Part shown: positions 1 to 32,782 of the stretch, piece after piece
Layout: every line of letters starts with the position of its first letter
Numbering within the stretch: the stretch's first letter is position 1
DNA from: a virus
IMG/VR virus record: IMGVR_UViG_3300047388_000242
Span: 1 to 32,782 of that record
DNA length: 32,782 nt
Reading direction: 5' to 3' (one strand)
Translations under genes and position numbers: made by a program
Notes under the pieces: generated by a model
Databases searched by the model: none
The model's input: the letters and a program-made list of their open reading frames with translations, nothing else
Told to the model about the DNA's origin: nothing

Positions 1-43
1 GTTCCCGCCCCCCGCGTTCGGATTTTCCGAAGTGCCCCCCCGG
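1..43. other. Putative cos/packaging junction, left part
   Basis: Non-coding end that would sit between the HNH endonuclease gene and the small terminase gene if the window is closed into a circle. It has a run of six C at 8-13, a perfect hairpin TTCGGA-TTT-TCCGAA at 17-31, and a run of seven C at 35-41. HK97-type cos sites lie between these same two genes and are often GC-rich. The cut position and overhang cannot be read from sequence alone. Assignment as cos is inference from gene context. Confidence 0.45.
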
Positions 44-388
44 TCATCGATTCGACCACGGGTGGCCCGGCTCGCGCGGCCAGCCGTCGCGATCGACGAA
101 CAGGCGCGGCCTGTTGCCGCCTTCGATTCTTTGCTGATCGCCGTCATGACATTGCTTGCACAGCGAGTTGAACGGACCCGACCAGAACAGATCGTAATTG
201 CCTTCGTGTCGCGTGACATGATTGCAAACTGTTGCTGCTCGATCGATGCCGCGTTGCTTGCACATTGCGCACATCGGATGCGCCATCAGCTGCGCTGCCC
301 GCAGGCTGCGCCATCGTGGTGTGCTGTACCAGGCGCGCCATGGTAGTGCCTGCTTGCGCCTTAGTTCATACGCCTGCCTAGCGTCCAC
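44..388 (-). CDS. HNH endonuclease, terminase-associated
   Basis: A 114-aa HNH nuclease with a GTG start that overlaps the preceding small ORF by 11 bp. The fold signature is visible: zinc pairs C40-x2-C43 and C77-x2-C80, the central N56-H57 with H61, and N74 and H81 completing the beta-beta-alpha metal site. Its stop lies at the left end and the small terminase begins at the right end on the same strand, so on a circular map they are neighbours about 109 bp apart. In HK97-like phages this small HNH protein works with terminase in cutting cos during packaging; that role here is inferred from family and position. Confidence 0.88.
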   Translation of the reverse strand: MDARQAYELRRKQALPWRAWYSTPRWRSLRAAQLMAHPMCAMCKQRGIDRAATVCNHVTRHEGNYDLFWSGPFNSLCKQCHDGDQQRIEGGNRPRLFVDRDGWPREPGHPWSNR

Positions 389-500
389 GTGCTGCCGGCC
401 TGATGGTGCGAACGAGCGTCACCTTGTCCTTGCGCTTGACCGCACGCCGCAACGCTTTCAGATCATTGATCCGGATCCTGGATTTGGGCTTGGCTTTCAC
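378..500 (-). CDS. Small basic protein of 40 aa
   Basis: A short reading frame starting with GTG at 500, preceded by an AAAGG ribosome-binding motif, and ending at 378 inside the start of the HNH gene. The product is strongly basic (Lys and Arg make up about a third of residues) and starts VKAKPKSRIRINDL. No family is recognised. It may be a nucleic-acid-binding packaging accessory or only a translational-coupling leader for the HNH gene. It is supported by the start/RBS geometry and the 11-bp overlap with a real gene, but its size makes chance possible. Confidence 0.45.
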   Translation of the reverse strand: MKAKPKSRIRINDLKALRRAVKRKDKVTLVRTIRPAARGR

Positions 501-519
501 GTGAAACCTTTTGCTTAAT

Positions 520-538
520 CGCGCCACACTTTGGCGCG
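520..538. other. Hairpin upstream of the HNH operon
   Basis: A perfect 7-bp inverted repeat, CGCGCCA-CACTT-TGGCGCG, lies just upstream of the 40-aa ORF and about 70 bp upstream of the divergent plus-strand gene at 611. There is no T-run on either strand, so it is not a typical terminator. An operator or an RNA structure in the leader of the leftward transcript is possible. The rest of 501-610 shows no convincing promoter. Confidence 0.35.
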
Positions 539-610
539 CCATAACAAGACAGGAACCCCGGTGTTGCGCTAGCGTGGCCTTCCATCAATCCGCCAGTTGA
601 AGGAATTGCA

Positions 611-919
611 ATGTCCACCGAGCATGTGTTTTATGAAATTTTAATGTTAGGCCAGCCCATCATCATTGGCTATGTCGCTGCGAAACAACTCAACCAAGCT
701 AATGCCGGTGTCTTCTGTGGGATATTTGCCCTCATCCTCACCTGGTCCACATTGGGCCTGTTTGAATACATGTGGCATAAGCCATTACTCTTTCTGGCTG
801 AAGGCGCCATAGATGTAGACCAGGTCAAGGAACCCGCACGAGTATTCATGGCGGCTGGCTTATCATCAGTAATCGTGCTGACAATTTCGACAATCCTGCC
901 AAAACGGCAGGCTTCATGA
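611..919 (+). CDS. Small multi-pass membrane protein, possible moron
   Basis: A 102-aa protein with a clear GAAGGA ribosome-binding site 7 nt before the ATG. Hydrophobic stretches near residues 8-25, 32-53 and 78-95 suggest three membrane segments. It runs opposite to all its neighbours and is less GC-rich than the surrounding structural genes. An isolated, oppositely oriented, autonomous gene between the end of the early operon and the packaging module is the usual layout of a lysogenic-conversion or superinfection-exclusion gene. That role is inference; no family is recognised. Confidence 0.7.
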   Translation: MSTEHVFYEILMLGQPIIIGYVAAKQLNQANAGVFCGIFALILTWSTLGLFEYMWHKPLLFLAEGAIDVDQVKEPARVFMAAGLSSVIVLTISTILPKRQAS

Positions 920-1129
920 TCGGAAGATTTGGGGCCGACCGACAGGCTCATCGGCTTGTCCGGACGATGATGGGATCCTGAAAAAGGGAATTAAACAGGA
1001 TTGTTTCAGCCTATCGGTCGTAGCGCGCAAAATGGTTCCATTTGTCCCACGCTGTCAAGCCCGCTGGTGCGTCAAAAGCGACAAGGTGTCCCACGGCGGC
1101 CCGTCAGGAATAACGCACCAGCGAGGCTC
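920..1129. other. Convergent intergenic region with repeats
   Basis: This gap separates the plus-strand gene at 611-919 from the end of the leftward operon. It contains an imperfect hairpin GACAGGC/GCTTGTC with one G-T pair just past 919, a direct repeat TGTCCCACG at 1043-1051 and 1087-1095, and a perfect 10-bp inverted repeat GCTGGTGCGT/ACGCACCAGC at 1063-1072 and 1113-1122 with a 40-nt spacer. No credible gene is seen. Transcription termination or protein binding are both possible. Confidence 0.4.
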
Positions 1130-1513
1130 CTATTTGATCGGCGGCGCCGTTTCGTACCGCGTCACCAGTTCGACCACGGCCCAGCGGCTGTCGCGATCCT
1201 GGTCGTCCGCGGCGAGCCTGTCGGCGAGTTGCGTTGCCATCCCGAAATCGAGCTCCGCGAAGGTTTTCAGCATCTGGCCGGTTGAACGGTTGATCACGCG
1301 ACAGGTTGTCGCCCTTTCGGTATCCTTTTTCAAAAACTCCAGGAATAAATCAGCCTGCTCGTGTGAGAGGATGACCGTCTGAAACCGCCGTTTTTGGTCG
1401 GCGATGTAATCGAGCATTTCTTCTCGCTTGTTCATCTGGCGTCGCATGACCCGTCCGGCTTTCTTCGCGCAGATTTGCGTTGTTTGCACCACGGAATATT
1501 CGCTATCGCTCAT
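1130..1513 (-). CDS. Hypothetical protein with RVxxxSTG motif
   Basis: A 127-aa soluble protein, last gene of the leftward early operon. The start ATG at 1513 follows the previous stop by 3 bp, with GAGGT in the overlap acting as ribosome-binding site. The N-terminal half is basic and helical (RRQMNKREEMLDYIADQKRR). The C-terminal half has CRVINRSTGQMLKTFAELD followed by an alternating amphipathic stretch. A similar RV-x3-STG-x5-FA motif occurs in the 87-aa protein at 11305-11568. No known family is recognised; the early position suggests a role in host takeover or DNA metabolism. Confidence 0.75.
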   Translation of the reverse strand: MSDSEYSVVQTTQICAKKAGRVMRRQMNKREEMLDYIADQKRRFQTVILSHEQADLFLEFLKKDTERATTCRVINRSTGQMLKTFAELDFGMATQLADRLAADDQDRDSRWAVVELVTRYETAPPIK

Positions 1514-1516
1514 AGC

Positions 1517-1993
1517 TCACCTCACTGTGACGCCTTCGGCATTGAGCCGATCGGCAATGCGTTGCGCCGCCTTGTCTGTCGCGCGATAGAACGTGGTCGG
1601 ATGCCAGCCCTCGCGACGCATCACCTTGCGAACCGGAATGCCGCGCGCTTTCGCCACCGCCCATGCCGCGAGTTGGCGCCGTTCGATAACGTCGAGCCAG
1701 CGCAGCCAGTCGATCGCTTCGTCCATGCGTGACACTTCCCAGGAATAGACGCCTTTGGCACGCGCCCAGTTCTGCAGGACACGATCGCTGGCGCCGTCAC
1801 CCGCGTTGTCCCATCCCACCACGTCGGCAAAACTGTGCATCGGTGTTCCCGGCCATGAGCTCGCCACCGCCCTGAACCGTTCCTGCGGCATCCGCCGTTC
1901 GATCGAAAACGCCTCGACCAGCCGTTGCCTGACCAGTTCGCCGGACCAGACGGCCGGCGGTCGCGCGGTGCGCGCCTGGTCGAGCTCGATCAC
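1517..1993 (-). CDS. DUF6362-like helix-turn-helix protein
   Basis: A 158-aa protein with a GTG start overlapping the previous stop (GTGA). The C-terminal third, RGIPVRKVMRREGWHPTTFYRATDKAAQRIADRLN, has the shape of a helix-turn-helix: a short helix, a turn at GW, and a recognition helix with TTFYR. This resembles the DUF6362-type phage proteins of alphaproteobacteria, which I recall only by pattern. The N-terminal part contains a Trp-rich segment (WDNAGDGASDRVLQNWARA). A DNA-binding or regulatory role is likely but its target is unknown. Confidence 0.75.
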   Translation of the reverse strand: MIELDQARTARPPAVWSGELVRQRLVEAFSIERRMPQERFRAVASSWPGTPMHSFADVVGWDNAGDGASDRVLQNWARAKGVYSWEVSRMDEAIDWLRWLDVIERRQLAAWAVAKARGIPVRKVMRREGWHPTTFYRATDKAAQRIADRLNAEGVTVR

Positions 1994-2205
1994 AGCAATT
2001 TCTCCTTCGCGGCGAGCGCGGCGTAGTCCTCGGCGATCGCCCGCATCATGTCGATTTCCATAGCGGCCTTGGTCTGCGACAGCCGTCCGGTCAGCACCCG
2101 GTTCGGGTACACCTTGCGGCGCCAGCCCAGTTCGCGCTCGGCGCAGCGTTGCAGTTGATGCGCCGTGTAGCCGCGCCAGGCTGGTCGTTGGTCAGCCGTC
2201 AGCAT
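1990..2205 (-). CDS. Small conserved phage hypothetical protein
   Basis: A 71-aa protein with ATG at 2205 preceded by GGGAGG about 10 nt upstream; its stop overlaps the next gene's GTG. Basic and aromatic residues cluster at the N-terminus (HQLQRCAERELGWRRKVYPN), and the C-terminal half is a predicted helix. It looks like the short proteins that accompany DUF6362-like genes in rhizobial prophages. No biochemical function can be assigned. Confidence 0.7.
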   Translation of the reverse strand: MLTADQRPAWRGYTAHQLQRCAERELGWRRKVYPNRVLTGRLSQTKAAMEIDMMRAIAEDYAALAAKEKLL

Positions 2206-2319
2206 GGTTTAAGGGCCTCCCTGTCGAGGTCGCGATTGATGCGAAACTCGATTTCCTCGCTCAATGAACGGCCGTTCGGAAGAACCTCGCACGTGAACTA
2301 GGCCCCCGGTCCGAAAGCT
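2206..2319 (-). pseudogene. Remnant of a duplicated gene tail
   Basis: This stretch has no complete gene on either strand. Immediately after the stop at 2320 the other frame reads PEEDAEAFGPGA then stop (about 2290-2338). This is almost the same as the tail SEEDAVAFGPGD of the zinc-ribbon protein at 3158-3412, and the DNA matches over about 40 nt. Downstream a frame reads FTCEVLPNGRSLSEEIEFR and continues to the ATGCTGA junction with the 71-aa gene, but it lacks an ATG, GTG or TTG at its head. It looks like recombination debris. Confidence 0.45.
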
Positions 2320-2538
2320 TCAGCGTCCTCTTCCGGGGGAAATCAACATCTGACACAAGCACCCTCCCTGACTTTCGCACACGGGACTGGTGCAGGTGCA
2401 GGGATGTAGTTCAGCGTAAGGGTCCGGGCCATCCTCGCCAAGGCACAAATAGCAGGCGAAAGCTTTGATCCCGAATACTGTGTCAATGTGCGAAACCGGC
2501 ACATTTTGACGGTCGCAGCAATCGCATCTCCCAATCAT
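2320..2538 (-). CDS. Cys-rich zinc-binding-like protein
   Basis: A 72-aa protein. The start at 2538 is chosen because AAAGGAG lies 5 nt before it; the ATG seven codons upstream has no such site. Cysteines are paired as C5-x2-C8 and C29-x2-C32, with further Cys at 47, 49, 54, 60 and 62, suggesting one or two zinc sites. The last residues (ISPGRGR) read out of frame through a duplicated tail shared with the 84-aa gene at 3158-3412, so the native C-terminus may have been replaced. Function unknown. Confidence 0.65.
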   Translation of the reverse strand: MIGRCDCCDRQNVPVSHIDTVFGIKAFACYLCLGEDGPDPYAELHPCTCTSPVCESQGGCLCQMLISPGRGR

Positions 2539-2573
2539 GGGAACTCCTTTAAGATTCAACGCTAGTCGTCATT

Positions 2574-2786
2574 TTAGACCAACTCCAAAGCAGCGCGAAT
2601 TTTAGCTAGGCAACTAGTCGGAGTGCCGGGGCCGACAAAGCTGGTTGCTCCATCGGCGAAATAAGCCATGAATCGTTCTGCTTCCCGCAACGCCGCCTCC
2701 AGCGCGTCGATGCGGGCGGCCTGTTGATGGCACCGCTCTTCCAAGAATACAATTTCCGACAAGGTATTGGTCAGCGGATGGTTCAT
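2574..2786 (-). CDS. Short coiled-coil protein
   Basis: A 70-aa protein joined to the upstream gene by an ATGA overlap. The segment QQAARIDALEAALREAERF is a heptad-like helix and closely parallels AARIEALEAALIDAA in the upstream neighbour at 2783-3079, suggesting the two are paralogues or share a cassette. It ends LAKIRAALELV. This kind of short A-R-I-x-A-L-E-A-A-L protein is common in phage early regions; the function is unknown, with oligomerisation likely. Confidence 0.65.
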   Translation of the reverse strand: MNHPLTNTLSEIVFLEERCHQQAARIDALEAALREAERFMAYFADGATSFVGPGTPTSCLAKIRAALELV

Positions 2787-3079
2787 AGTCCTGCATCCTT
2801 ATCCTTGAGCGCGGCGCGGGCTGTTTTCAAAGACTTCTTGTAGTCTGACAGCATAATTTCAAACATCTTGTCCGATGGGGCGGCTTGCTTCGCCTTGGGC
2901 GTTCGCTCTAGGAGAGAAATTGCAGCCGCGAGGTGTACGGCGGCATCAATCAGCGCCGCCTCCAGCGCCTCGATGCGGGCGGCTATCGTTTCAGCACAGG
3001 CACAAGGCAGCATCGCGCAAACATCTCCCCTGAAGCAGGAAGATGCCTGCAAAAGCTGAAGCACTTTCTCTGCGCTCAT
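2783..3079 (-). CDS. Short coiled-coil protein, paralogue of neighbour
   Basis: A 98-aa protein with the AARIEALEAALIDAA helix near residues 34-48 and four Cys in its first 30 residues. Its C-terminus, RAALKDKDAGL, is nearly identical to that of the 21-aa ORF immediately upstream (RAALDKDAGK). The shared DNA ends in AAGGATGCAGGA, which also serves as the ribosome-binding region for the next gene in both cases. The start overlaps the mini-ORF stop (ATGA). Function unknown. Confidence 0.65.
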   Translation of the reverse strand: MSAEKVLQLLQASSCFRGDVCAMLPCACAETIAARIEALEAALIDAAVHLAAAISLLERTPKAKQAAPSDKMFEIMLSDYKKSLKTARAALKDKDAGL

Positions 3080-3141
3080 TTTCCTGCATCCTTATCGAGC
3101 GCGGCGCGGACGATCTCGCCGATATCCTCTACTCGAAACAT
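3076..3141 (-). CDS. 21-aa mini-ORF or duplicated gene tail
   Basis: Reads MFRVEDIGEIVRAALDKDAGK and ends in an ATGA overlap with the next gene. The open frame continues upstream through a CPTC motif without an ATG, so this may be the surviving 3' end of a longer gene. Its last 30 or so nucleotides duplicate the end of the neighbouring 98-aa gene. It may matter only as a translational-coupling and RBS element. Confidence 0.35.
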   Translation of the reverse strand: MFRVEDIGEIVRAALDKDAGK

Positions 3142-3157
3142 ACACGTGGGGCATGGA

Positions 3158-3412
3158 CTAATCCCCCGGTCCGAAAGCTACCGCGTCCTCTTCCGAAACA
3201 ACGCCGGTTCCGGCGCACCATCGGCAATTATAAGCCGGATTGGTGTAGCCGCGCCCTCGACAAGAAGGGCATTCTACTGTCGCGATACGCAAGCGCGCAT
3301 GACCAGTTTTTATACTCGTTTGCGTATGGTCCTCGCAGTGAGAAAATCCGCTATCACCGGGACCGAACGAGCCGCCACACTGGCTGCAAAAGGTCTTTTG
3401 GAACTTCGCCAT
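3158..3412 (-). CDS. Zinc-ribbon protein, DnaJ-like CxxC repeats
   Basis: An 84-aa protein with a strong GGGAGGG site 7 nt before the ATG. It has C9-x2-C12, C26-x2-H29, and two DnaJ-type knuckles, C48-x2-C51-RGRG and C63-x2-C66-AGTG, so it should bind zinc. The J-domain is absent, so it is not a full chaperone; such free knuckle proteins are frequent in phage early operons and may bind protein or nucleic acid. Its 3' end is duplicated at about 2290-2338. Confidence 0.7.
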   Translation of the reverse strand: MAKFQKTFCSQCGGSFGPGDSGFSHCEDHTQTSIKTGHARLRIATVECPSCRGRGYTNPAYNCRWCAGTGVVSEEDAVAFGPGD

Positions 3413-3503
3413 AACTCAACCCTCCCAGTCCCAGAAGAGCGGGGCGAGCGGACCACGCTTCGAGCCCGCAGAACAGGTCGATCGCAAGCGGCTGCGTCAG
3501 CAT
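3354..3503 (-). pseudogene. Truncated C5 cytosine methyltransferase N-terminus
   Basis: A 49-codon frame whose ATG overlaps the stop of the preceding methyltransferase gene (ATGCTGA). It begins MLTQPLAIDLFCGLEAWSA, matching the start of dcm-type enzymes, where motif I is DLFCGxGG with preceding hydrophobics. After motif I the resemblance fades and no catalytic PCQ motif is present; the frame stops after running into the next gene. It is probably what is left of a second, cytosine-C5 methyltransferase, although a short expressed peptide cannot be excluded. Confidence 0.5.
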
Positions 3504-4588
3504 GACCGCACCTCCGCGAACATGCCGGCGTCATCACGGATGCGGCGGTCCATCATCGCGGCATATGCCGGATTGAGTTCGATCAAGAGGGCATTGCGCT
3601 GCAGGCGGTCGGCAACCATGCCAGTGGTGCCGGCACCGGCGAACGGATCGAGCACCGTGCCACCGATCGAACAGCCAGCCTTGATGCACGGCTCGATTAG
3701 CGCCGTCGGGAATGTCGCGAAATGCGCTTCCCTGAATGGCTGCGTGGTTACTTCCCAGACGCTGCGCTTGTTGCGTTTCTCAACGACAAAACCGCCTTTA
3801 CCACTCATTTGGAGGCTGCTATTGGCGTTGGCCCCTTGTCGGCCCACGGCTTTTGTGCGGTGTTCCTCGCTCTCGGAGCGCTCATACTCCGTGACGGCCT
3901 TGTGGATTTTGTTGCCGCTCGCTCGGCCCTTCTCGCGTCCATTACGGTGAAACGAACCATGACCGCCCGGGCCAGTATCCCAGCCATCCGGAAACTTGGT
4001 CTTCTCAGGATCGTAGGAGGCAGGCTCCGCAATCGCCTCGGCATCATAAAAATACCGCGCGTTCTTGCTCAGCAGGAAAATGTATTCATGCGCCTTGGTA
4101 CAGCGGTCGGTGACACTCTCCGGCATCGGGTTGGGTTTTGACCAGATGATGTCCTGGCGCAGATACCAGCCGTCAGCCTGTAGCGCGAAGGCAACGCGCC
4201 ATGGAATGCCGATTAGGTCTTTGGGCTTTATCCCGGCAAACATCTTTGTGCCGCTTGCTGATCCCCGCGCGGCAGCTACTGTCCTGGCCCCGACAGATGG
4301 ATTGCCGCGCTCTGCCATTGATGCTTCGCCGCGACCGCCTTGCGTCGCATAACTGTCGCCGAGATTGAGCCACAGCGTCCCGTCATCCCGCAGCACGCGC
4401 CGCACTTCTCGGAACACCGCAACCATTTCGGCTACGAAGGCGTCAGGTGTCGTCTCTAGTCCGATCTGGCCGTCAATGCCGTAATCTCGTAGTCCGAAGT
4501 AAGGCGGCGAGGTCACGCAGCAGTGCACGGATTGATCCGGCATCGTGCGCAGGATGTCGCGACAATCGCCTTGGCGGAAGGTCAGCAT
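3497..4588 (-). CDS. Class-beta DNA methyltransferase (N4-C or N6-A)
   Basis: A 363-aa modification enzyme that transfers methyl from S-adenosylmethionine to an exocyclic amine in DNA. Motif IV TSPPY is at residues 26-30 and the SAM-binding motif I DPFAGAGTTG at 314-323; this order defines the beta class. TSPPY is typical of N4-cytosine enzymes but also occurs in N6-adenine ones, so the target base is open. The middle, about residues 185-270, is a variable recognition region. The start at 4588 forms a TGATG overlap with the DUF1376 gene; a GTG three codons earlier is possible. No restriction partner is adjacent, so it is probably an orphan used for protection or regulation. Confidence 0.92.
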   Translation of the reverse strand: MLTFRQGDCRDILRTMPDQSVHCCVTSPPYFGLRDYGIDGQIGLETTPDAFVAEMVAVFREVRRVLRDDGTLWLNLGDSYATQGGRGEASMAERGNPSVGARTVAAARGSASGTKMFAGIKPKDLIGIPWRVAFALQADGWYLRQDIIWSKPNPMPESVTDRCTKAHEYIFLLSKNARYFYDAEAIAEPASYDPEKTKFPDGWDTGPGGHGSFHRNGREKGRASGNKIHKAVTEYERSESEEHRTKAVGRQGANANSSLQMSGKGGFVVEKRNKRSVWEVTTQPFREAHFATFPTALIEPCIKAGCSIGGTVLDPFAGAGTTGMVADRLQRNALLIELNPAYAAMMDRRIRDDAGMFAEVRSC

Positions 4589-5193
4589 CACACCCACCCG
4601 CGTTTTTTCATGATCAATGCCAGTTCCTCGGTCTGCGAAATGCCCGGGCTCGCGCCGCCAGCCTCCATTGCCGAGCCAGCCGGCCCATCCGCGGTTTCCG
4701 GCGTTGAATTTGTTGGGTTTTCTCTCGCGCGCGCGGCACCAACAAAGGTAGAAGTAATATCTTCTTGTGTAGTGTGGTTAACGTTTGCTTCCGTTTTGCT
4801 TGGCGGTTTGCTTAACGTTTGCTGGTCCGTTTGCTTAACGTTTGCTTGACGTTTGCTTACGCCGTTCCACCTCGCCAACGTGGACGCGGTCCCGCCCTTC
4901 GAACCCGCCGCACGCCGCCGTTCCATTAGTCCAACCATCTTGCCGAGTTCGGCATCGATCCGCTTGTGCCGCCAGCCGTCATGGAAGAACGCCTCGATCG
5001 TCGGCCGGGTCTGGCGCCAGGACTTGACCGGCATCCGCGCGATCTGCGCCAGTTTGTGGTCGTCGTCGGGCAGCCCGTCATGCATCCAGTAGTGCATGAT
5101 CAGGCATAGATACGCCCCGGTTTCCGCCGCCGAGAGATGCACGGTGTCAGTGAGAAAATCGGGGATGTAGAGCGGCATCCAGTTGCGTCGCAT
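4588..5193 (-). CDS. DUF1376 (YdaU-like) replication-type protein
   Basis: A 201-aa protein. Residues 1-100 match the DUF1376 pattern (WMPLYIPDFLTDTVHLSAAE, followed by LCLIMHYWMHDGLPDDDHKLAQIA), a winged-helix-like domain found in phage replication proteins. A Lys/Gln/Thr linker follows at about 110-140, encoded by the iteron cluster, and the C-terminus ends in a short helix. A GGAAGGG site precedes the ATG. Iterons inside the initiator gene resemble the lambda O arrangement, so this is the best candidate for the replication initiator. No helicase or primase gene was recognised, so host enzymes are probably recruited. Confidence 0.82.
   Translation of the reverse strand: MRRNWMPLYIPDFLTDTVHLSAAETGAYLCLIMHYWMHDGLPDDDHKLAQIARMPVKSWRQTRPTIEAFFHDGWRHKRIDAELGKMVGLMERRRAAGSKGGTASTLARWNGVSKRQANVKQTDQQTLSKPPSKTEANVNHTTQEDITSTFVGAARARENPTNSTPETADGPAGSAMEAGGASPGISQTEELALIMKKRGWV
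4741..4780. other. AT-rich segment with inverted repeat beside iterons
   Basis: A locally AT-rich stretch in an otherwise GC-rich genome, adjoining the iterons. It contains AGAAG-TAATAT-CTTCT at about 4750-4765, a 5-bp inverted repeat around an AT core. This is the expected form of a DNA-unwinding element next to initiator binding sites. It is translated within the DUF1376 gene (TTQEDITSTFV). Confidence 0.5.
4782..4857. repeat. Seven iterons, probable replication origin
   Basis: Seven copies of CGTTTGCT (complement AGCAAACG) occur with ends at 4789, 4800, 4812, 4823, 4835, 4846 and 4857, giving spacings of 11, 12, 11, 12, 11 and 11 bp, about one helical turn. Copy 2 has one extra T and copy 3 starts with G; the others are exact. 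The spacing moves the unit through all three codon positions of the overlapping gene, so it is not a protein repeat and is likely conserved as a DNA-binding array. Confidence 0.7.
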
Positions 5194-5196
5194 CAG

Positions 5197-5724
5197 TCAC
5201 CCTTCCGCTGGATCAGCGCTCCACTCCTTCGGCGCTACTTTCCGGATCTCGGCCTCACTGAGAACTTCGCCGACAATTTCCTCGGGTTTTACCTTCGCGG
5301 CGATCGCCTTGAACCAAGATGGCATCAGCGCCCAGAACACGCGCACGTCGGCTCCGGTGCAATCGCGCAGCTTTTTGCCGTTGGGTTGCACGAGGTCGAG
5401 CAAAACGAGCGTCTTGACGCGCTCGGCTGTTTCGGCAACCGCCGCTTTTGCGGCTTCGACCTCTTCCGCCGAAGGGCGAGGCCGCCGACGCGGTGGCTTC
5501 TGTATTTGATCCAAATCATTATCGAAGGCGCGGCGCAATGCCTCCTCGACCAACGCCGGTACCATTTCGGTTTTGGCCAGATACAATTCCTCCAATTCCT
5601 CGCGCGAGGCATCCGGATGCTCGGTGATCAGACGTAGCAGCACGCCGCGCAGATGGGTCTCGTCGCGCCACGTTGAACGCGTGTGGCCTCGTACGCCGGG
5701 AGTATCGATGTGGATGTCAGTCAT
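5197..5724 (-). CDS. Hypothetical early protein
   Basis: A 175-aa soluble protein, ATGA-coupled to the upstream repeat protein, with a strong AAGGAG 7 nt before the ATG. The N-terminal part is helical (HLRGVLLRLITEHPDASREELEELYLA as consecutive helix segments). It is followed by a basic linker KPPRRRPRPS and an Ala/Glu-rich helix. The C-terminus (RVFWALMPSWFKAIAAKVKP) contains conserved-looking aromatic residues. It directly precedes the DUF1376 gene, so it may take part in replication; no family is recognised. Confidence 0.7.
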   Translation of the reverse strand: MTDIHIDTPGVRGHTRSTWRDETHLRGVLLRLITEHPDASREELEELYLAKTEMVPALVEEALRRAFDNDLDQIQKPPRRRPRPSAEEVEAAKAAVAETAERVKTLVLLDLVQPNGKKLRDCTGADVRVFWALMPSWFKAIAAKVKPEEIVGEVLSEAEIRKVAPKEWSADPAEG

Positions 5725-6548
5725 GGTCTTTCTCCTTGTTGCCTACTGGCGGGTAAAGCTCCGGGGATTTGCTGCATAACCTTGTGGCTGAATCCCTGCC
5801 GTTGAGTCATTGTTGGCAGATGATCCGGCGCCGCGCCTAGTTCTTTGAGAACGGCATAGGACAGTGCGCGGTCGCGATAGTACGCGCGCTCACGTTCAAG
5901 AATCGATTCGCGATTAGCCTCCCGATATGCACGCTCAGTTTTACGGGCCAACTCACGATTGGCTTCCCGATACGCGTTATTACGTTCACAGAGTCGCTTA
6001 CGGTTTGCTGCGTAATACATGCGTGCACGTTTACGGGTCGATTCACGGTCAGCGTCGCGACGCATGCGTACGTATTCCTTGAGCCGTTCCCGATTAGCCG
6101 CGTAATATGCGCGCGCGCGTTCCTTGACCCGTTCCGGATTAGCCTTCCGATACATGCGCTGACGTTCATTGATCTGCTCACGGTGGGTCGTCAGATACAT
6201 GCGCTGGTATTCGGGATCGCGATGCGCGCGCCTGCGTTCATTGATCTGCTCACGGTTAGCCTTCGACCACTCACGGGCACACTCATTCCGCCACTCACGA
6301 TTGGCCGCGTGATATGCACGCTGCTGCTCTTTGCGGTGCTCACGATTGGCCTCTAGATATGTGCGGCGTTGCTCACGATTGGCCGCCTCATACGCACGTT
6401 GGCGTTCACGGATTGATTCACAATTGGCTTCTCGATACACGCGAGCGCGTTCGCGTGTTTGTATACGGCGGCATCCGGACGAGCAGGTAAGTCCCCGCGA
6501 ATCTTTGGCTTGAAATCCGGTCCCGCAAATCACGCACGGCTTCATCAT
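5721..6548 (-). CDS. Zinc-knuckle protein with 15-residue charged repeats
   Basis: A 275-aa protein with GGAGG 6-7 nt before the first of two ATGs. The N-terminus has a probable zinc site C5-x2-C8-x13-C22-x3-C26. Residues about 37-230 are around thirteen tandem units of roughly 15 residues built on YREANRExxxERxRA, most exactly 15 long; two are shortened (11 and 9). The block is very rich in Arg, Glu, Asn and Tyr and should form a long charged helix or superhelix. Similar YxxNRExxxE repeats occur beside HNH or zinc motifs in some phage proteins. It could bind DNA or RNA along a rod; function unknown. Confidence 0.8.
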   Translation of the reverse strand: MMKPCVICGTGFQAKDSRGLTCSSGCRRIQTRERARVYREANCESIRERQRAYEAANREQRRTYLEANREHRKEQQRAYHAANREWRNECAREWSKANREQINERRRAHRDPEYQRMYLTTHREQINERQRMYRKANPERVKERARAYYAANRERLKEYVRMRRDADRESTRKRARMYYAANRKRLCERNNAYREANRELARKTERAYREANRESILERERAYYRDRALSYAVLKELGAAPDHLPTMTQRQGFSHKVMQQIPGALPASRQQGERP

Positions 6549-6567
6549 TCAACACCTCCGCAAACGC

Positions 6568-6594
6568 AAAAAGGCGGCCCCGATCGGGACCGCC
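6568..6594 (-). terminator. Rho-independent terminator after integrase
   Basis: On the minus strand GGCGGTCCC-GATC-GGGGCCGCC forms a 9-bp stem with one G-U pair and a tetraloop, directly followed by TTTTT. It lies about 225 bp beyond the integrase stop and just before the repeat-protein gene. It would stop leftward transcription from the recombination genes and separate them from the replication block unless read through. Confidence 0.75.
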
Positions 6595-6599
6595 CTCTG

Positions 6600-6818
6600 C
6601 TTCAGGGTTGGGGAGAAAGAAAAATCGCTAATTGGTTCAGCATGGGCTTCCTTGGTTTTTGTCCCAAGGATGGCGCCCGCGCGTTAGACACTCCGCAAAA
6701 AAGCTTTATGGTTACAATGCGCCGTAAAATTAGTTAGAAACTGTCTAACGCATTGATTTCTTGCGAAAGTGGTAGAACGCTAGGGAGCGCCACCCTTGGG
6801 AATCACCCTTGTTTTTAC
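6600..6818. other. Putative attP region with integrase-site repeats
   Basis: Non-coding DNA next to the integrase stop. TGTCTAAC is found at 6742-6749 and 6836-6843 (the latter inside the integrase end), and its complement GTTAGACA at 6683-6690, with a one-mismatch CTTAGACA at 6855-6862. GTTAGA at 6733-6738 and TCTAAC at 6744-6749 form an inverted pair with a 5-bp spacer. Repeated short elements on both sides of a tyrosine integrase end are typical of arm and core sites. The attP core itself cannot be identified without the host junction. Confidence 0.5.
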
Positions 6819-7976
6819 TCACTTTTTTCCCGAACTGTCTAACCGGGCGATCGTCTTAGACAATCGCTGTTCGCTGTTCGTTGCGGCCGCCTCGACCGCC
6901 GCCATGCCCATCGCCGCCATCTTCTTGCGGTTGAAGGCGGCAACATAGGTGTCGACCTCGGCACGATTTTTATGGCCCGATATCGCCATGATGGTTTCGG
7001 TGTTGAGCCCGAGCTCGGCGAGGCGGATCAGCAGCAGTTTCCGCAGGCCGTGGCTGGAACATTCCGGCAGCCCGGCCTGGTCGCACCAGTCCCGCATCTT
7101 GTTGCCGAACCCGTTGGCAGTGAATGGCTTGCCGAACGCCGTCACCAGATAGCTGCCGGCGCCGGTCACCGGGGTGGCCTGGATCGCCTCGACGGTTTCA
7201 GCCAGCAGCGGCACGTTGATCCTGACCCCGCCGGTGCGCGAGGTTTTCTGCGGCTGGAAATTGCTCAGCGCCCCGCCGACAATGTCGCGCGGCCCGATCC
7301 GCACCACGTCGGATTTGCGCACCCCGAAATTGAGGTAGAGCGCCAGCGCCAGCCGGGCTTTCGAGCCGAGCGGATGGCGCGCCTTGTAGGCCTCGACATC
7401 GGCCTCGTCCCAGGGACGGATGCCGCCGGTCTTTTTCATTTTCGCGCGCTTGATGCCGTCGGCGACGTTGTCGGCGATCAGCGCGGTGTCGGCGCAATAC
7501 TGGAAAAAATGCGTCAGCGTCTGCCCCATGTTGCGCTGGTTGCCGGCCTTCGGGATCAGTGAAACGTATTTTTGCACATGGCGCCGCTCGACCTTGCGCA
7601 AGGACAGATCCCCCATCTCGGCCCTGAACTTTTCCAGACAGCGCCGGCGCCAACCCTGCGTGCTGGCCGCCAGCCCGTCGCCAAACGCCGCGCTCTGGTA
7701 ATAAGCGACGATCGCAGCATTGACCGAACCGGCAATGGTGAGCCTCTTCCCGATCACCAGCGGGGCCGGCCCCCCCGCCGGCGCCTGGCGCGCCGCCATC
7801 ATCTGCGCGTGCACGGCCATGAATTCCGGCGACCACGGCAGCCCCGGCAATCGCACATTGGTGCCGCGGAAATAAAAATAGGTCCTGTCGCCGACCGTGT
7901 AGGCCTTGACGTTGAACGGCAGCTTCAGCCGTCGTCGCGCGCCGCCTTCTCGATCTCTTCCAGCCTGGTATCCCAT
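6819..7976 (-). CDS. int: Tyrosine-type phage integrase
   Basis: A 385-aa site-specific recombinase that would integrate and excise the phage genome. The catalytic set is visible: R220 (NFGVRKSD), K244, H309 and R312 (SSHGLRK), H335 (SGHKNR) and nucleophile Y344 (VDTYVAAF). The N-terminal arm-binding and core-binding domains occupy about residues 15-180. The first ATG gives a 52-bp overlap with the upstream 95-aa gene and has AAGGGA about 9 nt before it. Family resemblance only starts near LKLPFNVKAY (residue 17), but no other usual start codon lies there. Its presence makes the phage temperate. Confidence 0.93.
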   Translation of the reverse strand: MGYQAGRDREGGARRRLKLPFNVKAYTVGDRTYFYFRGTNVRLPGLPWSPEFMAVHAQMMAARQAPAGGPAPLVIGKRLTIAGSVNAAIVAYYQSAAFGDGLAASTQGWRRRCLEKFRAEMGDLSLRKVERRHVQKYVSLIPKAGNQRNMGQTLTHFFQYCADTALIADNVADGIKRAKMKKTGGIRPWDEADVEAYKARHPLGSKARLALALYLNFGVRKSDVVRIGPRDIVGGALSNFQPQKTSRTGGVRINVPLLAETVEAIQATPVTGAGSYLVTAFGKPFTANGFGNKMRDWCDQAGLPECSSHGLRKLLLIRLAELGLNTETIMAISGHKNRAEVDTYVAAFNRKKMAAMGMAAVEAAATNSEQRLSKTIARLDSSGKK

Positions 7977-8212
7977 TCGTTTTGTTCCCTTTTTGGTCCG
8001 TCGGGCAAATCACCGCCCTGACCCATTTCAACGGTGATCCGGCCGTCATTGTCAACGGTGACGCGGACCTTGCCATAGCCGGCCAGGCTGGCCGCCTTGA
8101 TGGCGTCCTGCGGCCGGAATTTCGGCGATTTGCGCTTTTCCCTGTCGGTCGAGCCCCGCGGCCGGCCGGCGCGGCGGTCCTCGGCCGCCTCGATGGTGTC
8201 AATCGTGCTCAT
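7925..8212 (-). CDS. Small pre-integrase protein, possible RDF
   Basis: A 95-aa protein with a basic N-terminus (RRAGRPRGSTDREKRKS), then AIKAASLAGYGKVRVTVDNDGRITVEM and an acidic C-terminus. Short proteins with an AA-x-AG-x-V-x-V-x-x-DGRI-x-V pattern often sit immediately before tyrosine integrases in Rhizobiales prophages, usually annotated as hypothetical. A recombination-directionality (excisionase-like) role is a reasonable inference from position and basic charge, but unproven. It overlaps both RecT (14 bp) and the integrase (52 bp). Confidence 0.7.
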   Translation of the reverse strand: MSTIDTIEAAEDRRAGRPRGSTDREKRKSPKFRPQDAIKAASLAGYGKVRVTVDNDGRITVEMGQGGDLPDGPKREQNEWDTRLEEIEKAARDDG

Positions 8213-9032
8213 GGCTGGCCGCCTCCTGGTCGGCTACCTCTCCGGTGATCTGATCATATGGCTCGTCAGCCGGCTCGGCCGGCACCTGGTCCGGCAGCGA
8301 GGCCACCATGTTGAGCGCGTCGGTCAGCGACCGCGGCGGCCGTGGCTGCAGCGCCGGCCCGACGGCACCACCAGGCTCGATCTCGTCCTCGCGCCGCAAC
8401 AGATCATCAAGGTCGGATGACATCGGCAACACCTTGGCGTGCCGTTTCGCCACGGTTTTCTTGCACATCTCGCCATACCAGACCACCCACGGCCCGCCGT
8501 CGGGGAATTTCGAGGCCTTGCGAATGTCCTCGATCTCGTCAACCCACATCACCTCTCTGCTGCGCTCGCCGCTCTTGAGCACCGCCACCGAATAGGCGGC
8601 GATGATCTTGCCGCGCTCGCCGCGCACCGGCCGGTGCACGATGTGAGGATCGTCGCCGAGCTCGTAGTCAAACAGGTCTTTCTCGTGCACGACGTGCACT
8701 TCCCAGGTCGCGACCTCGCCCGAATTCCTGACCTTCTGCCTGATGCCGGCGATCATCGGCAGCCATTGCGCGATCGGCCCGCGCTTCCTGTCCTTGTAGA
8801 CCACCAGCGCGCCGAGCCGGCCATCGGGCAGCAAACCGTCCTGCGCGGCTTTCATGCACGCGTTCCACAGGCTGCGCCGCTCGACGTTGAGCAGATCCGG
8901 GTTGGTCTGCACCGCGGTCAGCACCACGCGGCCGAACCGCTCGGCCGGAATGTGTTTTGGCAGCACCGCGGCGAACTGCCCGATCATGGTGTCGAGTTGC
9001 AGCCGCACTTCACTGACGGCGTTCTTGTTCAT
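8199..9032 (-). CDS. recT: RecT-family single-strand annealing protein
   Basis: A 277-aa protein that would coat and anneal complementary single strands in phage recombination. RecT hallmarks are present: LLNVERRSLWNACMKAAQDG and LLPDGRLGALVVYKDRK near the N-terminus, PMIAGIRQKVRNSGEV, and the later GGPWVVWYGEMCKKTVAKR segment. The C-terminal 60 residues are acidic and disordered. The start at 9032 is chosen because it makes an ATGA overlap with the upstream 75-aa gene. Together with the YqaJ exonuclease two genes upstream it forms a RecE/RecT-like pair. Confidence 0.92.
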   Translation of the reverse strand: MNKNAVSEVRLQLDTMIGQFAAVLPKHIPAERFGRVVLTAVQTNPDLLNVERRSLWNACMKAAQDGLLPDGRLGALVVYKDRKRGPIAQWLPMIAGIRQKVRNSGEVATWEVHVVHEKDLFDYELGDDPHIVHRPVRGERGKIIAAYSVAVLKSGERSREVMWVDEIEDIRKASKFPDGGPWVVWYGEMCKKTVAKRHAKVLPMSSDLDDLLRREDEIEPGGAVGPALQPRPPRSLTDALNMVASLPDQVPAEPADEPYDQITGEVADQEAASHEHD

Positions 9033-9256
9033 GCGGTGGCCCACTGTTTGATGACGGCCGGCACCGCGTCGAGCATCGCCTCAAATTCGCGTTCGTTGTC
9101 GGCGTAACGGTTAATCTCGGCGGCGAGCATCGCCAACAGCGCCGTCATGCGCTCGTCGTCATCAAACTCCGCCAGCGCGATCGAAAGCATAGTGAGCGCC
9201 TGGCGGTGAAAGACTGGCAGCGCTTCGGTATTGATTCCGTTGATTATGTTGTTCAT
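9029..9256 (-). CDS. Small protein between exonuclease and RecT
   Basis: A 75-aa, mainly helical acidic protein (MNNIINGINTEALPVFHRQA, then LSIALAEFDDDERMTALLAM and so on). Both ends are coupled by ATGA overlaps, to the YqaJ exonuclease upstream and to RecT downstream. Placement inside the recombination pair suggests an accessory or an anti-nuclease factor such as those found next to Red systems, but no family is recognised. Confidence 0.7.
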   Translation of the reverse strand: MNNIINGINTEALPVFHRQALTMLSIALAEFDDDERMTALLAMLAAEINRYADNEREFEAMLDAVPAVIKQWATA

Positions 9257-10188
9257 GCTTCCGCCTCCACATACACGGGTTGCCGCTTGACGGTGAGCCG
9301 GCGATAGCTTGAAGCCTTCGCGACATACTCTTTCCGGTGCACGGTCCTGGCGGTAATCACGCCGCCGGTAAAGATCGCGCGTTGCGCGCGGCCGATCTTG
9401 TGCAGGATGCGCGCCTGGCAATGATCGATCGAGCTCTCGGCCAGGTGCTTGGCCTGTTGCGCGTTGGCGAGCTCGGCGGCGATGCCGCTGATTTCATTGT
9501 CAGACCGCAGGTCGAGCTCGCTGCCGTCGTCCTGGCTCAGCACCCGCGCCAGATTGCTGCGGTCGGCGGCGAAATCCGGTTCCGGCAATTGCCCCCTGTC
9601 GATCATCTCCCAGAACGCATTGACCCGCGCCCGCGCCTGCTCGATCACCGGCGCCAGACAGGGTACTTCGATCACTTCGAGCGACAGCCCGTAGCCGACC
9701 ACCAGCGCCGCGATCACCGCGAAATTGGCCGACGTCAAATGCTGCTCGCACATCGCCTGCAGCGCGATCCATAGCGGCGGCTCGACCGCGCCGGTGTCGG
9801 CATTGTGCCACTTGCTGGCAAAGATCTGCGGCGCCACCGTCTTGATCTGCACCACGCCGATGCCGCGCCCGGTCCTGACGAACAGGTCCGGCGTGGCACC
9901 GAACCGGATATCGGGATCGTAATAATAACTGGTCGCCGGCACCTGGTCCCAATCCTGTTGCTGCTCGGCCAGCAATTGCCGCGCCACCGGTTCGAGCAGC
10001 CGGCCGCGTTTCAGGACGTCGTTGTCGACCAGGTCCGGCAGCCGACCGAGCTTGCGCGCCGCCAGCGCGTAGGCGGTGAGATAGTCGTGAACGCCGAACA
10101 GCGCGCCGATTTCGCTGCAGCCGACATTGGGCGCGCGCAATTCCTGCCATTGCACGGGGTTGATGATCGGCACGGTAATGATGGTCAT
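9253..10188 (-). CDS. YqaJ-type viral recombinase exonuclease
   Basis: A 311-aa PD-(D/E)xK nuclease expected to resect double-stranded DNA ends, giving the single strands used by RecT. Motifs: GCSEIGALFGVHDYLTAY (22-40), the acidic residue E66 in KRGRLLEPVAR, D101 in FGATPDLF and Q114-x-K116 in GVVQIKT. The ATG at 10188 follows a purine-rich GAAAG stretch; an upstream in-frame extension exists but is poor coding sequence. It is the first gene of the leftward early operon after the control region. Confidence 0.88.
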   Translation of the reverse strand: MTIITVPIINPVQWQELRAPNVGCSEIGALFGVHDYLTAYALAARKLGRLPDLVDNDVLKRGRLLEPVARQLLAEQQQDWDQVPATSYYYDPDIRFGATPDLFVRTGRGIGVVQIKTVAPQIFASKWHNADTGAVEPPLWIALQAMCEQHLTSANFAVIAALVVGYGLSLEVIEVPCLAPVIEQARARVNAFWEMIDRGQLPEPDFAADRSNLARVLSQDDGSELDLRSDNEISGIAAELANAQQAKHLAESSIDHCQARILHKIGRAQRAIFTGGVITARTVHRKEYVAKASSYRRLTVKRQPVYVEAEA

Positions 10189-10204
10189 TTTTTTTCTTTC
10201 GTTT

Positions 10205-10255
10205 ACCTGTGGCAGCCTGTCGCACCTGTTGCGAATGATTTTTCGTGCTCGCAAC
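10205..10255. promoter_or_regulatory. Operator-like repeats upstream of YqaJ gene
   Basis: Three near-identical hexamers ACCTGT, GCCTGT and ACCTGT start at 10205, 10215 and 10224, close to one helical turn apart. They are followed by the 7-bp inverted repeat GTTGCGA/TCGCAAC with a 14-nt spacer. They lie 17-67 bp upstream of the exonuclease start, where a repressor or activator of the early operon would bind. The cognate protein is unknown. Confidence 0.4.
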
Positions 10256-10309
10256 TGGCTGCAAAGTTCCGACGAAACAATTTTCTTCCGATATTGACCG
10301 ACACAATAC

Positions 10310-10338
10310 TTGACGGAACCGCGAAGCCATTTTCTAAT
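10310..10338 (+). promoter_or_regulatory. Sigma-70 promoter for the GcrA operon
   Basis: TTGACG (-35, one mismatch) at 10310-10315, a 17-nt spacer, and TCTAAT (-10, one mismatch) at 10333-10338. This is the best promoter match seen in the window. Transcription would start near 10345 and give a leader of about 210 nt before the GcrA ATG at 10554. Confidence 0.65.
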
Positions 10339-10553
10339 TTTTTGTGACACACCCCACTGCGTCGACAACTTCGATCCATTTTTTCAGCGTTGGGTGTTCG
10401 ATGGATTTTGGCAAGTAAATTTTTTCAATTTTGCAATTTCGACTCTTCAATCGCGGTTTGCCACAGCAAAACGGAAATCAACTTGCGCGTCCGCAGCTTG
10501 CGGCGCGCGATCGCTTTCGTTCGCCATCAATAAACAACTGAAGGGGATGAAAA

Positions 10554-11069
10554 ATGCCCAAGGGTGGACCATGGCTTACTGACGAAATCGAAACCCTGAT
10601 CGGACTATGGGGCGCCATACCGTCTTATTCTGCCAGCCAGCTCGCCGCCAGATTAGGTCGCACCCGCAACGCGATCGCCGGCAAGATTTACAGACTGCGC
10701 GTCGCCGGCTCGGTAAAAGCGGAACTGAAACCCGGCGGCGCCGGCAAAAAATTCGCAATCAACCCGCGCGCCGGGCAGCCTCTGCGAGGCGTCTGCTCCG
10801 GACAACAAAAGCGAGATAAAGTGAACAATAACAAGATCTTAGCAGCGATTCCCCCCCCCCTCGAATTCGCGTCTGAGCCCGGTCCTCTGATCTCGATCGG
10901 CTGCCCGTGTTCGGTGGTCGAGCTTGAACCGAATAATTGTAAATGGCCGATCGGCGACCCGATGGCGGCCGAATTCCATTTCTGCGGCGCCTGGACGCCA
11001 TCAACGCGACAGCCGCGCTATTGCCGGGATCATCTGCGCGTGGCATTTCGCAGCGGAGGCAACCCATGA
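10554..11069 (+). CDS. gcrA: GcrA family cell-cycle regulator homologue
   Basis: A 171-aa homologue of GcrA, the alphaproteobacterial protein that binds sigma-70 holoenzyme and promotes transcription at GANTC-methylated promoters. The N-terminal helix-turn-helix is at 7-50 (TDEIETLIGLWG, then ASQLAARLGRTRNAIAGKIY). The C-terminal sigma-interacting region starts at C129 (CKWPIGDP, FHFCGAW, RYCRDHL). An AAGGGG site precedes the ATG. A run of ten C at 10851-10860 encodes Pro residues in the linker and could slip. Phage copies are known; here it leads the only rightward operon and is the prime candidate for controlling phage or host promoters. Confidence 0.9.
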   Translation: MPKGGPWLTDEIETLIGLWGAIPSYSASQLAARLGRTRNAIAGKIYRLRVAGSVKAELKPGGAGKKFAINPRAGQPLRGVCSGQQKRDKVNNNKILAAIPPPLEFASEPGPLISIGCPCSVVELEPNNCKWPIGDPMAAEFHFCGAWTPSTRQPRYCRDHLRVAFRSGGNP

Positions 11070-11308
11070 GCGTCATCAACGAAAGGGTATTGCCGAACCC
11101 GTTCAAGGCATGCGACGGCGCCGATCACACGCTGGACGGCGTACTGGCGGCGATCGAGGCCGAGCTCGCCGATGAGGCGGCGCGGCTGCCGCCGTTTCTG
11201 GATGCTGATTTCCTTATCCGGCTCGAGCGCGAAATCAGCGCGAGCCCGTATCAGTCGCGTGGCCGGCGCATTGTCGCGACGCTGAAGGCACGGCTGGGGA
11301 TTGCATGA
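11066..11308 (+). CDS. Small hypothetical protein after GcrA
   Basis: An 80-aa protein whose ATG overlaps the GcrA stop (ATGA) and has GGAGG just upstream; this start is preferred over an upstream in-frame ATG lying within GcrA. It is acidic and helical in the middle (GVLAAIEAELADEAARLPPF) and basic at the end. Co-translation with GcrA suggests a related regulatory or host-interaction role. No family recognised. Confidence 0.7.
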   Translation: MSVINERVLPNPFKACDGADHTLDGVLAAIEAELADEAARLPPFLDADFLIRLEREISASPYQSRGRRIVATLKARLGIA

Positions 11309-11568
11309 CCTACCGCGTCGTCAAGCAGTCGACCGGCGAAACCTTCGCCGCCTTCGCGCTGCATCACTATCACCAGGCGGTCGCCGCCGCGCTCGACGCC
11401 GCCGCGATCAGCGGCGAGCCATTCGTGATCTATACCTCGATGCTGTACGACCCGGAAGTTCGTGCGGCGGAAAGCCGGCTGCTCTACACCACGCCGCCCA
11501 GTAGCTCAGCACCCCTTGCAGATCGATGGCGGCGGCGGACCTGGCGGTGGCAGTGGATCGAATTGTGA
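11305..11568 (+). CDS. Small hypothetical protein with RVxxxSTG motif
   Basis: An 87-aa protein, ATGA-coupled to the previous gene. It begins MTYRVVKQSTGETFAAFALH, resembling the second half of the 127-aa protein at 1130-1513 (CRVINRSTGQMLKTFAELD). The C-terminus is Arg/Trp-rich (DRWRRRTWRWQWIEL). It ends 4 bp from the convergent lysis-module gene, with no obvious terminator between them. Function unknown. Confidence 0.65.
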   Translation: MTYRVVKQSTGETFAAFALHHYHQAVAAALDAAAISGEPFVIYTSMLYDPEVRAAESRLLYTTPPSSSAPLADRWRRRTWRWQWIEL

Positions 11569-11572
11569 TGCC

Positions 11573-11806
11573 TTATCGGTAGCTCCAAAAGTGCGGCAGA
11601 CCAACGCCACCTCCGAGCACGCCGGCGAGCCACACAACGACGGCGATCAGGCAGATCAGGCCGACGATTATTTTTGCGAATTTCAAAACGTTTGCGTCAA
11701 TGTTTACATTGAACCAATCCCTGACAACCCACAGGATGACGTAGGCGATCAGGAGGATGATCGCGATGTATAAAAGCAGATTTAAAAACGAAATGAGTAC
11801 CGACAT
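11573..11806 (-). CDS. Two-TM small membrane protein, holin candidate
   Basis: A 77-aa protein with AGGAGG 5-6 nt before the ATG. Hydrophobic segments at about 4-28 and 43-66 are separated by the short polar loop RDWFNVNID. Size and topology fit a class II holin, which would form the membrane lesion releasing the endolysin. It also resembles Thivi_2564-type small membrane proteins, so the holin call rests mainly on position beside the lysozyme. It is the last gene of the late operon. Confidence 0.7.
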   Translation of the reverse strand: MSVLISFLNLLLYIAIILLIAYVILWVVRDWFNVNIDANVLKFAKIIVGLICLIAVVVWLAGVLGGGVGLPHFWSYR

Positions 11807-11816
11807 GGCTACCTCC

Positions 11817-11894
11817 TCAGTGCAAGATCCCGATCAGGATAATGGTCAGCACGGCAGCGGCGATGACGAGGGTGATAACGGTGTGGTTGGTCAT
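11817..11894 (-). CDS. 25-aa single-TM peptide in lysis cluster
   Basis: Reads MTNHTVITLVIAAAVLTIIL and ends IGILH: a polar five-residue head and one hydrophobic helix. Its ATG overlaps the endolysin stop as ATGA and its own stop falls just before the RBS of the next membrane gene, so it fits exactly between two real genes. It could be a mini-holin, an antiholin or a regulator of the neighbouring two-TM protein. No homologue is known to me. Confidence 0.6.
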   Translation of the reverse strand: MTNHTVITLVIAAAVLTIILIGILH

Positions 11895-12451
11895 GCTGCT
11901 GGTTCATCGACCGCCTGCGGCATTGGCTCTGGCGGCGGCTTGACCGCTTTATCCGGCTTGCCATCATAGTTTTCGTCGGTGATGTTCAGGAACAGCAGGC
12001 TTTCGCTGGCGCGCCGCCGCACCAGGCCCGGCAGCACCTTGCCGCCGCCCTTATTCCACTTGTGAAATTCCAGCGCCGCGCCCTCGAAATCGCCGGCGTT
12101 GACCTTCTTCAAGAGATTGCTCTTGGCCAGCGCGCCCTCGCCGCAATTATACGTGAAGCTTGTCAAGGCATCGAATTGCCACGGCTCGAGTTCGACCTTG
12201 ACCAGCCGGCGAACCGCCGCCTCAAAAGCTTCCATGTCTCTCAGAAACGCGTCGTTACATTCGGCAGCCGTCCACCGGGAAGATGAATCAAATTTATTGT
12301 GCCCCTCATTTGTCGTTCCCCACCCGATGGTGAGCACTCCCGCTGGACATTTATAAGCCCGGAATTTGCCGTCGCTGGTCTTTTCGAGACAGCCTTCAAA
12401 ATGCTGGATCAACTTGGCGCCCGCTGGCGTCAGCGAAAGATCTTCGTTCAT
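11891..12451 (-). CDS. Endolysin, GH24 lysozyme (T4-type)
   Basis: A 186-aa muramidase that would cleave the beta-1,4 bond between MurNAc and GlcNAc in host peptidoglycan. The catalytic Glu is E19 in LIQHFEGC, followed by the YKCPAGVLTIGWGTT signature. The later LTSFTYNCGEGALAKSNLL and HKWNKGGGKVLPGLVRRR segments are standard for the family. There is no signal or SAR segment at the N-terminus, so release needs a holin. A Pro-rich tail (PPPEPMPQAVDEPAA) extends beyond the domain. Overlaps its neighbours by ATGA at both ends. Confidence 0.93.
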   Translation of the reverse strand: MNEDLSLTPAGAKLIQHFEGCLEKTSDGKFRAYKCPAGVLTIGWGTTNEGHNKFDSSSRWTAAECNDAFLRDMEAFEAAVRRLVKVELEPWQFDALTSFTYNCGEGALAKSNLLKKVNAGDFEGAALEFHKWNKGGGKVLPGLVRRRASESLLFLNITDENYDGKPDKAVKPPPEPMPQAVDEPAA

Positions 12452-12681
12452 GGCCTGTCCTCCTTCGGCAGCGATGCCATGCAGCGCTTCATCATTTCCT
12501 CAACCATCAAATCTTTTCTTTGGGACGCACTTTCCAGCCGCGAGAAGAAATCTTTCGCGACATAGATACCCGCCGCCAAAAACGTCAAATTGACCAGCAC
12601 CAGCGCCAGCGCCAGCGGTTGTCCCTTCAGCGCATCGGTTACGCCGCTGACGACTCTGCCTGCCTGCTCTGGTGTAGTCAT
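12448..12681 (-). CDS. Single-TM lysis-cluster protein
   Basis: A 77-aa protein. The start at 12681 is set by GGAG 8 nt upstream; an in-frame extension to 12762 is poor. One membrane helix (QPLALALVLVNLTFLAAGIYVA, about 21-42 in two stretches) is followed by a charged helical tail (KDFFSRLESASQRKDLMVEE). ATGA overlap with the endolysin. Holin or inner-membrane spanin-like roles are possible; no lipobox or clear Rz pair is seen. Confidence 0.7.
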   Translation of the reverse strand: MTTPEQAGRVVSGVTDALKGQPLALALVLVNLTFLAAGIYVAKDFFSRLESASQRKDLMVEEMMKRCMASLPKEDRP

Positions 12682-12809
12682 CTCATGGGCTCCATACCGC
12701 GCACCAGCCGGGACCACTGCTACCCGGCCTCGCTGGGCGTCGGGGGCGTCGCGCGTCGCCACACCGCAGGTTGCCTGGCGTGCTCATGGATTGATGTTCA
12801 GCTTGCGCC

Positions 12810-13088
12810 TTACCTAGCAGGCGAGATATGTAATTCTTTGGTCATCACTGCAATAACTCTGTCAATGCTCTCCTTGTTGTCGCGTGTTTGACCCTCCAAA
12901 ACTGTTAAACGAGTATTGATTTCGGCCAGATGCGGCGAGCCGCGGGTTTCCAGCGTGGCCACCCGGTTTTCCAGATTCACCATGTAGGACAGACCCCACG
13001 CCCCACCGCTGATCAGCGCCACAGCCTGCGCGATCAGGAAATAGACCAGGGTCGCGTTGGCTCGCATCCACGACTTGAGGTCGGTCAT
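12810..13088 (-). CDS. TM plus coiled-coil protein, XhlA/spanin-like
   Basis: A 92-aa protein starting at 13088 in a TGATG overlap with the tail gene. A membrane helix lies at about 12-38 (LVYFLIAQAVALISGGAWGL) and is followed by heptad-like LENRVATLETRGSPHLAEIN and RLTVLEGQTRDNKESIDRV. One TM with a long helical periplasmic or cytoplasmic tail resembles XhlA-type lysis proteins and inner-membrane spanins. The 128 bp downstream of it (12682-12809) hold only a doubtful 34-codon frame. Confidence 0.7.
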   Translation of the reverse strand: MTDLKSWMRANATLVYFLIAQAVALISGGAWGLSYMVNLENRVATLETRGSPHLAEINTRLTVLEGQTRDNKESIDRVIAVMTKELHISPAR

Positions 13089-13984
13089 CAGGCCGGCCAC
13101 CCTGAGAACCCGGATGGCACCGTGCCGGTGAAAGCAGACGCGCCGAAATTGGCCGTCAGCGTGTTGGTGGAACCGGAAGCGAAATAAAAGCTGGGCGAAA
13201 AACTCCCCGCGGCGATGGTTACGCCATTGGTATTGGTCGCCGGATTGGCGGCCGCATCCGCATTCCAGTTGCCGCCGTTCCTTCGTATCCACCCCTTTCG
13301 ATTGGTGAGGTCGATGGCAAAATCATAGCGATCATTGTTCGCGGCGCTGCCGAGATCCTTGCCGGTGCTGACATTGTTGGAGTAGATCAAGCTCGCCCCG
13401 CCGGGCAGAACAGCCGTGCATTTGGTGCCGTTATTCAGGTCGCCGCCGCCAGGAACCGCCGTCGACAATGAGACCCCAATAGCATGCCCGCCGGCCAGCG
13501 CGGGGCCATACTTGTATTCAAAGTAGTATTGTCCGGAACTCTTGACCGCGGTGCTGTGGACTTCCGCAGCGCCACCCGAACTGTTCATGGTTGCCGTGAG
13601 GTTGCCGTTCGACATCGTCACAAAGCCGGACGATGGCGTGCCATCGAGCGTTGCGAACGCAGGGTTGGTGATCGGCCCGACGCCCGTCGATGTGGCGGCG
13701 GTCGCGCCGCCGATATTGCTGGCCGTCACCGTCACCGTGATCGTTGCCGCCAGATCGGCCGTCACCAGCACATACGTGCTCGCCGTGGCGCCGCTGATCG
13801 CCGTGCCACCGCGTTTCCATTGGTAGGTGTAGCCGGTTGGCGAACCCGACCACGTTCCGTTGGTCGTGGTCAGCGTCGAGCCTACGGTGGTCGTGCCGCT
13901 GATGACCGGCAGCACGGTGTTTGCCGGCGCCAATGGGCCGCCGCTGCCGCTTCCCGGCCCGCTCATCAGCAATAGCAATGTCAT
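13088..13984 (-). CDS. Tail surface protein, Ig-like plus SPRY-like domain
   Basis: A 298-aa protein. After a short Gly/Ser head, residues about 20-90 form an Ig-like/phage cell-adhesion repeat (PANTVLPVISGTTTVGSTLT, later GYTYQWKRGGTAI). Residues about 110-298 resemble a SPRY-type beta sandwich (SSGQYYFEYKYGPALAGGHA, then IGVSLS, and GWIRRNGGNW). Both domains are common on phage tail tips and fibres and mediate weak carbohydrate or protein binding, so this is a probable adsorption protein. It lies at the distal end of the tail operon, before the lysis genes. Confidence 0.75.
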   Translation of the reverse strand: MTLLLLMSGPGSGSGGPLAPANTVLPVISGTTTVGSTLTTTNGTWSGSPTGYTYQWKRGGTAISGATASTYVLVTADLAATITVTVTASNIGGATAATSTGVGPITNPAFATLDGTPSSGFVTMSNGNLTATMNSSGGAAEVHSTAVKSSGQYYFEYKYGPALAGGHAIGVSLSTAVPGGGDLNNGTKCTAVLPGGASLIYSNNVSTGKDLGSAANNDRYDFAIDLTNRKGWIRRNGGNWNADAAANPATNTNGVTIAAGSFSPSFYFASGSTNTLTANFGASAFTGTVPSGFSGWPA

Positions 13985-13986
13985 TT

Positions 13987-14454
13987 TCAGACGCCCTTGT
14001 ATCCGGAGGCCGATACCTTCACGCTCGCCCCGGTGGTGACGTTGGCGACATAAAGCGCGGTGGCCGCGGTCGGCTGTCGCAGCGGCACCGGGAAGGCAAT
14101 GGCGGCGCCGCCATAGTTCGCCGCCGCCGGGATCGTGATCAGCGTGGCGCCACCGTTGCCATCCTGGATCACGACATCGGTTCCGACCGTGGCGTGGGAA
14201 TTACTCACCGTGATCTGGGTGATGTAGTTGCGCAGGCCCGCGATGGGGGCCGCGACCAGCAACGTGCTGGTCGTTCCCGTCATCGCCGTGGTGATCGCAC
14301 CGGAGACAAAGTTTGCCGGGGTGGCGTCCGGCGTCGCCAGCATGTGCCCGAACGACCACGGCCCGGCGCCCGTGCCGCTATCGTCCCATGCGAGCATTTG
14401 CCTGGTGGCGCCCAAAGCGTCCTTGACCGCGAGTGTTGTCCATACGCCAGCCAT
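13987..14454 (-). CDS. Conserved tail-associated beta-rich protein
   Basis: A 155-aa protein. The central and C-terminal part (YITQITVSNSHATVGTDVVI, then IPAAANYGGAAIAFPVPLRQ and VKVSASGYKGV) is a beta-rich module often seen downstream of baseplate genes in alphaproteobacterial phages. No catalytic motif is visible. It is likely a structural or receptor-related tail component, probably trimeric by analogy with other fibre modules (inference). Confidence 0.7.
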   Translation of the reverse strand: MAGVWTTLAVKDALGATRQMLAWDDSGTGAGPWSFGHMLATPDATPANFVSGAITTAMTGTTSTLLVAAPIAGLRNYITQITVSNSHATVGTDVVIQDGNGGATLITIPAAANYGGAAIAFPVPLRQPTAATALYVANVTTGASVKVSASGYKGV

Positions 14455-14642
14455 CAGAAAACTCCCACGTAAGCGGAATCATAAAATCGCGAATAGTTCA
14501 TGGACCATTCGACGCTATCGGCCGGGTAATCATCCGGCGAGTAGAGCGTGCCCGGACGAATGATGACCGGCGGCGTGCCCGAGGAGGCGCCGATATTGCC
14601 GGGCTCGAACACCGAGTTGATGCAACTATCAAGCAACGGCAT
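14454..14642 (-). CDS. Small hypothetical tail-module protein
   Basis: A 62-aa protein starting in a TGATG overlap with the 677-aa tail gene and ending in an ATGA overlap with the next. Sequence features are Pro/Ser/Tyr-rich (IIRPGTLYSPDDYPADSVEW) with no membrane segment. Its tight coupling supports it as real; a tail-tip assembly role is possible. Confidence 0.65.
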   Translation of the reverse strand: MPLLDSCINSVFEPGNIGASSGTPPVIIRPGTLYSPDDYPADSVEWSMNYSRFYDSAYVGVF

Positions 14643-16675
14643 CAGATGCCCTCGCGCGGGAAGGCGTTTGTCGGCACCACAAAGCCGCCATCACTGGCGT
14701 ACCGGGCCTTGCCTTTGGTGATGCGCAGTTCGTCCACCCAGCCCTCGATCAGCGCGCCGCCAAACAGGCCGCCAGCGCCGATGATGAGATCTTCGTTCGA
14801 ATCCCAGATACTGCTATTGAGCGGCGTGGCGCTGCCAACCATCACCCCGTTCCGGTAAATCCGGATCTTGCCGGACGCGTCCTTGTCGACCGCAAGGTGA
14901 TACCAGACCGCCGTCGCGAGCGCGGCACCGCTGGAAATGATGTCGACATCCCAGGCGCTGCCGTCCACCGACGATTTGAATTCCAGTTCGCCGCTGCTCA
15001 GCGCTGCGAAATACCAGGAGCGAGACACCTGGGTCACGCCTACGATGATGCCGGAACTGACCGGGAAAGAATTGAAGCGCACCCAGGCCTCGATGGTGTA
15101 TTGATCGGAATTTGAACTGGCCAGGACCCAGTCGACGCTCGGCGGGAAAATGACCGAGGGGCTCAAATTGTTGACCCACAGCGACGACGTGCCGAACTTG
15201 AATTGCGCGGTGTCGATCTGCGAGTAGTTGGCGGAAGCGGCGGTGCCGTGGTGTTTTGGGCTTTCGTCGGTCAGGCCCGGCGCGCCCTGCGAGCCATCGA
15301 CACCCTCGAATCCCATCAGCAGCACGACATAACCGAGGTAAGGATCGCCGCTGAACCCGCAATCCATGAAGGTCTCGGCGGTGAACTCGACCGTGCAGTT
15401 GGCGCCGTGCAGCGTTTCGATGATCTTGAACGTGGTATCTTCAAAGTCGGCCCCGAGCCCGGTGATCGCCACCAGGTCCCCCGGTTCGATCTCGACGCCG
15501 TACATCATCGCGGTGCCGGTCACCTTCTTCCTGGCGATTTCCTCCTGGTATTTGGTGTAAGTGACCAGCGATTGCCGGGTGGACGAGTCCATGATGACAG
15601 GCAGATAGACCGCCTCGGTAGATACCGAGGCCGATACCGTGACCGGCTCTCTTGGCCGTACCGCCTGACTTGGCACCACGGTGTAGTCCGCTTCTGGATC
15701 GATGGTCGACAACTCCAGCACACGCGGAATGGTGGAGGTCTCGCCGCGCGCGAACACGATCTGGCCGGACAAGGTCGTTCGATTGAGAGAGATATCCGCA
15801 GCAGTTGCCGCGCCCCGATCGACAATACGCAGCTTGTCGGTCTGCAAAATATTCCAGTTGCGATAGAAACGGCCGAACTGCTGGATGGTGCTGAGAAACT
15901 CGGCGTCCTGGGCGATGATCAGTCCCCCGCCGATCAGACTGTCCGTAACGCCGACCGTTTCGAAATCCGCGGAACTATAGCCGACCCAGGGGCTAAGCGC
16001 CAATCTGGTGAACGCCTCGCCGAGATTGACGTCGTCGCCGCTTCCGTCCGCGATCACCGCGGCGACGTACGGTATCTTCTGAAACTTGGTGCCCTTGATC
16101 GGCAGGTTCTCGAACCACAGCAGGATCTGCGGCCGGTACGCCACCGCATCGGCACCCCAGTGCGCGATCTCCACCGGGTCGGCGGCCTGATCCAGCCGGC
16201 CCGGATAGAACCGGAACGTGAAGGCCTCGGTGTTGAAGGCTCCGTTTTCCCACACGACTTCAGAGTCAAACGCGATCTCGCGCAGCGTCCTGGTGCCGTA
16301 AGGATCGGCCGGCACCCCGAAGCTGATGCAGAATGTCGCCAGCCCGTTTTCCACAAAGGGTCCGGAAATGATGTCTCCACCTATACGGCCGACGCCGAAC
16401 ACCGAGAGCGGCACCACGTGCCCATAGAGGGCATACGAAGTCTCGGTCGGCGTCACGCCGGTCGAGGTGGAAACAGTCTGGGGCGCGACAGCGCCGAACG
16501 AATAGGTGATCCAGCCGACGCCGTTGCCGCCGTCAAAGGTGTAGATCGGACCTTGCCCGAAGCCCGGGCTGCCGGCCGTGACATAGCCCGGCATGTGCTG
16601 CGCCGCAAAGCCGGTCGACTGCGACACCATGATGGCGTCTGCGGTGGCGCCGACAGTACCGCTGTAATCCGCCAT
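14642..16675 (-). CDS. Central tail (baseplate) protein with LamG-like domain
   Basis: A 677-aa protein directly after the DUF2163 gene, where tail-hub or host-specificity proteins of rhizobial siphophages are found. Residues 1-440 have the tail-hub character (YGTRTLREIAFDSEVVWENG; ADPVEIAHWGADAVAYRPQI; PYVAAVIADGSGDDVNLGEA). Residues about 448-660 form a LamG/concanavalin-like jelly roll (VVLLMGFEGVDGSQGAPG; QYTIEAWVRFNSFPVSSGII; WYHLAVDKDASGKIRIYRNG), a carbohydrate-binding fold. It probably forms the tail tip and contacts the cell surface. Confidence 0.82.
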   Translation of the reverse strand: MADYSGTVGATADAIMVSQSTGFAAQHMPGYVTAGSPGFGQGPIYTFDGGNGVGWITYSFGAVAPQTVSTSTGVTPTETSYALYGHVVPLSVFGVGRIGGDIISGPFVENGLATFCISFGVPADPYGTRTLREIAFDSEVVWENGAFNTEAFTFRFYPGRLDQAADPVEIAHWGADAVAYRPQILLWFENLPIKGTKFQKIPYVAAVIADGSGDDVNLGEAFTRLALSPWVGYSSADFETVGVTDSLIGGGLIIAQDAEFLSTIQQFGRFYRNWNILQTDKLRIVDRGAATAADISLNRTTLSGQIVFARGETSTIPRVLELSTIDPEADYTVVPSQAVRPREPVTVSASVSTEAVYLPVIMDSSTRQSLVTYTKYQEEIARKKVTGTAMMYGVEIEPGDLVAITGLGADFEDTTFKIIETLHGANCTVEFTAETFMDCGFSGDPYLGYVVLLMGFEGVDGSQGAPGLTDESPKHHGTAASANYSQIDTAQFKFGTSSLWVNNLSPSVIFPPSVDWVLASSNSDQYTIEAWVRFNSFPVSSGIIVGVTQVSRSWYFAALSSGELEFKSSVDGSAWDVDIISSGAALATAVWYHLAVDKDASGKIRIYRNGVMVGSATPLNSSIWDSNEDLIIGAGGLFGGALIEGWVDELRITKGKARYASDGGFVVPTNAFPREGI

Positions 16676-16679
16676 CGGC

Positions 16680-17507
16680 TTATGCCCGCTGCGCCGCGGC
16701 GGCGGTGCCGAGGAAATGAGGGTCGCCGATAAAATTTATCTGGTTTGAAAACTTCGGACAGCCGCCCGGCCCCATGGTCTTGTCGCAGCCTGGATAGAGC
16801 GTCAGATTGGTGCCGACATCCAGCAGACGGTTGCACGGCAGATAGGTGGTGATGGTCCCAGTCGAGGCCACCCAGTTGCCGATTTCCAGCGCGGTGCCGC
16901 TCGATGTCACCGCCACGCCTTGATTGAACCAACCATCCGGATTAGTCGGTCCCGATACCGTGAAGCTGAAATTGCTCACGATCGCGGTCACCATGGCGGC
17001 CACGTCGTAGGCGGTCTTGTCGACGCCGCACAGCACCGAGAACAGATCGGTGCGGCACGTCGGCGAGCGCTTTTCCGTCATCAATATCTTGGCAAACTGC
17101 GCCAATCCCTTGACATCGAATACGACCTGGTTTTCCAGATTGTAGGAGATGTTGCCAATCGACCCGGTGAACTCCAGACCCTTGCGGGCAAGGTTCATGC
17201 GGTCGACCAGGTAAAGCTCGACCTTGGCAGCGTCGAACAATCCGGCATCGATCACCGACGTTTCGAACACCGATAGGCTGGAATGAACCGCGACGATCTG
17301 GGTAGAGGGCATCTCGCCGTTGTTGGTGTGCTTGACCGCGGCGATCTGCAGGCCGGGCACCACTGCAAAGGTCTCGGCCCCGACTGTGACCGGCTCGTCG
17401 GATTCGGCAAACCTGAACACCGCGCCGTCCCGTCGCGTGATGGTGCAGACGCGGGCCGGGAAACCGACCGCCGCGGCAGTGATATTGACGGGCGAAAAAT
17501 CCTTCAT
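16680..17507 (-). CDS. DUF2163 / BR0599-like tail hub protein
   Basis: A 275-aa protein. The N-terminal part is DUF2163-like; the C-terminal part has the BR0599 signature (LTLYPGCDKTMGPGGCPKFS, then NQINFIGDPHFLG). Five cysteines are conserved in style: RSPTC, FSVLC, YLPC, YPGC and GGC. The equivalent hub protein in the Rhodobacter gene transfer agent and lambda gpL carry an iron-sulphur cluster, so Fe-S binding is plausible here. It is coupled by ATGA to the DUF2460 gene and forms the tail hub. Confidence 0.85.
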   Translation of the reverse strand: MKDFSPVNITAAAVGFPARVCTITRRDGAVFRFAESDEPVTVGAETFAVVPGLQIAAVKHTNNGEMPSTQIVAVHSSLSVFETSVIDAGLFDAAKVELYLVDRMNLARKGLEFTGSIGNISYNLENQVVFDVKGLAQFAKILMTEKRSPTCRTDLFSVLCGVDKTAYDVAAMVTAIVSNFSFTVSGPTNPDGWFNQGVAVTSSGTALEIGNWVASTGTITTYLPCNRLLDVGTNLTLYPGCDKTMGPGGCPKFSNQINFIGDPHFLGTAAAAQRA

Positions 17508-18133
17508 GACTCGCCGATCACTTCCTTGATCGGGATCGAGATCGACGCCAGGTCGGCCTCGTTGAGCACCACCGGCAGCGTATCGCTATCGAACCGCACC
17601 GGTACATCGAATTCTCCGGACCAGGTCAATTGCGCCGCCGCGGCCGGCGCCGTCGTAAACGTCACAAGCCCGGAACTTGATATCGTGTAGGCGGTCGTGA
17701 CGACATTGTTCACCTTGATGACCGGCGTCGAGGCCAGCAGGGTAATGTCCCTGACATAGAAATACGTGCCGGCGGTGCCGAGCAGGATGGCTTGCGGATC
17801 ATAGGTCATGCTCAGTTGAAAATTTGTTTTGGTTGCATCGCCCGTGCCGAACACAGAATTTGTGGCCTGATAATCCGACCAGTCGCGAAACCGAAAGGGA
17901 TATAACGAGCCGAAATGGGCGCGATACATCGCCAGGATGGCTTTAAAATCCCCCTGCGGGTCGGATGAGTTCTGCAGGCCCCAACTCAGATCGCCGACGC
18001 CGCGGCACTTGGTCCATTGCGCAAAGCGCTGCTCGTTGCCGCTGATGCTTTCCTGGATCACGTTGCGGAACGTCGGACTGAAGCGGCTGCCTCTCTCGAT
18101 GAATTCGGGCAGCCGATAGGCCGGGATCGTCAT
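17504..18133 (-). CDS. DUF2460 distal tail protein
   Basis: A 209-aa protein matching DUF2460: it starts PAYRLPEFIERGSRFSPTFR and contains RGVGDLSWGLQNSSDPQGDF and FGSLYPFRFRDWSDYQAT. In GTA-like and rhizobial phages this protein is the distal-tail ring linking tube and hub. It follows the tape measure gene with an ATGA overlap, the conserved order. Confidence 0.85.
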   Translation of the reverse strand: MTIPAYRLPEFIERGSRFSPTFRNVIQESISGNEQRFAQWTKCRGVGDLSWGLQNSSDPQGDFKAILAMYRAHFGSLYPFRFRDWSDYQATNSVFGTGDATKTNFQLSMTYDPQAILLGTAGTYFYVRDITLLASTPVIKVNNVVTTAYTISSSGLVTFTTAPAAAAQLTWSGEFDVPVRFDSDTLPVVLNEADLASISIPIKEVIGES

Positions 18134-21090
18134 TGCGTCGCCGTCCGGATCTGTTTCGCCAATTGTTGATTGGCCTGGTAGAGCGTGCGGCCGAACTGGT
18201 CGGCGCTGGCATTGCCGTTGATGGTAATCGGCGACGCAATGTTGATGGTCAGGCTGCCACCACTGGCGGTCCCTCTTTTGGAATTCGCCGGGTCGATATA
18301 GATCCGCTCGCCTGAGGCCACCGGCACGGTGGCGATCATGTTGTCATTGCTGCTGATGCCGCCCGGCACGTCGACATAACCGCCGCTCGCCATGCCCTGC
18401 GAGCGGAAACCGATATGCGAGGTGCGCGGATCTTGCGTATAGTAGGGTGAAAGCAATTCCTGATTGGTCGCGTTCAGATTGTCGGTCGAGTTCGTCAGGT
18501 TATCGATCGAGCTTTTCAACGCCTCGGCCGCGGCCGCCTGCGGCGACATGCCATTCAATATCAACCGGGCCATCTGCGACGATGCGGCATCCTGCTGGGT
18601 CTGGTTCTGCTGTGCATTGAGTGTGCCGGCCTGCTGCTGTGCGGCAATAGCCATGTTAATGGGGTCGTTGGCTGCGTAATATCCGCCGGCGGTCTGAACC
18701 ACCGGGATGCTGCTGGTCAGGCTGGCGCCGGTGGCGCCGGTGGCGAGCTTGTACGGATCAAGCGGGGTAAACACGCCCTGGCCCTTGTGCATGGCGACCA
18801 TGGCATCGTACGCGGACTGTGCCACCTTGTCGGCCTCGATAGCCGCCTTGGTCATATAGTTATCCAGCGTCGCCGCCGACAACGCCGCGGCCGCCGTGGC
18901 GCTGGCGCCTGACCGGATCGCGTTGTCATAGGCCTGCGATGATGCAACGATCGCCTCGGTGCCATTGGCCTGCGCCTTGATCATCTCGGTTGATTGCTCC
19001 AGCGAATGAACCTGGTTCAGGACAGAAGCGGTGGCCGCGGCTTGCGACGCTTCCAGTTTGGCAGAGGCCAGTGCCTCGGCTTCGATTGCGCTTCTTCCCC
19101 TGTCCAGTTCGTTGGCGTAATCGGCGGCATACTGCGCCGCCATCTTTTGCGCGCCGGTAACCGCCTGGGCGACCGGCAACATGTTTTGCATCTGCTGCAA
19201 TTGCAGCGCGACCGCCTGCCCGACATCGCCCCACCGTTTGCTGATCTCGGCGACCCGCTGATTATAGCGCTCGGCCTCATCCGCGGATTGCGTCAATGCC
19301 TGAAGCTGGTTTCGCGCCGCCTGCAATGCTGCTGATACATCCGGACCACCAACGCCCTTTTCCTGGGCGGCATTCAGTTGATTGATTCTCAACTCCAGTT
19401 GCTTGATTTGATTGATTTGCGGAATGAGCGCCTCGGTCGCCATCCTGGCCTTGGCGCCGACATCGGCCATCTGCGCCGCCAGTGTCTGCATATTGATTTT
19501 TTCTTTTTGCTCTTGCAACTTAGCGAGCGCATCCGTCGCTTTCCCGATATCCGCGGCGAGCATCGCTGTACCAAGCCCTGGCGGCATATTCTCGGCGCTT
19601 GCGATCAAGGCATCCAGCTGCTTCTTGACATTCTCTATTTGGGTGTCCAGGCCGACCGGCAAAAACATCTTCGGTTCCATGCCCTGGAAAATACTGATTC
19701 GCCTACTGACCCCCTCCAAAAACGTCATGTTTTCGGCGGCTTTTTTAGTTGCCGCCGCATTGGCATCAATCACGACATTGAGCGCAGCGGTTTTGTCACC
19801 GAGAGCCAGAGCGTCTTCAAGCGCTTTTTGCTGCGCATCATTCAGGGGACCAAACGCGTCCGCAAAGGCCTGCACAGCCTTTACCGGATCCTTGCCGAAT
19901 TCGATAAACGCCTTGACGGCCTCATCCACGCTTTTGCCGGTCTGGTTGGCGAAGCCAGTCACAGCCGTGCTCATATCGTGCAATCGGCTGATGACGATTT
20001 CACCGTCCTTGGTTAATCCCTCCGCAAGTTTTCTGCTTTCTGCCTCGGAAGGCCCGGTGCCGCCACTGGCTGAAGCGGTCTGCGCAACGAACTTGTTGAT
20101 GTCCTCAACCGAGGTTCCTGTCCTTTGCCCCGCACCGCTGATCGCCCGCTGTGACGATACCTTCAACTTGTCCATCGCATTGGCAGCATACAATGCCGCC
20201 GCTCCCAGCGCGACGACCGCCGCCGTGATTGCCGTGGTCGGCGTGATCATGCTGGCAAGAACGCCACCCGCCTGCTTGAACGCGCCGACAATTCCGCCTT
20301 CGCCGGATGCCGCATACGTCAAATGGTTCATCTGAGCGGTCAACGCCTGCGTGATCGGCGCGCCCATCGCCAACTGCTCGAACATGCTGCGCATCGAATG
20401 CAGCGCGGCCTGGCCCTGGCTATTCAGCCCCTTGTGAGCGTCGGCAAGGTCGATTACGCCGCCTTGATATCTTCTAAGACTTGCGGCTCCCATTTCCTGC
20501 GCAGCGGCATATTCGGCCTGGCTGATCTTGCCTTCCTGAAGCGCCTGCCTGTAGACGTTCATCTGCGCGGCGACCTTGCCCTGCTCGACCTCCAGCGGGT
20601 TCATCGCGGCGCGCAGTCGATTGATGGACGCGACTTGTTCGTCCTGGGCTTTCGCCGCTGCCTCGAATTGAGTTGCGTAAGCGCTGGCACCGCCCGCCGC
20701 CTGAACGGCCTGCCCAGGACCAGCCGCCGCATTAGCCTGCGCGCGACGCAAATTTTCGGCCGCTACCGCCGCTTGCTCGATGGCCCTGGCCGCATCCTCG
20801 TATCTCTGGGTCGAGGTAGCCAGCAGCGTGTTAATTTGTTGCTGTGTTCCAACACCGGTTTCCTGAAGCCTTTGGATGTACTCCAGATCCTTGCGATACT
20901 GCTCCTGCGCCCGAATCAACGGATCGTAGCGCGCAATTCGCCTTTGCAATTCATCCGAGGTTGTCCGCGTGGCCTTGGTCGCATCCTCTTCCGCGACAGC
21001 CAGGCCCTCGATCGATTTCGTCAGGCGATCAATCTGATCCTGACCCTCGACCTGAAGGCGATAAACCGCGGTTTCGACAGTGTCTGTCAT
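18130..21090 (-). CDS. Tail tape measure protein
   Basis: A 986-aa Ala/Gln-rich, mostly helical protein that sets tail length and is threaded through the tail tube. It has N-terminal coiled coils (YRLQVEGQDQIDRLTKSIEG; RIARYDPLIRAQEQYRKDLE), a hydrophobic segment at about 256-308 (ASMITPTTAITAAVVALGAA) that may enter the membrane at DNA ejection, and a long coiled-coil body. By the usual 0.15 nm per residue, the tail would be about 150 nm. It is the longest gene in the window. Confidence 0.93.
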   Translation of the reverse strand: MTDTVETAVYRLQVEGQDQIDRLTKSIEGLAVAEEDATKATRTTSDELQRRIARYDPLIRAQEQYRKDLEYIQRLQETGVGTQQQINTLLATSTQRYEDAARAIEQAAVAAENLRRAQANAAAGPGQAVQAAGGASAYATQFEAAAKAQDEQVASINRLRAAMNPLEVEQGKVAAQMNVYRQALQEGKISQAEYAAAQEMGAASLRRYQGGVIDLADAHKGLNSQGQAALHSMRSMFEQLAMGAPITQALTAQMNHLTYAASGEGGIVGAFKQAGGVLASMITPTTAITAAVVALGAAALYAANAMDKLKVSSQRAISGAGQRTGTSVEDINKFVAQTASASGGTGPSEAESRKLAEGLTKDGEIVISRLHDMSTAVTGFANQTGKSVDEAVKAFIEFGKDPVKAVQAFADAFGPLNDAQQKALEDALALGDKTAALNVVIDANAAATKKAAENMTFLEGVSRRISIFQGMEPKMFLPVGLDTQIENVKKQLDALIASAENMPPGLGTAMLAADIGKATDALAKLQEQKEKINMQTLAAQMADVGAKARMATEALIPQINQIKQLELRINQLNAAQEKGVGGPDVSAALQAARNQLQALTQSADEAERYNQRVAEISKRWGDVGQAVALQLQQMQNMLPVAQAVTGAQKMAAQYAADYANELDRGRSAIEAEALASAKLEASQAAATASVLNQVHSLEQSTEMIKAQANGTEAIVASSQAYDNAIRSGASATAAAALSAATLDNYMTKAAIEADKVAQSAYDAMVAMHKGQGVFTPLDPYKLATGATGASLTSSIPVVQTAGGYYAANDPINMAIAAQQQAGTLNAQQNQTQQDAASSQMARLILNGMSPQAAAAEALKSSIDNLTNSTDNLNATNQELLSPYYTQDPRTSHIGFRSQGMASGGYVDVPGGISSNDNMIATVPVASGERIYIDPANSKRGTASGGSLTINIASPITINGNASADQFGRTLYQANQQLAKQIRTATQ

Positions 21091-21779
21091 CAGATCGGTG
21101 CCGTGAAAAAGATTGCGGGCGATGTAACGGCAGCACCAGTCAACCGGTCGCGCCGCTGAATTTTGCTGTAGCGCCAGCCCTGCCTGGTCATGATGCCGGA
21201 TGGCTGATCCTTCGTCAGCGCGTGCGCGCCAAGATCAACGTATCCCATCCTGATCTTGGCCCGCCCTTTGCCTTCGGCCTTGGTCATCTCGGCTACTCTT
21301 TGATAAATCCGGTTCGGCACCGAGATCAGGAACAGGCGCCCGCCCTTGGTCCGTCCGACTTCCAGCCTGCGGGCGTACGGCACCGGGTTGGCGATGAAAA
21401 CGGTGTCACCGGGCTGGATGGTTTTCGGGATGCTGTCGCCGACCGGCTGGTCATTGACGTACACGGTATGACTTTGCCTGTACTCGCCGCTCAGTACGGG
21501 TGACTGTCTCTTCAATTCATTCAGGGCGAACTGGATCAGGTCGGACAGATAGCGATAATTGTAGACGATCGGCCCCGGTAGAACGACACTCTCGAGATTG
21601 CTGTTGCCCGGCCGGTTGGCATAAGCCTCCCAGGAAGGCTCCAGTCCTTTGGCCCTCGCATCCTGCATAATCCGCGCATGACCGACATAAGCGGTATCGA
21701 GCAACAATTCCCTGGCGTCGACCTGCGCCTTCTTCGGCCAGTCGACGGTAACAATGCGGCGGATCAGTTGTGTACTCAC
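21090..21779 (-). CDS. HK97 gp10-like virion protein
   Basis: A 229-aa protein. The GTG at 21779 overlaps the chaperone stop (GTGA) and is preferred over an in-frame extension inside that gene. Its middle, DLIQFALNELKRQSPVLSGE, then VFIANPVPYARRLEVGRTKG, is typical of HK97 gp10-like neck or tail-completion proteins. Its position between the tail chaperones and the tape measure is unusual for that family, which normally lies among the head-tail connectors. The family assignment is by pattern only. Confidence 0.65.
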   Translation of the reverse strand: MSTQLIRRIVTVDWPKKAQVDARELLLDTAYVGHARIMQDARAKGLEPSWEAYANRPGNSNLESVVLPGPIVYNYRYLSDLIQFALNELKRQSPVLSGEYRQSHTVYVNDQPVGDSIPKTIQPGDTVFIANPVPYARRLEVGRTKGGRLFLISVPNRIYQRVAEMTKAEGKGRAKIRMGYVDLGAHALTKDQPSGIMTRQGWRYSKIQRRDRLTGAAVTSPAIFFTAPI

Positions 21780-22578
21780 GTCTTTTTCCGCTCCGCGATG
21801 ATTTTCTCGGCGTGAACATTGGCCCTGGCGCAACTGAGAACCATCATCACTTCGGCTTCCCAGGGTTCAAGATCGATCTGCATCCTTGAACACCACGCCT
21901 GCAATCCTTCCCAGGTGATCACCGGATAGGACATGCCGCCAGAAGCCAGGCCCATCGAGTGCTGCACAAACCAACCCCAGAGATAACCAAGGTCTTCAGG
22001 AAACGGCGGACCTTGCGGGCTGGCCAGGGCGGCTGCCTTTGTCATGCCGAGAGCGGCGAACTGCCTGGCGGCCGACTCGAACTGATCGCCCTCGGTGGCG
22101 CCGTCAGATGTTGGACGGTTCTTCCTGAATTCGACCTCGGCCCATTCGATCAGTTGCTCGATGAGCCCTGCGAGAAATTTGCCCGGTCAGCCGTGCTCTC
22201 GTCGATCTGCTCGCGCAGCCAGCTAACGGCGGAATTGGAATAAAGCTCACGGGCATTTTCCTGGCTGAATGGCAAGTCGATCACGTTGCCCTTGAGATCG
22301 ACCAAATGCCATCCCGCCGTCAGCGCGGCAAGGATCTCGACTGCCTCGCCTTCCAGTTCTTCCGGCGTAATCTTGATCCGACCGCGCATGGCGAGACGAC
22401 GACGCTGCAGGACGCGTTGATGTTTCCGGGCAATCTCGGAATCGGCCGAGTAATGATCGACATAAGCCGGGTTGCCTTCCTCATCACGCATCGGCTGGCG
22501 TGTGACAGGATGCACAAGAGTCAGACGGAAAGGTGCGTTGACCTCCAGTTCGAGGCCGGAGAATTTACCATTCTGCAT
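21776..22578 (-). CDS. Tail assembly chaperone fusion made by -1 frameshift (GT-like)
   Basis: Slippage at A_AAT_TTC (22174-22180) joins residues 1-135 of the short chaperone to 132 further residues in the -1 frame: LAGLIEQLIEWAEVEFRKNR and so on, then through MTKAAALASPQG to the stop at 21776, giving about 267 aa. The added part contains FPEDLGYLWGWFVQHSMGLA and LEPWEAEVMMVLSCA, typical of the T-like portion of siphophage chaperones. The open -1 frame has no stop between the slip site and the downstream ATG at 22045. The fusion would bind tape measure and tail tube subunits during tail assembly, as lambda gpGT does. Confidence 0.8.
22150..22578 (-). CDS. Tail assembly chaperone, short form (G-like)
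   Basis: A 142-aa zero-frame product, start preceded by AAAGGA. Residues include VNAPFRLTLVHPVTRQPMRD, RKHQRVLQRRRLAMRGRIKI and ILAALTAGWHLVDLKGNVID, the pattern of the G-like chaperone between tail tube and tape measure. It terminates only eight codons after the slippery heptamer (residues N134-F135), as expected when most ribosomes make the short form and a few the fusion. Confidence 0.85.
   Translation of the reverse strand: MQNGKFSGLELEVNAPFRLTLVHPVTRQPMRDEEGNPAYVDHYSADSEIARKHQRVLQRRRLAMRGRIKITPEELEGEAVEILAALTAGWHLVDLKGNVIDLPFSQENARELYSNSAVSWLREQIDESTADRANFSQGSSSN
22174..22180 (-). promoter_or_regulatory. -1 ribosomal frameshift site AAATTTC
   Basis: A perfect X_XXY_YYZ heptamer, A_AAT_TTC, in the zero frame of the chaperone gene. 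Slipping one base back re-pairs both tRNAs (AAA, TTT) and enters an open frame that runs to 21776. It lies 24 bp before the zero-frame stop. A strong stimulatory stem was not identified by eye. The arrangement matches the conserved tail-chaperone frameshift of siphophages. Confidence 0.82.
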
Positions 22579-22604
22579 ATTAACTGTTCCTTTGGCGGAA
22601 GGGT

Positions 22605-22636
22605 GAACCGGGACAGCCCGCCAGCCGCCCCGGTTC
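22605..22636 (-). terminator. Hairpin after the tail tube gene
   Basis: An 8-bp inverted repeat, GAACCGGG/CCCGGTTC, at 22605-22612 and 22629-22636 with a 16-nt loop lies in the 74-bp gap after the tail tube gene. No T-run follows, so it would be at most a partial terminator or an mRNA-stabilising 3' end, useful because tail tube subunits are needed in large numbers. Confidence 0.4.
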
Positions 22637-22652
22637 GATTGCAGTTACGCAA

Positions 22653-23978
22653 TCACCCGGCGCGAGCCAGGCGCGGTTCTCCCTCGGCGGCGGGAGGTTC
22701 GGTTTCGTCCGCCTCTTCACGAAGCAATCCGCTTATCACCTCACTGTCCCAGATCTGAATAGTGGTTTGCGGAACGCCGGGCGTGACGCCCTGATACTTT
22801 AGCGCCTGATAGGGCATCGTGATGATCTGTCCCTGCTCCCCGGTCATTGCCACGTCGGCGCCGCCCAGTTTCACCCTTGGCAAATAGAAGCTCATGGCAG
22901 GTGCGCCAGGCGTCGACGCCGTGGTGAGATAAACAAGTAGATCGATCTCGCTCTCGTTGACGAAGTCCTTGATCAGCGTGCTGTCAAAGAAGAATGCCGT
23001 CATCTGACCTGTTATGACGTTCCGCCCTGCGAATATCTCAGGCACCAGATTGGTTCCTACGGTTGGATCTCCGGTCAGCGTGATGGCATTCTGAATGTTC
23101 ATCCCCGTTACCACGGCGATCGGCTGACCGCCGATCCGAAGCGTACCATTGACGGCCGCCAGAAGATTGGTGGTCGTGACTGCAGCAGGCGCGGTAAAAA
23201 ACGGCGCAGCAGTGGTCTCATATATTTCCATGTCGCGGCCGGTCAGGTTAAATTCGATCGTGCTCATGCCAGTGGCCGGCATTTGCAGGTTGAACCCGCC
23301 CACCCTGCATTCCGTGTACAAAAGTGCGATGTCGACATCCGAACTATATTTTTCAACCGCTACTTTGCGCCTGACGAAGCCGGTCGATGGAATTGAGATT
23401 GTGCTGCCGGTCGAACTCATCGCGAACGTGGTTTCCGCGGCGTGCGTGATCGGCGCCGGTGTCACCGCGACCACGCGATTGCTGGTACCGCTGAACCCGG
23501 TAATCATGAACGTGGTATTGTTATTGCCGGTTGTCGTCAGCCCAGTGAACTTGACGCCCATGCCCGTGTGCAATCCCAGTGCGACGGGGTCGCCAGCGGC
23601 AAATGTCAATGTGGACGCAGTGCCGTCGGCCGCCATCGAGGTCAATTGAACCTGGCTAAGAGACACCGGGGCCGTCCAGTCGGTGCGCAATGACGCCGCG
23701 AACAGTTCCTGGTAGGTCAGCGGCGAAAGCTCGCCCGAAATATTACCGGCCACGCGGTGCACGCCATGCCGGAAATCGGCGATCTGATAATCAGACCGGA
23801 TTTCGTTGCTTTGATACGTATCCTTGGTGAACGCCAGCGTCGAGGCGACCCGCCGCAGGATCTGTCCGCCGGTCGGACCCGGATCGGTCGCCGAGACCGC
23901 CGGCACACCCGGCACGATCACCGGCGACGTGTAGAACTTGTAGGCGATGCGGGCCGAGACGCCTTCAGCTAAGGGCAT
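22653..23978 (-). CDS. Major tail (tube) protein
   Basis: A 441-aa structural protein with a strong AGGAG 7 nt before the ATG, as expected for an abundant product. The N-terminus PLAEGVSARIAYKFYTSP and the STLAFTKDTYQSNEIRSDYQ and GVHRVAGNISGELSPLTYQE segments are typical of long alphaproteobacterial tail tube proteins. A beta-rich insert at about 110-195 (FAAGDPVALGLHTGMGVKFT) may be exposed on the tube. It is longer than lambda gpV and polymerises into the tail tube, between the terminator and the chaperone genes. Confidence 0.87.
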   Translation of the reverse strand: MPLAEGVSARIAYKFYTSPVIVPGVPAVSATDPGPTGGQILRRVASTLAFTKDTYQSNEIRSDYQIADFRHGVHRVAGNISGELSPLTYQELFAASLRTDWTAPVSLSQVQLTSMAADGTASTLTFAAGDPVALGLHTGMGVKFTGLTTTGNNNTTFMITGFSGTSNRVVAVTPAPITHAAETTFAMSSTGSTISIPSTGFVRRKVAVEKYSSDVDIALLYTECRVGGFNLQMPATGMSTIEFNLTGRDMEIYETTAAPFFTAPAAVTTTNLLAAVNGTLRIGGQPIAVVTGMNIQNAITLTGDPTVGTNLVPEIFAGRNVITGQMTAFFFDSTLIKDFVNESEIDLLVYLTTASTPGAPAMSFYLPRVKLGGADVAMTGEQGQIITMPYQALKYQGVTPGVPQTTIQIWDSEVISGLLREEADETEPPAAEGEPRLARAG

Positions 23979-23988
23979 GGGAAAACTC

Positions 23989-24435
23989 CTATCCCGTTTG
24001 ATCGAAAATCAAATTGCATTCCACGATGGCAGCCGCGTAGTTGTTGACCTCGGGCGAAAGCCCGGGCACCGAGAGGCTCGATCCGGGTCCGTTAAAGACC
24101 ACATCCGACTCGAAGCAGGAAATGGTCTGGTCCCTGTAGCTGCGAAGCGATGCAGCGACCGGCTCGGCCAGTGCCGAAGCCGCTTCGGCGCCGTAGCCGA
24201 ACGGCGAAAACACATAGGCCTCGACCCGCGCCCGGTTGCGGTACAGATTGTTGCCGCGCCCGCCGCCGTAGCCGGCCAGCGTCGAGCCCTCGTTGTTGAA
24301 CACCACGAACGCGAACGGCGCCGGCGTATCGGGCAGGATCGGCGGGTCGTCGCCGTGGTAGTACAATGCAAACGAAAAACCACCGGCATCGAGCCGCGCC
24401 CGCACCGCGGCAAAGGCCTGCTCGAATGTTGCCAT
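23989..24435 (-). CDS. Tail terminator protein
   Basis: A 148-aa protein, start in a TAATG overlap with the upstream connector gene. It has the layout of phage tail terminators: an N-terminal helix (MATFEQAFAAVRARLDAG), a central PAPFAFVVFNNEGSTLAGYG strand region and a C-terminal strand (AAAIVECNLIFDQTG). Its position directly before the tail tube gene is the standard one. It caps the tube and joins it to the head. Confidence 0.75.
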   Translation of the reverse strand: MATFEQAFAAVRARLDAGGFSFALYYHGDDPPILPDTPAPFAFVVFNNEGSTLAGYGGGRGNNLYRNRARVEAYVFSPFGYGAEAASALAEPVAASLRSYRDQTISCFESDVVFNGPGSSLSVPGLSPEVNNYAAAIVECNLIFDQTG

Positions 24436-24833
24436 TATCCGACCGCGTGCAGTTCGATGACGATCAGTACCCCGCCGGGCGTGCGCTTGATCACGCTCTT
24501 GATCGCGGTTTCCTTACCGCCGGTAACGTGGCCGGCGGTCATGGTCGGCGGCGTATTCGGATCATCGAAGCCCCAGAACTGGCTCATCAACTTGTCGTTG
24601 GTGCTGACCGGCAGGATGCCGGCGAGCGTATCCACCAGCGCGATCGCCATCAGGTCGCCCTGGGTCACCGCGCCGATGAATTCGGTGGCGCCGTAATAAC
24701 GGACATAGGCGCGTGCCAGCGTGTCGGTAAACGTCTTGACGGTTGTGCCGGTGTACCGCCGGATCGCGATCCACTGCCCGACCTGGGCGATCTTGGCCTG
24801 GTACTGCGCCAGCAGTTCTGTGGCGCGGCTCAT
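24435..24833 (-). CDS. Head-tail joining / neck protein
   Basis: A 132-aa protein coupled by ATGA upstream and TAATG downstream. It begins with an amphipathic helix (RATELLAQYQAKIAQVGQWI), then IRRYTGTTVKTFTDTLARAY and an FIGAVTQGDLMAIALVDTLA segment similar to head-closure or neck proteins in rhizobial phages. The exact neck position (head closure or HK97 gp10-type) is uncertain. Confidence 0.7.
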   Translation of the reverse strand: MSRATELLAQYQAKIAQVGQWIAIRRYTGTTVKTFTDTLARAYVRYYGATEFIGAVTQGDLMAIALVDTLAGILPVSTNDKLMSQFWGFDDPNTPPTMTAGHVTGGKETAIKSVIKRTPGGVLIVIELHAVG

Positions 24834-25741
24834 GGCGATGCAGGAAGCAGGTCATCAGGGACATTCTGCACCGCAGCACCGTACGGTTCCCACGCCGCGG
24901 CGGTCAGATCTTCCGGCGAGACCAGAACATTGGCCCCGCCATCGATCGAGAGTGACGGTTGCCAGACCTGGATGAAACTAACCCCGTCGCCTTGATAGGC
25001 CTCGCCCTGCGATCTCGGCGCCGCTGTGGCGGTCGCCTGCCCGGCCGCGATGTCCAGACCGATCCAGAAATTCAGTCCGTCGACCTGCGGAATCTGCAGC
25101 GACGCAGTGCATTTCCACCAGCCGTTCGCCCCCGGCCCCTCGATGCCGAGGTCAAACGGCACGAAGCCAATGCCCCAGGCATAATTGGAATAGGCCGTGT
25201 TGGTACTGAAATCGAAATAGACCCGGCTGCCGCCGTCATCATTGTAGATCTCGAAGCCGGCCTGCCGGTTGCCCGACTTGAGCCAGGTCTCAATAGTCAC
25301 ATTGGCGCCGGCATACTGAAATGGCTGACTGATGCCGTGAAAGTCATTGGTCGCGTCCTCGATGAGGTGGGCCGTCGTGCCGGTGGCCGGCTGCGCCATC
25401 ACATCCCCCTCGACCACGATGCCGAATTGCCGGGTCAGTTCCTGCACCACCGGTTGGTCGTGGGTGCCCGAACGCAACCTGATCGCCACGCAACTGCGCA
25501 TCCGGTTCGGATTGAGCATCACCAGCGAGCCCGGTCTGGCATTGAAGGCAAGCTCGATCCCGGTGACGCCGTCGTGCAGGTCATGAAAGAAAACGCCATC
25601 CGGCGAGCCCTGCACGGTCACGAGTGCCGCGGTCCATTCCGGCGGCATGACGACACCGACCACTGCGGTCGCGCCGGTCAGATCGACCACGTCGGACAGG
25701 GTTTCTCCGCCGCGAATGAGAACGGTCAGCACGGTTGGCAT
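24830..25741 (-). CDS. Neck-module protein with carbohydrate-binding-like domain
   Basis: A 303-aa protein of two parts. Residues 1-105 (GGETLSDVVDLTGATAVVGV, MPPEWTAALVTVQGSPDGVF, VAIRLRSGTHDQPVVQELTR) recur as a stand-alone unit in many alphaproteobacterial phages. Residues about 120-300 are a jelly-roll, CBM-like domain (NVTIETWLKSGNRQAGFEIY; NGWWKCTASLQIPQVDGLNF; VLVSPEDLTAAAWEPYGAAV). Lying among head-tail connector genes, it may be a head or neck decoration that binds host surface sugars. Function inferred. Confidence 0.65.
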   Translation of the reverse strand: MPTVLTVLIRGGETLSDVVDLTGATAVVGVVMPPEWTAALVTVQGSPDGVFFHDLHDGVTGIELAFNARPGSLVMLNPNRMRSCVAIRLRSGTHDQPVVQELTRQFGIVVEGDVMAQPATGTTAHLIEDATNDFHGISQPFQYAGANVTIETWLKSGNRQAGFEIYNDDGGSRVYFDFSTNTAYSNYAWGIGFVPFDLGIEGPGANGWWKCTASLQIPQVDGLNFWIGLDIAAGQATATAAPRSQGEAYQGDGVSFIQVWQPSLSIDGGANVLVSPEDLTAAAWEPYGAAVQNVPDDLLPASP

Positions 25742-25754
25742 GTTTGCTGGTTCC

Positions 25755-26411
25755 TCAGAGAACGATCACGCGGTAAACCGACAGCAGATTTGCGATGGTG
25801 TCATTGATCACATTGAACACCTCGGCGGTGACGCCATAACGGGTCGCGCCGATGCCCTCCTCGATCTCCTGAACGATCGCCGGATTGCGTGATGATATGT
25901 AGTGAATATGCCCGGCGCCGAGCGCAATCGCTGTCCGGATCGGTTCCGGGACCGATGCTCCGTCATCACCATAGCCGGCGACAAAATCCAGCGTGATGGC
26001 ATCAGATGTGATCGCAATCGATGGCCACGATCCGATCGGCGTGATGTACGGCCGCTGCGCGTTCTTCGTCAGCTTGTAATCGACGCCTTCCGTCAGCGTC
26101 ACCGAACTTCCGTCCGCGCCGACATAACTGATCGTCAACTCCTGCAGCGGCGGTAACGGAATGTAGAACCGCTTGCCGCAGGGAAAAGCGTCAAGGTGTC
26201 CCCGCCAGCTTTGCGTGATCAGCGCCCGATTGAGCCAGCCGGCCGCGCCATCGATCTGCTGACGCGACGCCATGATGTAGGCGTCGATCACCTCGTCGGG
26301 CACCTCGGCCCCGATGTTCAGCCGCGCCTTGGCCTCGGCCGCCGTCAAGGGCTCGACCGCGGGCGGCAGCACCAGTTCCAGTCTCATATAGGATTGCTGG
26401 TCGCTGATCAC
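25755..26411 (-). CDS. Head-tail connector, gp6-like adaptor
   Basis: A 218-aa protein of the HK97 gp6 / phiE125 gp8 type: LPPAVEPLTAAEAKARLNIG, then YIMASRQQIDGAAGWLNRAL and LPPLQELTISYVGADGSSVT, ending in helices. It forms a ring below the portal. A GTG start at 26411 is preferred because AAGGG lies 7 nt upstream, while the ATG at codon 9 lacks an RBS. A 7-codon frame bridges the previous stop and this GTG by two stop-start overlaps. Confidence 0.85.
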   Translation of the reverse strand: MISDQQSYMRLELVLPPAVEPLTAAEAKARLNIGAEVPDEVIDAYIMASRQQIDGAAGWLNRALITQSWRGHLDAFPCGKRFYIPLPPLQELTISYVGADGSSVTLTEGVDYKLTKNAQRPYITPIGSWPSIAITSDAITLDFVAGYGDDGASVPEPIRTAIALGAGHIHYISSRNPAIVQEIEEGIGATRYGVTAEVFNVINDTIANLLSVYRVIVL

Positions 26412-26430
26412 GATGTTGCCCTTGCAATCA

Positions 26431-27042
26431 TCACGCCACGGCCTCTCGGTGATAGCGCTCGAAGGCCGGCATCATGTTGCAGACCAGCCGCGAATTGTCC
26501 GACAGCGTCAGCACCAGTTCAAAGCCGATCATGTCAGCCCTGATGACCGACAACCCCGAAGGCCCCTGCAGTCCGGGTTCGCCGCGCTCGCCTTTCTCGC
26601 CGCGCTCGCCCGGCTTGCCGCGCGATCCCTTGGCGCCGAGAGTCCATCCGTCACCCGGCAATGGCCCCGGATCGTCCTTGACGGCCCGCCATTCGGAGCC
26701 GTTCCAGGCGACAACGTCCATCGCCCGATAGCTCTCGGTCGCGCTCCAGAGCCCGCAGGCGCGGCCTGGATAGGAGGGCTCTCCGGGATCGCCTTTCTCG
26801 CCGGGCTCACCCTGCAGCCCCGCAGGCCCGTCCGCGCCCCGTTCACCTGTTCCGCCTCGCTCCCCTCGCTCACCGGGTAAGCCGGGTAAGCCGTCGCGAC
26901 CATCGCGGCCCGGCAATCCAGGCTCGCGCAAACGTTCGGTCAGCTCGTTCACTTTGGCCTGCAGCGCCAGCCGATGATTGCGTTCCTCGGCCAGCACCTC
27001 GCCGACGGCGGCGATGATCGCCTGTTCATCAAGCGTTGGCAT
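26431..27042 (-). CDS. Collagen-like phage fibre protein
   Basis: A 203-aa protein. An N-terminal coiled coil (1-40, KVNELTERLREPGL) leads into two Gly-X-Y blocks, about 41-90 (GLPGRDGRDGLPGLPGERGE and on) and about 136-166 (GAKGSRGKPGERGEKGERGE and on). Between them sits a ChiC/CBM5-like motif (YRAMDVVAWNGSEWRAVKDD). The C-terminus is a small beta unit. It should form a collagen-type triple helix with a sugar-binding knob. Placed between portal and connector genes, it may project from the neck or head like a whisker. Confidence 0.85.
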   Translation of the reverse strand: MPTLDEQAIIAAVGEVLAEERNHRLALQAKVNELTERLREPGLPGRDGRDGLPGLPGERGERGGTGERGADGPAGLQGEPGEKGDPGEPSYPGRACGLWSATESYRAMDVVAWNGSEWRAVKDDPGPLPGDGWTLGAKGSRGKPGERGEKGERGEPGLQGPSGLSVIRADMIGFELVLTLSDNSRLVCNMMPAFERYHREAVA

Positions 27043-28447
27043 GGTGGTTCATCGCCCTGTGCAGCAAAAATGCCGCATATGCCGCCTGCTCTTCCGGCGT
27101 TTGCGCCGCGGCATTGTCATTGGCCGTTGTCGGCGCCGAGGGTGCCGCAGCAGGCATCGGCGGCACCTCGCCTGCAGCCGACAACGGCACCAGTTGCGCC
27201 TGCGCGCGCGGCTCGTCGCCCTCCTCGGCCGCCGGCAGCCCTTCCAGCGCCCGCGCCTCGTTCGGCGAATACACCGAGCCCTGAACGCCCCTGACGAGCC
27301 CCTCGATCCGGTCCTTGAATGCGCTGCGCAACAGCACCCTGGTATCGTATTCGGTCCATTCCCGGCCCGCGGTGATGTCGTTCAGGCCGATGAACGCATC
27401 CATGCTGACCTCGATATGGTTGATCAGCCAGCCGAGGCCGGCGGCGAGCCATTCCGCCATCACCGCTTCGCTCGATTGTTGCGTGGCAGTATTGTTGACG
27501 CCGAGCAGAATCATCGGGACACCGAACACGGCCGCGATCGCCTGATCGGTCAGTTTCAGCATATCGATGATCTGTGCATCCGCGCTCGAAACCGACAGCG
27601 GCTGGAATTTCAGGCCCCAGCCCAGAATCGGGACGCCACCGGAATTCAACCCGACCGCCTGCTCGTTCCACTTGCCGCGCAATTCCTGGATCTGGGCGCC
27701 GGTCAATTCCCGGTCGCTGGTGAGCACGCCGGACGGCCGGCTCATGTTGGAAGACATCGCGGCGGACGTCGTCGTGATGGCGTTGCGGGTCGCCTGCTCG
27801 GCCTGCAGCGACGCCAGCCAGGTTTCGCCGATCAAAGGATGCCGCGGCGTCGCCAGTTTCAAGTGAAATACATCCCGCGCCGGAATCGCCATGCTGCCGC
27901 GATCGAACAGGCCGGTCAGCGGATTGAATCCGATCTGATAAAACACCTCGCGAAAGCTCTGGCCCTCCACCAGCACCTGCACCGGGTGGCATTGCCGCGG
28001 GTCGGTCCAGTGCAGCGCCGTCACCTCGTTGCGCGAATTGCGCTCCGCGACCCAATAGGAATTCCCGGTCAGCAGCAGTGACCGAATCAGATGCACCAGA
28101 AAATCGCTCGACGTCATGTAATCGTTCGGCGTCCGCAACAGCCGCGACAGCGCCGATGACGTGACGATCTCATTGCCGCCATCCCCGGTATCGCGCTTGT
28201 GGTACCCCGGCAATTGCGCGATGGCGCGGGCATAGGCCCAGACACAGGCCTCGACAATCGAGGACGACGGTCCCGGCAACGGGTTGTAGTCCATCTGCCA
28301 GAAATTGAGGTTGCGGCCCCAGGCATCCGGCAGCCAGCCCTGGCCGAGAATGTTATACGGGCCGGCGTGGGGATTGCCCTCGCCGGCCGGATTGGTCCTG
28401 GTGCGCCAGGGAGCCAGCGCAGCCAGCACGGAAAGCGGGTTCTTCAT
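27029..28447 (-). CDS. HK97-family portal protein
   Basis: A 472-aa portal, the dodecameric ring at the unique vertex through which DNA enters and leaves. Family segments: VEACVWAYARAIAQLPGYHK, LLRTPNDYMTSSDFLVHLIR, LLTGNSYWVAERNSRNEVTA, and the late helical LTDQAIAAVFGVPMILLGVN and FRNKxx-like SVYSPNEARALEGLPAAEEG. An acidic/Pro/Ala-rich tail follows. It lies after the capsid gene rather than before it, unlike the usual HK97 order. Confidence 0.93.
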   Translation of the reverse strand: MKNPLSVLAALAPWRTRTNPAGEGNPHAGPYNILGQGWLPDAWGRNLNFWQMDYNPLPGPSSSIVEACVWAYARAIAQLPGYHKRDTGDGGNEIVTSSALSRLLRTPNDYMTSSDFLVHLIRSLLLTGNSYWVAERNSRNEVTALHWTDPRQCHPVQVLVEGQSFREVFYQIGFNPLTGLFDRGSMAIPARDVFHLKLATPRHPLIGETWLASLQAEQATRNAITTTSAAMSSNMSRPSGVLTSDRELTGAQIQELRGKWNEQAVGLNSGGVPILGWGLKFQPLSVSSADAQIIDMLKLTDQAIAAVFGVPMILLGVNNTATQQSSEAVMAEWLAAGLGWLINHIEVSMDAFIGLNDITAGREWTEYDTRVLLRSAFKDRIEGLVRGVQGSVYSPNEARALEGLPAAEEGDEPRAQAQLVPLSAAGEVPPMPAAAPSAPTTANDNAAAQTPEEQAAYAAFLLHRAMNHHANA

Positions 28448-28773
28448 TTGTGCCTGGCTGGGGACGCCGGTGGCTTGACGTCCCTGGTCTCGTATTCGCC
28501 CCTGGGCTGTGGCGTCATCTCGCGCTTCTGATCCTTATGCGCCGGTTCCGGCTCGGCCGCCCATTGCGCCTTCGCCCAGGTCAGGGACGCTTCATAGGCG
28601 GCCTGACGCTCCTGCTCGGTGAGAGGATCGTGCGGTTCCTCATCGAGCGGAGCAAAAGGATCGACCGCCCAATGATCATTGATGGCGGCCGTGGCGTCGG
28701 CCGCCGACATCGTCAGCCGGCTATCCCGGTATGGCCCGAGGATTACCTGAACTTCCCTGGTTTCGTCGGACAT
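28444..28773 (-). CDS. Small protein between capsid and portal
   Basis: A 109-aa acidic protein. The start at 28773 is 3 bp after the capsid stop, with GGGATGG just upstream; the earlier in-frame ATG lies within the capsid gene. It has SRLTMSAADATAAINDHWAV and LTEQERQAAYEASLTWAKAQ, a pattern seen in short proteins of the head module in rhizobial phages. It may assist portal or capsid assembly; no known biochemical role. Confidence 0.75.
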   Translation of the reverse strand: MSDETREVQVILGPYRDSRLTMSAADATAAINDHWAVDPFAPLDEEPHDPLTEQERQAAYEASLTWAKAQWAAEPEPAHKDQKREMTPQPRGEYETRDVKPPASPARHK

Positions 28774-28775
28774 GT

Positions 28776-30704
28776 TCACCATCCCACTGCGGTTATGGTT
28801 TGAACCATCGAAGCCCGGGTCATGGCCCACGTGACGTAGAGCGAGAGCCTGATCGCAATGCTGTCGGTCTGGAACAGCGATCGCATCGGGACGGCCAGCA
28901 CGCCGGAACCCTGGGCACCGCTGCCGAGAGCCAGCGGGGTGGTATCCTCTTCATGCAAGGTGGCTTCATTGGACACCGCAAAACGCGGCGTGTCTCCTGT
29001 CGCAGTGGCGAACCATTCGGCGTCGACCGCGATCACCTGCCCCACCGGGACAGTTCTGGACGACACGATCCGTGTAATGCCGAACTTGGCCGCGGCCTGC
29101 GCCAGGCCGTCGAACACGAAATCGCCGGTCGTGGTCGTTGCCATGGTCAGGGAACGGGCCTGCGCCGGATTGACCATCAACACGATCTTGCCGCCGCCGC
29201 CGACCGCCTCCATCGGTTTGATCAGGGAATTGAGATCATCAATGATCTTCTGCACCGTCGTCGCCGCCACCGATGCCGTGACCGGCGTCACGCCGTTGAG
29301 CAGGCCGGCGGGCCGACTGGCCGAAGCCGCGACGTTGTCGATCAGGAAACCGTCGAGCGATTCCTGGGTGTCGTCCGTCATGGCCTTTTGCAGGATGCCC
29401 TGGATCGCAGGGGTCGAGTAAAACGCCATCTCCTCCGTGAAGGTCGTAATGACCGCCATCTTGGTCGGCGTCATCGTGATCGGCGCCAGCGAGATCTTCT
29501 TGACCGGCTTGGGCGAACCCTCGCCGACCCACGCGCCCGCCGCTTTCGAGGTATTGGTGCGCGTCGGGATCTTGACCACGCCGTTGGAACCGAAGTCGAT
29601 CCGCATGCCGGTTTCCGACAATGGCCCATAGAGCGAATTGGCGATCAGGCGATCAAGAAAACCGCCATAGGCGATCTGCACCAGTTCAGCGGCATAGCCG
29701 GCGGTGCCGGTCATGGCCGGATTGACGGCGGCGCGCAACACGATCTGCGTGCCCTCGTCATTGCCGTACAGGTTGCGCAGCACCTGATCGGGGGACGTCT
29801 GCGACGCAAACGAGCGCAGCGCCACCACCATGGCCCGCCAGGCGTACTCGGCCGGCTCGATTTTTTTCTTTGGCAGACTGAATGTCGGAGAGCTCGGCGC
29901 AATAATCTCTTGCGCCGGTTGTGCTGATGGTGGCGTGCCGATCCGCACGCTGAGCGCCTTTTCCTGCTTTTCGAGCACTTCAAGTGCTGCCTGTTCGGCC
30001 CCGATCAGGTCGGGCAGTTCCTCGGACGATCTGGTTTCCTCGTCGCTGAGATCATCCTTGTTGGTCAGTTCGCTGAGTTGATCACGCAGGCCGACAATCC
30101 TTTTCTGGGCGGCCTGTATCTTCTGTGAAAGCGTCATCATATGAGTCGCGCCTCTGGGCACGAGGGATCTGGCAGGCTTGCCGGTGTTAGCCACGGAGCT
30201 TCGTTCGGTCTTGTCGAATATCTCCGTGACAAATTCAGATGGCAGATGCAGCGACCTGGCGACCGCCAGCGCATTGGGATTGGCCGGCACCGGCACCAAC
30301 GAGCATTCCAGCAACTCGCTCTTGGTAAAGCGCCACGGCCCGAATTCCTTGCTGGCGTCCTTGCTCAGCGGCTGACGCTCGATCGGCGCGAAGCCGACCG
30401 ACACCGTGCGAAGGATGCCTTCACGCACCAGATCGCGGATATATTGCGCAAAAGGCCACTTGTCGGAACTGGTCCAGGCGATGCGGCCTAACAACTGGTT
30501 GCCGACCTGGCGGATATCGGTCCAGCTGCCGACGATCTGATTGCTGTTGTGGTTGAACAAGGCCGGCGGCGGCGACTTGATCCGGTCGAGTTGCCAACCC
30601 GATGGCTCGACCACGTCGCCCATGCGGTCGACCGAGTTGTCCGACATGATGAATTCATCGGGCTCGCCGCCGGGAGGCGGTGCCGATATCACGGCCTTGC
30701 GCAT
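28776..30704 (-). CDS. Prohead protease fused to HK97-type major capsid protein
   Basis: A 642-aa single chain. Residues 1-165 are the HK97 prohead protease (U35-like) with probable catalytic H52 (LFNHNSN) and S102 (RTVSVGF). Residues about 189-260 are a coiled-coil delta/scaffold region (MMTLSQKIQAAQKRIVGLRD). Residues about 285-642 are the HK97-fold capsid (LVQIAYGGFLDRLIANSLYG; GAWVGEGSPKPVKKI; VPMRSLFQTDSIAIRLSLYV). An internal ATG-ATG at 30140, with AGAGG upstream, might also start a protease-free capsid. The fusion would release protease in cis during maturation. Confidence 0.92.
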   Translation of the reverse strand: MRKAVISAPPPGGEPDEFIMSDNSVDRMGDVVEPSGWQLDRIKSPPPALFNHNSNQIVGSWTDIRQVGNQLLGRIAWTSSDKWPFAQYIRDLVREGILRTVSVGFAPIERQPLSKDASKEFGPWRFTKSELLECSLVPVPANPNALAVARSLHLPSEFVTEIFDKTERSSVANTGKPARSLVPRGATHMMTLSQKIQAAQKRIVGLRDQLSELTNKDDLSDEETRSSEELPDLIGAEQAALEVLEKQEKALSVRIGTPPSAQPAQEIIAPSSPTFSLPKKKIEPAEYAWRAMVVALRSFASQTSPDQVLRNLYGNDEGTQIVLRAAVNPAMTGTAGYAAELVQIAYGGFLDRLIANSLYGPLSETGMRIDFGSNGVVKIPTRTNTSKAAGAWVGEGSPKPVKKISLAPITMTPTKMAVITTFTEEMAFYSTPAIQGILQKAMTDDTQESLDGFLIDNVAASASRPAGLLNGVTPVTASVAATTVQKIIDDLNSLIKPMEAVGGGGKIVLMVNPAQARSLTMATTTTGDFVFDGLAQAAAKFGITRIVSSRTVPVGQVIAVDAEWFATATGDTPRFAVSNEATLHEEDTTPLALGSGAQGSGVLAVPMRSLFQTDSIAIRLSLYVTWAMTRASMVQTITAVGW

Positions 30705-30719
30705 GTGGTGTTCCCTGGT

Positions 30720-32405
30720 TCAGCCGATCATTCCGGTGATATCGAGGACGCTCTTGCGGTCCCTCGACTTCAGCCCGCACAGCATCGCCAGCGCGACTGC
30801 GCCATCGATGCGAAACCGCGCCTTGTCCTTGTCGATCTTCCTGTTGCCGGCCGGGTCCATCCGAACCACGGCGTTGGCGATATTCCAGGTCAGCGCCGGA
30901 TTATTCGGGTGCTCCAGGGTTCGCTCCACCACCTCACGCTCCAGCGCACTGATGGCAGGCCCCATCGAGACAAAACCCTGTCCCCACGGCACAATTCGCA
31001 AACCACTGCCGCGCTTGTCACCACCCTTGTCTTCCCAGGTAGCAAAGGCCAGCTCATCGAATACCCGCAGCAGATCCGAGATGGCGTAACGATCATAAGC
31101 CAGTCCCAGCACATTATAGGTCTGGTAGATCTCGATGATCTGACTGGCGACCGCGGCCATGCTGATTGACCTCCCCGGCGACGCCAATAAATGTCCCTCC
31201 CGAACCCACTGCGTATAGCGGTCGCTGGCCGAGCCGAAATCCCTGTTGCCGTGTTCTTTCAGCCGATCCTCGGGTTTCCAGAGATAAGCCTTGACCCGCG
31301 TCTTCTCGCCCGCCGAGCCCATCAGCAGCGCCGTCAGGTCGACCACGTTGGACAAATCCAGGGCGAGATAAACGTCTTCGCCAGGCTGAAATGCTGCGGC
31401 TCCAGCGCATGCCATCCACTCCTTGCGCGAGATCATCGAGGAAACCGGCGCGACCCGCTGGTTCAGATACAGGTTGCGGAATTTCGGTTCTTCCGCCGGC
31501 AAACGCTCTGCCTTGTCGGCAATGGCCCGCAAGTCGGCCAGGCTTCTGAAATCGCCGAGCGCCGGATTGGCCTGCTTCCAAACCCGCGAGTCGAAAATGT
31601 CCCTGGTGTCCTCCGGCACTTCGTAAAGATGGCATACGATGCGCGGGTCGTTGGCGTGCAGGCCGTCGTCTATCAGCTTGCTCAGGATATGTTCCGGGTC
31701 GTTGCTCTGCGTCGAGATCACAACAAACAGCGGATCGGCGCGCGCACCGAACGAGGTATCGAGAACGTCGTACAGTTCCCGGCTCCTGGCCTGCGCCAGT
31801 TCGTCGTACACCACGAACGTCGGATTGAGCCCGTGCTTGGTGCCAGACTCGCTCGACACCGCGCGATAGAACGAACCGTTCGAATAGCACGCGATCGTCT
31901 TGGTCGAGTCGATGCAACGCAACACCTCGCTTAACTCGCTGTCGGCCCGCACGATCTGCGCCGCAACCTTGTAGACGATCGAGGCCTGCTCGCGATCGTT
32001 CGCCGCCGAATAAACCTCGCCGTTCTCGCAAGCCTCCGGCCCGATCAGATGCACCAGCGCCAGCGCCGCAATCAGCGCTGATTTGCCGTTCTTGCGCGCC
32101 ACGGACAGGATCGCCCGCCGAACCGAGCGCTGCCCTGTCTCGGCATCGTGCGGCTCGTAGATGTCCCGAATGAACCGCTTCTGCCAATCGCGCAGGATGA
32201 ACCGACTACCCTGGCCTATTCCAGACGGGACGGTAAGTTGTTCGATAAAGGCAATGACCCGGTCTGCCCGATCAGGCCGGCGAACCTGGACCGCTTTTGT
32301 TTGGCGCCGGGAAGCCTTAATGCCATCCGGCTTCTTGGATCGAGGCCGAGCCGATCGCCCAGACTTGCCATGATCATCGCCTGCTTGTTCATTAATCCTA
32401 CCCAT
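30720..32405 (-). CDS. terL: Terminase large subunit
   Basis: A 561-aa packaging ATPase-nuclease of the HK97 type. Walker A-like SVARKNGKSA is at 101-110, Walker B FVVYDE at 197-202, motif III STQS at 231-234, and the nuclease acidic residues D350 (LALDLS) and D534 (FRIDGAVALAM). The only in-frame start upstream of the conserved DRVIAFIEQL region is the ATG at 32405, giving a 190-bp overlap with the small subunit in another frame; there is no good RBS, so translation may depend on coupling to terS. Confidence 0.94.
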   Translation of the reverse strand: MGRINEQAGDDHGKSGRSARPRSKKPDGIKASRRQTKAVQVRRPDRADRVIAFIEQLTVPSGIGQGSRFILRDWQKRFIRDIYEPHDAETGQRSVRRAILSVARKNGKSALIAALALVHLIGPEACENGEVYSAANDREQASIVYKVAAQIVRADSELSEVLRCIDSTKTIACYSNGSFYRAVSSESGTKHGLNPTFVVYDELAQARSRELYDVLDTSFGARADPLFVVISTQSNDPEHILSKLIDDGLHANDPRIVCHLYEVPEDTRDIFDSRVWKQANPALGDFRSLADLRAIADKAERLPAEEPKFRNLYLNQRVAPVSSMISRKEWMACAGAAAFQPGEDVYLALDLSNVVDLTALLMGSAGEKTRVKAYLWKPEDRLKEHGNRDFGSASDRYTQWVREGHLLASPGRSISMAAVASQIIEIYQTYNVLGLAYDRYAISDLLRVFDELAFATWEDKGGDKRGSGLRIVPWGQGFVSMGPAISALEREVVERTLEHPNNPALTWNIANAVVRMDPAGNRKIDKDKARFRIDGAVALAMLCGLKSRDRKSVLDITGMIG

Positions 32406-32716
32406 GGGCTTAATGCCAATGCTCCAAATTCGTTGACCTTGTAGACAGCCTCAAAGTCCGGTGAACTGATTTTCAGCGCAGCGATTTTATGCAGCGCCCA
32501 TGCCATTCCGAACGCCGCTAACAGAAAACTGTCCAGCCTTGAATAGACCCTGGTCGGCATCGACTGCTTGATGACCTCGATGCACCCCTGTGCATCGTCC
32601 ATCAGATGTTCGGCCACGAACGGTTCGCCAAACGCCTCGATGCCGCTCTCTTCGATAATCTGTTTGCCGCGATTGCCTTCGAGGATCTTGATCGCTGTCG
32701 GCTTCGCCGTCCTCAT
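32216..32716 (-). CDS. terS: Terminase small subunit, P27 family
   Basis: A 166-aa DNA-recognition subunit. It begins MRTAKPTAIKILEGNRGKQ, like P27-type small terminases, and ends with the family signature LGLDPRSRMALRLPGAKQKR followed by FAGLIG. The start at 32716 has AGAGAG 7-8 nt upstream and is preferred over an in-frame ATG at 32755. It should bind near cos and present DNA to the large subunit. Its last 190 bp also encode the start of the large subunit in another frame. Confidence 0.88.
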   Translation of the reverse strand: MRTAKPTAIKILEGNRGKQIIEESGIEAFGEPFVAEHLMDDAQGCIEVIKQSMPTRVYSRLDSFLLAAFGMAWALHKIAALKISSPDFEAVYKVNEFGALALSPWVGLMNKQAMIMASLGDRLGLDPRSRMALRLPGAKQKRSRFAGLIGQTGSLPLSNNLPSRLE

Positions 32717-32782
32717 GTGAAAACTCTCTCTGGTCACGCAACCGGACCCCCTCATTGCCTGTGTCGGCGTCTAAAATGGAGG
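32717..32782. other. Putative cos/packaging junction, right part
   Basis: Short non-coding end upstream of the small terminase, ending CTAAAATGGAGG. Joined to position 1 it completes a roughly 109-bp interval between the HNH and small-terminase genes. The small terminase would be expected to bind here. No tRNA, second hairpin or obvious long repeat is seen in these 66 bp. Confidence 0.4.

Follow-up and report, generated by a model that had tools for sequence, protein, structure and literature searches.

In bacteriophage lambda, the initiator gene O holds the origin of replication in its middle part, where iterons are followed by an AT-rich tract (PMC7466680), and in phage SPP1 the initiator gene 38 contains oriL, in which direct repeats that are bound by gp38 lie together with an AT-rich unwinding element (PMC6316719). 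As a kind, the phage origin inside an initiator gene is already known from these two genes. The rep gene of the lactococcal phage Tuc2009 is annotated 'contains origin of replication' and carries CAACCA four times at 11-bp spacing in the middle of the gene (about aa 114-127); this annotation, which is independent, links the 11-bp layout with an origin. Iterons within the initiator gene also occur in the RepA_N plasmid initiators. Here we describe a putative origin of this kind within a DUF1376 gene of a 32,782-nucleotide virus sequence (IMG/VR record IMGVR_UViG_3300047388_000242), which is referred to below, as a whole, as the window. The coordinates of its features are collected in Table 1.

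Table 1. Features of the DUF1376 locus in the window
Feature	Position	Strand	Basis or remark
DUF1376 gene, 201 aa, probable replication initiator	4588-5193	-	PF07120; PHROGs
DUF1376 domain, aa 4-83, predicted winged helix	4945-5184	-	Pfam; AlphaFold2
Post-domain basic segment, aa 84-112, with G..GG motif (AGSKGG), proposed iteron-specificity segment	4858-4944	-	
Iteron array, seven CGTTTGCT-type units (AGCAAACG in gene direction), 11/12 bp pitch	4782-4857	+	
AT-rich tract, adjoining the array on its 3' side (gene direction), candidate unwinding element	4738-4781	.	
AGAAGTAATATCTTCT dyad, from the original prediction	4750-4765	.	Inside the AT-rich tract
Short C-terminal helix, aa 189-197 (in ELALIMKKRGWV)	4603-4629	-	Predicted, after disordered region

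The array and the gene that carries it

The original prediction had proposed seven copies of one unit at 11-12 bp spacing. The number and the spacing held, but the units are not all identical, as five are exact copies of CGTTTGCT (starting on the + strand at 4782, 4816, 4828, 4839 and 4850) and two are variants, CGTTTTGCT at 4792-4800, which has one additional T, and GGTTTGCT at 4805-4812. Counting these two variants, the array of seven units was confirmed as real. The units themselves occupy 4782-4857; the start first given (4745) takes in a dyad. In gene direction, the AGCAAA cores lie at offsets 336, 347, 358, 370, 381, 393 and 404, with steps of 11, 11, 12, 11, 12 and 11 bp and codon phases of 0, 2, 1, 1, 0, 0 and 2; since the units fall in shifting codon phase, the array cannot have been produced by repetition in the protein, as had been argued from the 11 and 12 bp steps. 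Outside the array, only one further copy of CGTTTGCT was found in the 32.8 kb, compared to a whole-window expectation of 1.2. The array reached a phased-chain score of 40, while the best of 5000 synonymous-codon shuffles reached 32 (0/5000 match), whole-window Markov resampling (100 runs) gave at most 18, and the best chain elsewhere in the window scored 12.

The array is located directly past the codons of the winged-helix domain. The GC content of the AT-rich tract beside it is 0.36, compared to a window mean of 0.60, which is within the lowest 0.6% of 45-bp windows. When the window gene was aligned with nine close relatives, the GC3 of the block containing this tract was 0.27-0.47 across the ten genes (0.29 in the window gene), compared to 0.73-0.90 in their domains. 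Of the AT-rich dyad proposed next to the array, the AT-rich tract that holds AGAAGTAATATCTTCT is conserved, but the dyad itself is not conserved in relatives and was rejected as a conserved element. GC skew, which had been suggested as a check, gave no support: the cumulative skew is almost monotonic and does not turn at the array, so that skew is uninformative as an origin marker here.

The protein encoded by this gene is a member of DUF1376 (PF07120) by a near-full-length match to the Pfam profile (positions 1-85 of 86, aa 4-83; E 3e-21; 76 bits vs. a cut-off of 30.1). Among PHROGs, the best matches carry the name 'primosomal protein', and none was to O-like PHROGs; no sequence match to lambda O was seen among its Pfam and PHROG hits, which were to DUF1376 and primosomal families. 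An AlphaFold2 model built with 75 relatives (mean pLDDT 78) predicted a winged helix ending near residue 76 with pLDDT values of 95-98 across most of the domain, a single long helix (residues 77-117) containing the basic segment, a low-confidence region (118-188) encoded by the array, the AT-rich tract and the sequence downstream, and a short helix at residues 189-197. Similar ends were found at four other loci (L002, L004, L005 and L125), and we infer from the model that a contact of this C-terminal helix with a helicase or its loader is possible. The top VIA-align matches of aa 1-78 were the winged helices of RepA_N plasmid initiators (4pql, 5kbj and 4pt7; Z 5.2-5.5). The best of these (Z 5.5, 67 residues, rmsd 2.4, about 12% identity) is weak, below the level that separates kinship from a common fold, and thus the modelled likeness is too weak to indicate kinship and may reflect a common fold only. 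Foldseek alone returned no match of the window model at E <= 0.001.

The window also encodes an integrase, RecT, RecE-like genes and a terminase (virus record). The window ORFs that were scanned against Pfam and PHROG included no recognisable helicase or loader. A GcrA-like cell-cycle regulator (10554-11069, + strand; PF07750, E 4e-22) and an N6/N4 DNA methyltransferase (3497-4597, - strand) are encoded by the same phage. In Caulobacter, regulation by GcrA is sensitive to methylation, and for this reason the pair could act on the host cell cycle. A 275-aa protein (5721-6548, - strand) consists of YREANRE-like tandem repeats of about 15 aa with a DNA period of 45 bp, and showed only a weak match to an unknown PHROG.

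Phased arrays across DUF1376 and other initiator families

DUF1376 genes were gathered from IMG/VR, bacterial genomes and GenBank phages, yielding 169 unique and 152 non-redundant genes; a first, diverse alignment was too divergent for searches of the locus, and a closer alignment was used. In the 152 genes, exact 6-mers in the linker (aa 95-155) recurred in a comb at 11-12, 22-24, 33-36 and 44-46 bp. Compared to the expectation from codon shuffles, the linker counts were 357 vs. 34 at lag 11, 394 vs. 78 at lag 12, 161 vs. 20 at lag 22, 136 vs. 19 at lag 23, 130 vs. 15 at lag 34 and 44 vs. 7 at lag 46. No comb was present from aa 160 on in these genes, and the domain showed a slight excess at lags 11 and 22 only. 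This small excess comes from gammaproteobacterial members (L127, L219, L205, L208 and L210), in which three to four TTGAACG/CGTTGAA-like units, 11-12 bp apart, lie within the winged-helix codons themselves (aa 57-73). A lag-11 repeat in the linker stretch was found in 59% of DUF1376 genes but in only 5% of 323 neighbouring genes from the same loci, and these neighbours did not show the comb.

A motif-free search for phased arrays placed 69 of the 152 genes at the lowest attainable p (1/41), where about 4 were expected. About half of the DUF1376 genes thus have no array passing the per-gene test; some arrays may be too degenerate, or the origin may be kept elsewhere. In the 69 genes with significant arrays, AT content over the 40 bp adjoining the array on the 3' side was raised by a mean of 8.2 +/- 1.1% compared to the gene, and no such rise was seen on the 5' side. 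The array consensus varied from gene to gene (AGCAAAC, GCAAATGC, TAACGAA, ATCGAACG, GTAGCTC, GCGTGCAC, CAACG and others). As far as can be judged from these sequences, the place of the array and its one-turn pitch are conserved in the DUF1376 family and the sequence of the repeat is not. Homologues that kept the linker peptide and lost the spacing would have refuted the original prediction; the opposite was seen, with linker peptide and repeat replaced and the 11-12 bp pitch kept at an unchanged position in the gene.

We also scanned IMG/VR by DNA alone for three phased AGCAAAC units, using no protein information, and found at least 119 stretches. Among the matches listed, 87 proteins were profiled (86 ORFs that hold an array, and the window's own), of which 25 were DUF6291, 19 DUF1376 and three DnaB_2, and many PHROG matches of the listed ORFs were primosomal proteins, DnaD-like loaders or replication initiation proteins. 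With its repeat sequence exchanged, the phased-array layout recurs both within DUF1376 and in further phage initiator families. In DUF6291-type genes (L010, L018, L034, L064, L093 and others), a phased AGCAAAC array follows an AG..GG motif, which suggests, in the absence of binding data, that DUF6291 is likewise an origin-binding initiator. One further locus (L107, reverse complement 657-1291) carries a run of AGCAAA cores, over 50 in number and spaced exactly 11 bp apart, without an open frame, and this run is far longer than every in-gene array among the matches listed.

The basic segment and the type of repeat

The type of repeat appears to track a basic segment of about 20 residues after the winged helix, and not the domain, an association that looks new and that linkage may explain in part. 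Across 63 DUF1376 genes, iteron similarity was associated with similarity of aa 84-105 when the domain was controlled for (partial rho 0.16, 0/300 permutations), while the domain showed no such association given the segment (partial rho 0.014, 112/300 permutations). When the segment was cut strictly before the array (39 genes), rho was again 0.16 (5/500 permutations).

As a prediction test, IMG/VR was scanned for two further iterons, and phased, non-redundant ORFs among the matches listed were compared. Within the 45 aa before the array, G..GG was present in 34 of 54 AGCAAAC proteins but in none of 35 TCAACG proteins among the matches listed; conversely, G..S[AG] was present in 25 of the 35 TCAACG proteins vs. 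8 of 87 others (p 1.6e-11), again among the matches listed. The two motifs occurred in 24 and 26 of 969 random control windows, respectively, and the exact iteron core was never present inside the motif codons. Among the matches listed, the G..GG set comprised DUF6291, DUF1376, DnaB_2 and Lin1244_N proteins, and the G..S[AG] set DUF1376, Lin1244_N and DnaT. The same pairing was seen in a DUF1376 set recruited by protein, and hence without iteron ascertainment, where 8 of 24 genes with G..S[AG] carried CAACG arrays, compared to 3 of 128 others. A third class, A..RW with CAAGCA, was weakly supported (p 0.04 and 0.09 in two tests). Segments of the GGRPKK type (AT-hook-like) in L176, L270, L286 and L162 occur without AGCAA arrays, L176 and L270 having AACCCAG-like units instead; this combination is perhaps a further class. 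In all of these statistics the sequences are related, and the exact regular expressions were set after viewing the sets.

We therefore put forward, with about even confidence, the hypothesis that the basic segment reads the iteron by a simple code, in which AG..GG would pair with AGCAA(AC), AGKxSAxxR with TCAACG, and AxARW with CAAGCA-like sites. Segment and array would then form a cassette that is swapped between initiator genes and across Pfam families (DUF1376, DUF6291, Lin1244_N, and DnaT- or DnaB_2-type), so that origin specificity would be exchanged in one step and could be predicted from protein sequence. A serious competitor, for the code alone, is that segment and array merely move together by recombination, and that it is the winged helix, or another part of the protein, that contacts the DNA. 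Because the two are adjacent, linkage could explain part of the association, and the C-terminal flank is also weakly associated with the iteron (39 genes; rho 0.09, 22/500 permutations at or above). However, the domain, which is equally near, showed no association in the same 39 genes (rho -0.07), and identical segment-iteron pairs recur on different Pfam families. In addition, natural swaps occur: the window relatives L224 and L225 have almost identical domains (89-100% DNA identity), yet differ in the segment and array that follow (57-65%), while L003 and L224 share segment and array (92-100%) with domains at 77-95%. On balance linkage remains a serious possibility, only slightly less favored than the code.

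The origin reading and its relation to known systems

We consider it highly probable that these units form the iteron block of a theta-type origin from which the phage replicates, and that this origin is located inside the gene of its own initiator. This reading rests on sequence comparison, which directly shows the array and its pitch, a position shared across the family, more repetition than coding would give, the AT-rich tract and the concentration of arrays in phage initiator genes; binding, melting, helicase recruitment and use as an origin are inferred. In the proposed mechanism, the DUF1376 protein, with its winged helix and long basic helix, would bind the AGCAAACG units on one face of the DNA, one protomer per helical turn, and the bound protomers would stack into an O-some-like nucleoprotein complex. 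This complex would melt the AT-rich tract beside the array and recruit the DnaB helicase, directly or via a loader, like lambda O at ori-lambda. The array would at the same time be translated as a disordered linker that tolerates nearly any peptide, which would leave the DNA free to hold its pitch and change its sequence. No binding, unwinding or replication-start data for any DUF1376 protein were found in the literature and records searched.

This lack of binding data, or of a DNA-bound structure, leaves room for the array to be bound by a different protein, for example a host factor (DnaA, a nucleoid protein) or one of the phage's other proteins, with the DUF1376 gene as its mere location, and a DnaA-like gene does adjoin DUF1376 in two Rhizobium phages. 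We regard this as improbable, as the type of array follows a segment of the DUF1376 protein itself, and a host protein would favor a constant site, whereas the iterons differ among close relatives. That the array is instead an operator for transcriptional control by the DUF1376 protein or by a different phage regulator is quite improbable: phased direct repeats in general also serve as operators and a location within a gene does not rule this out, but in every family examined the arrays lie some 200-450 bp into the gene, past any promoter, they are paired with an AT-rich tract, and the sole annotated case of equal pitch, Tuc2009 rep, is an origin. Tandem duplication by chance or slippage in a disordered linker, without DNA function, is scarcely credible, since low-complexity linkers do expand and some DUF1376 linkers have 6-bp tandem repeats (lag 6, 430 observed vs. 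76 expected), but slippage under coding constraint yields multiples of 3, whereas the comb has peaks not only at 12 but also at 11, 22, 23, 34, 44 and 46, its position in the gene is constant, and the 323 neighbours lack it.

Within the origin reading, what is new is the systematic presence of the array in DUF1376 (and, by many examples, in DUF6291), the one-turn pitch combined with fast turnover of the iteron, and the candidate code between segment and iteron. The earlier remark that no DUF1376 protein had been described with such an array agrees with the literature found, in which DUF1376 is named without iterons; the literature searched held no mention of DUF6291 or Lin1244. Annotation gives no function for either DUF1376 or DUF6291, yet both are widespread among phages and prophages. 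From the present analysis DUF1376 gains a testable role as an origin-binding initiator and a location of its origin at the base-pair level, and the role extends to DUF6291. If the code is true, replication specificity, cross-reactivity between phages and interference by decoy origins would be predictable from sequence, and close relatives that differ chiefly in segment and array offer ready natural swap experiments.

Among known systems, two further lactic phages were considered as having the same layout and rejected: the annotated origin of Lactobacillus phage A2 extends downstream from the end of the primase gene, and TP901-1 rep has only 15-bp repeats without an 11-bp array. Tuc2009 rep differs from the DUF1376 genes in that its product is annotated as a DnaD-like helicase loader, its iteron is another one, and neither G..GG nor G..S[AG] directly precedes the repeats. 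The RepA_N initiators, whose winged helix gave the top, weak structural match, belong to plasmids and not to phages. SPP1 gene 38, like the DUF1376 gene of the window, holds direct repeats and an AT-rich element within the initiator gene, and the same is true of lambda and its Stx phage relatives, which have iterons and an AT-rich tract in the initiator gene. The parallel with lambda drawn in the original prediction extends to the order of the parts (winged-helix domain, iterons, AT-rich tract). As to the neighbourhood, a loader (DnaC/P-like), DnaB-like helicase or DnaA-like gene often adjoins DUF1376 in GenBank phages, a helicase or loader gene is adjacent in several relatives, and in lambda the loader gene follows, as it does in several DUF1376 phages; in the window itself neither a helicase nor a loader was recognised. 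The lambda iterons, however, are four 18-bp sites at steps of 20-24 bp (annotation), compared to seven sites of roughly 8 bp, spaced 11-12 bp apart, in the window, so that the DUF1376 origin would be lambda-like in its working and not of the lambda sequence type.
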